Source: Leptothermofonsia sichuanensis E412
GTDB taxonomy: Bacteria; Cyanobacteriota; Cyanobacteriia; Leptolyngbyales; Leptolyngbyaceae
NCBI RefSeq assembly: GCF_019891175.1
Contig: NZ_CP072600.1
Span: 2,852,001-2,916,000 of the forward strand
Length of the DNA stretch: 64,000 bases
Direction of reading: 5' to 3'
The notes beneath the pieces were generated by a model. The model did not search any database and was not told where the DNA came from. It worked only from the letters and a program-made list of their open reading frames with translations. Shown here piece after piece: positions 1-64,000 of the stretch (the first letter of the stretch is position 1; the number at the start of each line of letters is the position of its first letter). Position numbers and translations under genes: made by a program.

Positions 1-732
1 GTGAGCCTGATCAAGGTGGTCGTGATCAGGATGATGGTCATGATCGTGACTATGCCCCTTGTCTTCTGGGGTAAAGTACTTGTCCGACTCAAACAGCCCT
101 ACGCTCAACAGCATTGGCAGAGGAGCCTGCCCTTTGACTGTCCGCAACAGTCTGGCTCCCTGCTTAATGTCACGAATTCGGACTTCTAACGCATCCAGAT
201 CAGCTTCTTCCACCAGGTCAGCTTTGTTCAGTAAGATAATGTCGCCGTAGGCGATCTGGCTGTAAGCAGCTTCACTGTTGAACAGATCCAGGCTGAAGTT
301 TTCCGCATCTACCATCGTAATAATGGAATCCAGGCGGGTCATATCGCGCAGTTCAGTACCCAGGAATGTGAGCGCTACGGGCAGGGGATCAGCAAGCCCT
401 GTGGTTTCGACCACCAGATAATCAATCCCATCCTGCCGTTCCAGCACCTTATAAACAGCCTCTACCAGATCATTATTAATCGTGCAGCAAATACAACCGT
501 TGCTCAGCTCTACCATGCTGTTATCTGCATCGGTGGTGACGATCAACTCGTTATCGATGCCAATTTCGCCAAACTCATTGACCAGTACGGCTGTTTTCAA
601 TCCCTGCTGATTGGTCAAAATGTAGTTGAGTAGGGTCGTCTTACCACTGCCTAAAAAGCCAGTAATGATGGTAACGGGCAACCCATGTTTGGGGGCTTCC
701 ATCTCTGAAGCGGGAGTCACTGCTGATTGCAT
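1..732 (-). CDS. CobW/P47K-family GTP-binding metallochaperone (3' end outside window)
   Basis: Reading from ATG at 732 to the window edge gives 244 codons with no stop, so the C-terminus is missing. Residues about 20-35 carry a Walker A loop (GFLGSGKTTLL). The COG0523 metal motif CxCC follows (NGCICC), and NKAD is the GTP-specificity motif near residue 170. The last visible residues are a His/Asp-rich stretch (HDHDHHPDHDH) typical of the metal-binding linker of zinc-type members. The family consists of GTPases that hand metal (zinc, cobalt or others) to client proteins in the cytosol. The metal cannot be told from this sequence. The start has an alternative in-frame ATG ten codons in. The gene runs divergently from cysS. 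Confidence 0.9.
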   Translation of the reverse strand, partial: MQSAVTPASEMEAPKHGLPVTIITGFLGSGKTTLLNYILTNQQGLKTAVLVNEFGEIGIDNELIVTTDADNSMVELSNGCICCTINNDLVEAVYKVLERQDGIDYLVVETTGLADPLPVALTFLGTELRDMTRLDSIITMVDAENFSLDLFNSEAAYSQIAYGDIILLNKADLVEEADLDALEVRIRDIKQGARLLRTVKGQAPLPMLLSVGLFESDKYFTPEDKGHSHDHDHHPDHDHLDQAH

Positions 733-978
733 GGCACGATTGTGAGAAAAGTCAGGTTTTAGGAAACGTTAGAAATTGAAGACCAGAAAATTGGGCAAAA
801 GAATGGGTAGTGAATACTATACAGTGAGATGCTGGAAGCTGCATCGTCCTTATTCTTACCTTATCACTGGGAAAGGGAATAGGTATAAGTACTGGGTATC
901 GGTGGTTCTCGGAACCCTGTTCCTGAAACCCCGGCTCCTGTCTCCGATCTTCTTCGTTCCTTCTTTCAATAAAGTCCC

Positions 979-2448
979 ATGTCTTTAGTCATCTACAACA
1001 CGTTAAGCCGCCGCAAAGAGCCGTTTGAGCCAATCGAACCGGGGAAGGTGCGGATGTATGTGTGTGGGATTACGGCTTATAACTACTTTCATGTGGGGAA
1101 TGCCAGAGTATTTGTGGTTTTTGATGTAGTGCGGCGCTATTTGATCTGGCGGGGGTATCAGGTGCGCTATGTCCAGAACTTTACAGATATTGATGACAAG
1201 ATCCTCAAGCGGGCGATCGCAGAAAATTCCACCATGCAGGAGGTGGCAGAGCGCTTCATTGCAGCTTATTTTGAAGACGCCGATCGGCTCAATATTCTTC
1301 GAGCTGATTCCTACCCCAGGGCAACCCACACCATTGATGGCATTCAGCGCCTGATCCATGAACTGGAGCAAACCCATTACGCCTACGCCGCTGGCGGGGA
1401 TGTCTACTACTCAGTTCACAAATTTTCCGAATATGGCAAACTCTCCGGGCGCAGACTGGAGGATATGCAGGCGGGTGCCAGTGGGCGGGTCGATGTGGAG
1501 GAGGAAAGCGACAAAAAGAAAGACCCGTTTGATTTTGCTTTGTGGAAAGCCGCTAAACCCGGTGAACCGGCCTGGGAATCTCCCTGGGGGGCAGGTCGTC
1601 CGGGCTGGCACATTGAATGTTCGGCAATGGTGCGGCAGGAGTTGGGCGAGTCGATCGACATCCACGCCGGTGGGATGGACCTCACCTTTCCTCACCACGA
1701 AAACGAAATTGCCCAGAGTGAAGCCGTCACCCATCAACCACTGGCACGCTTCTGGATGCACAATGGTTTTGTCAACATGGACGGGGAGAAGATGTCCAAG
1801 TCCCTGGGGAACATCCGCCTCACCCGTGACCTGCTGAAGGAGTATGACCCGATGGCCTTCCGCCTGTTTGTATTGCAGGCCCACTACCGCAAACCCATTG
1901 ACTTTACCAGTGAGGGGCTGGAAGCGGCTGCCAGCGGTTGGAAGACTTTAAAGGAGGCGTTACAAGCTGGTGTTGACTTTGCCAGATTGCCAGGATGGTC
2001 TACAACGGCTCCATCGGAAGATCTGGATCAGGAGGCGGTGAGGCGCTTCAATGAGGCAATGGATGATGATTTCAACACACCGATCGCTCTATCCGTCCTG
2101 TTTGAACTGGCAAAAGATCTGCGTCGGGAGGGCAATCAACTGGTCCACCAGGGCAAACCTGACATGGCCGTTCAGCCGTTACAGCAGAAATATCACACTC
2201 TGACGCGCCTTGCTCAAGTTCTGGGCCTGGAAAGCCGATCCGTAGAGGCGGAGTTACTCGTCAGTCAACCTGGAATGGATGCCAGCACAAGCTTAACCGA
2301 TGCTGATATCGAAACCCTGATTCAACAGCGACAGGAGGCCCGCCAGGCAAAAAACTGGGCAGAGAGCGATCGCATTCGGAATGAACTCCAGGCACAGGGA
2401 ATTACCCTGATTGACAGCAAGGACGGAACCCGCTGGCACCGGAGTTAG
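979..2448 (+). CDS. cysS: cysteinyl-tRNA synthetase
   Basis: A 489-residue class I aminoacyl-tRNA synthetase that charges tRNA-Cys in the cytosol. The HIGH-type motif is FHVGNAR near residue 40 and the second signature is GEKMSKS near 270. The expected zinc ligands are visible: Cys29 in the YVCG motif, the Cys of WHIECS, and the His/Glu of HHENEIAQ. The C-terminal helical anticodon-binding domain ends in the usual positively charged stretch ([16 protein letters not shown]). Length is normal for the family. It is convergent with trpA, 43 bp away. The start is the first ATG of an uninterrupted frame that begins directly with the conserved N-terminus ([15 protein letters not shown]). Confidence 0.97.
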
Positions 2449-2491
2449 GGAATTTGGAACGAGATGACCTGGCGTTTATAGCGGACTAAAC

Positions 2492-3292
2492 TTATGTCGG
2501 GGACATGGCGGCTTTTAAGCTCTGGCAAAATTCAGCAATTGAGTTCAAACCTTGAGTTGGTGACCCTTCTGCCAGGCGTTTAACAAACGCACTGCCGACG
2601 ATCGCAGCATCTGCCCCCCAGTCTGCAACCTGACGGGCATGTTCTGGTTGAGAAATGCCAAACCCCACTCCAATGGGTTTATCCGTGACAGTACGGAGTT
2701 CTACCAGTAAATCCTTGACCCGCGATTGTACCTGAGTTCGTATCCCTGTGACCCCGGTTGTGCTGACCAGGTAAATGAATCCCTGGGACTTCTGGGCGAT
2801 CGCGGCAATTCGCTCAGCCGGACTGGTTGGTGCAATCAGCAGGGTGATTTCAACCCCCCAGGTTGAAGCTGGATGCAGCAAAATCTCTGCCTCCTCCAGG
2901 GGCAGATCAGGGACCACCAGCCCCTTCACACCTGCTTCGGATACCTGCTTCAGGAACTGCTCAACACCCCGGTTCAGGATGGGATTGTAGTAAGTAAACA
3001 GAATAATCGGCGATCGCACCTGGGGACTGACCTGCCGTACCACCTCCAATACATTCTCCAGGCGTGTGCCCCGTTGCAATGCCCGCGTCGCCGCCGCCTG
3101 AATCACGGGACCATCTGCCAGCGGATCGGAATAGGGGACCCCCAACTCGATTAAATCAGCCCCGCTGCGATCCAGCAGCTTCAACGCTTCTGCCGTCGTT
3201 TCCAGATCAGGATCTCCCGCCGTAATAAACGGAATCAGGGCACAGCGGGCGCGATCGCGCAGGGATTCAAAACATTCAGAAACAGAGGGCAT
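2492..3292 (-). CDS. trpA: tryptophan synthase alpha subunit
   Basis: A 266-residue TIM-barrel protein that cleaves indole-3-glycerol phosphate to indole and glyceraldehyde 3-phosphate, passing indole to TrpB. The catalytic Glu49 ([11 protein letters not shown]) and Asp60 (LADGP) sit at the same numbers as in the E. coli enzyme. The phosphate-binding loop near the end ([22 protein letters not shown]) is intact. trpB is not in the window. Upstream on the same strand lie the DUF3007 gene and ndhL, the usual cyanobacterial neighbourhood. A 92-bp spacer with TTAGTTG-type repeats separates it from DUF3007. Confidence 0.97.
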
Positions 3293-3300
3293 TGAATTAG

Positions 3301-3340
3301 TTGTTAGCTATTGGTTAGTTGTTGGCTGTTAGTTGTTAGA
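3301..3340. repeat. short tandem repeat tract (TTAGTTG type)
   Basis: Imperfect heptamers of the type TTAGTTG / TTAGCTA / TTGGTTAG between DUF3007 and trpA. A cleaner copy of the same tract lies at 4029-4062 on the other side of the DUF3007-ndhL pair. Tracts of this kind are known in cyanobacteria as short tandemly repeated repetitive sequences. Confidence 0.7.
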
Positions 3341-3384
3341 GAGGGGTAAGAGGTGGAGGAGAACCCGTTGTTGGGGGTTGGGTG

Positions 3385-3714
3385 TTAGTTGCCAGAGGAA
3401 CACTTCCCCTCTTTTTCTTTTTCCTGTTCAACTTCTGCCTGGAGTCTTTCCAGTTCCTCCGGGGATAGTTCCTCCAGCCGCTTTTGCAGGACGGCCTGCT
3501 GGTAGTCCTTAATCTGCTGGTTATAGGTCATGGTCTGGGTGACTGCACGGAACGCATAGGTCAACAGCCAGCCCAATAAGCCCCCCACCAGAAGCGTCTG
3601 TGCCCAGATTCCGGCTGAGATACTATCCAGTCCAACGGACTGAAAGAACAGGTAGGCAAGCCCCCCGGCTACAAAGATTCCAAACCCAATTCCAATGACA
3701 TCAATCCGTCGCAT
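3385..3714 (-). CDS. DUF3007 membrane protein
   Basis: A 109-residue protein with two predicted membrane helices (about residues 5-25 and 32-55, including VIGIGFGIFVAGGLAYLFF). A charged coiled tail follows (RLEELSPEELERLQAEVEQEKEKEG). It matches the cyanobacterial/plastid DUF3007 family, which lies between ndhL and trpA in many cyanobacteria. Function is unknown. The position next to ndhL has suggested a thylakoid membrane role, but nothing in this sequence proves it. Confidence 0.8.
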   Translation of the reverse strand: MRRIDVIGIGFGIFVAGGLAYLFFQSVGLDSISAGIWAQTLLVGGLLGWLLTYAFRAVTQTMTYNQQIKDYQQAVLQKRLEELSPEELERLQAEVEQEKEKEGKCSSGN

Positions 3715-3775
3715 GGCTCAAACACACTTAGAGACGCTCCACTGGAACGTCTCTCCCTTCATCTAATAGATTTTC

Positions 3776-3994
3776 CTATCCTTCAATCTGGCGGCGTTTG
3801 GGGCGGAAGTTTAGGAAAGGAGAGAGTAACAACAGCCCTGGGAAAAACAAAAATACCAGAAAATACATGAACCCGCGCTCAAACGAGCTGGCAACATACC
3901 AGCGTGCCTGTAAATAAAAATATAACCCTGCGGGAATCACAACTAGAAAGGCTCCCGCGAGAGCAAGATAAAGCAGTGCGACAGTGATTTCCAT
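3776..3994 (-). CDS. ndhL: NAD(P)H-quinone oxidoreductase subunit L
   Basis: A 72-residue thylakoid membrane subunit of the cyanobacterial NDH-1 complex, which drives cyclic electron flow, respiration and CO2 uptake. Two hydrophobic helices are visible: [20 protein letters not shown], then a second around [19 protein letters not shown]. The basic tail FRPKRRQ is also typical. I chose the ATG giving MEITVALL; an in-frame ATG nine codons upstream (4021) would add MDGSCCFRS, which does not look conserved. The gene lies 61 bp before DUF3007 on the same strand. Confidence 0.88.
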
Positions 3995-4028
3995 AGACCT
4001 GAAACAGCAACTCCCATCCATTCTACAG

Positions 4029-4062
4029 GTTGTTAGTTGTTAGTTGTTAGTTGTTAGCTATT
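4029..4062. repeat. short tandem repeat tract (GTTGTTA / TTAGTTG)
   Basis: Four to five near-perfect TTAGTTG heptamers directly upstream of ndhL, ending in TTAGCTATTGG. The same words occur in the tract at 3301-3340. Confidence 0.75.
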
Positions 4063-4274
4063 GGCTTTTGACTTCGATGGGAGGGCACTTGATTGAAGGC
4101 TGCCAGGGGTTTCGATCCAGAGGGATAAATTTCTGATACCGTTGCATCAATTCCCTAATGGTGCTGGAATATAACGAATGAGTCCATCCAGCCTGAGCGT
4201 GAAAATCCATCCTCTTCAAGGGGCCTGTCCCAGGCTAGGATGGATTTCAGGTTGTTCTCAGTGGATGGTTGTCC

Positions 4275-4357
4275 GGGGGCATGGCGGAATGGTAGACGCT
4301 ACGGACTTAAAATCCGTTGACCGCAAGGTCGTGAGGGTTCAAGTCCCTCTGCCCCCA
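4275..4357 (+). tRNA. tRNA-Leu (anticodon UAA), no intron
   Basis: A complete class II tRNA can be folded by eye. The acceptor stem is GGGGGCA/TGCCCCC with discriminator A, and the anticodon stem ACGGA/TCCGT encloses loop CTTAAAA, giving anticodon TAA. The long variable arm is GACC-GCAA-GGTC and the T arm GAGGG-TTCAAGT-CCCTC. CCA is not encoded. The anticodon loop is continuous, so the group I intron often found in cyanobacterial tRNA-Leu(UAA) is absent here. Confidence 0.95.
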
Positions 4358-4370
4358 TCCAACTCGATCT

Positions 4371-5342
4371 TTAAGTCCAGGCGCGGAAAAAGGTGTTTTC
4401 CTGCCATGCCACGGCTGCTCGTTGCTCGATCGCCGCAATTTCAGCCCCAGTCAATGGTTTAAATGCCCGTGCCACACTGACATTGTGTTCAAGCTGAGCC
4501 ACGGTTTCAGCGGCAATAACACAACAATGCACCCCAGGTAGGGAAAGGGTATAGCCCATCGCCTGATGCATTCCCTCCAGTGCCCCTGAACTGAATAGTC
4601 GCCCATAGGCAGGAATTTTCATAGCAATCACGCCCACCTTCCGTTCCCGTGCCACCGGGAGAGCACTGGCGGCAAAGGGGCGGGGATGGTGACTGTCGGC
4701 AGCATTGATGGAAATCAGGATGGTGTCAAACGGAAACCGACGCAGTCCTTCGGCGATGACGGCTGGCTCATGATGCCCGGTAATGCCGCTAAACCGCACA
4801 ATTTTTTGCTGCTTTGCCTCTTCCAGGGCATGAATTGCCCCATCCTTGCCCAGGAGCATGTCCAGTTCCTGATTGAAAGAAACATGGTGGAACTGCCACA
4901 GGTCGAGGTAGTCGGTTTTCAGGCGGGTGAGCGATTGCTCCAGATCCCTCCAGGCTCCATCCCGATCGCGGGCACCCGTCTTGCTTGCCAGAAAAATCTG
5001 CTGGCGGTGAGGGGGCAATACCTGACCCAGGTAGTCTTCGCTGGGTCCATAGCTGGCAGCCGTGTCAAAGTAGCGAATACCCAGTTCTAAAGCCCGTTCA
5101 ATAATGGCGATCGCCGATGACTCCGATCCTTCCCAGGAGAGGGGGGTTTGCCCTGCCCCTCCCAACCCCATTAAAGGGACTGAAATCCCTGTATTACCCA
5201 GTATTCGCTCTGGCATGGGTTCTGAGGGAGTAATAGAGGGATTGGCAGCCTTCACTGACCTCCGTAAACGACGACCGATAAAACTGCTGGTCAGAATTGT
5301 ACCAGCAGCCAGAAATATTCGCCGTGTTGTCCTGGAATTCAT
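4371..5342 (-). CDS. Tat-signal aldo/keto reductase
   Basis: A 323-residue member of the aldo/keto reductase superfamily. The N-terminus has a twin-arginine motif (TTRRIFLAAG) and a hydrophobic stretch, so export by Tat is likely. The catalytic tetrad is recognisable: Asp and Tyr in FDTAASYGPSEDYLG, Lys in FLASKTG, His in WQFHHV. Substrate is unknown; members reduce aldehydes or ketones with NADPH. The 3' end is 13 bp from the tRNA-Leu gene on the opposite strand. Homologues annotated simply as aldo/keto reductase with a Tat signal are common in cyanobacteria. Confidence 0.85.
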   Translation of the reverse strand: MNSRTTRRIFLAAGTILTSSFIGRRLRRSVKAANPSITPSEPMPERILGNTGISVPLMGLGGAGQTPLSWEGSESSAIAIIERALELGIRYFDTAASYGPSEDYLGQVLPPHRQQIFLASKTGARDRDGAWRDLEQSLTRLKTDYLDLWQFHHVSFNQELDMLLGKDGAIHALEEAKQQKIVRFSGITGHHEPAVIAEGLRRFPFDTILISINAADSHHPRPFAASALPVARERKVGVIAMKIPAYGRLFSSGALEGMHQAMGYTLSLPGVHCCVIAAETVAQLEHNVSVARAFKPLTGAEIAAIEQRAAVAWQENTFFRAWT

Positions 5343-5531
5343 GATTTCGTGTATTTGGACACGATTCCGTAAAAGTACTTACTCAAAACTTTAAATAAGT
5401 CTGGATAACAGATAAAGATTCCGCAAACTATATCTTCTGGGAGTGGGCACCACCGGGAAACCACGGTTATGGTTAGGTGCATTGAAGTGAATCAGTCGTC
5501 ACTACTCAATTAGGGTTTATAAGGTTTACTT

Positions 5532-5867
5532 ATGCAGAGCGTACTCGTTCGTCCTCAAGCCGCCGTTATTCAACCCCTGGGTTCTCTCAATGCTGCAACG
5601 GTAGTTAAGTTTCAACATCAGCTCAATGCGGCTGTGCTGTCAGAACAGAATGCCGGTTTACTCGTGGATATGGGGCAGGTCGAGTCGATGGATAGTGCCG
5701 GTTTAATGGCATTGGTAGCGGCCAAAAACATGGCCCAACGTCTGAATAAGCGGATCGGGCTTTGCGCTGTTCCTCATCAGGTGCGGATGATTCTCGAACT
5801 GACTCAATTAGACCGGGTATTTGAAATTTTTGAAGAACAGACAGCATTTTATGAAATAGCTGCCTGA
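5532..5867 (+). CDS. STAS-domain anti-sigma factor antagonist-like protein
   Basis: A 111-residue single STAS domain. The conserved phospho-acceptor region is VESMDSAGLMAL near residues 53-64, with the Ser after Asp as in SpoIIAA-type antagonists. Proteins of this type are switched by phosphorylation and bind kinase-type anti-sigma factors. No partner kinase or phosphatase is next to it, so its pathway is open. It is a monocistronic unit: a 189-bp upstream region and a strong terminator 40 bp after the stop. Confidence 0.85.
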   Translation: MQSVLVRPQAAVIQPLGSLNAATVVKFQHQLNAAVLSEQNAGLLVDMGQVESMDSAGLMALVAAKNMAQRLNKRIGLCAVPHQVRMILELTQLDRVFEIFEEQTAFYEIAA

Positions 5868-5905
5868 GATTTTCTGTCATAGCGATGCGGGGTTATCCAT
5901 AAGAG

Positions 5906-5948
5906 CCTCCTGGATTTGTGAGGATTTTCCTCAGTCCAGGAGGTTTTC
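5906..5948 (+). terminator. Rho-independent terminator of the STAS gene
   Basis: The outer stem CCTCCTGGA pairs with TCCAGGAGG. Inside it is a second stem TGAGGA/TCCTCA with a TTTT loop, and TTTTC follows the outer stem. It lies 38 bp after the STAS stop codon. Confidence 0.85.
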
Positions 5949-6100
5949 TGCTGGTGAGGGAGGTGGTAAGGAAGCACAGCACCATCGTTATGTAGCAAAG
6001 GACAGGGGACGGGGAGCAGGGTCAATAAAGATGGCAGACACGGGGTTGCGATCGCTAACCTGGCTTAACCCGCAGGGCTATCGCTATACTGGGCAGTGCA

Positions 6101-9016
6101 ATGGGTTTGTCTGCACCAGAAGAGGGTTTTGCTGTGGCGATTGCCGTTGAAGAATTGTTAACCTCTGAGATTTTGCGCCCTGCCCGCTACCTGGGCAACG
6201 AGTTGGGATCGGTTCACAAGCCGTGGGATAGTGCAACAGTACGATGGGTGCTTACCTATCCAGAAGTGTATGAGGTGGGGGCATCCAACCTGGGGCATAT
6301 TATTCTTTACAACATTCTGAATGCCCAGCCCCGCCAGTTGTGCGATCGCGCCTACCTGCCCGCCCCCGACCTTGCGGCCAAACTCCGCGCCACCCAAACG
6401 CCTCTGTTTGCCGTTGAGTCCCGCCGTTACCTCACTGACTTCGACATCCTCGGTTTCAGCCTCAGCTACGAGCTGGGAGCCACCAACATTCTGGAAATGC
6501 TGCAACTGGCAGGCATTCCCCTCACCTGGAGAGAGCGGCAGAGTGGAGAACCGGGGACGGAGGACCGGGAACCGGGTTCCGAAAGTACTCAGAAACAACT
6601 AACCACGAACCACCAACCACTAGGAACTACCCACCCGATACCTGATACCCGATACCCAGTCCCCAACTCCTATCCCCTCATTTTTGCGGGGGGGCAAACC
6701 GCCACTTCTAATCCCGAACCCTACGCTGACTTCTTCGATTTCATTGCCCTGGGGGATGGGGAAGAACTGCTGCCGGAAATTGGACTGGTGATTGAGGAAG
6801 GCAAAAAAGCTGGCTTAAGTCGGGAAGCGTTGTTGCTGGATCTGGCACAGGTGCCAGGGGTCTATGTGCCTCAGTTCTATGACATGGCAGCGGATGGATC
6901 TGTCCACCCTAACCGTCCCGATGTGCCAGAGCGGATTCTGCGTCGGGTCGCCACCCCCATCCCCGCCTACTCAATTGGGCTGGTGCCCTATGTGCAGACG
7001 GTCCACGATCGCCTGACCGTCGAAATCCGCCGGGGTTGTACACGGGGTTGCCGCTTCTGCCAGCCTGGGATGCTGACCCGTCCTGCCCGTGATGTGGAAC
7101 CGGAGGCCGTCATCGATGCGATCTCAGAGGGAATGCGGGCAACGGGCTACAACGAATTTTCTCTCCTCTCCCTCAGTTGCTCAGACTACCTGGCGCTCCC
7201 TGCGGTGGGCGTGGAGATCAAGAATCGGCTGAAAAATGAGAATATTTCCCTTTCCCTGCCCAGCCAGCGGGTGGATCGGTTCGATGAAAACATTGCCCAC
7301 ATCATCGGCGGTACCCGCCAGACTGGCATCACCTTTGCTCCCGAAGCTGGCACCCAGCGGATGCGGGACATTATTAACAAGGGGCTGACCAATGAAGAAC
7401 TCCTGCGTGGTGTGAAGACCGCCTTTGAACAGGGATGGGACAAAATTAAACTTTATTTCATGATTGGTCTGCCCGGTGAGACGGATGCAGATGTCCTGGG
7501 AATTGCTGAAACTGTTCGCTGGTTGCAGCGGGAATGCAGCGGTCAGGGCAGAAAACGGATCAGCTTCAACCTGACCATTTCCAACTTCACCCCCAAGCCC
7601 CACACCCCCTTCCAGTGGCACTCCGTTTCCACCACGGAATTTGAGCGCAAGCAGGCTCTCCTGAAGGAGGAATTCCGTCGCATCCGGGGACTAAAGGTCA
7701 ATTTCACGGATGTCCGGATCTCTGCAATGGAGGACTTCGTTGGCAGGGGCGATCGCCGCCTCTCTGCCGTTATCCGCCGCGCCTGGGAACTGGGAGCCGG
7801 AATGGATGCCTGGTGGGAAAGCCTGGATCGCGCCTTTAATGCCTGGACCCAGGCGATCGCTGAATCTGACCTGACCTGGAAATACCGCCAGGTCGAAAAT
7901 GGTGAGTGGAACCTATTTCACACGAATGAAGGAGAAAGAATAAAGGATGAAAAAACTCCCATTCCTCCTTCCTACGACGCCCCCCTGCCCTGGGATCACA
8001 TCGACACCGGGATTGACAAGCAGTGGCTCAAGCAAGACCTGCAAAGGGCATTGGAAGCAGCAACCGTACCCGACTGCTCCTTTGAAGGCTGCTCCCGCTG
8101 TGGAGTATGTGGTACAGACTTTGGCCACAACATCGTGATTCCACCCCTGCCAATTCCTCCATTTGAGGGGCACTTTGTCCCCAATCAGCAAAAAGTTCAG
8201 CGGTTGCGGGTGTGGTTGGGCAAACAGGGGGAAATGGCACTGCTCAGTCACCTTGATTTAATTCGCCTGTTTGACCGGGCGGTGCGTCGAGCTGCCATTC
8301 CGATCGCCTTCACAGGAGGGTTTCATCCCGGACCCCGAATCAGCCCTGCCAATGCCCTGCCACTGGGTGTCACCAGCACTGGTGAAATCGTGGACTTTGA
8401 GCTGACTGAGCCAATGGATGGAGCGGACTTTCAGGCAAGGTTGGCGGCTCAACTTCCAGCGGAACTTCCCATCTACCGGGTCGAAACCGTACCTGTGAAT
8501 ACTCCCTCTGCCACCCAACTGCTTGAAAAAGCGGAATATACCCTGGTGGTGAGTGCTACTCAGAACATCGACAGCAATGAATCTGAACCCCCAACCCTGG
8601 AGCAGTGGCAACAGTGGGTTGATGCAGTCAAAGCCAGGGACGCCATCTGGCAGGAACAAACCACCAAATCTGGCAAGCAACAAATGGTGAATCTGCGCGA
8701 TCGCCTCTATAAATTGAGCATAGGGGTAGCGGAGGAGCAGGAGACAGAGGACAGGGGACAGGGGACAGAGCGTCAACAAAAAGCTCTAACCACAGATAAC
8801 CAACCACCTGCAATAGACAACCTGGCACCCGATACCCGATACCCAATACCCGAATCCCGGTTCCTCTCCATCACCCTCCACTATACGGGCAGTTGCCGCA
8901 ACGACGGCACCCTGCTCCGTCCCGAGCAGGTGGTCTATATGCTGGAAAAAGTGGCTGGGCAGGAGTTTCAACTTGGAGCGGTGAGGCGCGATCGCCTGCT
9001 TCTGGCACCAATATAA
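6101..9016 (+). CDS. fused TIGR03960-type B12-binding radical SAM protein + DUF2344 (TIGR03936) domain
   Basis: A 971-residue protein. The N-terminal part (about 20-250) is the cobalamin-binding-like region. The radical SAM core follows with the cluster motif CTRGCRFCQPG (C-x3-C-x2-C) near residue 312. A C-terminal domain from about 690 (LRVWLGKQGEMALLSHLDL, FTGGFHPGPRIS) matches the radical-SAM-associated DUF2344 family, separate in many bacteria and fused in cyanobacteria. The substrate is unknown; the place just upstream of rne and rnhB is a common cyanobacterial arrangement and hints at RNA-related work. Two low-complexity inserts (residues about 146-190 and 878-922) are encoded by intergenic-type repeats. 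The start is uncertain: GTG at 6134 is an alternative. Confidence 0.88.
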   Translation: MGLSAPEEGFAVAIAVEELLTSEILRPARYLGNELGSVHKPWDSATVRWVLTYPEVYEVGASNLGHIILYNILNAQPRQLCDRAYLPAPDLAAKLRATQTPLFAVESRRYLTDFDILGFSLSYELGATNILEMLQLAGIPLTWRERQSGEPGTEDREPGSESTQKQLTTNHQPLGTTHPIPDTRYPVPNSYPLIFAGGQTATSNPEPYADFFDFIALGDGEELLPEIGLVIEEGKKAGLSREALLLDLAQVPGVYVPQFYDMAADGSVHPNRPDVPERILRRVATPIPAYSIGLVPYVQTVHDRLTVEIRRGCTRGCRFCQPGMLTRPARDVEPEAVIDAISEGMRATGYNEFSLLSLSCSDYLALPAVGVEIKNRLKNENISLSLPSQRVDRFDENIAHIIGGTRQTGITFAPEAGTQRMRDIINKGLTNEELLRGVKTAFEQGWDKIKLYFMIGLPGETDADVLGIAETVRWLQRECSGQGRKRISFNLTISNFTPKPHTPFQWHSVSTTEFERKQALLKEEFRRIRGLKVNFTDVRISAMEDFVGRGDRRLSAVIRRAWELGAGMDAWWESLDRAFNAWTQAIAESDLTWKYRQVENGEWNLFHTNEGERIKDEKTPIPPSYDAPLPWDHIDTGIDKQWLKQDLQRALEAATVPDCSFEGCSRCGVCGTDFGHNIVIPPLPIPPFEGHFVPNQQKVQRLRVWLGKQGEMALLSHLDLIRLFDRAVRRAAIPIAFTGGFHPGPRISPANALPLGVTSTGEIVDFELTEPMDGADFQARLAAQLPAELPIYRVETVPVNTPSATQLLEKAEYTLVVSATQNIDSNESEPPTLEQWQQWVDAVKARDAIWQEQTTKSGKQQMVNLRDRLYKLSIGVAEEQETEDRGQGTERQQKALTTDNQPPAIDNLAPDTRYPIPESRFLSITLHYTGSCRNDGTLLRPEQVVYMLEKVAGQEFQLGAVRRDRLLLAPI
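6530..6668 (+). repeat. intergenic-type repeat inside coding sequence, copy 1
   Basis: Within the radical SAM gene, purine-rich words (GGGGACGGAGGACCGGGAACC) run into CAACTAACCACGAACCACC and then a tract of GATACC-type units (CCCGATACCTGATACCC). It stays in frame and encodes a Pro/Glu/Asp/Thr-rich insert. The same words occur between genes in this window. Confidence 0.7.
8730..8865 (+). repeat. intergenic-type repeat inside coding sequence, copy 2
   Basis: A second insert in the same gene with the same order of parts: GACAGAGGACAGGGGACAGG, then CTAACCACAGATAACCAACC, then CACCCGATACCCGATACCC. It is again in frame and lies between the conserved parts of the DUF2344-type domain. Confidence 0.7.
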
Positions 9017-9502
9017 TGATTGAATCTTGAATTTTAGTGGCGAACAAATCTACTCACGCTATAATGCATCACAATGGAAGCTGTTGCGGATAGTAGACTC
9101 TTAGGGGTTCCGCTGAGCAAGCCTGTGTTAGTGCTTGGGTACAGCTTATCTCGCCAGGCTTTTCGTATATTTATGACAAAAGCTGGTGTCCCCCTTCAGG
9201 GGATGGCCATTTTGCTGATAAGGTTGATTGAATTCGCTGTCAATCGCCCTATCCAACCGCTCTGGGGCTGCTAAAGCCTATCCGAAAAGCCTTAACTGCC
9301 AAAGCCCGGTCCTAACTTCAGGAAGCCTTCGGATAAGCTTTAGACACATCTTCACCTCGGGATGGGACGGTTTCATTGTTGCCTTTGCGTAGTCAGGAGT
9401 TCTTAAAAATCTGCGCAAGTGGTTCTTTTTGTGGACAAAGGTGAGTGGATGCAGACTTTACGCTATCCTCACCGTAAAAAATTTTTGAGGAATTTAAACT
9501 GA
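9017..9502 (+). other. 486-bp leader region upstream of rne
   Basis: No convincing gene. It holds a 70-bp palindromic repeat (9273-9342) and ends in a good ribosome site, GAGGAA, ten bases before the rne ATG. Long untranslated leaders that allow RNase E to control its own mRNA are known in other bacteria; whether this one does so is inference. Confidence 0.5.
9273..9342 (-). repeat. MITE-like palindromic repeat, family A (copy 1)
   Basis: Terminal inverted repeats AAAGCCTATCCGAAAAGCC and the complement of GCCTTCGGATAAGCTTT bound a 70-bp unit. Read on the minus strand it aligns with the copies at 25219-25302 and 29357-29426, including the internal CTTCCT. Confidence 0.8.
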
Positions 9503-11644
9503 ATGCCGAAGCAAATTATTATCGCCGAGCAGCATAGAATCGCTGCTGTTTTTTCCGAAGATCAGATCCAGGAACTTATCGTCGCTACGGGTAGCCATCA
9601 AGTCAGTGATATTTATCTCGGAATTGTAGAAAATGTTTTGCCTGGAATTGATGCGGCTTTTGTCAATATTGGAGATAGTGAACGAAACGGCTTTATCCAT
9701 GTCACTGATTTAGGTCCCCTGCGCAAACGCCGCACGGCAGGGTCGATCACTGAACTGCTGGAACCCCAACAGAAAGTCCTGGTTCAGATTATGAAGGAGC
9801 CAACCGGGAATAAGGGTCCCCGGTTGACGGGTAACATTTCCCTCCCAGGGCGCTACCTGGTGCTGATGCCCTACGGCAAAGGCGTTAACCTTTCCCGCCG
9901 GATTCGGAATGAGAACGAGCGCAATCGCCTGCGGGCACTGGCAATCCTGGTAAAACCAGCCGGGATGGGAATTGTTGTCCGCACGGAAGCGGAGGGAATG
10001 CCAGAGGATGCCATCATTGAAGACCTGGAAGCCCTTCAACGCCAGTGGGAAAACGTGTTGCAGGAGGCAATGACGACCCGTGCTCCAGCATTGCTAAACC
10101 GGGATGATGATTTCATCCAGAAAGTATTAAGAGATGTTTACAGTGCCGATGTTAATCGAATTGTGGTGGACTCCCACACGGGGTTGAAACGGGTCAAACA
10201 GCACCTGATGAACTGGGGCGGCGGTAAGATGCCCCCCGGTGTTTTGATTGACCATCACCGCGATCGCATCCCCATTCTGGAATACTTCCGGGTTAATCCG
10301 GCGATTCGGGAAGCACTAAAGCCCAGGGTGGACCTGCCCTCTGGGGGCTACATTGTGATTGAGCGGACAGAGGCTCTGACTGTCATTGACGTAAACTCCG
10401 GCTCCTTCACCCGTTCCGCGACTGCCCGTGAAACGGTATTGTGGACGAACTGTGAAGCTGCCACGGAAATTGCCCGCCAGTTACGCCTGCGCAATATTGC
10501 CGGAGTCATTGTCGTAGACTTCATTGATATGGACTCCCGGCGGGACCAGTTGCAGGTATTGGAACACTTTAATAAAGCCCTGCGGGCAGACAAAGCCCGT
10601 CCCCAGATTGCTCAACTATCTGAACTGGGGCTGGTTGAACTCACTCGTAAACGCCAGGGTAAGAACATTTACGAAATTTTTGGGCGTTCCTGTCCGACTT
10701 GTGGTGGCATCGGACACCTGGTCCACCTGCCAGGCGAACCAGACAGTGAAGAAGGGGAACCGATTGAACGTCCTGCTGCTGCCATACGGGAACCCCGCAC
10801 CATTGAAGCACGGGGACGACGGGGACGGGATAGCGGGCTGCCGGATATTCCCGGCGTTTCTGACCTGTTCTGGGAAGACCGTAGTGAAGATACGGACGAC
10901 GGCAATGACTTGCAAGACATCGGGCTGAGCCATCCCAACTACCAGGAAGTAGGCGGGAATAATCGTCGTCGTCGCCGTCGCCGGGATGATGATCGCCCAC
11001 CTCGGACTGGCTATGGAGCACCCGTTGCAAAAGCAGAACCAGGGACCGATGCAGACCCCTATGCACCGGCTGAAGAGTCTGCTTTCCCGGTCAGAAATGA
11101 GCGGGGACGGGGACGGGGACGGGGACGGGGACGGGATGGCGATCGCAATGAAACTGGAGGAGCGCCTCCGGAACCGAGCACCCTGCAAGAAGCAACCGAA
11201 GCAGGCTATGGGGACGAGCGGCGGAGTCGCAGACGGGACTCGAACAAACCCACTGAGCCGCCTGAATTTGTGTCTGTGGAAATGACCCCAGAAGAGCAGG
11301 ATGTCTATGCCTGGATGGGTATTTCTCCCCTCACCCTGGCAACCCAGGAAGTGAAAAATCCCAAGTCAGCAATTATTTCCATCGTCCTGCCTGGAGAAGC
11401 CCCGCCCCCGGTTGAATTGGAAACCAGTGCTGCGGTCACGACCTCTGGTGGATCAACTGTGCAGGCACCTGTTCGGCGATCGCCCATCAAACCAGAAGAG
11501 GACGGGGCAATTTCTGCCCCTGAGTTATCCAGCCCGGTGGAAGTCAGCCCGGTGCAAGTCACCTCTGAACCTGAACCATCAGAACCTGAAGGTGCCGTCG
11601 TCCGTCGTCGTCGCCGCCGTTCGTCTGCGGCAGCGGGTGAATAG
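9503..11644 (+). CDS. rne: ribonuclease E (cyanobacterial type)
   Basis: A 713-residue endoribonuclease that starts mRNA decay and processes stable RNAs. The S1 domain occupies about residues 35-120. The catalytic acidic residues lie in ALTVIDVNSGS and VIVVDFIDMD, followed by the zinc-link CPTCGG. After about residue 420 comes a non-catalytic tail rich in Arg, Asp and Pro, with RRRRRRR, an RGRGRGRGRGR tract, and near the end VVRRRRRRSSA. That last peptide matches the element reported in cyanobacterial RNase E to bind PNPase. It is 11 bp upstream of rnhB and probably cotranscribed with it. Confidence 0.96.
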   Translation: MPKQIIIAEQHRIAAVFSEDQIQELIVATGSHQVSDIYLGIVENVLPGIDAAFVNIGDSERNGFIHVTDLGPLRKRRTAGSITELLEPQQKVLVQIMKEPTGNKGPRLTGNISLPGRYLVLMPYGKGVNLSRRIRNENERNRLRALAILVKPAGMGIVVRTEAEGMPEDAIIEDLEALQRQWENVLQEAMTTRAPALLNRDDDFIQKVLRDVYSADVNRIVVDSHTGLKRVKQHLMNWGGGKMPPGVLIDHHRDRIPILEYFRVNPAIREALKPRVDLPSGGYIVIERTEALTVIDVNSGSFTRSATARETVLWTNCEAATEIARQLRLRNIAGVIVVDFIDMDSRRDQLQVLEHFNKALRADKARPQIAQLSELGLVELTRKRQGKNIYEIFGRSCPTCGGIGHLVHLPGEPDSEEGEPIERPAAAIREPRTIEARGRRGRDSGLPDIPGVSDLFWEDRSEDTDDGNDLQDIGLSHPNYQEVGGNNRRRRRRRDDDRPPRTGYGAPVAKAEPGTDADPYAPAEESAFPVRNERGRGRGRGRGRDGDRNETGGAPPEPSTLQEATEAGYGDERRSRRRDSNKPTEPPEFVSVEMTPEEQDVYAWMGISPLTLATQEVKNPKSAIISIVLPGEAPPPVELETSAAVTTSGGSTVQAPVRRSPIKPEEDGAISAPELSSPVEVSPVQVTSEPEPSEPEGAVVRRRRRRSSAAAGE
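11102..11136 (+). repeat. hexanucleotide microsatellite in rne
   Basis: About five tandem GGGGAC units encode the Arg-Gly run of the RNase E tail. Because the period is six, changes in copy number keep the frame. Confidence 0.85.
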
Positions 11645-11655
11645 GCAAGCGCAAA

Positions 11656-12312
11656 ATGGGTCGCAGGCGAAATTCTGCTGTCGAGCAGTTAACAGTTCCC
11701 GGACTGGCTGATTTGCCTCCATTTCAGGGGATTATCGCGGGGGTAGACGAGGTGGGACGGGGGGCATTATTTGGCCCCGTGGTTGCCGCGGCTGTCATTC
11801 TGCCCGATACTGCCCTCACAGATCTGTCTGCTGCGGGTGTAACGGATAGCAAACTGCTTTCGCCTGAACAGCGGCAGGCACTTGCCATCGAGATCCGTTC
11901 TCTGGCAATTGATTGCCAGGTGGGCTGTGCCTCCGTCGCTGAAATTGACCGGCTCAATATCCTCCAGGCTTCCCTGCTGGCCATGAAGCGGGCAATCACA
12001 AAGCTGAAAGTACAGCCAGAGCTTTGTCTGATTGATGGCAATCAACGAGTTCCGGGATTGTTACTTCCCCAGCAGCCCATGATTAAGGGAGATCAGCGAT
12101 CGCTCCCCATTGCCGCTGCCAGCATCCTTGCTAAGGTCTGGCGTGACGAGCTAATCACCCGGCTCGCTGTCAGATATCCCCAATACCACCTGGCATCCAA
12201 CAAAGGGTATGGGACACCTTCCCACCGCAAGGCAATCCAGCAGTTTGGACCCTCGCGGTTTCACCGGACTTCTTTCAGTCCCTGTCGAGTGCGAGAACAG
12301 CGGGAATCGTAG
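11656..12312 (+). CDS. rnhB: ribonuclease HII
   Basis: A 218-residue enzyme that cuts RNA in RNA-DNA hybrids, including single misincorporated ribonucleotides. The acidic active site is visible: Asp and Glu in GVDEVGRGALFGP, Asp in LIDGNQ, and a later Asp in the KVWRDEL segment. The C-terminal HRKAIQQFGPSRFHRTSF segment is also typical. It follows rne by 11 bp and starts with ATG; the rne-rnhB pair is common in cyanobacteria. Confidence 0.95.
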   Translation: MGRRRNSAVEQLTVPGLADLPPFQGIIAGVDEVGRGALFGPVVAAAVILPDTALTDLSAAGVTDSKLLSPEQRQALAIEIRSLAIDCQVGCASVAEIDRLNILQASLLAMKRAITKLKVQPELCLIDGNQRVPGLLLPQQPMIKGDQRSLPIAAASILAKVWRDELITRLAVRYPQYHLASNKGYGTPSHRKAIQQFGPSRFHRTSFSPCRVREQRES

Positions 12313-12390
12313 TGTAAAGTTCCGCGATACACTACCCACAAGCACTCCGCACAGATCATGAAGATTTGCTAAAGTCTGTCGGATAAAGGC

Positions 12391-12464
12391 GTTGCTGAAA
12401 AGCAATATGAATCGAAACGAAGTTTCGAGCATATAGCACCCTTTTCATATCCAGAATCAGCAAC
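12391..12464 (+). repeat. MITE-like palindromic repeat, family B (copy 1)
   Basis: Starts GTTGCTGAAAAGC and ends CAGAATCAGCAAC, with an internal palindrome GAAACGAAGTTTC. Related copies are at 29030-29102, 43282-43355, 45272-45344 and 48737-48806. Confidence 0.8.
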
Positions 12465-12884
12465 TCCCTGTCGGATAAAAAGTTCAGCTCGAATAACCAT
12501 GGCTTAATTGTTCCTGTCTCAGGTGAGCCAGTTCATTAGATCTGATTTCTTCACCTTTGACACAAACTAATTTACAATCCCTTCTAAACGACCATCCAAG
12601 GTGTCAATCCAGTTTCTTTTCCATTTCTAGAATTGCAATCTGAGCATTGTCTCAATTATCTCTACAAAGTTGCTTGTCTTATTCGTTAGTTCAACCGTAT
12701 TTCGTGTTAGTTTCCAGATTCAAGTTCAAGCTGCTAAAGTTTATGAGCTGGGTGATGTTGAGGCACTTAAATGGAGCGGTGCCATCTTGCCAGGGCTATT
12801 TGTGCTTCAACATTGTCCAACAAAGCACTAGTGGTCTGTCAAATTAAATTTGACAGGTAACTGAATACTGAAAGGCTGATTGAA

Positions 12885-12933
12885 GTTAAATTTTGAGGGT
12901 CTGCGACCCGTCAAAATTTTCCTGACGGAACAC
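12885..12933 (-). repeat. dispersed repeat GACGGGTCGCAGACC (copy 1)
   Basis: The reverse complement of this 49-bp block matches 15088-15135 with few differences, sharing AAAATTTTGACGGGTCGCAG. Confidence 0.75.
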
Positions 12934-13029
12934 TAGTGCGGGTTGGCGAAAATAACCTGCCAGTTTCAAGTTGAACCACAAAGACACCAAGCATACTAAG
13001 AAACTTTGTGTCCCTTCGTGCCTTTGTGG
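12934..13029 (+). repeat. 96-bp dispersed repeat (CACAAAGACACCAAG), copy 1
   Basis: Aligns almost base for base with the reverse complement of 37609-37720, sharing GGTTGGCGAAAATAACC and TTGAACCACAAAGACACC. The other copy carries an extra 17-bp tandem duplication. Confidence 0.85.
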
Positions 13030-13124
13030 TGAAAAACTTCCACTGCTGCAAGATTTGAGTAAACTTTCCGTAAGACCGTTTGCGGATCAAATCACCCACT
13101 GGCATCACCCATCGGATCACTCAA

Positions 13125-13457
13125 ATGACTGGTTCACGCCCTTTTTCCCGCCGTTCCTATTCCAATCCCTTATCTTTGACCCTGGGGTTACTCCTGCTCG
13201 GTGCCGGGGAGGTTCAGGCTTTGCCGCCTCCAGAGGACATTCCAGAAGAAGTCTTGCGGGCAGAGATCATCACTGGGGCGAGATCGCCTATTGACGGTGA
13301 ACCACTTACGGCAGAAGAATATGCCCAACTGCGAGCTGAACTGGCAGAAGCTCCTCCGGAGAAAATTGAGCTTGCTCCGATCATTACCCGGAATATCAGA
13401 TTGCTCCGTCTGCGTAAATTTATCAGAACCTTTTTCCCATTCATCCCGATCAAGTGA
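13125..13457 (+). CDS. small secreted protein, unknown function
   Basis: A 110-residue protein. From the ATG at 13125 it has a basic start, a hydrophobic core (LSLTLGLLLLGAG) and a likely signal-peptidase site at VQALP, so it is probably exported. The mature part is acidic first (PPPEDIPEEVLRAEIITGAR) and basic at the end (LRLRKFIRTFFPF). I do not recognise a named family, though it has the look of conserved cyanobacterial periplasmic proteins. An upstream in-frame ATG at 13080 is less likely because it would push the signal peptide inward. Confidence 0.6.
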   Translation: MTGSRPFSRRSYSNPLSLTLGLLLLGAGEVQALPPPEDIPEEVLRAEIITGARSPIDGEPLTAEEYAQLRAELAEAPPEKIELAPIITRNIRLLRLRKFIRTFFPFIPIK

Positions 13458-13491
13458 TGGCAGGGGTTGCTCCTGCTGTCAGGAAACCCTG

Positions 13492-13583
13492 TATAGCGGT
13501 TCTCAATCGAGTAAGGTATGGGACAGGTAGAGTGAGAGCGCTCCGCACCTTCACTCTACTTCACACCCTTGAAAAGAATTATA
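13492..13583 (-). repeat. MITE-like element, family C (copy 1)
   Basis: A 92-bp unit bounded by TATAGCGGTTCTCAA and the complement of TTGAAAAGAATTATA, with an inner hairpin around CACTCTACTTCACACCC. It is related to the copy at 23009-23102, which interrupts a gene. It occupies part of the 341-bp gap before gdhA; the rest of that gap shows nothing clear except the gdhA ribosome site AGAGG. Confidence 0.7.
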
Positions 13584-13798
13584 GACCTGATTTTGTATCA
13601 AACTACACATTTCTTTTCATAATCCTGGGGATCAACCTGCCTCAAAGCCCCAATTAATCGGGCACGATAGAGAAAGATAACTCAATCGCTCTTGCCAAAT
13701 ACGTTCGGGTCATGTGAGTGGGGATTTATACCGAACAGACTGAACGGTTACGGCTGAAAGTTCCTTTGGCACCAGCGACTTACTGAGAGGTACGGAGT

Positions 13799-15088
13799 AT
13801 GGCAGGTTCTTTATTGTCTGATGCCGGTCAACGGCTAGAGCAGGCGTTGAAATACACTACGATTTCAGAGGATGCGATCGAATCTCTGAAATTTCCCCAA
13901 ACTAGTCTCACTGTTTCTATCCCGGTTCGGATGGATGATGGCTCTCTGAAAGTCTTCCAGGGTTATCGGGTACGTTATGACGATACCCGTGGTCCTGGAA
14001 AGGGGGGGGTTCGCTACCATCCCAGTGTCACGCTGGACGAGGTGCAGTCCCTCGCCTTCTGGATGACCTTCAAGTGCGCGGCGCTGAGTCTTCCCTTTGG
14101 AGGTGCCAAGGGTGGTATCACAGTCAACCCCAAGGAACTTTCCCGGATGGAACTGGAGCGGTTGAGTCGAGGCTATATTGATGCGATCGCTGACTTCATT
14201 GGACCGGATGTTGATATCCTGGCACCTGATGTATATACCAATGCGATGGTTATGGGCTGGATGATGGATCAGTACAGCATCATCAAGCGGCAAATCAGCC
14301 CTGCGGTCGTCACAGGCAAGCCCATCAGCATGGGCGGCAGCTTGGGGCGGGAATCTGCCACCGCAATGGGCGCATTTTTTGTTATCCAATCTATGTTGCC
14401 CAAGTTTGATCGCCCCCCGGAAACCACAACGGTTGCTATCCAGGGCTTTGGGAATGCTGGTGCAATTCTGGCAGAATTGTTGTACAAAGCAGGCTTCAAA
14501 GTTGTGGCAGTCAGCGATTCCCAGGGTGGCATTTATTCCAGAGGCGGGTTGGATATTCCCAGCATTCGCCATTTCAAAGAGTCCAGCCGTCGAATCCAGG
14601 CAATGTACTGTGTAGATACTGTTTGCCACACGACAGCAGAAGAAGTGCTGACCAACGAAGATTTGCTAACGCTGGATGTAGATGTCCTGGTGCCTGCTGC
14701 TTTGGAAAATCAAATTACGGAAGCCAATGCGGCAAATATCCGGGCAAAGATGATCTTTGAAGTTGCCAATGGACCCATTACATCCGCTGCCGATCACATT
14801 CTGGAAGCCAACGGAATTTACGTCTTTCCTGACATTCTGGTGAATGCCGGGGGGGTTACTGTCAGCTACTTTGAATGGGTTCAAAACCGCAGTGGTTTGT
14901 ACTGGACGCTTGAGGAAGTGGATCAACATTTGAAGCATCGAATGGTGCAGGAAGCAGAGAACATCTGGGCGATCGCCCGTGATTTATCTATCCCCATGCG
15001 AACGGCTGCCTATGTCCACGCCCTTTGCCGGTTAGGAGATGCAATCAGCGCTAAAGGAACGAGGGACTATTATCTGAATGGACGGTAG
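13799..15088 (+). CDS. gdhA: Glu/Leu/Phe/Val dehydrogenase (glutamate dehydrogenase type)
   Basis: A 429-residue enzyme that interconverts glutamate and 2-oxoglutarate plus ammonia, using NAD(P). The N-terminal domain has the catalytic lysine motif PFGGAKGGITVNP and the substrate segment RYDDTRGPGKGGVRYHP. The C-terminal Rossmann domain shows IQGFGNAGAILAE. Length fits the 420-430 residue hexameric class. The start is supported by AGAGG eight to twelve bases upstream. No operon partner is visible; the next gene is convergent. Amino-acid specificity is inferred from overall similarity, so a leucine/phenylalanine role is not fully excluded. Confidence 0.92.
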   Translation: MAGSLLSDAGQRLEQALKYTTISEDAIESLKFPQTSLTVSIPVRMDDGSLKVFQGYRVRYDDTRGPGKGGVRYHPSVTLDEVQSLAFWMTFKCAALSLPFGGAKGGITVNPKELSRMELERLSRGYIDAIADFIGPDVDILAPDVYTNAMVMGWMMDQYSIIKRQISPAVVTGKPISMGGSLGRESATAMGAFFVIQSMLPKFDRPPETTTVAIQGFGNAGAILAELLYKAGFKVVAVSDSQGGIYSRGGLDIPSIRHFKESSRRIQAMYCVDTVCHTTAEEVLTNEDLLTLDVDVLVPAALENQITEANAANIRAKMIFEVANGPITSAADHILEANGIYVFPDILVNAGGVTVSYFEWVQNRSGLYWTLEEVDQHLKHRMVQEAENIWAIARDLSIPMRTAAYVHALCRLGDAISAKGTRDYYLNGR

Positions 15089-15135
15089 TGTTCCCTCAGA
15101 AAAATTTTGACGGGTCGCAGACCTTCAAAATTGAC
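15088..15135 (+). repeat. dispersed repeat GACGGGTCGCAGACC (copy 2)
   Basis: Begins at the gdhA stop codon and matches the reverse complement of 12885-12933. Confidence 0.7.
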
Positions 15136-15173
15136 AAATCGAGAGAAAACCTCCGAGGTCTGGGTAAGCCTGA

Positions 15174-16946
15174 CTAAAACCCTCGACTAATCACACATGC
15201 CGCTTCCAGAACGATCGCCCCATTTTCTTCCATGAGTGCACATCGTTCTACCGCCTGTTGTAAAACTGGCGTTTTTCCAGCCTCCAGCAGGTTGGCTGCT
15301 TCAGTGGCGGCAGGCTGGTACTGCTGAAGCCATGATCTACGAAGGTATCGGGGTGTGAATGTTTGTGCGTCAACAATCCAGAAATCGATTCCATACTTCT
15401 GGATAAATTGACGCACCTGCTCCGGATCGGTGCTGTACTGAGCCTGAATCTGGTCATTTACCCGCACTTGAAACTGGCTGTAGTAGCCCCAGTGATAGGG
15501 AATAGCATACTCCCGTGCTACCAGTACGGAGCGATGGGTGAACGTCGGCAGATTATTTGCCTCCAGCAGCGTTGCGGCAATCAGGGTATCTTTGGGCTGC
15601 TGGGCAAGAAAGCGGTAGATCTCCGGGGTCCGACCGGTTAAATAGCCAGGAAGAGGATTTCCAAACGCTCGCAGAAAAGGGTAAGAGGTTTTGAGATGGG
15701 CGATCGCCGGATACATGACCAGTGTCAGGGTCAAAAGTCCCATCAGCCCCCAGGCAATCCCTTGATTTACTAAAGTCCTCTGGGGTGTAGCCTGTTTTCG
15801 CTTAACCCTCTTAAACAAAGCATCCAGCAGGATGGTCAGTGACACGGCGGCGGCGATCGCCAGCACCATTCGCAAGCTATGTTGGGTATAACGGTTGGGC
15901 AGATGTAGCTTAAACAGCATCAGATGAGCCGCTCCAAAAAGCACCAGCGACGACAACAGTGTCCATGGCAGAACATTGATCGCTGCTGTTACCTGCCTTA
16001 CGAGCGGAAACCGTGCTGGGTAGCGGAGCAGCAAAGGGAGGGCCAGACCCACTAACATTGGCGGTGGCAGAAAAACACGCTCTGGTCGGGCAAGCATTCC
16101 ACTGCGCTCAGAAAATAACCAGTAGGTCCAGGGACTGTCGCTGAAGAAGCTATTACGACCGGAGTAGCCAAACTCTGGCATCTGCTGTGCCTGGGCAGCC
16201 GTGAGCACGGGGCCAAACTCAGAGCTACCCTGCAAGGCAAATGGCAACAGCACGATCGCTCCTGCAACTAATCCCAATCCACAAAACAGGTAAGCTTTGC
16301 ATTCCCTGGATAACCTCGGTAGCCCCCTGTTCCACTGAACCAGAGAGAACACCAGAACCCCGCAAGAAATAAACATCACCTGGGGATAGAACAAACCCTG
16401 GAGGGCGATCGTTGCCAAACAGGGCAGCAATGACCGGCGTGCCAGGTAATATAAAAATGCCAGAAACAGTGGATACAGAAAGGCTCTAGGGGTTGCCGAA
16501 TAAAGATCATCTGCCATCATCAGGTTCTGACTCATCAGCAGGGATGCCAGAAAGCCTGCGAATGGTACAGGCAGAATTTGCAGAGTAACGCCAAAGCAGT
16601 AGACAGCCGCGATCAGTCCCAGCAGGACTGGCAGAAGTTTACTGAACACTAGCGGTTCAATGCCAAGCTTCGCGGCAAACCCGTAAACCGTGGTATAGCC
16701 CACCGGGGCAACCGACTGGAAGTAGTCAGCAATCAGGTCATTGGGAAACAGTTCAGGATCAATCAATCGCTGGATCCAGAACACATGCTGGCGAGCATCG
16801 TCCTGCACGGTGAACGCTTGAGCAAATGCCGCCTGTAAGGAAATCAGTCCAATCATCCCGGCACAGGTGAGGCTGAGACAAAACCAGAACCCTGCGCTGA
16901 CTCTGGAAGACTTGGTGTTGATTAACATTTGCAGACCAGTGGGCAT
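15174..16946 (-). CDS. polytopic membrane protein, GT-C-like, unknown function
   Basis: A 590-residue protein with about ten to eleven hydrophobic helices and a soluble C-terminal segment (about 420-590). The first outside loop after helix 1 holds QDDARQHVFW, similar in place and kind to the acidic motif of GT-C glycosyltransferases, so a lipid-linked sugar transfer role is plausible but unproven. I start it at ATG 16946 because AAGGAGG lies seven bases upstream. The frame is open a further 18 codons to 17000, but those are made of purine-rich repeat sequence. It is followed upstream by the LPG-synthase-TM gene on the same strand and may share its transcript. Confidence 0.7.
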   Translation of the reverse strand: MPTGLQMLINTKSSRVSAGFWFCLSLTCAGMIGLISLQAAFAQAFTVQDDARQHVFWIQRLIDPELFPNDLIADYFQSVAPVGYTTVYGFAAKLGIEPLVFSKLLPVLLGLIAAVYCFGVTLQILPVPFAGFLASLLMSQNLMMADDLYSATPRAFLYPLFLAFLYYLARRSLLPCLATIALQGLFYPQVMFISCGVLVFSLVQWNRGLPRLSRECKAYLFCGLGLVAGAIVLLPFALQGSSEFGPVLTAAQAQQMPEFGYSGRNSFFSDSPWTYWLFSERSGMLARPERVFLPPPMLVGLALPLLLRYPARFPLVRQVTAAINVLPWTLLSSLVLFGAAHLMLFKLHLPNRYTQHSLRMVLAIAAAVSLTILLDALFKRVKRKQATPQRTLVNQGIAWGLMGLLTLTLVMYPAIAHLKTSYPFLRAFGNPLPGYLTGRTPEIYRFLAQQPKDTLIAATLLEANNLPTFTHRSVLVAREYAIPYHWGYYSQFQVRVNDQIQAQYSTDPEQVRQFIQKYGIDFWIVDAQTFTPRYLRRSWLQQYQPAATEAANLLEAGKTPVLQQAVERCALMEENGAIVLEAACVISRGF

Positions 16947-17017
16947 GACATGCCCTCCTTTTAACCCAACCCCCGACTCCTGTCCCCTATCCCCTGCCAT
17001 CTACCACCTGCCACCTG

Positions 17018-17986
17018 CTACCTGCTACCTGATCCCTGTTTCAATCGACGTAAGGTTACCAGATAGTAGTTGAAGAATGGAAGTCCCGCGATCGCTGGAA
17101 TCAGGTAGCGGGATGTGCACAATACTCCCAGGGCGGCAGCAGTTGCGGCATTGAAGTAGGGCTGATAGAGCCAGATCAGGGCTGCATCACGGGTGCCTAC
17201 TCCAGCAAAAGTGAGCGGTAGCAAGCCTGCCAGGATGGCTAAGGGGGAGAGTGCCAGGTTTCTTATAAACGGTGTCCAGGCATTCAGCGCCAGGATAAAG
17301 AGCCAGATCTGAAGCAGGTGCAGAAACCAGATAAAAACGGAGGTGAAGGTGATTTTCAGGAGTTGAGCGCGATCGCCCCAAAAATAGTCATACATCTCGC
17401 GCCATGCCGTTTGTAGATTTGCCAGTCTTGCCTTGACGGACTTAGGCGATATTGCCTGTCCTATAGAGAAAAATAACTGGGCGAATTGGGGTGAACCCAG
17501 CAACAGCCCACCTGTAGCCAATCCTGCCATAACGGCGATCGTCATGCCCCAGAAAAACCAATCTTTTTGCGGATAGAGCAACAGCCCAAAGGCGCACCAC
17601 AGAAGCAGGGAAAGCATATCACAGGCTTTTTCAAAGATGACCAGCGAGAGCGCCAGGGACCCGCTCAGATGCCCCCGCTCCCGCATAAAGTAAGCTTTGG
17701 CAATATCCCCCATCTTTGATGGCATTACCATATTTAGAGTGCTGGCAACCAGGATCAGTTGGTTCGCATCGAGAATAGGGAGGGAGGGACGGTATCGAGT
17801 ATCGGGCATCAACTGCTGCAACCGCCAGGAGGTGATCATCGTAATTGGTACCACCATCCCCAGACTAATTAGCATCCATGAACCATGACAGGTTTGGAAC
17901 ACCTGAATCAGCTCTCGCAAGTCAATCTTCCAGTAGATCACGGCCAGGACCAGAAGGCTAAACGCAATAGAGATGAGACGTGTCAT
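17018..17986 (-). CDS. lysylphosphatidylglycerol synthase TM-region / UPF0104 family protein
   Basis: A 322-residue membrane protein with about eight helices. It has the pattern of the PF03706 family: an early helix-loop with WRLQQLM, then PSKMGDIAKAYFMRE near residue 95, and PLTFAGVGTRDAALIWLY near 260. The G-x-G-x-RD motif is typical of the family. Members without the C-terminal synthetase domain are often found beside glycosyltransferases and are thought to act as lipid flippases. The next gene downstream is a GT-C-like protein, so a joint role in envelope glycolipid formation is a reasonable inference. Confidence 0.8.
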   Translation of the reverse strand: MTRLISIAFSLLVLAVIYWKIDLRELIQVFQTCHGSWMLISLGMVVPITMITSWRLQQLMPDTRYRPSLPILDANQLILVASTLNMVMPSKMGDIAKAYFMRERGHLSGSLALSLVIFEKACDMLSLLLWCAFGLLLYPQKDWFFWGMTIAVMAGLATGGLLLGSPQFAQLFFSIGQAISPKSVKARLANLQTAWREMYDYFWGDRAQLLKITFTSVFIWFLHLLQIWLFILALNAWTPFIRNLALSPLAILAGLLPLTFAGVGTRDAALIWLYQPYFNAATAAALGVLCTSRYLIPAIAGLPFFNYYLVTLRRLKQGSGSR

Positions 17987-18301
17987 TTTGTAAAGTTAGA
18001 AATTTTGCTTGTTTTCTGTTCCACTAACCCGTTTGAAGGGTACTTTAGTTCAAGGCAAAGATAATTTCTCAGAAATTTGAAAACGCTGTACAGTTTGAAA
18101 TAGTCAGAGGAACACTACCTGGTGCTTAAAGTCACTGAATGGAGCGATCGCGATCACTGACAACCGAGAAGATTTTTATAAAGCTGCCTAAAGGGGCATT
18201 CCAGTATTGTTCATAATTTGACATTCCTTCCGGTCAGACATTTTAAATCTGGAATACAGTGTCAAGCCTGGAAACTTAATTGAATCTTGCAAGAAGCATC
18301 C
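17987..18301. other. intergenic region between divergent genes
   Basis: 315 bp between two divergently transcribed genes. It is AT-rich in parts and must hold both promoters, but I see no clear repeat, hairpin or operator. Confidence 0.4.
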
Positions 18302-19216
18302 ATGTCCAACACGGAAAACCAGTTTACAATCACCTTCTGGGGTGTTCGGGGAAGTATTGCCTGCCCGGGTCCAGAGACGGTGAAATACGGGGGCAACACT
18401 CCCTGTGTTGAAATGTGCGTGGGAGGCACCCGGCTGATTTTCGATGGCGGAACGGGAATGCGGGTTCTGGGTCAGTCCCTATTGTCAAAAATGCCCGTGG
18501 AAGGTCACATCTTTTTTACGCACTCCCACTGGGACCATATTCAGGGTTTTCCATTTTTCACCCCTGCCTTCATTAAAGGGAATTGCTTCCATATCTATGG
18601 GGCGATCGCCCCCAACAATGCAACCGTAGAACAGCGTCTGAACGATCAGATGCTGCACCCCAACTTTCCAGTTCCCCTCCAGATCATGGGTGCCGATCTC
18701 AAATTTTATGATGTAGAGATTGGCAAACCCATTCAGATTGGAAAAGATATTTCCGTGGAAAGTGCTCTCCTAAATCATCCGGGTCAGGCGGTGGGCTACC
18801 GGGTTAACTGGAAAGGCTACTCGGCTGCCTATGTGACTGATACAGAACACTTTCCCGACCACCTGGATGAAAACGTTTTATTCCTGGCACGTAATGCTGA
18901 CGTTTTCATCTACGATGCCACCTATACCGATGAAGAATACTATTCTGAGAAGGCAAGTAAGGTGGGTTGGGGGCATTCAACCTGGCAGGAAGCCGTCAAG
19001 ATAGCAAAGGCCGCAGGGGTGAAGCATTTGTTTATCTTTCACCATGACCCGCTGCATCGAGATGAATTCCTGGATCAGGTCGGTGAACAGGTTGCCAAAG
19101 CCTTTCCCAACGGTCTGATGGCAAGGGAAGGGATGACGTTTCAAATTGGGGCGTCTTTGTCTGGATCAGAACCCGCTCCGCTAGAAAACCCTTCAGACAT
19201 TAAGGTTTCTGCTTAG
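18302..19216 (+). CDS. MBL-fold metallo-hydrolase
   Basis: A 304-residue metallo-beta-lactamase-fold protein. The metal motif is THSHWDHIQGFPFF near residue 77, with a further His in LLNHPGQAVGYR, the Asp of VTDTEHF, and a late His in FIFHHDPLHRD. The N-terminal FWGVRGSIACPG is typical of a cyanobacterial/proteobacterial subgroup whose substrate is unknown; some relatives act on phosphodiesters. The start at ATG 18302 is preferred over an upstream TTG. It has its own promoter region and is not clearly in an operon. Confidence 0.85.
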   Translation: MSNTENQFTITFWGVRGSIACPGPETVKYGGNTPCVEMCVGGTRLIFDGGTGMRVLGQSLLSKMPVEGHIFFTHSHWDHIQGFPFFTPAFIKGNCFHIYGAIAPNNATVEQRLNDQMLHPNFPVPLQIMGADLKFYDVEIGKPIQIGKDISVESALLNHPGQAVGYRVNWKGYSAAYVTDTEHFPDHLDENVLFLARNADVFIYDATYTDEEYYSEKASKVGWGHSTWQEAVKIAKAAGVKHLFIFHHDPLHRDEFLDQVGEQVAKAFPNGLMAREGMTFQIGASLSGSEPAPLENPSDIKVSA

Positions 19217-19407
19217 GAGCGAGAATTTGGTCACCTGTAGGACGAACTACCAGGGGACAGAGATTTGTTCTTTATGCCTGTGTTTGAGCATTATCTTTAC
19301 CTTGACAGCGTTGCATCTGACGCTGGTGCTCCAAAAACGACTCACACTGCACGAAAACCACGGAAGAAGCTGCCAAAATTGCGTCGCTCATAGCTGGCAC
19401 CTGCTAT

Positions 19408-20727
19408 ATGAAACACTCTGTTGACTGGACGCACGACCCGGATTTGCGTAGCTGGGTCGAGTCGGCAAACCAGCCCGACACCGACTTTCCCATCCAGAAC
19501 CTGCCTCTGGGGGTGTTTCGCAGGCAGGGTATGGCAGAGTCTGCCCGCATTGGGGTTGCGATTGGGAACCAGGTTCTAGATCTGTTTCAAGCCGTGCAGA
19601 TGGGGTTGCTGACGGAACTTCCAGAAAAATTACAGTTCGCCTGTACCGCTACTCTTTTGAATCCCCTCATGGCACTGGGAGCAGAAGCTTCCCTCCATCT
19701 GCGCCATCAACTGAGTCAGTTTCTCCAATCCAGTAACCAACCCCCCGCATTCGACAGCGGCATTCTGGTTCCCATTGCGGAGGTTGAAATGTTACTGCCC
19801 GCAGCCATTGGCGACTATACGGACTTTTATGCCTCCATCTTTCACGCCACCAGCGTTGGTAAACTGTTTCGTCCAGACAATCCTCTACTACCCAACTACA
19901 AATTTGTGCCAATCGCCTACCACGGTCGTGCCTCTTCCATCGTTCCCAGTGGTACACCCATCCAGCGCCCCCAGGGACAGCATAAGCAACCGGAAGAAAC
20001 CATTCCCACCTTTGGACCGACCCGCCTGCTGGACTACGAACTGGAGGTGGGCGGATTCGTTGGTGCCGGGAATAAATTGGGGCAGGCGATCGCCCTGGAT
20101 CAGGCAGAAGACCATCTGTTTGGGCTGTGTCTGGTCAATGACTGGTCAGCCCGAGATATTCAGGCATGGGAATACCAGCCCTTAGGTCCCTTTCTGGCAA
20201 AAAGTTTTGCCACCACCATCTCCCCCTGGGTGGTTACCCTGGAGGCGTTAGCCCCCTTCCGCTGTCCGGCATTTACTCGCCCCACAGATGATCCAGTCCC
20301 GCTCCCCTATCTGGCATCTTCCACGAACACTGAATGGGGCGGCATCGATCTTATCCTGGAAGTAAAAATTTGCACCGCCCGAATGCGGGCAGCCGGGATG
20401 GAGCCATTTCTCTTGAGCCGCACCTCCTTCAACCAGATGTACTGGACTCTGGCACAAATGCTGACCCACCATGCCAGCAATGGCTGTAACTTGCGTCCCG
20501 GTGACTTAATCGCCAGTGGCACCGTTTCTGGCGCTGACCCCGGAACTCAGGGCTGTCTGCTGGAAATCACCCAGCGCGGTGCTCACCCGCTCAAACTCCC
20601 CACCGGCGAAGTGCGAGCGTTTCTCTTAGATGGGGATGAAGTCATTTTTCACGGCTATTGTGAAAAGGCAAACTATGCCAGAATCGGGTTTGGTGAATGT
20701 CGGGGAATCGTGGGAATTGCCATATAA
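19408..20727 (+). CDS. fahA: fumarylacetoacetase
   Basis: A 439-residue enzyme, the last step of tyrosine and homogentisate breakdown, splitting fumarylacetoacetate to fumarate and acetoacetate. The N-terminal SH3-like domain (about 1-120) and the C-terminal FAH fold are both present. Metal and active-site segments are visible: YTDFYAS, YELEVGGFVG, and NDWSARDIQAWEYQPLG. The length fits full eukaryote-like FAH rather than the short FAH-fold hydrolases. No other homogentisate pathway gene is nearby. The DUF3082 gene starts 32 bp later on the same strand. Confidence 0.92.
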   Translation: MKHSVDWTHDPDLRSWVESANQPDTDFPIQNLPLGVFRRQGMAESARIGVAIGNQVLDLFQAVQMGLLTELPEKLQFACTATLLNPLMALGAEASLHLRHQLSQFLQSSNQPPAFDSGILVPIAEVEMLLPAAIGDYTDFYASIFHATSVGKLFRPDNPLLPNYKFVPIAYHGRASSIVPSGTPIQRPQGQHKQPEETIPTFGPTRLLDYELEVGGFVGAGNKLGQAIALDQAEDHLFGLCLVNDWSARDIQAWEYQPLGPFLAKSFATTISPWVVTLEALAPFRCPAFTRPTDDPVPLPYLASSTNTEWGGIDLILEVKICTARMRAAGMEPFLLSRTSFNQMYWTLAQMLTHHASNGCNLRPGDLIASGTVSGADPGTQGCLLEITQRGAHPLKLPTGEVRAFLLDGDEVIFHGYCEKANYARIGFGECRGIVGIAI

Positions 20728-20759
20728 AATAAATGCAATGATTAACTCTGGTACTCCTC

Positions 20760-21110
20760 ATGAGCGAAATGACTCCGTCTTCCGAAGAATTGGGCGGGTC
20801 GGTTGATTCTGGTTCCAAATTGCCGGGTCCCTGGCGCTGTTTGTTGGGCGCAGTTGTAGCGGGAGTGCTGGCGATCGCACTCTACGCCATGACTGCATCA
20901 ATTGCCCACAGCTTTGCTACCAAACCCATTCACAGCGATAACTACATTGTTCACCGGATTTCTGCGGCTGTGCGCACCCTGGTAATTGGGATGAGTGCCC
21001 TGGGAACTGGGGTATTTGGGTTTGCCTCCCTGGGTTTATTCGGTCTGGGCATTCAGCTTGCGATTCAACGCCTGAAAGGGCAATCTGTGCCACCTGCTTC
21101 TGATGGCTGA
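20760..21110 (+). CDS. DUF3082 membrane protein
   Basis: A 116-residue protein with a Ser/Glu-rich start and two hydrophobic helices, about 28-50 (LLGAVVAGVLAIALYAMTAS) and 76-103 (VIGMSALGTGVFGFASLGLF). It resembles the cyanobacteria-restricted DUF3082 family of unknown role. It may be cotranscribed with fumarylacetoacetase, but no functional link is evident. Confidence 0.75.
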   Translation: MSEMTPSSEELGGSVDSGSKLPGPWRCLLGAVVAGVLAIALYAMTASIAHSFATKPIHSDNYIVHRISAAVRTLVIGMSALGTGVFGFASLGLFGLGIQLAIQRLKGQSVPPASDG

Positions 21111-21152
21111 ATGGATTGTTGGGCTGCTTCTTTGTGTTGGCAGAGACGGTAA

Positions 21153-21657
21153 TTGGAGATTGTTGACAGGATATTTGAGCAGACAATGTTTTTAGTAGGT
21201 GACTCCAGTGCGTCCCGTGAAGAGAGAATTAAGCAAATCTTGGAGGAAAATCCACCACTGGCAGCCCTCCTTTCAGTGATTCATTTTGAGTGGACAGTTC
21301 GACGTGCAATTATTGCATTGGGTACTTCTCCGAATGTAGAGATACGGGAACGTATGAAGTTAGACCACGGTTGTGACAAATATAAATTGTGACAAATATA
21401 AACAAGTTTGGAAGGATGAAGTTTTTCCAAACATCAATCAACGCCTTCCTGAAGTAGTGGGTAATTGGGATGGTCTTCGTCGAGCATTCAAGTTACGTCA
21501 TCGACTTGTTCATGGCATAACTTCTTGTGGACGCGAATATGCTGAAGAGCGACTACATTGGGCAGTTTCCGCTGCCACCAATGTCCAAGCCGTGTGTACT
21601 GTTTATGGAGTAAATCTAGACAATCGGTTGCCAGTTCGGAAAGGGCGCAAAGTGTGA
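21153..21657 (+). pseudogene. HEPN-like protein gene broken by a 16-bp tandem duplication
   Basis: The frame from TTG 21153 runs to a stop just after 21387; a second frame continues to 21657. The break is exactly a perfect tandem copy of TTGTGACAAATATAAA at 21371-21386 and 21387-21402. With one copy removed a single frame of about 162 residues is restored (CDKYKQVWKDEVF across the join). The C-terminal part contains LRHRLVHG, an R-x4-H-type motif seen in HEPN ribonuclease-like domains. Function is not known. It sits at the left edge of a run of damaged toxin-antitoxin-type genes. Confidence 0.75.
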
Positions 21658-21759
21658 AAAAGCAGTCTAGTTTTATGTAAAGTTTGATTACACTCTATTT
21701 CACGTTAAAAGTCGGATCTTGTCTACAATGAAGGTATTTGTACAACTTTAAGGTGAAGG

Positions 21760-21999
21760 ATGCCCATAGTAACTCTTAGCAACGAGCAGGTTGTTGAACT
21801 TGTCAAACAGTTGCCAGTTGAGCAACAGATGGAAGTTTTCAGGCTCTTGCTCCTCCAGCAATGGGGGAAGTGGGAATCATTATCACGTTACGGATCAGAC
21901 AAAGCTAGACTAGTAGCCCAAGAGCACGGGTATGACTGGGATGCGATGACGGAGGAAGAACGGGAAGCATTTATTGATAATGTAGTGCATGAAGATTAA
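21760..21999 (+). CDS. putative antitoxin of the PIN pair
   Basis: A 79-residue protein. The first part (TLSNEQVVELVKQLPVEQQMEVFRLLL) is like the DUF2281-type antitoxins found in cyanobacteria before PIN toxins. The end is acidic (EEEREAFIDNVVHED). Its stop TAA shares its last base with the ATG of the next gene, the tight coupling usual in toxin-antitoxin operons. The gene itself looks intact while its partner is frameshifted. Confidence 0.7.
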   Translation: MPIVTLSNEQVVELVKQLPVEQQMEVFRLLLLQQWGKWESLSRYGSDKARLVAQEHGYDWDAMTEEEREAFIDNVVHED

Positions 22000-22408
22000 T
22001 GCATTACATTGCGGTTTTTGACACCAATATTTTGCTCTCCGCTCTACTTTCTACGAACGGTAACCCATTTCGGTGTCTAGCTCTGGCGAAGATAGGACAG
22101 GTTGAGTCTGTGACCTGTCAAGAAATTTTGGACGAATTTGCTGAGAAGTTGCTCGTGAAGTTCAAATTTTCTGAAGAGATGACACAATTAGCAGTAAAAG
22201 AAGTACGTGATTTCTCTCGTCTGATTGAGATTTCTGGAACTCTTAAGGTAGTTCCGATGATTCAGATGATGACATGGTTATAGAGTGTGCAGTGGTTGGC
22301 AATGCGACTCACATCGTCACAGGGGACAAACATCTTTTGTCATTGACAAATCATCAGGGTATTGCAATTGTGAAAGCGGCAGAGTTTGTTGCGTTGTTGG
22401 CATCTTAA
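21999..22408 (+). pseudogene. PIN-family toxin (COG1569 type), frameshifted
   Basis: The N-terminal part (FDTNILLSALLS, then TCQEILDEFAEKLL) is a PIN domain with the first catalytic Asp. The frame stops at 22283, but the next frame continues with DSDDDMVIECAVVGNATHIVTGDKHLL to a stop at 22406-22408. Loss of one base near 22255, in GTAGTTCC-GATGATTC, explains the break. The lost part holds the DDD and GDKHLL motifs needed for catalysis, so the toxin should be inactive. Restored length is about 136 residues, normal for the family. Confidence 0.85.
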
Positions 22409-22427
22409 CTAGCGAACGTTGCCAGCA

Positions 22428-22513
22428 GCCCAACACTATGTTGGTGCGGACGGAATAGAAGTTATTGGTGAGTGTTCGAGGTTATCTGCCGCCGCACAAC
22501 TTCACCGTTAGAC
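22428..22513 (+). other. integron attC-like recombination site
   Basis: The 86-bp element begins GCCCAAC, matching RYYYAAC, and ends GTTAGAC, matching GTTRRRY. Inside, GTTGGTGCGGACGG pairs with CCGCCGCACAAC, leaving one extra G and one extra A on the left arm; unpaired bases of this kind are a hallmark of attC hairpins. It begins 19 bp after the PIN toxin stop, where attC sits in a gene cassette. No integrase gene is in the window. It could instead be a chance palindrome or a different repeat. Confidence 0.6.
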
Positions 22514-22651
22514 AGCTAAAATAATCTGCTACTTATGGCTGTTTCCTTCCCTAAACAGATTCCCGTCGAGCCTGGTGGAACTAATAACAACCCTTTGAAG
22601 AAGGATGTAAGGAAAAAGCCAAATCAACGTAAGTAGTTTCTAGATGTAACT

Positions 22652-23134
22652 ATGAGTACCCAGATTACAATTACTTTGCCAGATGAGGTTTATCAACGTG
22701 TTGAATGTTTTGCACGATTAGCAAACCGAGATCTTGCTAGTGTTTTGGTCGATACAATTCAACTTTCTCTTCCATCTACCAGGGCAGATATTTTTGATCC
22801 TGAACCGATCTCTGATCTTCCTGATGAACAGGTTTTCGCTCTGACAGAATTGCAAATGGAGCCAGATCAAGATACACGATTGAGTGAATTGCTCGATCGC
22901 CAGCAGGCAGGTCTTCTGGCTGAAAAATGAGCGTCTAGAGCTATAAGTTCTAATGCAAATTTATCAGGAGGGGTTGCTGCGAAAGGCAACAGCTTTTAGT
23001 GAAGCTGTTATAGCCCTTTTCAAGGGTGTGAAGTACAGTGGGGTGCGGCGCACCCTACTGTACTTCACACTCCCGTTCTTTACTCAGTTGAAAAACGCTA
23101 TAAACGCGGGTTAATGGAACCGTTGAGCCGTTGA
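22652..23134 (+). pseudogene. ribbon-helix-helix antitoxin-like gene with frameshift, stop and MITE insertion
   Basis: It starts QITITLPDEVYQRVECFA, a ribbon-helix-helix N-terminus. Three lesions follow. An extra A in the A-run near 22925 ends the frame at 22930, and the shifted frame resumes with ERLEL. Then there is a TAA, followed by VLMQIYQEGLLRKATAFSEAV. Then comes a 92-bp MITE insertion with a TA duplication (23009-23102). Removing it gives EAVKRGLMEPLSR and a stop at 23132-23134. The stop overlaps the TTG start of the HNH gene by four bases, so the two formed an operon. Confidence 0.8.
23009..23102 (+). mobile_element. MITE-like element, family C, inserted in a gene (copy 2)
   Basis: A 94-bp unit with TA at both ends, arms TATAGCCCTTTTCAAGGG and the complement of GTTGAAAAACGCTATA, and a strong inner hairpin (GAAGTACAGTGGGGTGC / GCACCCTACTGTACTTC). 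Deleting one TA plus the element restores the host reading frame exactly, which fixes the insertion point and the TA duplication. TA targets are typical of IS630/Tc1-driven MITEs. Confidence 0.85.
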
Positions 23135-23250
23135 GTCAACTATCTGAAGAAATCCGGATGAGAGTGAGGTCAGAGGCAAACGATCCGTGTGGTTATTGCC
23201 GTAGCCTTCAGAAGTATGTTTTGGGAGTTCTAAAAATTGAACACATCATT
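23131..23250 (+). pseudogene. HNH endonuclease, N-terminal remnant
   Basis: From TTG at 23131 the frame encodes RMRVRSEANDPCGYCRS and YVLGVLKIEHII, matching the Cys-x2-Cys and EHII part of cyanobacterial HNH endonucleases. After about 23250 the similarity stops and the frame runs through unrelated sequence to 23313. The rest of the nuclease, including the second half of the HNH motif, is missing. It formed a pair with the damaged ribbon-helix-helix gene. Confidence 0.75.
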
Positions 23251-23376
23251 CAATACAGCCTTTATTTCAAAGAACTAATTTTTTTATCGTTCTGTCAGCA
23301 ACTCTTAAGCTGATGCTTGAATCATGCAAGAGTAAGGGATAGAACCGTTGAATTTTTTATAAACAGGATAAAGACA

Positions 23377-23706
23377 ATGAGCACAAATGAGCAAGCCAGA
23401 GAACTGGCAGCAGAGGCTCGCCAGCAGGCAGAAAATCTTCATGAAAATATTTTGCAACGGGCATCTGAAGCGCTGCAATCTTCCACTGAAACCATTCAAG
23501 AAGAAATTCGTGAACTGGCTGTTGAAGGACGGCATCAGGCAGAAAACCTCCATGACAATGTATTGAACCGGGCGGCAGAGGCGTTGCACAATACCGCTGA
23601 TGACATCAAAGAAGAAGCTAGGAAGTTAGTGGTTGAAGGACGGCAACACGCTGAACATCTCCAGGAAACTGTTCATAGCCGGATCAGCGAGGAGTTAAAT
23701 AATTAA
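23377..23706 (+). CDS. helical repeat protein, unknown function
   Basis: A 109-residue protein made of about 2.7 copies of a 37-residue unit of the pattern RELAxEARQQAENLHENILQ, then RASEALQSS. It has no Cys and almost no aromatic residues, and should form amphipathic helices, similar in feel to LEA- or apolipoprotein-like repeats. I do not recognise a family. The ATG at 23377 is preferred over an upstream TTG because the repeat pattern starts directly after it. It overlaps the DUF815 stop codon on the other strand by four bases. Confidence 0.7.
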   Translation: MSTNEQARELAAEARQQAENLHENILQRASEALQSSTETIQEEIRELAVEGRHQAENLHDNVLNRAAEALHNTADDIKEEARKLVVEGRQHAEHLQETVHSRISEELNN

Positions 23707-25007
23707 TCTATTGCCAGTTCAGCAGTTAAATAATCTACAAATTGCCGGGCAGTCCGTCCAGACCGCCCGTTATGACGGGTTGCCCACTGGAGGGCGCGGT
23801 ATTCCAGATCCTCTGCCTCCAGGGAAATACCGGCCTGAGTTGCCAGGTGACGGACAATTTTGAGGTAGGTTTTCTGATCAGCGGGTTCAAAGGTCAGGGT
23901 TAAACCGAAGCGATCGCTAAAGGACAGCTTTTCCTGCACCGTGTCCCAGGCATGGACTTCCTCACTATCTCTGGGGCGGGGGCGATCGTCAAAAAACTCC
24001 CGAATCAGGTGGCGACGGTTAGAGGTTGCATACACCACAAGGTTTTGTGGCCTTGCAGTTACACTGCCCTCCAAAACGACTTTCAATGCCTTAAAGGCAT
24101 CCTCATCTTCTTCAAAAGACAGGTCATCCACAAAAAGAATAAACTTCTGGGGGCGGTTTCGCAGGCACTCTGCGATCGCAGGCAAATCCTTCAAATCAGA
24201 TTTGGCAACCTCGATCAGCCGCAGGGGACTGCTCCCGTACTTGTGCAGTAATCCCTTCACCAGGGATGACTTCCCAGAACCCCGACTGCCGTAGAGCAAC
24301 ACATTTAGAGCTGGATAACCCCGCAGCAAACACTCTGTATTTTTCAACAGGGCCTGCTTTTGTGGCTCGTAGCCTTCCAGATCAGCTATTTGCACCGGGT
24401 CAGGATAGGCAATTCCCTCAAACCCATCGGCTCGCCATCGCAGCGCCCGATATTTCCCGAAAAGCCCTGCGCCATATCGCTGGTAATAGGTCGCCAGTGC
24501 TTCCAGCCCCCCTCCCCAGTCATCAGCGTTTTCCAATCCAGACCTCGGCTCATTGAGTTCTGGCAGATTCTCATAGTTCCAGGCTATCGGGGCTACAGGC
24601 AGATGGGAGGCTGCTTTAACCCACTGACTCAGAAGTTCTCCACTGCACTCATACAACTGCTGCAAAATGCGCAGATCATGCTGGACAGCAGTGACCAAAG
24701 CGGCAGGCAACTGATCCAGATTGTCTTGCTGCACCTGGCGGGTAAATGGATTGTCGTCCCAGAGAATCTCCTGAAGCAGATAGTCTTGCCAGCTTTGCTG
24801 CCCATCGGCTAATGCTCGAAACCACCGACCATAAGCTTGAAGACAATCGAGACTCTCTGCCGCCACGTTCCGCTCTGCATAGCGGATCGCCTGCAAAAGC
24901 TCCAAAAATGCCTGTCCAGCCGTTCCCTTCAATACCGATTGATAGATGAGCAGAGAAGCTACCTGACGCAGTAACGTTTGCACTGAGTTGACAATGTGAG
25001 CATCCAT
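23703..25007 (-). CDS. DUF815 AAA-type ATPase
   Basis: About 434 residues from ATG 25007; the frame stays open to a TTG at 25127. The Walker A motif is YGSRGSGKSSLV and Walker B is FILFVDDLSFEEDE. A sensor-like VVYATSNRRHL and an Arg-rich segment (FFDDRPRPRDSEEVH) follow. The N-terminal 150 residues are helical and lack motifs. DUF815 proteins are stand-alone ATPases of unknown role in many bacteria. No partner gene is obvious; the next gene downstream in its direction is convergent. Confidence 0.88.
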   Translation of the reverse strand: MDAHIVNSVQTLLRQVASLLIYQSVLKGTAGQAFLELLQAIRYAERNVAAESLDCLQAYGRWFRALADGQQSWQDYLLQEILWDDNPFTRQVQQDNLDQLPAALVTAVQHDLRILQQLYECSGELLSQWVKAASHLPVAPIAWNYENLPELNEPRSGLENADDWGGGLEALATYYQRYGAGLFGKYRALRWRADGFEGIAYPDPVQIADLEGYEPQKQALLKNTECLLRGYPALNVLLYGSRGSGKSSLVKGLLHKYGSSPLRLIEVAKSDLKDLPAIAECLRNRPQKFILFVDDLSFEEDEDAFKALKVVLEGSVTARPQNLVVYATSNRRHLIREFFDDRPRPRDSEEVHAWDTVQEKLSFSDRFGLTLTFEPADQKTYLKIVRHLATQAGISLEAEDLEYRALQWATRHNGRSGRTARQFVDYLTAELAID

Positions 25008-25218
25008 TCGGGTGAGCAGGTAAATTGTTAAAGTTGTTAAATTTATGAACGGCTGGAAAATTGGATCAGAAACTGTTTGTAAACCAGTGTTAAATCCATC
25101 CAGGCAGTTGCAGCTTAAGGGGTTCAAGAACAGGTCATTTGTTCTATAAAACCTTGAATTCCTTACTTATCAGGGCATTTATATTCATTTAAAAATCGTT
25201 TCTAAAGATAATTCGTCT

Positions 25219-25302
25219 AAAAGACTATCCGAAACCTTCCTCAGTCTAAATCTGGGCATTGACAGTTGGGGCTTTTCAAATAGGCCTTTCGGATAGGCTT
25301 TT
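25219..25302 (+). repeat. MITE-like palindromic repeat, family A (copy 2)
   Basis: 84 bp between the zur-like gene and the DUF815 gene, starting AAAAGACTATCCGAAACC and ending TTTCGGATAGGCTTTT. It shares CTTCCTCAGTCT with copy 3, and has a partly duplicated right arm. Confidence 0.8.
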
Positions 25303-25323
25303 CAACCAATAGTGACCAGATTC

Positions 25324-25734
25324 TTAGCTGGCAGAGTCCCTGGCGGCGTTTGCCGTCTGGCATTGGGTACATAGCCCAAAAAACTCCAGCATGTGGTAAT
25401 AAATTTTGAACTGGTATGACTGGTTCAGTTGAGCCTCCAGTTCGTGAATCGGGCACCCATCAATCGGAATGATGCCACCACATTGCAAACACGTCAGGTG
25501 ATGCCGGTCTTCCTGTACCAGGCTATAAAGCGCTTCACCGCCACCTGAAACAGTTCGCGTCTGGACTAACCCCTCGAGTTTCAGCGCTTCCAGGGCGCGA
25601 TAAACGGTGGCCAGTCCCATGCTCTGTTCACGATTTCGCAACTCGACATAGAGATCCTGAGCTGAAATAGATCGTTTCAGTGTTTTCAACAGATTAAGAA
25701 TTCTCTCCTGACTGCGGGTACGGTGGGTTTTCAT
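25324..25734 (-). CDS. zur: Fur-family regulator, probably Zur (FurB)
   Basis: A 136-residue metal-sensing repressor. The winged helix occupies about 1-80 (SMGLATVYRALEALKLEG is the recognition region). The dimer and metal part holds HHLTCLQCG and GLCTQCQ, the two CxxC pairs of the structural zinc site. It resembles cyanobacterial Zur more closely than Fur or PerR, for example in RTRSQERILNLLK and the SAQDLYVELRNR segment. That subtype call is from memory of the family, not an alignment. Targets would be zinc uptake genes. It is divergent from purS. Confidence 0.78.
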   Translation of the reverse strand: MKTHRTRSQERILNLLKTLKRSISAQDLYVELRNREQSMGLATVYRALEALKLEGLVQTRTVSGGGEALYSLVQEDRHHLTCLQCGGIIPIDGCPIHELEAQLNQSYQFKIYYHMLEFFGLCTQCQTANAARDSAS

Positions 25735-25770
25735 AACAGTGTTTGGAAATCGGGACAGACTGTTAAGCTA

Positions 25771-25790
25771 GTTTTGCCAGGTTTTGCCAG
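25771..25790 (+). repeat. 10-bp perfect tandem duplication
   Basis: GTTTTGCCAG occurs twice in direct succession in the short zur-purS intergenic region. Confidence 0.8.
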
Positions 25791-25801
25791 TGATTGGAAA
25801 T

Positions 25802-26089
25802 ATGACGCTAACTCGTAAGTATCAGGCTCACATCTATGTTACTCTCCGACCGTCTGTTCTTGACCCTGCCGGGACAGCCGTGCAGTCTGGGTTAAAACAT
25901 ATGGGGTATGAAAACATTGATCAGGTGCGGATTGGTAAGTTTATTGAGGTGAGATTGAGTGCAGAGGATGAAGAAGCTGCCCGTGAACAGTTAGATCGTG
26001 CCTGTGACCAGCTTCTGGCGAACCCGGTAATTGAAAATTATCGGATTGAACTTCAGGAATTGTCTACAGCAGCAGGAACAGGGGCATAG
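25802..26089 (+). CDS. purS: phosphoribosylformylglycinamidine synthase subunit PurS
   Basis: A 95-residue small subunit of the three-part FGAM synthase (PurS/PurQ/PurL) of purine synthesis. The ends KYQAHIYVTLRPSVLDPAG and VRIGKFIEVRL are typical of the family. ATG 25802 starts six codons inside a frame that could begin at TTG 25784; the ATG matches usual PurS length. purQ, which usually follows in cyanobacteria, is not here: the next gene is hom, 101 bp on. Confidence 0.92.
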   Translation: MTLTRKYQAHIYVTLRPSVLDPAGTAVQSGLKHMGYENIDQVRIGKFIEVRLSAEDEEAAREQLDRACDQLLANPVIENYRIELQELSTAAGTGA

Positions 26090-26190
26090 ACAAGGACAAC
26101 GTGTCTGGTATTCAATTATCGGGTACCGGAAATGGAACGGGGGGCTAAAAAACAACATCTGGCTTTTGGTATTGTCTAGGGGGTTGAAAC

Positions 26191-27519
26191 GTGGGGTTTA
26201 AGATTGGGCTGTTGGGGCTGGGAACGGTGGGGACGGGTACGGTTAAGATTTTGTTAGACCCGGCTCAGCGTCATCCGCTGGTAAGAGATCTGGAGCTTTA
26301 CCGGGTGGGGGTGCGATCGCTGGACAAACCCCGCGCCGTTTCTCTGCCTGCTGACCTGTTCACAACCGACCTGGAGTCCATCGTCACTGATCCTGCTGTG
26401 GATATTGTGGTTGAGGTCATGGGCGGACTTGAACCAGCCCGATCGCTGATTCTGAAAGCCATTGCTCACGGTAAGCATGTAGTGACAGCAAACAAGGCGG
26501 CGATCGCCCGCTTTGGTGAGGAAATTTTTGAAGCGGCCTCGGAAGCTGGGGGCTACGTCTTGCTGGAAGCGGCTGTAGGCGGTGGCATTCCCGTTGTTGA
26601 ACCGTTGAAACAGTCCCTTTGCTCCAACCGCATTCATACGGTGACTGGAATTATTAACGGAACTACCAACTATATCCTCACCCGCATGCAGCAAGAAGGC
26701 GCTGATTTTTCTGAGGTGCTTGCCGATGCCCAGCGTTTAGGATACGCCGAAGCCGACCCCACAGCCGATGTGGACGGTCTAGATGCCGCTGACAAAATTG
26801 CCATCCTGGCATCCCTGGCATTTGGAGGACGGATTAATTTATCAGAAGTCCACTGCGAAGGAATCCGTCAGGTGAGTGCGGCAGATATTGCCTATGCGGA
26901 GAAACTGGGATTTGTGATCAAGCTGCTGGCAGTCGCAAAGCGTAATCCTCAGTTGTCTGCCAATGAACCAGAGCAGTTGCAGGTGAGAGTTCACCCCACC
27001 CTGGTACCCAAAGCCCATCCCCTTGCCAGTGTGAATGATGTTTACAATGCCATTCTGGTTGAAGGTGATCCCGTTGGACAGGTCATGTTCTTTGGTCCCG
27101 GAGCGGGTTCAGGTCCAACAGCCAGTGCAGTCGTTTCGGATATTTTGAATATTGCCGCCCTCCTGAAAGTTGAACGTGGCGGAGTCAGACAGGCGGACGG
27201 AACACCATTGCTCGACCCATTACTGGCGTGTTCTCACCAGCACTACTGTGCCATTGCCCCCATAGAAGACCTGACAACCCGGTTCTATGCCCGTTTCCTG
27301 ACGATGGATACCCCCGGTGTGATTGGCAAACTGGGGACCTGTTTTGGAGAGCACCGTGTGAGTCTGGAATCTGTTGTGCAAACCGATGTGCGTGGCAGCC
27401 AGGCAGAAATTGTAGTGGTTACCCATGATGTTCGTGAAGGGAACTTTCGCCAGGCCCTGAATGAAATCCGGTCAATGGACTCGGTGAGTTGTGTAGCCAG
27501 TATGCTGAGAGTTCTGTAA
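26191..27519 (+). CDS. hom: homoserine dehydrogenase
   Basis: A 442-residue enzyme reducing aspartate semialdehyde to homoserine for threonine and methionine synthesis. The Rossmann motif is GLLGLGTVGTGTV at the start. TANKAAIA and GGIPVVEPLKQSL, with INGTTNYILTRM, mark the catalytic domain, and the C-terminal 90 residues form an ACT domain (TMDTPGVIGKLGTCFGEH), consistent with feedback by threonine. It starts with GTG. It appears to be a single gene or cotranscribed with purS. Confidence 0.96.
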   Translation: MGFKIGLLGLGTVGTGTVKILLDPAQRHPLVRDLELYRVGVRSLDKPRAVSLPADLFTTDLESIVTDPAVDIVVEVMGGLEPARSLILKAIAHGKHVVTANKAAIARFGEEIFEAASEAGGYVLLEAAVGGGIPVVEPLKQSLCSNRIHTVTGIINGTTNYILTRMQQEGADFSEVLADAQRLGYAEADPTADVDGLDAADKIAILASLAFGGRINLSEVHCEGIRQVSAADIAYAEKLGFVIKLLAVAKRNPQLSANEPEQLQVRVHPTLVPKAHPLASVNDVYNAILVEGDPVGQVMFFGPGAGSGPTASAVVSDILNIAALLKVERGGVRQADGTPLLDPLLACSHQHYCAIAPIEDLTTRFYARFLTMDTPGVIGKLGTCFGEHRVSLESVVQTDVRGSQAEIVVVTHDVREGNFRQALNEIRSMDSVSCVASMLRVL

Positions 27520-27662
27520 GGAACTCAACCCCCTGTTTGGAGAGAGTGGTATGGGAAGTGGGCAGGGGTCCAGGGTAATCCAATCTCGTGCCTGTGGCTG
27601 CGGAATGCCAGCATTCAACGCAATAATAGATCCCAACAGGTTCTCACTCACAGCTTTCAGGG

Positions 27663-28907
27663 ATGGATACCTTGCTCTACGCTCCCCTTTCAGGCTTTCT
27701 CTGGACAGTCTTTATCAATGGGTTGGGGCTGACCGGCTTAGAACTACCCCAATCAGAGGTCACTGGTGAATCCCCATTGGAGCAAACCCCTCTCCTTGTT
27801 TCTACAACTCTGGCAACGTCTGCCACCAGACCTTCAACCCCATTTCCTACCTTCAACAGTCAACCCCTGGACAGGCAGTTAAAACTTTATTTGCAGTACG
27901 TGGCAGAGTCTGGTCCACCGGATGTGTTGGTTGTAGGTAGTTCACGGGCATACCAGGGAATAAACCCCATCGTATTGCAGCAATCACTTTCCAGACGGGG
28001 GTATTCTGGTGCAACCGTTTTCAATTTCGGGGTAAACGGAGCAACAGCTCAAGTGGTTGACCTCAAGTTGCGTCAGGTATTGACCCCAGACCAACTCCCC
28101 CGTCTGATCCTGTGGGCAGATGGTGCTCGTGCCTTCAATAGTGGGCGGGTTGACAGTACTTATAACAACATCATCGCTTCTCCTGGCTATAAGCGATTGG
28201 TTGCGGGCATTCGCCCTACCCTTCCCCAACCTGAGATCGCAACACCGCCACCATTTTGCCTCAGACTATCCGCAGGATTGCTCGAGGATAATTTGCCCGA
28301 GGATGCTTTGCCCGAGGGTACTTTGAAGGAGTCCAGGTCATCCAGTTTCTCTGGGGTTACCCCACCTCCAACCAAAAATCAGCAACTTTGCATTCAGCCC
28401 TTGGATGAGACAAATCGCTTCAGCCCATCTGGCTGGGTTATACAGGCGTCTCCCTTACCGGCTAAACCTGCCAGTTCCCCAGCAGCCCTTGGGTTCAACA
28501 CAGTTACCACGCGCTTCAACCCCACCAGCTACTTTCGGCAATATCCCAGAGTTCCAGGCAGCTACGATGCAGATTACCGAAATTTCACACTCCAGGGCAG
28601 TCAGTCAGCCGCGATGAACCGGGTAATTCGGTTTGCGCGATCGCGCCGAATCCCCATTGTTTTCGTCAATATGCCATTGACACAAATCTACTTCGACTCT
28701 ACTCGAACCTACCATGAACAACAGTTTCGGGCATACATCCAGCGATTTGCCAACTATGGGCAACTGACATTTTATGACTACGGTCAGCGCTGGTTGAATC
28801 AGCACCATTACTTCGCAGATCCCAGCCATTTAAATCAATTGGGAGCTGCCCATGTTTCCAACCAGTTAGGGCAGGATCTCAAACTACCCCGCACTCCTGC
28901 CAAATAA
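27663..28907 (+). CDS. DUF1574-type protein
   Basis: A 414-residue protein with one N-terminal hydrophobic segment (PLSGFLWTVFINGLGLTG), then a domain starting VLVVGSSRAYQGINP, an SGNH-like GDS-type motif. A late SH block follows (YYFADPSHLNQLGAAHVS), including Asp and His in catalytic-looking positions. This fits cyanobacterial DUF1574 proteins, which resemble SGNH hydrolases or acyl-transfer proteins of envelope polysaccharides. Residues about 205-222 hold three 5-residue units (DNLPE, DALPE, GTLKE) from a 15-bp repeat. Activity is not proven. Confidence 0.7.
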   Translation: MDTLLYAPLSGFLWTVFINGLGLTGLELPQSEVTGESPLEQTPLLVSTTLATSATRPSTPFPTFNSQPLDRQLKLYLQYVAESGPPDVLVVGSSRAYQGINPIVLQQSLSRRGYSGATVFNFGVNGATAQVVDLKLRQVLTPDQLPRLILWADGARAFNSGRVDSTYNNIIASPGYKRLVAGIRPTLPQPEIATPPPFCLRLSAGLLEDNLPEDALPEGTLKESRSSSFSGVTPPPTKNQQLCIQPLDETNRFSPSGWVIQASPLPAKPASSPAALGFNTVTTRFNPTSYFRQYPRVPGSYDADYRNFTLQGSQSAAMNRVIRFARSRRIPIVFVNMPLTQIYFDSTRTYHEQQFRAYIQRFANYGQLTFYDYGQRWLNQHHYFADPSHLNQLGAAHVSNQLGQDLKLPRTPAK

Positions 28908-29029
28908 GGATTTTAGTCCCTGAAACCTGACTACTGAAACCTGACCACAAAGACACAGAGGGCACAAAGGGCAATCCACCCTGTGGTTGTAGTAATTAGC
29001 AGGCACCCAGAGAAACTTCACCACAGGGC

Positions 29030-29102
29030 GTTGCTGAAAAGCTGGGTGAATTGAAACGAAGTTTCACACATCCAGTACCTTTTCTATTCCCAGATTCAGC
29101 AA
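29030..29102 (+). repeat. MITE-like palindromic repeat, family B (copy 2)
   Basis: GTTGCTGAAAAGC, internal GAAACGAAGTTTC, then CAGATTCAGCAA. This is the closest match to copy 1 at 12391. Confidence 0.8.
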
Positions 29103-29326
29103 TGCCTCACCACAGAAACACTAAGGAAAGAAATTATTCTGTGTTTCCTGTGTCTCTGTGGTCAGGTTTTCAACCACCTTGATCTAGTACTCGACGGCGG
29201 AAATAAACCTACCATTGACGCAACTGGAAAGCCCTGAGAATGAGGCCATCCCTTTTCTGCCTTCCGCCTTTATACTTCTGCCTTTCAGTACTAGTCTGAA
29301 TAATTCATCAGAAGGACAGCCCTGCT

Positions 29327-29351
29327 GGTGTCCAGGCTCTGCCTGGACACC
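29327..29351. repeat. perfect 10-bp hairpin
   Basis: GGTGTCCAGG and CCTGGACACC are separated by CTCTG. There is no T-run, so it is not a clear terminator. Confidence 0.7.
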
Positions 29352-29356
29352 GATCT

Positions 29357-29426
29357 AAAAGCCTATCCGAAAACTTCCTCAGTCTGGATTTGAGCGTTGT
29401 CCCTTGGGGCTTTTCGGACAGGCTTT
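29357..29426 (+). repeat. MITE-like palindromic repeat, family A (copy 3)
   Basis: 70 bp from AAAAGCCTATCCGAAAAC to TTTTCGGACAGGCTTT, the cleanest copy of the family. Confidence 0.85.
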
Positions 29427-29445
29427 AATGCGGCTCTGCCGCTGA

Positions 29446-29601
29446 TACGGGAGGCGGAGCCTCCAGAATGCATTCCCACGCAGAGCATGGGAACGAGAAC
29501 AGCTTCCAAACACACCCTGTCGAACCTGAGCAATCGCCCAAAGCTTTTCCAGGTAAGGAATCTAAGCATTTTTCAGAAAAGTCATGAATAATGCAGGCTA
29601 A
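29446..29601 (+). repeat. 156-bp dispersed repeat (copy 1)
   Basis: Matches 58670-58824 in the same orientation at roughly 85 percent by eye, sharing CACGCAGAGCATGGGAACG in near-identical form, then CCTGTCGAACCTGAGCAATC and GCTTTTCCAGGTAA. Confidence 0.85.
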
Positions 29602-29829
29602 GCTTTTCGGTTGATTTAATCCACGGTTGTCTTTCGGCTCCCCCTATACGTAATAATTCGTAGATGTCCATATGTAAAGATCACGATCCAAAAGTGAAAA
29701 CACTGAAACTTTACAAAATTCATCTCAGTTCAAAGATTAAACAAAAGTCCCTGGCTTACACTGGGCACCTGTGGTGGGGGTTGCTTATGGTGGGGGGGAG
29801 GTATATTGAACCCCTAGTCAGCTACGAAT

Positions 29830-30570
29830 GTGATTACTACACCCGACCTCTCCTCTGTTCTCTACTCAAGGTTGCTTGAGTATCAGCAAGAACTGGGTTC
29901 TTCTACCCAGGCTTCCCTGCCGGTGCCACCCTCACCATCCGGGCAAGACCGCATCCATCAGGTTCATCCATCTGCTACCAGCAAAATTAAGCGAGTCGTT
30001 GATGTAGTAGGGTCTCTGGTTGGTCTGACAATAACGGCAGTTGTGACCGTTCCCATAGCGATCGCAATCCAGTTCGATAATCCCGGTCCCATTTTTTACA
30101 GTCAAATTCGATGCGGATTAAAGGGTAAACCCTTTCGGATCTGGAAGTTCCGTTCAATGGTGATGAATGCCGACAAGCTCAAGCACATGGTCAACAATGA
30201 AGCAAAAGGCGGCATCTTTAAAAACAGAAACGATCCTCGTGTCACTCGTATCGGGCGTTTTCTGCGTCGGACCAGCCTGGATGAGCTTCCTCAGTTCTGG
30301 AATGTACTCATGGGCGATATGAGTCTGGTTGGCACTCGCCCACCCACGGTGGATGAAGTCATTGGCTATAAACGACATCACTGGGAACGCTTAAATGTAA
30401 AGCCAGGAATTACTGGCGAGTGGCAGGTTAATGGCCGTTCTGAGGTAACGGATTTTGAGGAAATTGTAAAAATGGACGTTGCCTATCAGAAAAAGTGGTC
30501 GATTTTCTATGACCTGTACCTGATCTTAAGAACCATTCAGGTGGTGCTGAACAAGCAAGGAGCCTGTTAG
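29830..30570 (+). CDS. exopolysaccharide sugar transferase (polyprenyl-phosphate type)
   Basis: A 246-residue initiating glycosyl-1-phosphate transferase (PF02397). One membrane helix near residue 65 (VVGSLVGLTITAVVTVPIAI) is followed by the catalytic domain: FRIWKFRSM, then RRTSLDELPQFWNVLMGDMS and KPGITGEWQVNGRS. Such enzymes load the first sugar phosphate onto undecaprenyl phosphate at the membrane. It is the short form, without the four extra N-terminal helices of WcaJ. GTG start. No other polysaccharide gene is adjacent. A terminator follows. Confidence 0.88.
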   Translation: MITTPDLSSVLYSRLLEYQQELGSSTQASLPVPPSPSGQDRIHQVHPSATSKIKRVVDVVGSLVGLTITAVVTVPIAIAIQFDNPGPIFYSQIRCGLKGKPFRIWKFRSMVMNADKLKHMVNNEAKGGIFKNRNDPRVTRIGRFLRRTSLDELPQFWNVLMGDMSLVGTRPPTVDEVIGYKRHHWERLNVKPGITGEWQVNGRSEVTDFEEIVKMDVAYQKKWSIFYDLYLILRTIQVVLNKQGAC

Positions 30571-30624
30571 CCACAGGTTTCCGATTCTTCTACAGTTTCC
30601 GATTCTCCTACAAAGATGAACATT

Positions 30625-30657
30625 GGGGCAGTCCTCAGGGGTTGTCCCTATTTTTTT
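30625..30657 (+). terminator. probable terminator after the sugar transferase gene
   Basis: GGGGCAG pairs with TTGTCCC (two G-T pairs) around a ten-base loop, then TATTTTTTT. It lies 54 bp after the stop codon. Confidence 0.6.
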
Positions 30658-30788
30658 AGTCGCATTTCCTTTTTGGGTGAGGTAGGGCAGGGGGCAGGAG
30701 ATGGGGGACAGGGAAGGAAGGAGGGATGGGGATCTTCGTGTCTTTGTGGTTGTAGATGAGCTGGTATGGTATTCCCCCAGTTACTTTA

Positions 30789-30816
30789 GACTGTTGACAG
30801 AAGACTGTTGACAGAA
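30789..30816 (+). repeat. 14-bp perfect tandem duplication before pgsA
   Basis: GACTGTTGACAGAA twice in a row, ending two bases before the pgsA ATG, so it places the duplicated unit over the ribosome-binding area. Confidence 0.85.
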
Positions 30817-30818
30817 CG

Positions 30819-31382
30819 ATGAATCTACCTACCTGGATCACGGTGTCTCGTCTGATGGCGGTACCGTTTCTGCTTTATGGTTTACACAGCCCCACACCAG
30901 AGGGGCGCTGGCTGGTATTGGTTGTATTTCTGGTGGCGGCTGGAACAGATTGGTTGGACGGTTACCTTGCCCGCCGACTAAACCAGGTAACGGACCTGGG
31001 TAAGTTCCTTGACCCGCTGGTTGATAAGTTTTTAGTCCTGGCTCCGCTACTGGCGTTGATTGAGTTGGGCCAGGTACCTGCCTGGGGAGTGTTTCTTATC
31101 CTGGCAAGAGAGCTGGCGATCGCAGGCTGGCGGGTAAACCCCAATCTGCAAGGCAGTTCAGAGATTCAGGGTGCAAATCTCTGGGGTAAACTCAAAACCG
31201 TAAGCCAGATTGGGGCGATCGCACTCTTGATTGCCCCCCTCTCAGAGGGGTGGCACCTTCCTTCTCTGATTGCTTTCTGGATTTCTGTCGCCCTGACTCT
31301 GATTTCGGGAGCAATCTATCTGTTTCCGCCCCAGGGAGGGAGCGCTCCAGTCAGGGAAGCTCAACGGGAGTACCAGAAGTAA
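30819..31382 (+). CDS. pgsA: CDP-diacylglycerol-glycerol-3-phosphate phosphatidyltransferase
   Basis: A 187-residue membrane enzyme that makes phosphatidylglycerol phosphate, the precursor of phosphatidylglycerol. PG is essential for thylakoid function in cyanobacteria. The CDP-alcohol phosphotransferase motif is complete: D-G-x2-A-R-x8-G-x3-D-x3-D, seen as DGYLARR then GKFLDPLVDK. Four to five hydrophobic helices surround it. The last 22 bp overlap the 3' end of the convergent ChaN gene. Confidence 0.93.
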   Translation: MNLPTWITVSRLMAVPFLLYGLHSPTPEGRWLVLVVFLVAAGTDWLDGYLARRLNQVTDLGKFLDPLVDKFLVLAPLLALIELGQVPAWGVFLILARELAIAGWRVNPNLQGSSEIQGANLWGKLKTVSQIGAIALLIAPLSEGWHLPSLIAFWISVALTLISGAIYLFPPQGGSAPVREAQREYQK

Positions 31383-32287
31383 TCGGCGATTTCTGTTTCT
31401 GGTTTAGTTGCGGTTTCTCTTTGTAGTTCTTCCGATGGGTTCAGCACCACAGAAACCTGGACTACCTCAGGCTGACGGCGAGCAACCCGGCTGGGAACAC
31501 CATGCCCATACAGGACATGGCCCTGCCCTAACAGAACGACAACCAGGCTTTGAGGCTGCTGTTCAAGAATTTGGGCAATCTGTTCTGCCATTGTTTCATC
31601 CCACAACACCTGTGCCTGGAAAAACCGCTCAAAACTGGCACTACTGGTTTTTCCGTGGTGGGCTGCATCGTAGATGGCGCGGAGCCATTGACGGTAGGCT
31701 TCGGGTTTCAGGGCAATTTCAGAAATGGGTGGAATAAACTGGCGATCGCCTGCTTCCAGGCTTTCCAGCCCAAAACGGGCAACTTTACGAGTTACTTCTG
31801 TAGGAGTATTCAGAGCAACCACAGATAGCCGATTTTTGCGAGCAAACCGCAGAATTGGGGCATAGAACTCCCACGGAAAGCCCCAACGTTTCTCATACTG
31901 GCTCTGCTCAATTAACTCGGCTTCTGTCAGGGTGCCCGCTAAATAGCGATCTAATGCAGACTGGTAAGGGCGTTGAAACATCTCCATGCCAATCACCAGT
32001 TGGGGGTTGAGGCGATGCAATTCCTGGATAATTTCCAGTTGTGCCCGGTGGTCTTCTGGACGATCGTGGGTTTCGCCCAGGTAAACCACATTCGCCTGTG
32101 AGAGTGTTTGCAGAACAACCTGGGAACTGAGGGGGTGCCGCGATCGCAGATTGACCACTGAAACAGTGGGCCTGTCTGACTGATTTGCCTTCAGGAAATC
32201 AGACCGGTCCTTACCAGACAATGCCAGAAACAGAATCATTCCCAGCATACAGCCTGCACACAACTTAACAAACCATTGCAGTTTCAT
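31361..32287 (-). CDS. ChaN-family (haem-binding, DUF399-type) protein
   Basis: A 308-residue protein with an N-terminal hydrophobic segment (LCAGCMLGMILFLALSG) that is a signal anchor or lipoprotein signal. The ChaN fold signature VVYLGETHDRPEDHRAQLE lies near residue 70, followed by IGMEMFQRPYQ. It ends with LVVLLGQGHVLYGHGVPSR, where the family carries its conserved His. ChaN proteins bind haem and are linked to iron uptake in some bacteria; the cyanobacterial role is unknown. It is convergent with pgsA, overlapping by 22 bp. Confidence 0.85.
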   Translation of the reverse strand: MKLQWFVKLCAGCMLGMILFLALSGKDRSDFLKANQSDRPTVSVVNLRSRHPLSSQVVLQTLSQANVVYLGETHDRPEDHRAQLEIIQELHRLNPQLVIGMEMFQRPYQSALDRYLAGTLTEAELIEQSQYEKRWGFPWEFYAPILRFARKNRLSVVALNTPTEVTRKVARFGLESLEAGDRQFIPPISEIALKPEAYRQWLRAIYDAAHHGKTSSASFERFFQAQVLWDETMAEQIAQILEQQPQSLVVVLLGQGHVLYGHGVPSRVARRQPEVVQVSVVLNPSEELQRETATKPETEIADYFWYSR

Positions 32288-32651
32288 CGGGGAATAATTC
32301 CGTCATTAAGAAATAATTAAGCAAGTTTAAAGATTTGTGAAAAGTTTGTTGCTTTTTTAAGCTTTAGGGCTGGATACTTTGTTCAAGCCTGCAAAGTCGC
32401 ACGTTTTTCTTACATAAATCCAGGTTCTTGCAGAAAAATCACTATTCAAACCAAACTTCACTGATTCGTCAGTTTCAAACTCCAGAATATTTCTTTGCCC
32501 GGCGAGATAGGCCGTGTTTCCTGAGAATAATAATCTCATGGTCATCCATGCACCTCACTCGCTTCAGATGCATTGCAGTCAGGATTTGTGTAAGTAGCCA
32601 TTTAATCTTTGGATATTTCCAAACTATAGTTCAGATTGTTTCACCTGTTTG
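32288..32651. other. intergenic region between divergent genes
   Basis: AT-rich 364 bp with no convincing gene, repeat or hairpin. It must hold the promoters of the ChaN gene and of the unknown gene to its right. Confidence 0.4.
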
Positions 32652-33767
32652 ATGACTGAAGGCATCCAGCTTATGAATTTTTCTCGATCTACCGAAATTC
32701 CAGATCGTTTCACCACAAAATCAAATCGTTCGTTTGATCGAAGTAAATTTTCCATTTCATCGTCACCCAACTCCTCCCCAGTTTCTAATCTACACTCGCT
32801 GGCAGCTTTGTGGGCGCGAAAGTATGTTGTCTCACTGACAACCCGTGACGAAGCAGAAATGTTGCGTCAGAACAAGGGGCTGATAGAGGTTTCCTCTAGA
32901 GAAGGGCGGGTCAATACTGCCCAAAAATTAAGCCAGAATCTTTCCCTGTCCAGTGCCCAGGCCTGGTCCAGAACAGAAACGCTGCTATCCACTGAAATCC
33001 GCCGACACGGTATCAACCCAGACCTGATCAATCCCTGGGAGATTGCAGCAGACTCTCACAATCTGTTTCAAATCTGCCTGGATGCCTACGGCGATCGCAC
33101 CACTCCCCGTCGGCTCTCTGTTTTGGTCGGAGGAGAGATTGGACGAATTCGCCAAAAGTATACAGCCAATGACCCACGCACTCTGGGTTTTGTCAGTATG
33201 CAGTTTCACTACACAGGCACACAACTGTTAGAACACCTCTTGCCAGCAGAGCGGGCATTATTTTCCCCCTATCTCAAGGTAATGGATGACCACCTTTATA
33301 TGCCCCTTAAAGCAGCTTATGAAGCCGCGGCTAATTATGACATCGGTTCAATAGTTTTAGCTGCCGTGCAGCAACTATTAGCAGCCAGTACTCGTATTGC
33401 CCATGCCGTTTGTAACCAGGTGTGTCGGTTGCGCCCGAATTACAACAGCTATAGCGGTAGTTTAAGTTCGCCGCTTGTGCGAATTTCCAGTGTCCGCGAT
33501 GTAGAAATGTTCCAGGTTTATCTCTGTCTGTGCGCCCTGGAAACCAGCATCCGCTCAGTTCAGCAAGAATTATTTCCACTTTGTGTACTGCTGTACCCCC
33601 GTCTGGGGGTAAGCTGGGAACTGGTTCAGGAAATGTTGCGGACCATGGGTTGGGAAATGCATGAACAGCTTTCACCTGAGCATCTGGCGGTGTTTTATCC
33701 CTATCTGAAAGCACTGACAGAAATGTTTTCCTTAGAAGTATTTCAAGACACTAGAGAATGGGCTTGA
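32652..33767 (+). CDS. conserved-looking protein, unknown function
   Basis: A 371-residue protein. The first 45 residues are Ser-rich and low in order. From about 50 (LAALWARKYVVSLTTRDEAEMLRQNKG) it is mainly helical, with a later glycine-containing segment (LSVLVGGEIGRIRQKY) and a C-terminal half rich in Leu and Tyr. No signal peptide or membrane helix is visible. I do not recognise a domain. The start could also be the ATG at 32673. It is convergent with glgC. Confidence 0.6.
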   Translation: MTEGIQLMNFSRSTEIPDRFTTKSNRSFDRSKFSISSSPNSSPVSNLHSLAALWARKYVVSLTTRDEAEMLRQNKGLIEVSSREGRVNTAQKLSQNLSLSSAQAWSRTETLLSTEIRRHGINPDLINPWEIAADSHNLFQICLDAYGDRTTPRRLSVLVGGEIGRIRQKYTANDPRTLGFVSMQFHYTGTQLLEHLLPAERALFSPYLKVMDDHLYMPLKAAYEAAANYDIGSIVLAAVQQLLAASTRIAHAVCNQVCRLRPNYNSYSGSLSSPLVRISSVRDVEMFQVYLCLCALETSIRSVQQELFPLCVLLYPRLGVSWELVQEMLRTMGWEMHEQLSPEHLAVFYPYLKALTEMFSLEVFQDTREWA

Positions 33768-33791
33768 AAAGCAGGTTATTCGCCTTGAAGC

Positions 33792-33818
33792 GGGATGCGG
33801 GAAACGCCCCCGCATCCC
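33792..33818. terminator. hairpin between convergent genes
   Basis: GGGATGCGGG and CCCGCATCCC form a perfect 10-bp stem with a 7-base loop, three bases beyond the glgC stop. There is no U-run on either side, so it may act as an mRNA end-protecting structure rather than a full terminator. Confidence 0.55.
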
Positions 33819-33821
33819 TGG

Positions 33822-35117
33822 TTAAATCACTGTTCCATCTGGAATCACAGCATTCTTCAGCACCACGACGATGCCACTGCGGATATAGAAACCCAAATTT
33901 TCTCGCTCGGACTCTTCAACCCGGTCTTTGTTAATAATTTTCACGTTGGAGCCGATCCGGGCATTTTTGTCCACAATGGCACGGCGAACGATCGTGTCTG
34001 CCCCGATGCCAATGGCAGGGTGTTTACTATTGCCATTCTCGCCGTTCTGCCGTTCGGCAAAGGGCTGGTAGTAATCAGCACCCATAATCAGTGCATCTTC
34101 AATGATGCTGCCAGCTTCTACCCGCGATCGCACTCCCAGTACTGAATGAGTCACCGAGCAATTTTTGAGGATACAACCTTCGCTGATGATTGACTCCCGA
34201 ATGTGGCAATCTAATAGCTTGCTGGGAGGCAAAAAGCGAGTCCGTGTGTATATGGGTGCTTTTTCGTCATAGAAACTGAAGGGAGGACGGGGTTGCTGAG
34301 TCAGTGCCAGATTCGCCTCATAAAAGGCAGCGATCGTCCCAATATCTTCCCAGTAGTCGTTGAACAGATATGCCTGAATATTATGACTGTCTGAACAGGA
34401 TGGGATGATTTCCTTACCAAAGTCAGTCTGTTCGGGAGATTTCCGCAACAGTTCTGCCATGACTTCCTTCTTAAAGACGTAGATCCCCATTGAGGCAATG
34501 AAAGGAAACTGCCTGGCTTGCGTCTCAGACAGGCCCAGAATCGTGGTATCCACGGCCATTGCCTTCAGGGCATCCCCCTTTGGCTTTTCACTAAAATTAA
34601 TCACCCGCCCTTCAGCATCAATTTTCATTAAGCCAAAGTCTGAAGCGCGGCTGTTGTCCATGGGCACCACAGAAATGGTAATATCTGCCCCCGTTTCCCG
34701 GTGACGGCGCACAAAGTCGGCATAATCCATCCGGTAAAGATGATCTCCTGACAAAATCAGGTACTCACTGACATCCCAATCCTGGAACAACCAGAGATAT
34801 TGGCGTACTGCATCGGCTGTACCCTGGAACCAGTTTGGATTTTCTGGCGTTTGCTGGGCTGCCAGTACCTCAACAAACCCGTCATTAAACCCACTAAAGT
34901 TGTAGGCGCGAGCAATATGGCGGTTCAGCGAGGCAGAGTTGAACTGAGTCAAAACGTAGATTTTGTAAATCTCCGAATTGATACAGTTACTGACGGGAAT
35001 ATCGATCAGTCGATACTTGCCTGCAATTGGGACTGCTGGCTTAGCCCGTTGCTTGGTCAACGGGTAGAGGCGAGTCCCTGCACCACCACCCAAAATGATT
35101 GCTAATACTTTTTTCAC
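33822..35117 (-). CDS. glgC: glucose-1-phosphate adenylyltransferase (ADP-glucose pyrophosphorylase)
   Basis: A 431-residue enzyme making ADP-glucose, the committed step of glycogen synthesis; in cyanobacteria it is activated by 3-phosphoglycerate. Motifs: [20 protein letters not shown] at the start, [20 protein letters not shown], and the C-terminal beta-helix with [12 protein letters not shown], where the activator lysine lies. I start at GTG 35117 (VKKVLAII), which has GAGGGGGG a few bases upstream; the frame is open to 35198 but that extension is not conserved. Confidence 0.96.
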
Positions 35118-35583
35118 AAGAACCCCCCTCTGCCAATCGCAATCCCACCTAATAGTGTGAGACGGGATGGGACAGTTTGCAAGCTCTTCAGGAAACAAGA
35201 ATCCAGGATTTTGCTAGAGATTTATTCTGCCTCAAGGTAGTTCTCAGGCAAAACTCAGTCAGTGGAAGGTTAATGGAAGACAGGTAAAGGATAAAGAATG
35301 ACCGTGGGGGGCTGAAAAGCAGGATGGATTCAAGACTTTCCATTCATCCAACTCCAGAATCGGTGGATGCACCCGGGTTATCCATCATGCCCTGAATAAA
35401 AATAGCGTTGCAGTTTTTGCTTCAATGAAAGACATCTATACCGTTTGGCTGAGGCGTTTGGCTGAGGCGTTCAGCGAGCGCCCGGTCGAGCTGTGCTCTG
35501 TCCCAGCCCTGCACCACCCCTTCACCTGGATGAACAGCATTTGACCAGAAACGGCTATATCAAATCACAAGGAGTTAACCGCA
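35118..35583. other. intergenic region between glgC and egtD
   Basis: 466 bp between divergent genes. It holds a 13-bp perfect tandem repeat (GTTTGGCTGAGGC twice, about 35444-35469) and the egtD ribosome site AAGGAG. No gene or clear operator is visible. Confidence 0.5.
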
Positions 35584-36600
35584 GTGACCATTGGACAACA
35601 GGAAAACGCTCGTCTCCGCTGGATTATGCTCAACTCTTCTGAAGCCGTAGTGGATGACGGAGTTGATATTATTCAGGGGTTACAGGAAAATCCTAAAACG
35701 CTTCCCTGTCGGTATTTTTATGACGATCGCGGCTCCCAACTATTTGAGCAAATTACCGATCTGCCAGAGTATTATCCCACCCGAACTGAACAGTCCATTC
35801 TGGCAACCCATGCCCTTGAAATTGCGCAACTCACAGGTTCTTGTGAACTGGTTGAACTGGGTAGTGGCAGCTCTCGTAAAACCCGCATCCTGCTGGAAGC
35901 CTACAACACCGTGCATCAGGAACTGCAATATTGCCCCATTGATGTCAGTGCCGGTATTTTAAAGACCACTGCTCTGGAATTGCTGTGCTCCTATCCCCGA
36001 TTGAAATTGTGTGGACTGGCTGGTACCTATGAACAGGCCCTTGCCCAACTGCCTGCCAGGGAGTTGGAAAATCGAATGCTGATCTTTTTGGGTAGTACCA
36101 TTGGCAACTTAAACACCCAGGAGTGCGATCGCTTTCTCAGCCGAATTCAGCAAGCCCTCAAGCCCGGTGAGTTCTTTCTGCTGGGGGTTGATCTGCAAAA
36201 AGACATCGCCATCGTTGAAGCTGCCTATAACGACGCTCAGGGGATTACGGCTGAATTTAATCTGAACATATTGAATCATCTCAACTGGCGATTTCAGGGA
36301 AATTTCAATCTGCATCAGTTTGAACACCGGGCATTCTACAATCCGATTGAACATCAGATTGAAATGCATCTTCGTAGCCTGGAACCCCAGATCGCAAAGT
36401 TAGAGGCCCTTGATTTTCAGGTTGCTTTTGATGCGGGGGAAACCATCCACACGGAAATCTCTCGCAAGTTCCACCTGCCCACCCTGCTGGAACTGCTGGA
36501 AGCCCATGCGCTCAAACCGCTGCAAACCTGGACCGACCCCAATGCCTGGTTTGGTCTGATTCTATGCCAGCGCCAATGTGTCGGGGTTGAGTGTCCTTAG
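35584..36600 (+). CDS. egtD: EgtD-like L-histidine N-alpha-methyltransferase
   Basis: A 338-residue SAM-dependent methyltransferase of the EgtD family, which trimethylates histidine to hercynine in ergothioneine synthesis. Family landmarks: DDRGSQLFEQITDLPEYYPT, the SAM loop VELGSGSSRKT, LGSTIGNL, and the C-terminal FDAGETIHTEISRKF that contacts the histidine. GTG start with AAGGAG ten bases upstream. No egtB sulfoxide synthase gene is in the window, so the pathway partner must be elsewhere if the call is right. Confidence 0.88.
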   Translation: MTIGQQENARLRWIMLNSSEAVVDDGVDIIQGLQENPKTLPCRYFYDDRGSQLFEQITDLPEYYPTRTEQSILATHALEIAQLTGSCELVELGSGSSRKTRILLEAYNTVHQELQYCPIDVSAGILKTTALELLCSYPRLKLCGLAGTYEQALAQLPARELENRMLIFLGSTIGNLNTQECDRFLSRIQQALKPGEFFLLGVDLQKDIAIVEAAYNDAQGITAEFNLNILNHLNWRFQGNFNLHQFEHRAFYNPIEHQIEMHLRSLEPQIAKLEALDFQVAFDAGETIHTEISRKFHLPTLLELLEAHALKPLQTWTDPNAWFGLILCQRQCVGVECP

Positions 36601-36668
36601 AGGGCAGAGGGTAGAATGCAGACAGATCTCCGTCTCTGTAAAGAGATTACGGAGTAGATCCAATTGCC

Positions 36669-37529
36669 TTACTGCTCTAACCAGGTCATCAGATCTGAAA
36701 CTTGAGAGAAGTTGAGTAAGGCGACTGCCAGGGCTTCCAGTTGGGGTAGATCTAGAGTGGAAACGCGGGTTTTCAACTCATCCGGCAACGCCCCCACACG
36801 CCGTTCCAGCAGTAGCAACACCAGCGCTAACTCGCCTTCCTGTCTGCCTTCCTGTCTGCCTTCCTGTCTGCCCTCTTGAAGAATTTCCTGGTAAATCACT
36901 GACTCTCGCATGATTCCCTCCACAAAGACCTGTCGAATCAACTGCCTGTCAAACTTCAACCCTGCCAGGAGTTGAACATAGCCAGAGACTTCCTGACGCT
37001 GTTGGACTGATTCTATCTCACTCACCGTCTGTGCAACCCGTTGTAACAACTGGATTGGATCAGAAGCTGCTGTCAGAGAAGCAAATGGCAACAGGGCAGC
37101 ATCCTTAAGAAAAATCTCGGGGTCTTGCTCCCACAGTCTCAAGACTTGATACACATGGTGAGTCGATTCAAGCGTGAACGTTGTTTCAATCTCGCTCAGG
37201 TCGGATGGCGGTAATAGAAGAACTACGATTTGGGTCACGGGTAGGCGATAGAGACGATGCAATCTGACCCAGTAATCCAACATTCTAAGAGGAAGTGGGG
37301 GATCGGATTCAAGGCGAGTCTGAAATTCCAGATGCACAATCCGCTGATCGGTTTGTAACAGGGTGATGGAATCAGCCCGGATTGGTTTAATACTCAACTC
37401 AGTTTTGAGGACAGTCACCGAGGCAGGGGTTTCGCCCAAAAGCCAGTTTATGAAGCGATCAGGATACTTTTCCGACAGTAGCTTGCAGAGGTTGTCGAAG
37501 AACATGGGTAAAAGGAACTGCAATGACAT
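36669..37529 (-). CDS. Rpn-family PD-(D/E)XK nuclease-like / DUF4351-type protein
   Basis: A 286-residue protein. The first 120 residues carry a PD-(D/E)XK-like core, with ADSITLLQ and then HLEFQTRLE (E-x-Q form). The rest is helical. Three GRQE units near residue 225 come from a 12-bp tandem repeat (36836-36880). Proteins of this group are very common in cyanobacteria, often in many copies, and relate to recombination-promoting nucleases. Whether this copy cuts DNA is unknown. Confidence 0.75.
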   Translation of the reverse strand: MSLQFLLPMFFDNLCKLLSEKYPDRFINWLLGETPASVTVLKTELSIKPIRADSITLLQTDQRIVHLEFQTRLESDPPLPLRMLDYWVRLHRLYRLPVTQIVVLLLPPSDLSEIETTFTLESTHHVYQVLRLWEQDPEIFLKDAALLPFASLTAASDPIQLLQRVAQTVSEIESVQQRQEVSGYVQLLAGLKFDRQLIRQVFVEGIMRESVIYQEILQEGRQEGRQEGRQEGELALVLLLLERRVGALPDELKTRVSTLDLPQLEALAVALLNFSQVSDLMTWLEQ

Positions 37530-37533
37530 TATC

Positions 37534-37573
37534 TTAGTACGTCTGAATGCTTATTAGTACGTCTGAACGCTTA
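37534..37573 (+). repeat. 20-bp tandem duplication
   Basis: TTAGTACGTCTGAATGCTTA followed directly by the same sequence with one change (T to C). It lies just upstream of the Rpn-like gene's start codon. Confidence 0.8.
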
Positions 37574-37608
37574 GGGGATAATACTGATAAGGACGTTGTC
37601 AAAGCCCT

Positions 37609-37720
37609 CCATAAGGCACGAAGGGGCACAAAGTTTCTCAGTGCGCTTGGTGTCTTTGTGGTTCAACCTGAATTGTGGTTCAACCTGAAACTGGTGGGTT
37701 ATTTTCGCCAACCTGCACTA
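37609..37720 (-). repeat. dispersed repeat (CACAAAGACACCAAG), copy 2
   Basis: The reverse complement matches 12934-13029. Inside it a perfect 17-bp tandem duplication (TTGTGGTTCAACCTGAA at 37656-37672 and 37673-37689) makes it longer than copy 1. Confidence 0.85.
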
Positions 37721-38014
37721 TCAGTTCTGATGGCACTATCAAGATTTGGAATCTCAATGGACGGGAACTCAAAAGCTGGCAGGGCCATTACTTTAAAGGG
37801 GCATAGTGATAGCGTGAACAGTGTAAAATTCAGCCCCAATGGCACAACAGTTATCTCTGCCAGTGCAGACAAAACGGTGAAATTCTGGAATGCTGAAACG
37901 CTGAGTTTTGATCAGCTTGTCGTGCAAGGTTGCTGCTGGATACAAAATTATCTGAAATTCAATCCCGATGTGAAGGAGAGCGATCGCCACTTATGCGATG
38001 GAGTCAAAGATTAG
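37721..38014 (+). pseudogene. WD40-repeat protein, C-terminal remnant
   Basis: One frame near 37722-37785 encodes a WD40 blade (SSDGTIKIWNLNGRELKSW). A second frame then continues with GHSDSVNSVKFSPNG and ASADKTVKFWN to a typical cyanobacterial WD40 C-terminus (QLVVQGCCWIQNYL). So only about two blades remain, split by a frameshift, and the upstream boundary is exactly the end of a dispersed repeat. The N-terminal bulk of the protein is gone. Confidence 0.7.
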
Positions 38015-38382
38015 CGCGATCGCTACATTATTCCGACTACTTCCACCCAGTAGAACCTGAAATAGGATTGTTAGTGCTAAAGCTTCTTGCCTGAAACAAG
38101 TTTCCTTCCTCCGGTGCCCTGCAAAATCGATCAAACTCATTGGCTGAAACCAACCCTGATTGAAGAGAATGTTAAAAATTCGGGCACTTGAGAGAAGTTA
38201 AGTCAGGCAACTGGCGATGGTTCAAGCCAGGTAAACCGGGTGTTAGAATACGAGCATTCGTGTCTGGTAGTCTGTCAAACAGGTTTTGAAGGATTACAAA
38301 CCCTTCAAAACCCTGTACATTGGTCTTTCTGGGCTTAGATTACCAGAGAGCATTCCTTGGGTGAACCATTAAGGGCTGGCTT
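38015..38382. other. intergenic region without recognised features
   Basis: 368 bp. It contains GAAGTTAAGTCAGGCAACTGG-type words that resemble the 3' end of the Rpn-like gene (37-bp scale), and short AACCCTTCAAAACC repeats. No gene is supported. Confidence 0.4.
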
Positions 38383-39168
38383 ATGTCTGTCATCAGGCAA
38401 CCGATTGAGCAGGTCGATCCGCCGCGATCGCCCAGAGAAACCCTGCCCACCATGTATGACCTGCCTAGCGAAGATCCGGAGGAACCCGGTTTGCCCGACG
38501 AGTTTCACCTGTGGCAGGCAGAGTTGTGCAGCGCAACTTTCCGCCCGCCAACCTTCTCCCCCGAACAGGTGTTTGTTGCCAGTGACCTGAACCTGTACTA
38601 TGACCCGACCCATACAGGCTGGTATAAGCGACCCGATTGGTTTGCCGTCGTAGGAGTACCCCGGCTTTACGAAGAACGGGACCTGCGATTGAGTTATGTG
38701 ATCTGGCAGGAAGGGGTACGTCCAATTGTGGCGATCGAGTTTCTCTCACCCGGTACCCGTGATGAAGACCTGGGGCAACGGCAACCGCGTGGACCACAGC
38801 CCACAAAATGGCAGGTCTATGAGCAGGTGTTAGGGATTCCCTATTACATCGTGTTCGATCGCTACAACGATGAGTTGCAGGCATTTCAGTTAGCAGGCAA
38901 TCAGTACCAGCCACAAGTGCTGACTAACTCCAGAATTTGGCTACCAAGTCTGGAACTTGGGCTGGGCTTATGGCAGGGCGAGTTTCGAGGGCTAAATCGG
39001 TTGTGGTTACGCTGGTTTGACAGCAACGGAAATTGGATTCCCCTGGAAGCCGAACTGGAACGACAACGAGCAGAGCAGGAACGACAACGAGCAGAGCAGG
39101 AACGACAACGAGCAGAACGGCTGGCAGAGCGATTGCGCCAGGCAGGAATTGATCCGAATGAGATATAG
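38383..39168 (+). CDS. Uma2-family (DUF820) putative endonuclease
   Basis: A 261-residue protein. The DUF820 fold covers about 30-200, with the PD-(D/E)XK-type residues in RPDWFAVVG and VAIEFLSPGTRDEDLG. The C-terminal 40 residues are a charged coiled coil with three ERQRAEQ units encoded by a 21-bp tandem repeat, and the end RLRQAGIDPNEI is typical. This family is amplified in cyanobacteria and probably linked to mobile DNA, but its role is unknown. Confidence 0.85.
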   Translation: MSVIRQPIEQVDPPRSPRETLPTMYDLPSEDPEEPGLPDEFHLWQAELCSATFRPPTFSPEQVFVASDLNLYYDPTHTGWYKRPDWFAVVGVPRLYEERDLRLSYVIWQEGVRPIVAIEFLSPGTRDEDLGQRQPRGPQPTKWQVYEQVLGIPYYIVFDRYNDELQAFQLAGNQYQPQVLTNSRIWLPSLELGLGLWQGEFRGLNRLWLRWFDSNGNWIPLEAELERQRAEQERQRAEQERQRAERLAERLRQAGIDPNEI

Positions 39169-39369
39169 TCAACTACAGGCTATACCGTTTCCTTTCCCGG
39201 TAAGGTACATTTCATCATCCTGACTCAAGGAATCTACGGCTATCCGTGTACCTGAGGGATTTGCAACTAAATTTTGCAACTAAATAACGTCCCTACCTGT
39301 ATAGGATGGATAAAGTCAAATCAAAACGGGTGCGGTATTTTTAACAACCCCCACTGGGGATCTGGAGAT

Positions 39370-40488
39370 TCAGGCATCCTCTAAAAACGATATCTTTCTA
39401 TCCAGAACACCACTTTCAGCCGCCAGTTGATCTTTTAAGTTTACAGGTGCCACCACGCCATACTCTGTGATGATACCTGTAATCAGATCGGCAGGGGTCA
39501 CATCAAAGGCAGGATTGTAGAAATCGGCACCCGCAGGGCAGAGTAAGGTTTCACCGACTTTGTAAATTTCACCCGGATGGCGTTCTTCAATGGGAATCTG
39601 GCTACCGTTTGAAATCTCAAAGTCAATGGTTGAAAGGGGGGCAGCCACAAAGAAGGGAATATGGTGCGCTCTGGCAACCAGCGCCAGACTATAGGTGCCA
39701 ATTTTGTTGGCAGTATCCCCGTTGGCGGCAATGCGATCGGCTCCCACCACTACCACATCAATCATTCCTTGCTGCATGCAATGAGCCGCCATGTTGTCTG
39801 TAATCACAGTGACCGGAATCCCCTCCTGAACACATTCCCAGGCAGTTAGCTTGGCTCCTTGCAAGCGAGGACGAGTTTCATCAGCAAAAACTCGCTCTAG
39901 ACGACCGGCATTCCAGGCAGAACGAACAACCCCCAGAGCCGTCCCATAGCCAGCCGTTGCCAGTGCCCCCGCGTTACAGTGGGTGAGAATTCGGAGTTGT
40001 TCGGGGTTGGAGGGCAGGGCGGCTAATCCATAATCGCCAATCTGCTGACAGGTGCGTAAATCATCCGCATTGATAGTTTTAGCCATTTCCAGCAGAGTGG
40101 CTTTCAAGTGCTCAACGGATCCCAGGGTGCGCTGGGCAGTTTTCAGCATTCGGTCGATCGCCCAAAACAGGTTCACCGCCGTTGGACGAGTTGCTCGCAG
40201 TCGCCGTGCCACCTGTTCCAGTTGGGTCAAAAATTCACTGCGATCAGTCGTTTTAATTTCTCTTGCTCCCAGGTACATTCCATAGGCAGCCGCCACCCCG
40301 ATCGCCGGAGCACCTCGGACAATCATCGTTTCAATCGCCCAGGCCATATCTTCATAGCGATGGATATCAACCACAGCATATTCATTGGGCAGGCGGGTCT
40401 GGTCTATCAACAGAACACGTCCATGCAGCGTGTCCACTGAAGACTCATCATTCCAGATAACCGGATAAACTTGGTTTGGTGGAGCCAT
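39370..40488 (-). CDS. mtnA: S-methyl-5-thioribose-1-phosphate isomerase
   Basis: A 372-residue enzyme of the methionine salvage pathway, converting methylthioribose 1-phosphate to the ribulose form. The catalytic Cys and Asp are seen in [19 protein letters not shown] and [32 protein letters not shown] lies in the N-terminal half. Length is normal. No other salvage gene is adjacent. It is divergent from deoC. Confidence 0.95.
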
Positions 40489-40685
40489 AATAAGGAATTA
40501 GCTTAATGCTTTAAAACTCAAGCGTTCCATTCCAGGTTACAACTACACGTTACAACTATTTGAGAATTTCTTTTATAGGTTCAGGCATGGGAGTCGGGTA
40601 GTCGTTATTGGTTCTGTAACCCATGCCTGGTAACCTATACCTGGATCTTTTCATACGCTTCTCCCCATTCTCCCTCTTTCATCCA

Positions 40686-41381
40686 ATGGCAGAACCCCAT
40701 GCAGAAATTGATATTGCTCCTTTTATTGACCACGCGCTTCTCGCCCCAACCGCAACGCCGGAACAATTAGAGCAATGGTGTGCTGATGCAGACCACTATG
40801 GCTTCGCCGCTGTTTGTATTCACCCTGCTTACGTCAAGTTGGCTGCCAACCTGCTCCACGGCAGACGCCCACAAGTCTGTGCAGTCATCGGCTTTCCCTA
40901 TGGCGCAACCACTTCCGCTGTAAAGCTTTACGAGGCACAGGAGGCTGTAGAAAACGGTGCGACAGAACTTGATGTCGTGATTAACCTGGGCTGGTTGAAA
41001 GCAGGCAAAGCGGATGAGGTTTATCGAGAAATTGCGGAAATTCGTGAAGAAACGGGACAAGTGGTCAAAACCATTTTGGAAATGGCGCTGCTCACCGAGG
41101 CTGAAAAACGTCTGGCAGCAGAACTCTGTATGGATGCTGGAGCCGCTTTTCTCAAAACCAGCACGGGCTTATATGGAGGGGCCACAGTTGCTGATGTCCG
41201 TCTTTTGAAGGAAATCACTAAAGATCGGGTAGGCATCAAAGCATCAGGGGGTATCCGCACGCTAGAGCAAGCCATTGATCTGATTGTTGCCGGAGCAACC
41301 CGTTTGGGCACTTCCCGCAGTGTTGAACTCATGCATCAGGGCAGGAGGCAGAAGAACATAGAGGAAGGGGGCAACTATTAG
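40686..41381 (+). CDS. deoC: deoxyribose-phosphate aldolase
   Basis: A 231-residue TIM-barrel class I aldolase splitting deoxyribose 5-phosphate to glyceraldehyde 3-phosphate and acetaldehyde. The Schiff-base lysine is in [15 protein letters not shown], the second lysine in [10 protein letters not shown], and the Asp in [10 protein letters not shown] use ATG 40686; the frame extends 21 codons upstream to 40623, but that part is unlike the family. The last dozen residues ([12 protein letters not shown]) are a non-conserved tail. Confidence 0.94.
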
Positions 41382-41620
41382 CCTGGTGGATTTCAACCGT
41401 GCCTGAACCTGAAAGACTTTTTCAGGAAAATCTCATACTTATCGAATTCTCTTTTCAGGCTCCTATCATTCCACCCCAGGTTTCTCCATGAATAATTGAC
41501 TGGTATCTGCAGGATCGCTTGCAGCAGGACCCCGGTTGGGTTGTGCACACTACCTTATGCCATCATGACCTGCGCTATCGCCTCTGCTCCTTACTAACAA
41601 TATTCAAGGATCTTCCAATC

Positions 41621-42148
41621 ATGAGAATCCGCAATTTCTTTATCCTGGGATTTGTCTCAACCTTAGCATTGGGCTGTGCCAGGGAATTGCCTGCGACTCA
41701 GGCGACTGCCAGTCCTCTCGCTGAAAGTCCCACAACAGTTACCCGCTCAACCCCAGAAGCCCATTCTGCTAACCAGTCAGCCAAACAAAATAAGGCTCTC
41801 ATGGGTAGCTTTGTGTCTGGGGAACACCCAACGACGGGAACTGTTCGGGTTGTGACGAAGAATGGCAAAACGTTTGTTGAACTTGATCAGGGGTTTAAGA
41901 CATTTGATATGGGACCCGATTTAGTTGTTGCTTTGCATCGTTCTAACAATGTGATTGCTTCGACAAAACCACCTGCCTATTCCCTGAAAGAGGGGGATTA
42001 CGTCGTGATTGCCCCCCTGCAAAAATTCAACGGTGCTCAGAGCTATGAAGTGCCTGAAACCATTAACCTTGTTAACTACAAGTCTGTCGTCATCTGGTGT
42101 CGTAAGTTTAACGCTACCTTTGGTGCAGCCTCTTTAGGTAAGAATTAA
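41621..42148 (+). CDS. DM13-domain lipoprotein
   Basis: A 175-residue protein. The signal ends in a lipobox (STLALGC), so it is probably a lipoprotein. A Thr/Ser/Ala linker is followed by a DM13 domain: GSFVSGEHPTTGTVRVV, DMGPDLVVALH, and YVVIAPLQKFNGAQSYEVP. VVIWCRKF carries the conserved Cys. DM13 domains are thought to bind redox cofactors or metals in extracytoplasmic electron transfer; no partner is adjacent. The start is the ATG at 41621, because it opens the signal peptide. Confidence 0.85.
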   Translation: MRIRNFFILGFVSTLALGCARELPATQATASPLAESPTTVTRSTPEAHSANQSAKQNKALMGSFVSGEHPTTGTVRVVTKNGKTFVELDQGFKTFDMGPDLVVALHRSNNVIASTKPPAYSLKEGDYVVIAPLQKFNGAQSYEVPETINLVNYKSVVIWCRKFNATFGAASLGKN

Positions 42149-42218
42149 GTGACTGATGGGAGGATGCTGCCTCTTTTGCAATTTATTGGAGGCAGTACCC
42201 CTTGAGCCTTACATTATC

Positions 42219-43232
42219 TCAATTTTCCATCAAACGGACGATCGCCCCATCCAGCAGTTCCATGCCTTGATGCACATTTTCAATGGTGCTGAGTTGGCCC
42301 CGGAGTTCAGCGGCTCCCATAAAACCTTTCGAGTACCAGGTCATATGTTTGCGGGCCTGACGAACACCGCGATCGCCCTTATATTCCCACAGCATCCACA
42401 AATGCTCACGAGCACACTGCAACCGCTCAACCGCAGTCGGTAAAGGCTTGCTTTCACCCGTCTTCAAAAAGTGATCTACCTCACCCACCAGAAAGGGATA
42501 GCCGAGAGTACCGCGCGAACACATGACGCCATCTGCCCCCGTCATCTCCAGGCACTTAACAGCCGCTTCTACAGAGAAAATATCCCCATTGGCAATCACC
42601 GGGATGGACAAAACCTGCTTCACCCGCCCAATCCATTCCCATCTGGCAGAACCGTTATATCCCTGGGCACGGGTACGCCCATGCACCGTAATCATCTGCG
42701 CTCCGGCATCTTCCATCCGTCGGGCGAAATCCAGAATATTGATTTCCTTATCTGTCCAGCCAATTCGGGTTTTGACAGTCACGGGCACAGGCACCGCTTT
42801 GACCACCGCCCGGACGATCGCCGCCGCCGTCTCCGGCTCCCTCAATAAAGATGAACCCCCTCCATTCCTGGTAATCTTGTTTACTGGACAGCCCATATTG
42901 ATATCTACGGTATCTGCCCCTTCATCCACTGCCATCTGTGCCGCTTCGGCTAAAAAGTCTGGGCGGCAGTCAAACAACTGAATACTGATAGGACGCTCAT
43001 TGGGGTCAACGTCCATAATTTGAGGCAGTTGCCTGACATAGTGCAACCCCGTTGCATTGACCATCTCCGTATACATCATGGAATCGGGCGCATACCGCCG
43101 CACCAACCGCCGAAACACCAGATCAGTCACTCCCGATAAAGGCGACTGGAACACCCGGCTTTTGACTTCAAAGTTGCCAATTTTCAGCGGCTTCGAGAGC
43201 CGATCCTGTAAAGCAGGAGATAGCGTAACCAT
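42219..43232 (-). CDS. dusB: tRNA-dihydrouridine synthase (DusB/NifR3 type)
   Basis: A 337-residue FMN enzyme that reduces uridines in tRNA D-loops. SPLSGVTDLVFRRLVRRY at the start, the active-site Cys in NMGCPVNKITRNGGG, and HGRTRAQGYNGSARWEWI identify the family. GVMCSRGTLGYPFL completes the phosphate-binding end. The frame is open to 43247; I use ATG 43232 (VTLSPALQDRL). The Dus subtype cannot be fixed by eye. It is convergent with the DM13 gene. Confidence 0.9.
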   Translation of the reverse strand: MVTLSPALQDRLSKPLKIGNFEVKSRVFQSPLSGVTDLVFRRLVRRYAPDSMMYTEMVNATGLHYVRQLPQIMDVDPNERPISIQLFDCRPDFLAEAAQMAVDEGADTVDINMGCPVNKITRNGGGSSLLREPETAAAIVRAVVKAVPVPVTVKTRIGWTDKEINILDFARRMEDAGAQMITVHGRTRAQGYNGSARWEWIGRVKQVLSIPVIANGDIFSVEAAVKCLEMTGADGVMCSRGTLGYPFLVGEVDHFLKTGESKPLPTAVERLQCAREHLWMLWEYKGDRGVRQARKHMTWYSKGFMGAAELRGQLSTIENVHQGMELLDGAIVRLMEN

Positions 43233-43281
43233 AAAAAGCCCAAACAACAGCCCAGTCTCTCATTTTATAAAAAAGGGAGTG

Positions 43282-43355
43282 GTGCTGAATAGCCGCATGA
43301 ATGGAAACAACGTTTCAATTTATACAACGTTCAATTCATACCCAAAATCAGCAAC
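43282..43355 (+). repeat. MITE-like palindromic repeat, family B (copy 3)
   Basis: From GTGCTGAATAGCCGCATGAA to AAAATCAGCAAC, with internal GAAACAACGTTTC. It belongs with copies 4 and 5 to a diverged subgroup containing ATTCATACCC. Confidence 0.7.
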
Positions 43356-43502
43356 GCCAAAAGGAGGAGGAAGAGGGGAGATAGCGATTTCCAGGCAGCG
43401 AGAATCTGGAGGGGGTGGCTCTGGGCATGACACAATAGAAGCAGATTCAGTTCTAATTTTCATTTGGGTTTGCTGCACCCAATCCCCTATCCAAAATTCA
43501 CC

Positions 43503-43760
43503 ATGCCTGACCCTCGCCTGTACGAAAGTGACACCTATGTTTTGCTGGAGCCAGGACTGGCGGAACAGTTCCTCTCAACCGAAGAGATGCTGGAAAAGCT
43601 GCAAACCATTCTGGAAAAGCGACAGGATGATTTGCCCAGGGATTTGCAGAAATTTTCTTTGGTACAAGACCAGGCAAGATACCTGCTGGAAACGTCCTGC
43701 GAATTAGATATGGAACCAGGGCAGTTTCTTCAGTGGTATGTGGTCAGGCTGGAGAAATAG
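43503..43760 (+). CDS. CRR7-like small protein (NDH-1 assembly)
   Basis: An 85-residue soluble protein. The pattern DPRLYESDTYVLLEPG, then MLEKLQTILEKRQDDLPRDL, and ending PGQFLQWYVVRLEK is that of cyanobacterial proteins related to plant CHLORORESPIRATORY REDUCTION 7. In plants CRR7 helps build the membrane-peripheral part of the plastid NDH complex. The assignment is from memory of the family. ATG 43503 is used; a longer frame to 43464 adds non-conserved residues. Confidence 0.7.
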   Translation: MPDPRLYESDTYVLLEPGLAEQFLSTEEMLEKLQTILEKRQDDLPRDLQKFSLVQDQARYLLETSCELDMEPGQFLQWYVVRLEK

Positions 43761-43808
43761 AGCGTTGTGCCAGTAAGACCTGGCAGGTCCCGGCTGGGTC
43801 GCTCCCTC

Positions 43809-44432
43809 TTATGCCTCGTTTCCGATCTTAAACATCGAATTCACCAGGCGATCGCCTCCTGCTTTTAGGGCCAGCAGAGAATGAATTATGGCAAATAACA
43901 GTACGGCAGGAACCGTCATGAAGTGAACCACACGCAGCGGAAACCACCCACCAAAGAAGTCTACAATCCAGTAGAACTGGGCAGGTTTGTACATGCCAAT
44001 GCCTGTAAACAGCGCCAATAAGAGAATCGGAATCACAGCAGTATAAACGATCCGGTGCCATGCAAAAATGCGACGCCTGGGGTTACGGCTCATTTGCAAC
44101 GCCTTAATATCGTTTTTACCGATAAAACGATGTTTCCAGCGCTGACTGACCAGCACGTAAATTCCGTACCAGAGCAGATTTAAGGCGAAGAACCACATAG
44201 CCGCAAAGTGCCAGTGCCTCGCACCAGCCAGCCAGCCACCCACTGTAATCAGTAATGGAAAATCATAACCCGCTCGTCCACCAAAAACCGGGTTGGCGTT
44301 GTAAAGCCGCAAGCCACTGGTCAGCATGATAAACAGGCTGATCACATTTACCCAGTGAAAGAGGCGAGCAGGTGTCGCCTGGTGAAAGCGCGCTCTGGTT
44401 GACAGGTCAGGAACGGGAGCCAGATCCACCAT
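43809..44432 (-). CDS. membrane cytochrome b (b561/thiosulfate-reductase type) domain protein
   Basis: A 207-residue integral membrane protein with four helices. Candidate haem-ligand histidines lie in RLFHWVNVISLF (helix 1), HWHFAAMWFF (helix 2), and RVVHFMTVP (helix 4 entry). This fits the cytochrome b/b6 domain group, which passes electrons between quinones and periplasmic redox partners. No molybdoenzyme or other partner subunit is next to it, so its partner is unknown. Confidence 0.78.
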   Translation of the reverse strand: MVDLAPVPDLSTRARFHQATPARLFHWVNVISLFIMLTSGLRLYNANPVFGGRAGYDFPLLITVGGWLAGARHWHFAAMWFFALNLLWYGIYVLVSQRWKHRFIGKNDIKALQMSRNPRRRIFAWHRIVYTAVIPILLLALFTGIGMYKPAQFYWIVDFFGGWFPLRVVHFMTVPAVLLFAIIHSLLALKAGGDRLVNSMFKIGNEA

Positions 44433-44513
44433 ATCGTTTTGTAATCATTTGTAAGTTTCCTTAGAGACCTCTTTTCCAGGTGCCGTTCTATCCAGAGTGA
44501 CCCACACCAGACT

Positions 44514-45098
44514 TCACTTCCCTGGATAGCGGCTCTCGTAGCGACCACTGAGGGTCGAACCTGTGTGCCCGGTAGCCAACCACAGAACGGCTCTGGCCCC
44601 GTCCCGAAGTGATTTGGAAAGCGGCTCAGCTTTATACCTGGAAGGAACTGATACCGGCTTCAGGTGAATTCCCCGACTACCAAACACAATCTCACCGATG
44701 ATCTGGGATCGCCGCATGTGGTAGTCCGAAGTAATGAGATAGACACTCTTGATTCCCCTGGCACTAAATCGGTCAACCAGCGTAGTAAAGTTCGTAACCG
44801 TATCTACAGCAGCGTGGTCAATATGCAGTCGGTTCAGTTCGATTCCGGCGTCTGCAAATACAGCCATGGAATACTCTGGATTACTGCCACTGGAAATCCA
44901 AATAGGAAGGTGGGGATGTTGACGGGCAAACTCGGCGGCAAAGTCTTCCCGTTTTGTATCGCCTCCTAACACAAGCATTGCCTGGGGACGCTCAAAATAT
45001 CCTCTAACTTCCCGATAGCCCAGCCAGAGTCCAGGAATCAGAAGTAGCAGGAGGAGCCGCTTTAACTTGACCCATGTCAACCGAATAAACATTGCCAC
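44514..45098 (-). CDS. YdcF/SanA-type DUF218 protein
   Basis: A 194-residue protein with an N-terminal membrane anchor (LLLLLLIPGLWLGYREV). The DUF218 core follows: AMLVLGGDTKREDFAAEFA, then ISSGSNPEY, NFTTLVDRF, and LITSDYHMRR. Family members such as ElyC and SanA affect envelope glycan metabolism. Its role here is inferred only by family. Confidence 0.82.
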   Translation of the reverse strand: MAMFIRLTWVKLKRLLLLLLIPGLWLGYREVRGYFERPQAMLVLGGDTKREDFAAEFARQHPHLPIWISSGSNPEYSMAVFADAGIELNRLHIDHAAVDTVTNFTTLVDRFSARGIKSVYLITSDYHMRRSQIIGEIVFGSRGIHLKPVSVPSRYKAEPLSKSLRDGARAVLWLATGHTGSTLSGRYESRYPGK

Positions 45099-45271
45099 TT
45101 ACTCAGGTAAAGCAAACGGATTAATCATTCAATGCCATCTGTTACTGTAAACCAAGAATATCCTCACAATCCCGTTGACCGTCAGGAAATATTGTTCAGA
45201 AGCGCAATCAATCGACCTAAACTCCCAGCCTTTTGATTAATAGCCTTTTTACTCCCAGGAGCCGCAACACT

Positions 45272-45344
45272 GGTGCAGCTGAAAAACGGGATGAATTGAA
45301 TGTCTTCAATTGATATAACGCTCAGTTCATACCCAAATCAACAA
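45272..45344 (+). repeat. MITE-like palindromic repeat, family B (copy 4)
   Basis: GGTGCAGCTGAAAAACGGGA to CATACCCAAATCAACAATGC; the most diverged copy, with the same spacing of parts as copy 3. Confidence 0.6.
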
Positions 45345-45358
45345 TGCCCCCACCCCAA

Positions 45359-46243
45359 CTACTGGGAGGAGGATTGGGGTGGGGGAGGCTGATCTTGCGC
45401 CTGGGCAATAGTAGCTTTCATTTGGGGGGTTTCTAGAAATTTTTGGGCATCCGCGAGCAGCCGATCGCCCCATAAATTCTCCTTCAAAAACTTTAAATCA
45501 CTGTAGCGACTATCCAGCTTGATAGCGGTTTCTCCAAGGGCTAAACCCTGTTGTCGATCGCCCCTGGTATAAAGGGCAACGGCGATCGCCAGTTGGGGTT
45601 CGGCTGCTTTTTTGTCGATGGCAACCGCAGCCCGCCAGCGTTGCAGCGCTTCATTGACATTACCCTGCTCATACTTGATCAGCCCAATGTTATTGATAGC
45701 GGGCCAGAAATTTTTGTCCTGAGCAACGGCTTTTTCATAGTTAGCGATTGCCTCTGAATACTGGCGCAGCATTAAATAAGCATTCCCCAGGTCGAACAGG
45801 GCGCCAGGGACATTCGGTCTAATTTTCAACCCGGAACTGAGATAGTCAACCGAAGTTTTATAGTTCCCTTTCTGGAAATAAGCGGATCCCAATCCAAATA
45901 AAACCGCTGCATTTTTGGGATCCAGTGACTGCGCCTGCTTCAACGCCCCAATCCCCTGATCTAACTCATTGGTTTGCAGATACAGCCCACCCAGTAAAGA
46001 CCAGACCTCAGAACTTTTGGGAGCCAGTTGAGTTGCCAATCGTGCCCGTGGCAGGGCCAGTTCATACTGTTGGAACTGAGCTAACTGGGCTGCCTCTTGA
46101 GCCAGACTGAGACCCTGGCGTTCTAGCTTGGTAGAGTCAAGTTGGATCGTATGGGGTACAAGTGCCTGCCCCAGAACTGGCTGGGCGACACCCCAGAAAC
46201 CCAACAGGGCAAGGAATGAAAGGAGAAAATTGCGATTAGGCAC
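45359..46243 (-). CDS. secreted TPR-repeat protein
   Basis: A 294-residue protein with a signal peptide (LLSFLALLGFWGVAQPVLGQA) and about six tetratricopeptide repeats from residue 40 to 250, e.g. AAVLFGLGSAYFQKGNYKT and NAYLMLRQYSEAIANYEKAV. The C-terminus is Pro/Gln-rich (DQPPPPQSSSQ). TPR arrays bind proteins; the partner is unknown. Likely periplasmic or membrane-associated. Confidence 0.85.
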   Translation of the reverse strand: MPNRNFLLSFLALLGFWGVAQPVLGQALVPHTIQLDSTKLERQGLSLAQEAAQLAQFQQYELALPRARLATQLAPKSSEVWSLLGGLYLQTNELDQGIGALKQAQSLDPKNAAVLFGLGSAYFQKGNYKTSVDYLSSGLKIRPNVPGALFDLGNAYLMLRQYSEAIANYEKAVAQDKNFWPAINNIGLIKYEQGNVNEALQRWRAAVAIDKKAAEPQLAIAVALYTRGDRQQGLALGETAIKLDSRYSDLKFLKENLWGDRLLADAQKFLETPQMKATIAQAQDQPPPPQSSSQ

Positions 46244-46632
46244 GGTTTTGCTTGAGCGAAAAAAATTAATAATGATGAGCCATAGCCTAGCTTAGTCGAT
46301 CCCAATCCTATCGTGGCATAAATGATAGGAAGCGCAACCAGATCAGATATAGCAGGGAACAGGTTAAGGGATAGCAGAGGACAGGGGATAGAGGACAGAA
46401 AACAGGGCAAAAGAACCGCATGACAGGGGTTTGCAATGGCTAACTTGTCCTGACTGACAGGGCTGTCGCTATAACAGGTATTTAGATACAGAAGGGGAAA
46501 TGTTGGAGTGTGAGGGCATCTGCTCAGAAGCGCGCCATCGATTGAAAATACTAATGAAAAGGTTGAGAATTACACAAATCCTGATAACAGGGGATATGCT
46601 ACGGAGCCTGTTGTGTTCTGTCCTGAAAAGCC
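46244..46632. other. intergenic region before thyX
   Basis: 389 bp between divergent genes. Around 46365-46410 is a purine-rich tract with repeated GGACAGGGGATAG-type words like those at 6001-6020 and 30680-30725. No gene is supported. Confidence 0.5.
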
Positions 46633-47355
46633 ATGGATCGTTTTAGAGTTGAAGTGATTGCCCGGACGCCAAATCCCCAACAGGTAATCTATGCGGCGAT
46701 GCACCAGGACTATGCAGAAGGCTTTGTCTGGGATGATCGGGATCGCTTCCCCCCGGAAGAAAAGTGTGGCGAAATCATTGTTAAGCACCTGTTAGCTGGC
46801 AACCGGGGGCACTACGGGCCTTTAGAGCATCCTCAAATCATATTGAACTGTGGTTGGTTTCCCCACAGTACCATGCAGCAAATTCGGACTCATCGGGTTG
46901 GAATTAGTTTCGATGTCCAATCATTTCGCTACACGGGCAGCCGCATTATTGATGTAGTCGAAGGCAGGCGAGATGTGGAAGAGGTTTTCTATCTGCGTCC
47001 TGTTGGGGCATACAGTGACCGTCAGGGTAAGCGATATGACTACACCCTGGAACAGCGACAGCGGGATATTGATTGGTGCCTGGAAGCCTGCCATCGGTAT
47101 GCAGAGCGCATTCAACAGGGATTTGCTGAGGAACATGCCAGAGGCTTGATTCCCTTTGATGTCCGGCAGCACTGGGTCATGTCAGCGAATGTGCGATCGC
47201 TGATGCACCTGCTTGACCTGCGCTGGAAGTTAGATGCTCAGCTAGAGGCCCAGAAACTTTGTGAAACGATCTGGCCCCATTTCTATGCCTGGGTTCCCGC
47301 GATCGCTGACTGGTATGAATCAAATCGCCTGAAAAAAGCCCGCCTTGCACCTTGA
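46633..47355 (+). CDS. thyX: flavin-dependent thymidylate synthase
   Basis: A 240-residue FAD enzyme making dTMP from dUMP with methylene-tetrahydrofolate and NADPH. The ThyX signature is present as RTHRVGISFDVQSFRYTG, a variant of RHRxxSxNxxSxR. HYGPLEHPQ and VRSLMHLLDLRWKLDAQLE are also typical. The length fits cyanobacterial ThyX. No thyA is in the window. Confidence 0.94.
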   Translation: MDRFRVEVIARTPNPQQVIYAAMHQDYAEGFVWDDRDRFPPEEKCGEIIVKHLLAGNRGHYGPLEHPQIILNCGWFPHSTMQQIRTHRVGISFDVQSFRYTGSRIIDVVEGRRDVEEVFYLRPVGAYSDRQGKRYDYTLEQRQRDIDWCLEACHRYAERIQQGFAEEHARGLIPFDVRQHWVMSANVRSLMHLLDLRWKLDAQLEAQKLCETIWPHFYAWVPAIADWYESNRLKKARLAP

Positions 47356-48224
47356 TTTGAATTGTCAGGCTTCTACAGCAGGACAGGGATCTGGGGATGG
47401 GGAACCAGGGAAGAAAGGATGGCGGAATCAGGTTTTAAGCGTTCTCATTTGTCCTGACCTGGATGGTTACTGCTATACAATCTAAAATCACAAATCCAAA
47501 ATGGTATGACCTCTTATCTCTGGCCTCCTTTCTGGTGCTGCCATCTTGCTTTGAGTTGGCAGCAATATTCTTCGGACAAAAATATAAAGAAAATCTTGAT
47601 TTAACCCATCAATTAATTGGCTTGAAGTATCGAGGTTGGGATGTTAGAAGCCGAAGTCTTGGGGATTGAGGTGTCAAAATTTCCCTTGCAATTTAGATAA
47701 TAATGCCGGATAACCTGACCAAGCTGAAGCCAAACCAAATGCTAAACAAAATCTGAAGACGATGCTTCTATTCACCCACTAGACTTAATGTTTATTCCCT
47801 AATTTATCTATTTTTTTGATAATGCAAAATTCATTTGAAGAGAAGCAGAAAACAAAACAATTACAGATCTGACTGAAGAGGCGTGCTTTCCCAATAAAGA
47901 GAGTGTAATCAACCCTGTTCAAAGGCTGGGCATCCTGACTAACCTTGATTCTGGTTTCCAATGATGTAACAGGCTGCCCTCGATTAAGGCTGGCAATATC
48001 TACTTTAGAATCCTCTAATAAAATCTTCTGCTGCACTAATCTAAGTCCTAAGAAGAAATGTTGCAATATGTTTTCTCGTCAGGCTTAAAACCTAAAAAAA
48101 ATGGAAGTCATCCAGCTTCAATTAGATGGGTTAAAACAGACCAGGAAAAAGACTTCAGAAATTTTGTTTTCTAAAACCATCTTTTTCAGGGAGCTATAGT
48201 AGCAATTAATCTGTCGTTAACGCT
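47356..48224. other. 869-bp AT-rich region without a supported gene
   Basis: Two weak frames exist: 47463-47669 (+), with a short hydrophobic stretch, and 47785-48066 (-). Neither has a recognisable domain or ribosome site. The composition is richer in A and T than the flanks, and HIP1 octamers are missing, which could mark eroded or foreign DNA. Confidence 0.45.
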
Positions 48225-48620
48225 ATGCAATTCACGTCTGGCTATATCTTGCTATTAGCAAAGCAGCCTCAAGCAGTCAGGGTGTTGGCAAGCTTGTTAG
48301 GGCACTCTAGCTATTCTGTGGCGATCGCCAGCACAGAAGAGCAGGCGATCGCACAAACTGAACGCCATCCCCCTTTCCTCATCATCCTGGCAGGAAATCA
48401 TAATCACTGGTCTCAGACGCTGCTGCACGATCTACGCATTCATGCAAGATCTCATTCCATCACCTTAGTTGCCCTCACGGATTTCCATGCACCAAGCTGG
48501 ATCCATCAGGAAGAAAACCCTGGGTTTGACGGCTTTCTTGTCAACCCGATCAGCAGTGATGTGCTCTCCTCACTTGTGCAATCGGCTCAAACCCGGCAAA
48601 TTTGCTGCCCTGCTGGTTAA
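48225..48620 (+). CDS. degenerate response-regulator receiver protein
   Basis: A 131-residue CheY-like fold: GYILLLAKQPQAVRVLASLL, PPFLIILAGNHN, ITLVALTDFHAP, and GFDGFLVNPISSDVL match beta1, beta3, beta4 and beta5 positions. The key residues are gone: the acidic pair after beta1 is AKQ, the phospho-acceptor place is Ala in ILAG, and the lysine after beta5 is Asn (VNP). It is therefore a pseudo-receiver and cannot be phosphorylated in the usual way. The stop codon lies at the end of the first unit of an 18-bp tandem duplication. Confidence 0.65.
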   Translation: MQFTSGYILLLAKQPQAVRVLASLLGHSSYSVAIASTEEQAIAQTERHPPFLIILAGNHNHWSQTLLHDLRIHARSHSITLVALTDFHAPSWIHQEENPGFDGFLVNPISSDVLSSLVQSAQTRQICCPAG

Positions 48621-48638
48621 TGCTGCCCTGCTGGTTAA
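48603..48638 (+). repeat. 18-bp perfect tandem duplication at a stop codon
   Basis: TGCTGCCCTGCTGGTTAA twice in a row; the TAA of the first unit ends the pseudo-receiver gene. Confidence 0.9.
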
Positions 48639-48736
48639 TATTGAGGACAGACTTAGTAAGGTCTGAGAAATGCTGATCCAGGCAGGATCACTATAGAATT
48701 CAGTCATAAGAATTCAGTCATGCCTCCTAGTCATGT

Positions 48737-48806
48737 GGTGCTGAATCGCCGTATGAATTGAGTCTGCAATTTATACAGCTTCTAATTCATACCCGGAATC
48801 AGCAAC
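48737..48806 (+). repeat. MITE-like palindromic repeat, family B (copy 5)
   Basis: GGTGCTGAATCGCCGTATGA to CATACCCGGAATCAGCAAC. Confidence 0.7.
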
Positions 48807-48826
48807 CCCTCCTGTTTAAACACCGA

Positions 48827-48858
48827 GATGAGAGCGCAAGGTGATGAGAGCGCAAGGT
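48827..48858 (+). repeat. 16-bp perfect tandem duplication
   Basis: GATGAGAGCGCAAGGT twice in a row, upstream of the polysaccharide deacetylase gene. Confidence 0.9.
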
Positions 48859-48894
48859 TAAAATATAGAGTAATATCTCCCTTGCCGCAATTTG

Positions 48895-49578
48895 ATGGCT
48901 ATGCAGCTTGCTCCACTCTATCCAGTGCTTTATCAGGTGTTGAAGCCTCTGTTTCCAACATGCCTGTGGTCGGGCAGTGAGCAAAACCCCAGAATTGCCC
49001 TCACCTTTGATGACGGGCCTCACCCGGAATATACACCCCAACTTCTAAAAGTTCTGGATCAGCATGGAGTGCCAGCCAGTTTCTTCTGGCTGGGGGTCTG
49101 TGTCAATCGATCGCCTGCAATCGCTCGCACAATCTATGAAGCCGGACATTGGGTTGGGCTGCATGGTTATGACCATCGCTCTTTCCCAATGCTTTCTCCT
49201 ACTCAGCTCAGACAGTCCCTCGAACGGACGCAGGCAGCGATCGCAAACGCCTGTCAACTGTCTCCCGAAGTAATTCGTGATGTTCGTCCTCCCAACGGAT
49301 TATTTACACCCCAAACCCTGAATCTGTTGCAGGCATGGAGCTATCGCCCAGTGATGTGGAGCGTTGTTCCCGAAGACTGGGTCAGACCTGGCGTAACCAC
49401 CGTTGTCCAGCGTGTTCTTCAGCAGGTCAGAAATGGCTCTGTAATCGTTTTACATGATGGATATCATGGGGGGGCTGATGTTGCAGAGACTGCCGATCAA
49501 CTGATCTCTGCCCTGCTTCAGCAGGGCTATCATTTCGTTACAGTTGATCAACTCTGGGATGTTCAACCTTCGGGTTGA
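48895..49578 (+). CDS. polysaccharide deacetylase (NodB domain)
   Basis: A 227-residue carbohydrate esterase family 4 protein. The catalytic Asp and metal Asp are in LTFDDGPHPEYT, the metal His pair in GLHGYDHRSF, and a later RDVRPPNGLFTP segment replaces the common RPPYG. VIVLHDGYHGG is the last motif. These enzymes remove acetyl groups from peptidoglycan or other N-acetylated glycans. No clear signal peptide is visible, only a hydrophobic start, so the place of action is unsure. ATG 48895 follows an in-frame TTG. Confidence 0.88.
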   Translation: MAMQLAPLYPVLYQVLKPLFPTCLWSGSEQNPRIALTFDDGPHPEYTPQLLKVLDQHGVPASFFWLGVCVNRSPAIARTIYEAGHWVGLHGYDHRSFPMLSPTQLRQSLERTQAAIANACQLSPEVIRDVRPPNGLFTPQTLNLLQAWSYRPVMWSVVPEDWVRPGVTTVVQRVLQQVRNGSVIVLHDGYHGGADVAETADQLISALLQQGYHFVTVDQLWDVQPSG

Positions 49579-49748
49579 GCATGGTTGACAACCCTTGAAT
49601 GCCAAAGCTAACAATTGATGTAGCAGTGTGCTATGGCACTCTAATTACCGATAAATTCTAATCATAAATAATTTGAATCAGTGCTGACTGACTTGTTGAG
49701 CTTCTCTGAACCTCTACCTATTCTCGATAGTATAACTGGCAGGTACCT

Positions 49749-50105
49749 GTGGCCTTACCTCTGGTCATTGATGAAGAACAAATTTTTAGCTTTAAGTTCT
49801 GGTTTGATGGCACCATCCATCAGGGAATGTACTATCAGAACGAACTGTATTGCAGGCTGCAAACTTTTGAGATTAACCAGCGATCGCAAGTTTACCAGCT
49901 TGGCTGCAAGCTAGCGGCAAAGGATATCCTGGTTGCTCTCACCTGTACTGAGACCACTTGCAGCCTGTGGGGAAGTCTTCGCGCAGACGGCATCAAGAAT
50001 ATTCTGTCCAGGAAAAAACTAAACTTGCCTGCTTCAGCCCCATCCCCCTCAACCCCACCTGCTTCAATAGAGTCACCTCCCCCCAATGCTCAAGTCAGCA
50101 GGTAG
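49749..50105 (+). CDS. hypothetical protein, unknown function
   Basis: A 118-residue protein with GTG start. The first 85 residues look like a beta-rich domain (FSFKFWFDGTIHQGMYY, then LQTFEINQRSQVYQLGCKLA), with Cys in ALTCTETTCSLWG. The tail is Pro/Ser-rich (SAPSPSTPPASIESPPP). I do not recognise the family. Compositional look and GC-rich third positions are consistent with a real gene. Confidence 0.5.
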   Translation: MALPLVIDEEQIFSFKFWFDGTIHQGMYYQNELYCRLQTFEINQRSQVYQLGCKLAAKDILVALTCTETTCSLWGSLRADGIKNILSRKKLNLPASAPSPSTPPASIESPPPNAQVSR

Positions 50106-50825
50106 TCGGGATCAGCTCACTCACCCTTACTTCATCCAGAGAATTCTCAATCGGACTTTTTAGGGACAGTTTAAATTTAGTAGGAGTTCATTGAAATGGC
50201 GTAAGCCATTTCCGCAATATGTTTAAGGGTTGCCCCTTTTGCACCGTCCTATCCTTAAAATGTAACTAACTTAACTTAATAATCGAACCTGGTTAAGTTC
50301 TGAGAATTATGAGTTAACGTAGCTACAGGAGATTAGATTCTTGACAGGGCTTGCTTGCCTCGATAATCCTTAATAACGGATTGCTCTAGTGTTCAGCAAT
50401 AGTTCCTGTTCAGACAATGACCTCAAGGGATCTCATCCAATTTGGATGTCAGGCGGTTGAAAGCGTTTTTGATATCTGGTTAAACTACGCAAACTATAAG
50501 GCAAGGTTAAGATCCCCAGTCAGAGATCCCGGTTAAAAATTCCCAGTCATTTTTTCAACTTGATGACAAAGGCAAAGGAAAAAGATGCAACTTTTGTCAG
50601 AAAAGCTACAATCAGAAGGGTTTTATTTGATGCCTACTGGTCATAGCGCATGGTGTGGTGCCTCTGCCTTACGTCATGGTTTCGGTGAAGGGGTTGGACT
50701 TTACTAGTCAGCCAACACGGCTATTGAATGGGGTTTGGCACTTGCGGATCCTGGCTGGTAGCTTTGGATAGGATGTTCTCTGTTGACCGATTTTCACTTT
50801 AGTTAAGGAGCATGAGGAACGCGGC
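50106..50825. other. 720-bp region upstream of sigA
   Basis: No clear gene. A 40-codon frame from ATG 50585 to 50707 (MQLLSEKLQSEGFYLMPTG...) is unsupported. Much of the region should be sigA promoter and leader; cyanobacterial sigA genes often have long leaders. I see no clean hairpin or known riboswitch. Confidence 0.45.
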
Positions 50826-51986
50826 ATGACCCAGGCCAACGACGTACTCGAAATCGACTTGTTAAATGGTGCCTCTAATAGTCTGCCTGAGGGTGAATTA
50901 GGTTTTTTCATCGACAACGATGAAGATGATCGAGACGATCCTCTTGAAGCTTCTACAGATGATGAGGATGGCAAGTCCGGTAAAGTTCGCTCTACCCGAC
51001 GTCGAGCGCAGGCGAAGAAAAAACACTACACTGAAGACTCAATTCGTCTGTATCTCCAGGAAATTGGTCGAATCCGACTTCTCCGTGCCGATGAAGAGAT
51101 TGAATTGGCACGGAAGATTGCAGACCTGTTAGAGCTAGAGCGCGTTCGAGATCGTTTGTGTGAGCGGTTAGCCTCCAATCCTCAAGATATTGAAAGAGAT
51201 CTTTCGCTCTGGGCAAACGAAGTAGATCAGCCGTTGCCCAAGTTTCGTCGGCGACTGCATGAGGGGCGCAGAGCTAAGGAAAAAATGGTGCAGTCTAACC
51301 TGCGATTGGTTGTTTCTATTGCTAAGAAATACATGAATCGGGGGCTTTCTTTCCAGGACCTGATTCAGGAAGGTAGTCTGGGGTTAATTCGTGCGGCTGA
51401 GAAATTTGACCATGAAAAGGGCTACAAGTTCTCAACCTATGCAACCTGGTGGATTCGTCAGGCAATTACGCGAGCGATCGCCGACCAATCCCGTACCATC
51501 CGCCTGCCAGTCCATCTCTATGAGACAATTTCTCGGATTAAAAAGACAACCAAGTTGCTCTCTCAGGAAATGGGGCGTAAGCCGACGGAGGAAGAAATCG
51601 CAACTCGTATGGAAATGACCATCGAGAAGTTACGGTTCATTGCCAAGTCCGCCCAGTTACCTATTTCCTTAGAAACTCCGATTGGTAAGGAAGAAGATTC
51701 CCGTTTGGGTGACTTTATTGAGTCCGATGGTGAAACCCCTGAAGATCAGGTATCTAAGAACCTGTTGCGGGAAGACCTGGAAAATGTTCTGGATACTCTC
51801 AGCCCCCGTGAGCGAGACGTACTGAGACTCCGATATGGTCTGGATGATGGTCGCATGAAGACCCTGGAAGAAATCGGCCAGATCTTCAATGTCACCCGTG
51901 AGCGGATTCGCCAGATTGAGGCAAAGGCTCTGCGTAAGTTGCGCCACCCCAACCGGAACAGTGTGCTGAAGGAATATATCCGTTAA
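50826..51986 (+). CDS. sigA: principal RNA polymerase sigma factor (SigA/RpoD)
   Basis: A 386-residue group 1 sigma-70 factor. An acidic N-terminus (DNDEDDRDD) is followed by region 1.2 ([16 protein letters not shown]), region 2 ([20 protein letters not shown] and [19 protein letters not shown]), region 3, and region 4 ([20 protein letters not shown] with a helix-turn-helix at [17 protein letters not shown]). Length and acidic start fit the housekeeping factor rather than SigB-E group 2 paralogues. A good terminator follows. AGGAG lies upstream of the ATG. Confidence 0.94.
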
Positions 51987-52006
51987 AAGTCAAGTCTTTT
52001 AACAGC

Positions 52007-52036
52007 AGCCTGGTAGTAAAGCTACCGGGCTTTTTA
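52007..52036 (+). terminator. Rho-independent terminator of sigA
   Basis: AGCCTGGTAG pairs with CTACCGGGCT around TAAAG, followed by TTTTAG, 21 bp after the stop. Confidence 0.9.
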
Positions 52037-52113
52037 GTATTTAAAGCCATTGGGCTATAGCAGGGAACAGGGAAAGAAAAATGACGGAATCAAAGGTCTC
52101 ATGCAATACCAAT

Positions 52114-52710
52114 TTAAATGGGGTTCAGGGCAGATAGGGCATTCAGGATGAAGGAATATCCTGTGATCGAAGCAATAACTTCTGGAGTCAATTGAGCCAG
52201 GAGTTGATCGACCTTCGCTTGGAGTTGCTCTAGCGTTTTGAACGAAGCCCACTTCAAATCTGCCTTGAGGTATTCCCACAACCTTTCAATCGGATTTAAC
52301 TCTGGGCAGTAAGCAGGTTGAAACAATAAAATCACATTCTCTGGCACCACTAAATCTTTACTGCTGTGAAAACGCCCGTTATCCACTTGTAGAATGTTGA
52401 GACTATCGGGGTAGGCTTTGGAGAACTCCTCGAGGAACGCTTGATAGCAAGCAGTATCCACATGGGAGAATTGCAAGAAAAACGACTCTCCGGTTGCTGG
52501 TTCGACGGCCCCATAGAGCCAAAACGCTTTGAACAACCATAGCCATTGCCCAATCGGTTTGATACCACAAGCAGTAATCAAGCGCCCAATCAGGGTTTTG
52601 AGTCCAAAGCGACTTTCATCCTGAGCAAAATAACGGATAGGACGCTCCTCCTGGATGACTTGCCGAGCATACTGGCTCAACAACTCCAGGTCATCTGCAA
52701 GGTTTTTTTG
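52114..52710 (-). pseudogene. IS630-family transposase, 5'-truncated (a)
   Basis: The 189-residue frame from 52683 holds the DDE domain: RYFAQDESRFGLKTL, ILQVDNGRFHSSK and LFQPAYCPELNPIERLWEYLK. The frame is open upstream to about 52710 (QLQKNLADDLELL) and then meets IS66 sequence, so the N-terminal helix-turn-helix half is missing. It lies just after sigA's terminator, in opposite direction. Confidence 0.85.
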
Positions 52711-52717
52711 TAATTGC

Positions 52718-52990
52718 TCAACTCAGCGGGAATAGGGATTGGTGAGGGTTTAAGGCCGCAGAAATGGACTCAAAAGCAGAAAGCCCTTGACGCTTACCCG
52801 TATTCACCACAGAACGAATATCGGCGAACAAATCTTTGCCCCACTCGGAGCGAAATCCATTGGTCACCTTGCGAAAAATCACACTCATCCGCAGCGCCTG
52901 TTCACTGGCATTATTGGTCGGCGGAATCGTTGTGTCTGCCAAAAATAGAAACAGATGCTCCCGCAAGTTTCGGTTGCAAAATTGCATGAA
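52718..52990 (-). pseudogene. IS66-family transposase, C-terminal fragment
   Basis: The segment NLREHLFLFLADTTIPPTNN, then ASEQALRMSVIFRKVTNGFR and GLSAFESI is the IS66 DDE-end with its conserved NNxxEQAxR part. Only about 90 residues remain. The first few residues of the open frame (PKF) come from the neighbouring IS21 end, which shows that IS21 inserted into, or recombined with, this IS66 copy. Confidence 0.85.
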
Positions 52991-53120
52991 CTTCGGCACC
53001 TAATTCTCCGGAAACTTCGGCACCGAAGTGACCCCTACTTCGGCACCTAATTCTCCGGATGCCTCGGCACCTGATTCTCCGGAAACTTCGGCAGGTCATT
53101 CCCACCCAACTTCGGCACCT
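52991..53120. repeat. IS21 left-end repeat array
   Basis: Three full units of CTTCGGCACCTAATTCTCC type (52991, 53039, 53063) and two partial ones (53086, 53110). Units differ by a few bases. Such arrays are the likely transposase binding sites. Confidence 0.75.
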
Positions 53121-54226
53121 GCGACTACACTGCACACACTTTGATGAGTAGAAGCCGGAGAGCCGATGAAAAAACAGCAAGGAGGATTACTGCCGATGGC
53201 CAAATTTCGAGAAATGGTGCGCTTGCACGAGTTAGGCCACAACCAGAGTGCGATTGCCCAAAGTTGCGGGGTCGCTCGTTCAACGGTGCAGGATTACATT
53301 CGGCGAGCCGTGGCAAAGGGCCTGAGCTATGAGCAATTAAGCCAGATGAGCGACAGCCAGGCGTTAGAGCTACTGGGCAAAGGCCAGCGGCAAGTGCCCA
53401 TCAAAACTGAAACCATTAACTTTGCTCAAGTGGCGGTCGAGTTGCAACGCAAGGGCGTGACCTTGGCGCTGTTGTGGCAGGAAGGCTTGGACAAAGGGGA
53501 GTGGCAGTTGAGTTACGGGGGCTTCTGTCGGCGCTACAACCGCTGGCGAGCCCAGCAGAAGTTATCGATGCGGCAGGTATACCAAGGGGGCGAAAAGCTG
53601 TTTGTTGATTACTGCGGCTTGACGGTGCCAGTGACTGAGGCGGACACGGGCGAAGTCGTCGAGGCCCAAATCTTCGTGGCGTGTTTGGGTGCGAGTAACT
53701 ACACCTATGCCGAAGCCACGCCTACCCAAGCGTTACCTCATTGGATTGGGGCGCATCAACGCACGTTTGCATGCTTGGGTGGAGTGCCGCGGGTTGTCGT
53801 GCCTGATAACCTCAAGTCCGGGGTCACAGATCCCTGTCGCTATGAACCTGGAATCAATCGTACTTATCAGGAGTTAGCGAGCCACTATGGTGTTGCCATC
53901 ATCCCCGCCCGTCCGAAAAAGCCGAAGGACAAAGCCAAGGTGGAAAAAGCGGTGCAAGAGGTAGAACGGCAAATCTTGGCTCCGTTACGGAACCAACGCT
54001 TTACCAGTTTTGCCGAGTTGAACCAGGCCATTGCCCTACGTCTGAGCGCCCTCAACGAGCGGGTGATGCCCAGTTATGGCTTGTCGCGTCAAGCCTTGTT
54101 TGAGCAGGTAGACAAACCAGCCTTGCGGCCGCTGCCCATGCAGGAGTTTGTCTTGGGGCAATGGAAGCGGGCGAAGGTGAACCTGGATTATCACATTGAA
54201 GTCGAGGGGCATTACTACTCAGTGCC

Positions 54227-55391
54227 CTCAGTACAGGACAAAACTTGTCAATTGAGGCACACAGAGGGTTGAAAACTTAGGCGGGAAGGGGTTTCCTAGG
54301 AATAACAACAAACCAACGAGACCCCCATGCAACAGATTACCGAATTTCGCCAAGTTTTGCAGCCCCTCCTCGGTTGGCATGGTGCGCGGCTGGCATTTGT
54401 GGCTCAATTTCTGATCGCCCTGCTACGAACCCGTACGGTGAATCTGAGCGAATTGGCTGCTAGCTTTTGTGGTTCCGCCCAAATTCCGTCGAACTACAAG
54501 CGTCTCCAGCGCTTCTTTAGCGACTTTGATCTCGATTATGCGGCGATTGCCCGTGCCGTGGTCTGCCTGATGGGGATCCCGCAGCCTTGGGTGCTCGCCA
54601 TAGACCGCACCGAATGGAGCTTTGGCGGTAGCGTTTTCAACATTCTCACCCTGGGCATTTGCCATCAGGGTATTTCCTTTCCGGTGGTGTTTCTGATGCT
54701 GGACAACCGCGGCAATTCCAACACCCAAGAGCGCATCGATTTGCTCAACGAATTCTTCACGATTTTTGGCGAGGATGTCCGCCTGCGGTGCCTGACGAGC
54801 GACCGCGAATTTGTTGGGCGGGAGTGGATTGGCTATTTGCTCGAAGATGAGCCAATCCCGTTTCGGGGGCGGATTCGCGAAACTGAAACGCTCAGTGATG
54901 GCAGCAAAGCCCTGAATGGCCGCGTCCTCTTTGCCGATCTCAAAGCGGGTGAAACCAAGATTTTACGCAAACGCCGTCAAGTGTGGGGACATTGGGTGTA
55001 TGTCGTTGGTCTGCGGCTTGACACCCAGGAATTACTGATTTTGGTCACCAACCATTCACCCCATTCAGCCCTCAAAGATTACGCCCTGCGGTGGAATTTA
55101 GAAACCCTGTTCGGTGCGTTCAAAACTCGGGGCTTCTGCCTCGAAGCGACCCATTTTATTGATGACTACCGAGTCCGCAAGCTCTTTGCGCTCCTCACAT
55201 TGGCGTTATGTTGGGTGATGCGAACGGGGGTGTGGCGGCAGGCGCACAAAACGATTCAACTCAAGTCCCATGGGCGCAAAGCCCAGAGTCTATTCCGATA
55301 TGGCTTAGATTACTTGCACAACCTACTCGTTAATCTTGACCATAAATTAGATGAGTTCTTGGACAATCTCAAACTTTTGTCCTGTACTTAG
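54227..55391 (+). mobile_element. IS4-family insertion sequence, intact, in istA
   Basis: 1165 bp with inverted ends CTCAGTACAGGACAAAAC and the complement of GTTTTGTCC-type right end (CTTTTGTCCTGTACTTAG). It is flanked on both sides by CTCAGTGCC (54218-54226 and 55392-55400), a 9-bp target duplication. Ends, duplication and transposase are all intact, which suggests a recent insertion. Confidence 0.93.
54327..55391 (+). CDS. IS4-family transposase
   Basis: A 354-residue DDE transposase. AIDRTEWSFGG has the first Asp, LTSDREFVGREW the second, and the YREK signature is exact: Y-x2-R-x3-E-x6-K in YALRWNLETLFGAFK. The stop codon TAG is formed by the last three bases of the element. The frame is uninterrupted, so it is probably active. 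Confidence 0.92.
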   Translation: MQQITEFRQVLQPLLGWHGARLAFVAQFLIALLRTRTVNLSELAASFCGSAQIPSNYKRLQRFFSDFDLDYAAIARAVVCLMGIPQPWVLAIDRTEWSFGGSVFNILTLGICHQGISFPVVFLMLDNRGNSNTQERIDLLNEFFTIFGEDVRLRCLTSDREFVGREWIGYLLEDEPIPFRGRIRETETLSDGSKALNGRVLFADLKAGETKILRKRRQVWGHWVYVVGLRLDTQELLILVTNHSPHSALKDYALRWNLETLFGAFKTRGFCLEATHFIDDYRVRKLFALLTLALCWVMRTGVWRQAHKTIQLKSHGRKAQSLFRYGLDYLHNLLVNLDHKLDEFLDNLKLLSCT

Positions 55392-55782
55392 CTCAGTGCC
55401 TTACCACCTGGTGCATTGTCCAGTCGAGGTCAAAGTGAGGGAGAACCTGGTGGAGATTTTTCACGAACATCAACGCATGGCCTGTCATCAACGTTCGCGG
55501 GTGCGCTACCGCCACACCACCCTACCGCCTCATATGCCACCGGAGCACTGGGCCTACAAAGCCCAATCGAAAGAGGCCTTTCTGAGTTGGGCAGAGCGTA
55601 TTGGGCCCCAAACCCAAGTCCAGGTGCACGCCATCTTTGAGAGCAAGGAGCATGAAGAGCAAGCCTTTCGCACCCTCAAAGGAGTGCAGCGGTTAGTCCA
55701 GCAGTATGGCCAAGACCGCCTGGAAGCGGCTTGTCATACTGCCAATGTTTTGGGCATGGTCGGATTGCAACGACTCCGCTCG

Positions 55783-56640
55783 GGTAATGTTCTAGGTTTG
55801 TTGTTTTCCTTACGAAGAACTGGTTAGATGGAGAAGTCAGTAGTTGCGGGAACTCAAGTTATGGTATTAGAACCAATTCACTGCCCTGTGTGTGATGGGA
55901 TTGAGGTGATCAAACACGGCACAACACCAGACGGCAAACAGCGCTACTTTTGTCAAAACTCAGGATGCCATCGGCGCACCTTTATTTTGCAATACACCTA
56001 TCAAGGGTATCTGCCTGAAGTCAAGCAACAAATCAGCGATATGGCAATGAATGGGAGTGGGATTCGAGACACTGCCCGTGTCCTTCACATTAGTCCAACG
56101 ACGGTGATTGAGGAATTAAAAAAAAAGATCGTCAACTCAAAGCCGTGAATGAACTCAAACTGGCTGAGTTGGAACCCGCTCAAAGCATCGTAAAGCTTTG
56201 CCAGGGGGAAGATACAGAGGCAGAAGCCGATGAAATGTGGAGTTTTGTCCAGTCTAAAGCCCAGCAACGTTGGTTATGGCATGCAATTGACCATCACAGT
56301 GGAAAAATATTAGCTTATGTGTTGGCGACGCATCAAGATGAAGCATTCCTCCAACTCAAAGCGTTATTAGAACCGTTTGGAATTATGCAGTTTTACACAG
56401 ATGGTTGGGGAACCTATGAGCGGCAGCTTGACCCAAGTCTTCATACCGTTGGCAAACAGAACACGCAGAAGATTGAGCGTAAGCATTTGACTTTACGCAC
56501 GCGCTTGAAGCGATTAGCTCGCAAAACTATTTGCTTTTCTAAGTCCATTCTGATGCATGACATTGTGATTGGGCTATTTATTAACCGTTATGAGTTTGGT
56601 TTTGCTATCTAACCTAAAACAACAAGTCTAGAACACGACC
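55783..56640 (+). mobile_element. IS1-family insertion sequence
   Basis: 858 bp. The left end GGTAATGTTCTAGGTTTGTT and the complement of the right end (GGTCGTGTTCTAGACTTGTT) match at most positions and begin with GGT, as IS1 ends do. No direct repeat is seen in the flanks (CCGCTCG against TGCCACC), so one side was probably lost by an adjacent deletion. Confidence 0.88.
55828..56612 (+). CDS. IS1-family InsA/InsB transposase (programmed -1 frameshift)
   Basis: InsA (55828-56148, 106 residues) has the zinc finger HCPVCDG and YFCQNSGC and a helix-turn-helix (GSGIRDTARVLHISPTTV). InsB continues in the -1 frame with DEMWSFVQSK, the DDE-type FYTDGWGTYERQLD, and ends IGLFINRYEF. The two frames overlap at a run of nine A at 56118-56126, the expected slippery site. 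The fused product would be 261 residues. Confidence 0.88.
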
Positions 56641-56955
56641 TGCCACCAGGTGCGTCAATTTCAAGTCTTTGTCCTGGTTTGGGATAATGCCAGCTGGCAT
56701 AACTCGAAACAAGTCCGGCAATGGATCCGTGACCATAATGCCCAAGTCAAACAATCCGGTCAGGGAGTGCGTTTAATCATTTGCCGCTTACCCGTCAAGA
56801 GTCCTTGGCTCAATGCCATTGAACCCAAATGGATGCATGGAAAAAGAGCCATTATCGACCCGGGGCGAACCTTAAGCGCACAAGAATTGAAAACTCGAAT
56901 TTGTACTTACTTTGATTGTCCCTTGTTAGAACCCCTTGCAAAACAGGTCTCTTAA
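56641..56955 (+). pseudogene. IS630-family transposase, C-terminal fragment (b)
   Basis: About 100 residues: VLVWDNASWHNSKQVRQW with the second catalytic Asp, and RLPVKSPWLNAIEPKWMHGK with the final acidic region. It differs from the IS630 fragment at 52114. The N-terminal part is missing where IS1 begins. Confidence 0.85.
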
Positions 56956-57056
56956 TCCTGCACTAGCTCCGAAATTATCTGCCTTATAGCCTAAACTATT
57001 TCCGATTCAGTCTAGAGCATGGATGATTTATTACCGATTAAGTCTATTATCGTAAC

Positions 57057-58202
57057 TCATGCACAGTTCATGATTTGTGCTGGTTGATAAAGGGTATCCC
57101 GTTGCTGGTAGGGGCGTCCTAACGATGCGATCGCCCGTTGCAAATCCTCCACATCCATACAGGTGCCGCCCTGTGCCCCTGCCATTGTGGTGATATGTTC
57201 TTCCATCAAGGTACCGCCGATGTCATTACATCCCCAGGTCAACGCTTCCGTCGCGCCTGTCAGCCCAAGCTTAACCCAACTGGGTTGATGATTGGGAATC
57301 CAGTTGCCCAAAAAGATGCGGGCGACAGCCGTAAGTAACAGGGCATCTGCCAGGATAGGCTGATCGTGTCCCACCCGCCGACGTAAGGGTTTAGGGGCTG
57401 ATTGCCCGACAAATGGGAGCAAAATAAATTCGGTGATACCAGGATAGCCTTTCTCCAGAGAAGACTGTTGCAGCGATCGCAGTTTGTCCAGGTGCCCAAT
57501 TTGCTGCTCTGGGGTCTCAATATGTCCAGAGAGCATGGTGCTGGTGGTGGGTAATCCTTGTTGATGAGCAGTGCCCACGACTTCCAGCCAGGTTGCAGTA
57601 TCAATCTTTTCAGGACACAGAACCTGACGCACAGCATCATCCAGCACCTCGGCGGCAGTACCCGGCAGGGAATCCACTCCGGCATCTCGCAGTGCTGCAA
57701 TCACTTCGGCGTAGCTCAAGCCATCCTCTCTGGCAATGAACTGCACTTCCTGGGGTGAGAAGGCGTGCAAATGCAGTTGAGGAAAGGAGGCTTTGATGGT
57801 GGTGACGACTTGCCGGTAATAGTCCAGCGATCGCCCATTCAGTTTTGCCCTGGGGTTGAGTCCGCCCTGCATACAGATTTCAGTAGCTCCCCGCCGGACA
57901 GCGTCCGTAGCCTTTTCAAGGATTTGGGGCAGGTCATGCCAGTAGGCTCCTTCAGTTCCCTCATCCCGTCGGAAGGCACAGAAGCTACAGTGCTGTTCAC
58001 AGATGTTTGTGAAATTAATGTTGCGGTTGATGACATAGGTAACGACTTCGCCTGCCTGCTGTCGCCTTAACTGGTCGGCTGTCTGGCGAATTTGGGCGAT
58101 CGTTGCAGGGTCTTTCTGCTTCAGCAGAAAGACCCCTTCCGCTATCGTCAAATCATAGCCAGACAGCGCTTTTTCCAAAATTACTGAAACAGCTTCAGTC
58201 AT
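57057..58202 (-). CDS. cofH: FO synthase subunit 2 (CofH)
   Basis: A 381-residue radical SAM enzyme joining the tyrosine-derived part to 5-amino-6-ribitylaminouracil, giving with CofG the deazaflavin FO. Cyanobacteria use FO in photolyases. The cluster motif is C-x3-C-x2-C in [31 protein letters not shown] and LHAFSPQEV are typical of CofH. cofG is not here. The start is ATG 58202; the divergent flavoprotein gene beside it has been destroyed. Confidence 0.93.
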
Positions 58203-58305
58203 GCGGCGTCAGAAAGAGAGGAATCGATTTGCAGGTTGAATACCAAATTCCCAGAGAGCCAGTGGTATAACTTGTTTATACCATCTCACAGAATTCTTCT
58301 TGCAC

Positions 58306-58392
58306 ATGCCAGAGACTACTTTCGATATTGCCATGATTGGGGCAGGGATAGCAGGGCTGCTCTGTGCCCAGCAACTTCAGCAGATAGATTAG
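58306..58392 (+). pseudogene. stump of a FAD-dependent oxidoreductase gene
   Basis: ATG 58306 opens FDIAMIGAGIAGLLCAQQL, a classical FAD/NAD-binding GxGxxG start, but a stop comes after 28 codons, where transposase debris begins. A full member would be 300-500 residues. The missing part may have been deleted or displaced. It was divergently arranged with cofH. Confidence 0.8.
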
Positions 58393-58640
58393 GGTGGTGG
58401 TGGTAGAAAAATTCTGATGAGTCGGCTAAATCCCCGGTCTGCCAGTATCACATCTCCATGCTGGCATAACAACCAGTGAGCTTTTCGCAGCAACGGTTGA
58501 TACTGCTCGAAAGCAACGGTCGCACTGCCATGCTCCACACTCGCCACAGCAAGGGCACGGCACGCCCACAACAAACAACAGACAGGTGAATATGCAATAG
58601 TGGTCCCACAAGACGGTGGTGTCCAGAGCAATCACACTCC
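58389..58640 (-). pseudogene. degenerate IS4-type transposase fragment
   Basis: One frame gives ASVEHGSATVAFEQYQPLLR and WLLCQHGDVILADRGF; a neighbouring frame gives IALDTTVLWDHYCI. Together they are the middle of an IS4-superfamily transposase split by frameshifts, with the ends lost. It abuts the flavoprotein stump. Confidence 0.7.
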
Positions 58641-58672
58641 CGCACTTTACTCAATTGAAAAACGCTATATAC
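58634..58672 (+). repeat. MITE-like element, family C (right half, copy 3)
   Basis: CACTCCCGCACTTTACTCAA then TTGAAAAACGCTATA matches the right arm of the 23009-23102 copy. The left arm is missing. Confidence 0.75.
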
Positions 58673-58824
58673 GGAGGTGGAGCCTCCAGAAGGCATTCCT
58701 ACGCAGAGCATGGGAACGAGAACAGTCTTCAAACATACCCTGTCGAACCTGAGCAATCGCTCAAGGCTTTTCCAGGTAAAGAATCTAAGCTTTTTTCAGG
58801 AAAGTCATTAATAGTGCAGGCTAA
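58670..58824 (+). repeat. 155-bp dispersed repeat (copy 2)
   Basis: Same order of sequence as 29446-29601, from GGAGCCTCCAGAAGGCATTC to AGTGCAGGCTAA. Confidence 0.85.
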
Positions 58825-58862
58825 ATCCCTCTCCCAGAAGGGGAGAGGAACTTTCAAACCCA

Positions 58863-60595
58863 CATTCCGCACTTTCAACTGGCACAAAAGGATTTTCCCC
58901 TTCAACACAGCAAGTAGTACTGTCGGCAAGCAGAACCGAGAAATTGGAGAATCCATTGGCGATCGTCGGTTAGATTGACGATCTGTTTAACGCCATTCAA
59001 CACGACAAAGTGAACTGCCATGAAACACTGAAAGACCCAACGTAGGGTCGGACATGGTGTGCCTTTGCCTAGTTGATTTGGAATGGTTTGATTAGACTGT
59101 TGCAGAGCTTGGCGGAGTTGGCGTTGCCCCAGGTTATACACGAGTAAACATAAACCCATGATCATGCCAAGTGCCATAATCCGTTCTGGAGATTTGAGGA
59201 AAACACTGGAGGCAAAAAACATCGGGTCTTTGAGAAACCGGAAGCCTCGCTCGTTGCCTTGTTGAGCCTTGTACTCTTGGAGCGCCTGTTGTTCGCCCAA
59301 TTGTTCGGACTCTAAGAGATTGGTTGCTAGAACAAAGCGTCCGGCTCGTTGCTGATGCAGGGTCACAACGCTTAAGTTGAGGGTTAATGATGCCTGTGGC
59401 TGATAGGTGATACGAGTGGGAGGAGTCTCTGGTTTAGGCTTGCCTGGTTTTTCATAGTGCAACGTTTGTTTCACACTCACGTCTACCAGTTGATGCCAGG
59501 GTAAGTTTTGCTCAAACTTTTTCAGTGCGGCTAACGCATCCGCTTCGCAAGCAAATTCTTGGCTACAGAGGTGGCGCAATTGCGATTGCCAATGAGTCTC
59601 CGCCTTTGCCAAAGTCTTGTCTAACTGTTTCAGGTCAGCTTGCTTGCGCTCAGCGCTCTCGACTACCAACCAGCGTTGCTTAACACCCCCATACTCACAG
59701 CAGACAGTTGCGATGCGATACCCTTTTAGGGCTGTAGGAATTAACGCAGTGTCGGGTAAATGATTGACTAACTCGGAGGCCGCCGTCAGCGTTAATGGGA
59801 CACGAGTTAACCATTGTATGCCGGACAACTGTCCCAGATTGTCCTGACTGTAGAGGGCAGAATCGGCTACATACAACCCCTCAAAGTTCCACTGGGACTT
59901 AAACTCTTGCATCACAGCAGTAAAGCGAGTTTTATCGGATTGGTTGCCATCGGCTAACTCGACAAAGGCGGGAATATCGCCATCGCCCCAACATACCAGG
60001 TTCATCACAAACTGCTTGAGGTCTGGACGATGGTCGCGCGAGTACCCATAGGTCAGGGTGATGGGTACCGGCACAGTACTGCCAACCACCGCTGACACCT
60101 CATACGCCCCCTCGACCGCAAAGGATGTCGCATCGAGATGGGCACTTTGACGCTCGATTCCAAACTTTTGGGCAGTCCTCAAGCAAATCGCCAGAAACAA
60201 TGGACTCAAGCCACTTCGATAGAGGGCATCGAGCACTCGTCCTCAACGGTCGTCATTGAGATACTCTGCCAAAACACCCTCCCCCAGCAAATGCTCGGTA
60301 GCTCTGCCCACAAAAAATTGCTCAAACAGGTACAACGGCGCTGATGCCAGCCCTAAGCCATTCAAAATCATGGCTTTCACCACCACCCCTGGGCTAATCC
60401 GTTCCCGTAAGTCTTCACCCAGATGTTGGTTGACCTGTTCCACACTCTCCAACTCGTCTACCAATCCGGCAACAATGCCCAGATGGTCAAGGTCTTGCAC
60501 TATCAACTCCTTGCTAATACCACACCCCCTTTGCCCGAAGCCTTGTAAAAATTATGCAGCTAAATTCCCTGTGTGACACTTCAAAGGGCGGAATG
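58863..60595 (-). mobile_element. IS1634-family insertion sequence
   Basis: About 1733 bp. Left end CATTCCGCACTTTCAACTGG and the complement of the right end (CATTCCGCCCTTTGAAGTGT) agree at most positions, and the match continues through CACAxAxGGxxTTT. A clear target duplication is not seen. It lies four bases from the histidine kinase stop codon. Confidence 0.85.
58902..60506 (-). pseudogene. IS1634-family transposase with an in-frame nonsense codon
   Basis: The frame from 60506 (LVDELESVEQVNQHLGEDL) ends at TGA 60240-60242 after LNDDR. It continues in the same frame with GRVLDALYRSG to 58902. Motifs: HLDATSFAVEG, YVADSALYSQDNL, and KAQQGNERGFRFLKDPMFF, the IS1634 form of the C-terminal Glu motif. 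One base change, for example TTA to TGA, explains the break. Without readthrough the element is dead. Confidence 0.9.
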
Positions 60596-60599
60596 CCGG

Positions 60600-61934
60600 T
60601 TAATCGTTCTTCAATGGCAAACAAATACTAAAAATACTGCCCTGGTTTGGCTCACTCTGGACTTGAATGGTGCCTTGATGGGCCTGGACAATCGCCTGTG
60701 CAATTGCCAAGCCTAATCCTGCTCCTCCGGTATGACGGGAGCGATCGCTGTTGACGCGATAGAAGCGATCAAAAATACGCGTTTGCTCTTGGGATGGAAT
60801 ACCGATTCCGGTATCTTGAACCTGAATCAGTGCCTGATGATCATCCCGCTTGAGATGAACGATGACCTTGCCGCCAGCAGGCGTATATTGAATAGCATTT
60901 GTGATGAGATTGGCAACCAGACGATAGAGTTGTCCCTCATCTCCAAGGACACTGATCGGAGTCGTCACCTGAATGTTTGTTGTTAGTGAAATATCAGAGG
61001 CCATTGCCAGTGCCGAAAACTCCTCGACTAAGTCACTGACTAGATCATTGAGGTTACAAGACTCCTGCTTCGCAGAAAATCCCTGTAAGTCCAGACGGGA
61101 AAGCAACAGCAGATCATGAACAAGCCGGGATAAGCGGTTGTTTTGGCGTTCGACCGTATGCAGCGTATTCCAGGCATCTTCATCCGTTGCCTCTGGGTTT
61201 AGCGTGGATTCTAAGTTAGCCTGGATTGCTGCTATGGGGGTACGAAGTTCATGGGCAGCATCGGCAGTAAACTGCTGCATCTGACAGTAGGAAATGTATA
61301 CAGGTTTCATGGCCTGTCCAGCCAGCCACCAACTGGCAATCACAATGAGAAGCATCGCAGTGGGTAAGCCAATCAGCAGAATCAACCGGAGCCAAACCAT
61401 GTGCTCATCAATGTCCGAAAGCGATCGCCCCACCTGCATATACCCCCAAGGAACCTGGTTTACAGTTTTAAGCATCAGGGAAAACTGGCGATAATGGGTG
61501 CCATCAGACGCTCTCAGGGTTTGCCAGGGTTCGGTTTCAATCTGAATGGGTAAATTATGGGGAACTTGCCCCCCATCTGCGATGAGATGTCCAGAGAGAC
61601 TGATAAATCGAATGTAATAGCCATTCTCTTGAAAAACACCCAGGTAGTGCAAAGCTGTGGAACGGTATGCACAGCTTGTTCCAACCACACAAAGAGATGG
61701 GATAAATTTCCTGGCAACAGGCTCTAGCTTGCCGGGTTTCTGTAGAGAGGCTTCCAGTCCATCATGCAGTGTGCCAGCGACTGACTCAATTCGGTGGTTT
61801 AACTCGGAAACATGACTATAGGCCATCGCTTCGTAAAAAGCGATGGCACAAAGGGTGAGAATAACCCCCATCGTTCCGGCATACAGCCCTGCCAGGCGCA
61901 GTCGAGTGGTATGGAAGATCTGATGATGCTTCAT
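60600..61934 (-). CDS. sensor histidine kinase of the metal efflux locus
   Basis: A 444-residue membrane kinase with a helix at about 12-34, a 140-residue periplasmic sensor part and a second helix at about 180-200 (LILLIGLPTAMLLIVIASWW). The H-box is AAHELRTPIAAIQANLES, the N-box VANLITNAIQYTPAGG, then DTGIGIP and GGAGLGLAIAQ. It resembles the NrsS/CopS-type metal sensors of cyanobacteria. It begins three bases after the response regulator stop and is the last gene of the unit. The IS1634 element ends just past its stop. Confidence 0.88.
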   Translation of the reverse strand: MKHHQIFHTTRLRLAGLYAGTMGVILTLCAIAFYEAMAYSHVSELNHRIESVAGTLHDGLEASLQKPGKLEPVARKFIPSLCVVGTSCAYRSTALHYLGVFQENGYYIRFISLSGHLIADGGQVPHNLPIQIETEPWQTLRASDGTHYRQFSLMLKTVNQVPWGYMQVGRSLSDIDEHMVWLRLILLIGLPTAMLLIVIASWWLAGQAMKPVYISYCQMQQFTADAAHELRTPIAAIQANLESTLNPEATDEDAWNTLHTVERQNNRLSRLVHDLLLLSRLDLQGFSAKQESCNLNDLVSDLVEEFSALAMASDISLTTNIQVTTPISVLGDEGQLYRLVANLITNAIQYTPAGGKVIVHLKRDDHQALIQVQDTGIGIPSQEQTRIFDRFYRVNSDRSRHTGGAGLGLAIAQAIVQAHQGTIQVQSEPNQGSIFSICLPLKND

Positions 61935-61937
61935 GGA

Positions 61938-62645
61938 CTATGTTTCATGGGTGTTGAGCTTGTAGCCCATGCCGTAAACGGTTTCAATGAGGTGATCGTA
62001 GCCATATTCAGCTAATTTTCGCCGCAACAAACGCACTTGAGCCGCAACGACATTACTATTGAAGTCTGCTTCTATCCGCCAGATCCGACCAATAATTTGA
62101 TCACGCGACAGAATTTGGTTGGGGTGCTGCATAAAGTATTCTAATAGCTGAAATTCTTTGGCAGTGAGAGGAATGTTGTGCAGATCTCCTGTGCCTGTGG
62201 AAATCGAAATGGTTGATGTGGCGTAATCCAGAAGCAAATTACCAACCTGAAGTTGGGGGGGGTGAATCTGAAGCGATCGCCGCTGGAGTGCCCGCAGTCG
62301 GGCTAGCAATTCCGCCATGCCAAAGGGTTTGATCAAATAATCATCCGCTCCAGCATCAAGCCCTGTGACGCAATCTTCCATGCGATCGCGTGCTGTTAAG
62401 ATCAAGACTGGAAGAGGGTTCCGTTTTGCCCGAAGCCGTTGGCACAGCTCAATTCCAGACACTCCTGGAAGTAGCCAATCAAAGATAGCAACGCTGTATT
62501 GACTCCAACCGTTTTCTAGAAATTGCCAAGCTTCTGTGCCATCCTTTACCCAATCCACGACGTATTTTTCGCGTTTGAGCGATCGCTCTAGGGCTGCTCC
62601 CAGATCAGGCTCATCTTCAACCAGCAAAACCTTCATATCGGCCAT
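61938..62645 (-). CDS. OmpR-family response regulator of the metal efflux locus
   Basis: A 235-residue regulator. The receiver domain has the acidic pair in VEDEPDLG, phospho-acceptor Asp in IFDWLLPG and the Lys in IKPFG. The C-terminal winged helix carries LTAKEFQLLEYFMQHPNQIL and VYGMGYKL. It starts immediately after the lipoprotein stop, so translation is coupled. It is closest in look to RppA/NrsR and CopR-type regulators that control metal efflux genes; which metal is not shown. Confidence 0.9.
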   Translation of the reverse strand: MADMKVLLVEDEPDLGAALERSLKREKYVVDWVKDGTEAWQFLENGWSQYSVAIFDWLLPGVSGIELCQRLRAKRNPLPVLILTARDRMEDCVTGLDAGADDYLIKPFGMAELLARLRALQRRSLQIHPPQLQVGNLLLDYATSTISISTGTGDLHNIPLTAKEFQLLEYFMQHPNQILSRDQIIGRIWRIEADFNSNVVAAQVRLLRRKLAEYGYDHLIETVYGMGYKLNTHET

Positions 62646-63137
62646 CTACTGAATGAAACTGAAACGTCCATTCACCTTTTTACCGTTGATATCCGTTAAG
62701 ATTACAACTTTGTACTCCCCGGATGCTGTAGCTGGCAACATCGCCGCATAATGTTTTTCTTCAGGATCATATTCAAAATCAACGTCTTGCTGAGAACCAT
62801 CGGGTAACTGAACCTGGCCTTTAACGGTTGCCCCTTCAATTGCTACATGGGTATCCCCGGTTTGCAAAAACAGATCGAGATGAATTCCACTGGCTTCTGG
62901 TGCAGCAACGAATTCCAGATGGTAGTTATCCACTTCAAGCACCTGTCCGCCTTGCCGAGGAGTTGAATGATTGGCTGCCTTAGAGGATGTGGCGGAATTG
63001 GTAGCAGGAGAATGAGCGATAGACGGGCTTGGTGCAGGGCTTTCTGAGCTTGTTGTTTGTGTTTCACCGCTAGCGCAGGCTCCCAACAATAGCCCCAAAC
63101 TGACCGTGACCGTAAGCAAAAATGGGTTGAATTTCAT
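62646..63137 (-). CDS. lipoprotein with FixH/YtkA-like domain
   Basis: A 163-residue protein. Signal peptide with lipobox LLLGACASG, then a Ser/Pro/Thr linker, then a beta-rich domain (HLEFVAAPEASGIHLDLFLQ, ATVKGQVQLPDGSQQDVDFE, GEYKVVILTDINGKKV) like the YtkA/FixH fold. It lies between the RND pump gene and the two-component genes with no gap to the regulator. A role as a periplasmic metal-binding accessory of the efflux system is inference. ATG 63137 is chosen because the signal peptide begins there. Confidence 0.78.
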   Translation of the reverse strand: MKFNPFLLTVTVSLGLLLGACASGETQTTSSESPAPSPSIAHSPATNSATSSKAANHSTPRQGGQVLEVDNYHLEFVAAPEASGIHLDLFLQTGDTHVAIEGATVKGQVQLPDGSQQDVDFEYDPEEKHYAAMLPATASGEYKVVILTDINGKKVNGRFSFIQ

Positions 63138-63185
63138 AGATCGAACCTTATCTCTACAGAACATCTCTACAAAACAAAGTTGAAC

Positions 63186-64000
63186 CTAAACTATTGGAGC
63201 CTTTTCAGGGATAGAATCCTGAAATACATCCGTTTGGAGCGTTGTTTCTGTTGTTTTTGGAATTAAATGTCGCCCAAATAACGAGTAGAGCGCAGGTAAT
63301 ACCATCAGGGTAAGAGCCGTAGAGGTAAACAGTCCTCCCAGCACCACAATCGCGAGGGGCTGTAGAATTTCCTTTCCAGCTTCAGTACCAATGACCAGTG
63401 GAACCATACCCAATGCCGAGGTTAGTGCTGTCATCAAAATGGCGACGAGCCGCTCCATTGACCCTTCAATAATCACCTGTTTGAGTGGCATTCCCTGCGC
63501 CAGTTTGTTGTTGTAATTGTCTACCAGCAACAAGCCGTTGCGAGTAGCGACACCAAATAGGGTAATGAAGCCGACTAACGAGGCAACTGAGACAATTCCT
63601 CCACCCAGGGCGATCGAAAAGATTCCCCCCACCAGCGCAAGGGGCAGGTTGATCATAATCATTAACATCCCAGCAACCGATTTAACGGCAAAGTACATGA
63701 GGATGGAAATGACTGCGATCGCCAGTCCACCAAACACCAGCAAATTTTGGCTTGCCCGTTGCTCTGACTCAAATTGTCCTCCGTACTGAATGAAATATCC
63801 AGCAGGAAGCGGTACGGTTTCGTTTACTTTGGCCTGGATTTCATTGACAGCAGAACCCAAATCGCGCCCAGCCACATTTGCAGACACCACAAGGAGACGA
63901 GAGACATTTTCACGGTTAATCGTATTCGGTCCAGTTCCGTAATCAATCTGAGCCACTTGAGCCAGGGGAATTTTCTGCCCTGTGGGTGTGTCAATCAACA
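63186..64000 (-). CDS. heavy-metal efflux RND pump, CzcA/CusA type (5' end outside window)
   Basis: The last 271 residues of an HME-RND inner membrane pump. Features: TPTGQKIPLAQVAQIDYG (porter domain), then helices with MYFAVKSVAGMLMIMINLPL, VGFITLFGVATRNGLLLVDN and a final helix before ALYSLFGRHLIPK. The frame is open to the window edge. The family uses proton flow to export Cu, Ag, Co, Zn, Cd or Ni, with an MFP and an outer membrane protein probably encoded upstream. The lipoprotein, regulator and kinase follow on the same strand, forming one unit. Confidence 0.93.
   Translation of the reverse strand, partial: LIDTPTGQKIPLAQVAQIDYGTGPNTINRENVSRLLVVSANVAGRDLGSAVNEIQAKVNETVPLPAGYFIQYGGQFESEQRASQNLLVFGGLAIAVISILMYFAVKSVAGMLMIMINLPLALVGGIFSIALGGGIVSVASLVGFITLFGVATRNGLLLVDNYNNKLAQGMPLKQVIIEGSMERLVAILMTALTSALGMVPLVIGTEAGKEILQPLAIVVLGGLFTSTALTLMVLPALYSLFGRHLIPKTTETTLQTDVFQDSIPEKAPIV

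What the first reader, a model, noticed from the sequence alone, without database searches (positions are those of the whole stretch)
6530..8865. Intergenic-type repeats inserted twice, in frame, in one radical SAM gene
Both inserts have the same order of parts (purine-rich GGGGAC words, an ACCAAC tract, then GATACCC units) and match repeats seen between genes. They add about 45 residues each without breaking the frame. This shows repeats moving into coding DNA and being tolerated at protein surface loops.
Basis: partly seen in the sequence, partly recalled or inferred. Interest (0 to 1): 0.6.

Follow-up and report, generated by a model that had tools for sequence, protein, structure and literature searches.

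The report
Seven-base repeats inside gene loops
A cyanobacterial enzyme gene carries two stretches of seven-base repeats, in frame, in loops of variable length; related species carry different repeats in the same loops, and such paired repeat blocks nearly always run from a G-rich half to a C-rich half, which hints at how they are made.

Summary
The gene (window 6101-9016, 971 aa, TIGR03960 plus TIGR03936) carries two in-frame tracts, 37 and 42 residues over the family medians, built of heptamers: GGGGACA-type, then AACCACC-type, then GATACCC. They are 69% alike over 118 nt. They belong to the known cyanobacterial heptanucleotide (STRR-type) repeats. Copies of the repeat also lie in this genome's RNase P RNA gene and in ChlH (twice), RadA, glutaminase and CrtD. 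The two places, and a third loop near residue 613, are indel loops: the congener fills all three with other heptamers, distant cyanobacteria with others again. Slots persist, words turn over. The gene looks functional (dN/dS 0.10 against the congener).

Beyond the finding: adjacent heptamer blocks run G-rich then C-rich (40:0 within 150 nt; 76:2 at a loose threshold; 5:11 at 150-1000 nt). The two blocks draw on one vocabulary but are not special complements of each other, and no shared ends were seen, which speaks against a classical MITE. I suggest, as inference, that both 3' ends of breaks are extended with C-poor heptamers, then joined. Convergent pairs of one word were already reported in Xanthomonas.

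The parts
6101..9016 (+). B12-binding radical SAM protein (TIGR03960) fused to TIGR03936/DUF2344, 971 aa; host gene of the inserts
6545..6675 (+). insert 1 (site 1), residues about 149-191, in frame
   Evidence: short loop in most of the 29 family proteins located
6545..6580 (+). G-rich block of insert 1 (GGGGAC-type words)
   Evidence: sequence
6593..6631 (+). ACCAACC-type tract of insert 1
6632..6675 (+). C-rich block of insert 1 (GATACCC units)
8732..8862 (+). insert 2 (site 2), residues about 878-921, in frame
8734..8772 (+). G-rich block of insert 2 (GGGGACA units)
8786..8808 (+). ACCAACC-type tract of insert 2
   Evidence: sequence
8826..8869 (+). C-rich block of insert 2 (GATACCC units)
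7916..7984 (+). third indel loop (site 3), short here (23 aa) but 53 aa of heptamers in the congener and up to 69 aa elsewhere

Best explanation
Both inserts are composite heptanucleotide repeats of the cyanobacterial STRR kind that occupy two of three length-tolerant loops of a functioning radical SAM protein; that selection keeps them in frame is inferred from the open frame and the low dN/dS. Shown: the repeats are dispersed in the genome, lie in other core genes and in the RNase P RNA gene, have period 7, and differ in words between species at the same loops. Shown in two close species, at two sites: block length differs by 70 and 42 nt, units differ in word, and at one site the inner words differ while the outer edges are shared. 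Shown in samples: paired blocks run G-rich/C-poor then C-rich/G-poor, and the two blocks draw on one vocabulary without being special complements. Inferred (about 0.3): such a pair arises when a break is healed by adding C-poor heptamers, slipped or copied from other arrays, to both 3' ends, which are then joined; later breaks at the same place can renew the words. In genes only in-frame outcomes in tolerant loops would survive.
For: Identity and dispersal. In core genes. Loops: three sites in 110 proteins; pooled period-7 self-match of long loops .384/.382/.358 against .248/.242/.224 in the conserved core. Order: 40 RY, 0 YR within 150 nt over five samples (76:2 at the loosest threshold), 5 RY and 11 YR at 150-1000 nt; 33 RY chains, 0 YR; P12 of rnpB 25 of 25 long ones; long loops at site 1 20:0 with one tie and at site 3 41:5, core windows 47-48%. 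Blocks independent: own pairs are no better duplexes than permuted pairs; inserts fold no better than shuffles. Change in place. Gene alive.
Against: No break or new addition was observed. Differences of 70 and 42 nt fit ordinary slippage. At that site the second species' extra word (GGGAATT) lies on the outer side of the shared word (GGTAATT), not in the centre as renewal from a central break would predict. The related full-length composites look copied as units. At site 2 the order is weak (8:4), and trimming 6 codons weakens site 1 to 13:5. In the window's own genome only 1 RY pair passed the strict threshold in 800 kb. Without a periodicity filter there is no order. Related sequences are not independent.
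Confidence: 0.75

Rival explanations
1. A small mobile element (MITE or similar, moved by a transposase in trans) with G-rich ends inserted twice in frame; its parts have since drifted.
For: Inserts 1 and 2, and one intergenic stretch, match across several parts at once (69% over 118 nt, 73% over 96); the fixed order of halves could come from element ends; a MITE-like GATACCC element seems to exist in the genome (by eye).
Against: Among 66 flanks of paired elements the most shared 8-mers were repeat-like words (5 of 66), no more than in random controls; a block's own partner is no better a complement than partners from other elements; at compared sites the words differ while the site stays.
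Confidence: 0.2
2. Local growth only: purine-rich codons on one side of a loop and proline codons on the other seed slippage, giving G-rich then C-rich blocks without any mobility.
For: Length differences of 70 and 42 nt, multiples of 7; the flanks of sites 1 and 3 are charged on the left and proline-bearing on the right.
Against: The same words recur at many places of one genome; the same order holds outside called genes (18 of 24 RY pairs in G015) and in an RNA gene.
Confidence: 0.2
3. Selection, not origin, sets the order: on whichever strand is read, G-rich-first arrangements are tolerated or useful in RNA and C-rich-first ones are removed.
For: G-rich first holds on both strands, so transcripts from either strand would have it; P12 of RNase P RNA must pair.
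Against: The two inserts and the intergenic copy do not fold better than shuffles (z -1.03, -0.19, 0.34); own blocks are not specially complementary.
Confidence: 0.2
4. The inserts are functional parts of the enzyme.
For: In frame in a gene under purifying selection.
Against: Most family members read have short loops there and the congener has unrelated letters.
Confidence: 0.03

Closest known systems
Short tandemly repeated repetitive (STRR) heptanucleotides of cyanobacteria, also inside rnpB (Vioque 1997: only the reference seen; Mazel 1990 recalled; an STRR hairpin in a hoxW promoter, PMC2670836, one passage)
   Same: Heptamer units, dispersed, also in the RNase P RNA gene
   Different: Here in protein genes in frame, as mixed-word composites with a fixed order of halves
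GGGNATC / GGGGA(C/T)T heptamers of Xanthomonas and Nostoc PCC 7120 (Rehm 2015, PMC4692102; abstract, passages, sections 11 and 16 read)
   Same: GATACCC is the complement of GGGTATC; 68% intergenic in Nostoc, so about a third in genes; convergent inverted pairs (70 and 75 cases) in two Xanthomonas genomes
   Different: They report only a few pairs in Nostoc; here pairs use different words in the two halves, and the halves are not specially complementary
Rickettsia palindromic elements (review PMC10969869, passages read)
   Same: Repeat DNA read in frame inside unrelated genes
   Different: No strong fold found; words differ between species at one site
Long simple sequence repeats and TAACTGA repeats (MacGregor 2015, PMC4679880, passages read)
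   Same: Heptamers reported as the most abundant class in most genomes; slippage proposed to explain 7
   Different: TAACTGA repeats are single-word arrays, in its main genome mostly just upstream of start codons

Membership tests
Cyanobacterial STRR heptanucleotide repeats | Tandem unit of 7 nt | tested here: met
Cyanobacterial STRR heptanucleotide repeats | Dispersed in many copies | tested here: met
   59 hits against 4
Cyanobacterial STRR heptanucleotide repeats | Same words as the first described STRR families | not tested
   original word list not at hand
MITE | Terminal inverted repeats | tested here: not met
   (paired elements in samples of G000, G015, G121; not the window inserts alone)
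MITE | Target-site duplication | tested here: inconclusive
   no clean empty site of such a pair in 13 close pairs of loci
Rickettsia palindromic elements | In-frame inside genes | tested here: met
Rickettsia palindromic elements | Palindrome with strong fold | tested here: not met
   fold z -1.03 and -0.19
GGGNATC quadruplex repeats | Four consecutive units (the number preferred in that report) | tested here: not met
   two to three GATACCC-type units per insert
GGGNATC quadruplex repeats | Quadruplex formation | not testable with these tools
   needs CD spectroscopy
TIGR03960 / TIGR03936 radical SAM protein (host gene) | Score above the curated cut-off | tested here: met
   573.6 against 462.3 and 198.7 against 71.9 bits

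The most novel reading that the evidence does not exclude
Some cyanobacteria heal chromosome breaks by a telomere-like reaction: both 3' ends are lengthened with C-poor heptamers from a genome-specific vocabulary and then joined, leaving G-rich-then-C-rich scars. The same fragile places break and heal again, so the slots are inherited while the words turn over, and loops of proteins and of RNase P RNA record it.
Probability: 0.2. Interest if true: 0.85.

Novelty: new variant of a known kind. Interest (0 to 1): 0.55.

Why it matters
Heptamer repeats have been known in cyanobacteria since about 1990 (recalled), and the papers read here give no settled origin or function. A near-absolute order of the two halves, words drawn independently in the halves, no shared ends, and different words at inherited sites are constraints that any origin must meet, and they can be tested in laboratory strains. 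For protein evolution, these loops show repeat DNA inside open frames of chlorophyll synthesis, DNA repair and other core enzymes, with different letters in different lineages at one place.

Tried and rejected
MITE reading: looked for shared ends and for own-half complementarity; neither seen (only the top 12 flank words were printed). Hairpin reading of the inserts: folds no better than shuffles. A count of G-rich and C-rich stretches without a periodicity filter showed no order (267 RY, 268 YR in the 400 kb G000 sample, 334:335 in the named loci); with a loose periodicity filter it was 13:2 in the named loci, 3:2 in G000, 3:1 in the RadA loci; the strict period-7 counts are. Empty sites: 13 close pairs of named loci gave 9 listed indels (two changes are each listed in two pairs), none a clean gain of a paired block except a 262-nt intergenic segment with a G-rich left and a C-rich right end. 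Random stretches of ten other families: period-7 blocks numbered 0 to 2 in seven, 4 in G062, 10 in G060, 37 in G121, so dense heptamers are lineage-restricted. On the host family's function two papers were listed, neither about it by title. Searches touching the repeats or their order in print: open-licence papers only; of what they listed, only Rehm 2015 touches the order (convergent pairs in Xanthomonas).

Limits: genes in scripts are called by my own dicodon caller, not a standard annotation; loop anchors located 97, 91 and 57 of 110 proteins at sites 1, 3 and 2; site 1 loops also show period 8 almost as strongly as 7 (.373 against .384); 53 of 355 blocks without a clear skew were left out of the pair counts; the 60 rnpB loci are the best-scoring ones of two searches, P12 was located in 47, and a few of the 25 long ones have only a weak contrast (L309, L252, L277); dN/dS was computed on all aligned codons, loops not removed; taxa are related, so sign counts overstate independence. 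Of 45 GATACCC clusters, 18 fell in called genes; I set aside four as lone hits (L064, L065, L071, L076) and one as a doubtful gene start (L017), leaving 13. By eye 12 of these 13 run G-rich to C-rich; L011 has one block only.

Full report
What was checked. The gene at 6101-9016 on the + strand is one open frame of 971 codons, a B12-binding radical SAM protein (TIGR03960, 573.6 bits) fused to TIGR03936/DUF2344, followed by an RNase E gene.

More than chance. GATACCCGATACCC with at most one mismatch occurs 59 times in the genome (6.43 Mb, one contig), the pattern read backwards 4 times. Searched as DNA, insert 1 finds insert 2 at 69% over 118 nt and one stretch, intergenic by my caller, at 73% over 96 of 151 query bases; the 38 other matches up to E 1 cover at most 48 nt each, single parts rather than the whole. 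Insert 2 finds both again, and otherwise single parts in the list shown. In 400 kb of random stretches, strong period-7 tracts number 18 while periods 4-6 and 8-11 give none and shuffles none; in 800 kb by another score, period 7 gives 47 and the other periods tested 0-9. All three parts are heptamers.

Homologues. The gene is in 42 of 42 genomes of the family. In the 30 loci read, the two places, and a third near residue 613, are the indel loops of an otherwise well aligned protein. With 80 named loci added (110 proteins), loop lengths run 7-58, 8-69 and 14-58 residues at sites 1, 3 and 2 (97, 91 and 57 located); the window has 48, 23 and 58. The congener G025, whose loops are letter-identical to those of Leptolyngbyaceae cyanobacterium HOT.MB2.61 (L102), has 58, 53 and 53 residues made of other words (GGGGCTA, CTCAAAA). 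Argonema (L104), Fischerella (L132), a Xenococcaceae member (L167) and others have their own repeats there, some not heptamers (by eye). Loops of at least 25 aa (23, 49 and 13 at sites 1, 3 and 2) show pooled period-7 self-match of .384.382 and .358, against .248.242 and .224 in the conserved core; at site 1 period 8 is nearly as high.373.

The gene is alive. Against the congener, dN/dS is 0.10 over 949 aligned codons, with dS about 1.3. The AlphaFold2 model (58 sequences, mean pLDDT 68) has pLDDT under 50 at 152-188, 592-621 and 879-920, the three loops, but also in parts of the conserved core such as 284-332, so it adds little; that the loops are on the surface is an inference.

Not alone. 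Of 45 GATACCC clusters, 13 lie clearly in called genes, 10 in sense and 3 in antisense orientation, the two here included. Ten host proteins were scanned; six have family matches: magnesium chelatase subunit H (two clusters in one gene), RadA, glutaminase A, CrtD, a U32-family protein and a molybdopterin oxidoreductase; four have none. One copy is a roughly 60-nt insert in helix P12 of this genome's RNase P RNA (helix name recalled), a gene in which STRR sequences were reported by Vioque 1997 (title seen; paper not held).

A rule of order. In long loops the G-rich half comes first: 20 of 21 distinct loops at site 1 (one tie), 41 of 46 at site 3, 8 of 12 at site 2 (not significant); windows in the conserved core split 47-48%. 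Trimming 4 to 8 codons off both ends leaves 13:5 to 16:2 at site 1 and 35:6 to 37:5 at site 3. In random stretches, adjacent period-7 blocks within 150 nt gave 24 RY and 0 YR in G015, 1 and 0 in G000, 8 and 0 in G121 of another family; with the named loci (2:0) and relatives of G121 (5:0) the total is 40:0, with 9 RR and 18 YY; at the loosest threshold 76:2; at 150-1000 nt apart 5:11. Of the 25 P12 helices of at least 45 nt, all run G-rich to C-rich, a few weakly. The order looks the same from either strand, so effects of coding or replication strand cannot give it; effects that depend on 5'-to-3' order on any strand can.

Halves are independent. In G015 (24 pairs) and G121 (8) the duplex energy of a block with its own partner is no better than with partners of other elements (80% and 70% of permutations at least as good); both halves, read on the G-rich strand, share common words in G015 such as GGGGTGT, AAGTTTT and AGGTGGT. 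At the outer ends of 33 paired elements the most shared 8-mers were repeat-like words, in at most 5 of 66 flanks, as in random controls. Both inserts of the window fold like their shuffles.

Change in place. In two species of one genus with 92-95% identical flanks (G121, G147), one element, in a stretch I take as intergenic, differs by 70 and 42 nt, ten and six units. Nearly all units of its C-rich block differ in word (CACCTGT/CACCAGT). Its G-rich block shares GGTAATT units, and G147 has many GGGAATT units besides, on the outer side. At a second site both edges are shared, while between them G121 has GGATTTT and TCTAAAA blocks and G147 GCAGAAG units. At the first site eight further genera hold blocks of still other words, clearly G-rich then C-rich in L404, L405 and L406, less clearly in the other five, with similar outermost letters (by eye). 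This is two sites, described, not a statistic, and the first does not show the newest word in the centre.

Reading. What is shown fits known STRR repeats in tolerant loops, changing by slippage and by change of words. What gave them their order is inference. Adding C-poor heptamers to both 3' ends of a break and joining them predicts the order, the independence of halves and the lack of ends; a transposon predicts matching ends and target duplications, of which the first was not found and the second could not be tested. The related full-length composites show that whole units can also be copied.

Against known work. Rehm 2015 (PMC4692102) describes GGGNATC-type heptamers, about a third within genes in Nostoc PCC 7120, and 70 and 75 convergent inverted pairs in two Xanthomonas genomes, but few in Nostoc. 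So convergent order is not new as such. Mixed-word, non-complementary pairs in cyanobacteria, their place in protein loops and P12, and change of words at inherited sites were not found in the eight searches made, which cover only open-licence papers and which I saw mostly as listings. Elhai 2008 on very small mobile repeats is recalled and was not read.

Noticed in passing
L078, L079, L019, L069 and others, around the GATACCC units: An intergenic, MITE-like element with GATACCC units in its middle and what look like imperfect inverted ends (GGGTTTGCCACACCC on one side, TGTGGTTAACCCATTTGAAAATTGCTGTAA on the other); seen by eye.
   Followed up: no
L009 1235-1697 (-): RNase P RNA gene with a GATACCC-type insert in helix P12; other cyanobacteria have other repeat helices there.
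   Followed up: yes
window 11102-11135: Six-base repeat CGGGGA, 5.7 copies, inside the RNase E gene, coding for an RG-type run.
   Followed up: no
window 39057-39116 and 52989-53093: Tandem repeats of 21 nt (2.9 copies) and 24 nt (4.4 copies), units divisible by three.
   Followed up: no
L115 762-1024 against L116: 262-nt segment present in one of two close Nostocales loci, with a G-rich left end and a C-rich right end.
   Followed up: partly
L115 about 4295, L141 about 4289, L164 about 4170: Other repeat-like inserts (not heptamers) in or near the third loop of the radical SAM gene (by eye).
   Followed up: no
   Followed up: partly
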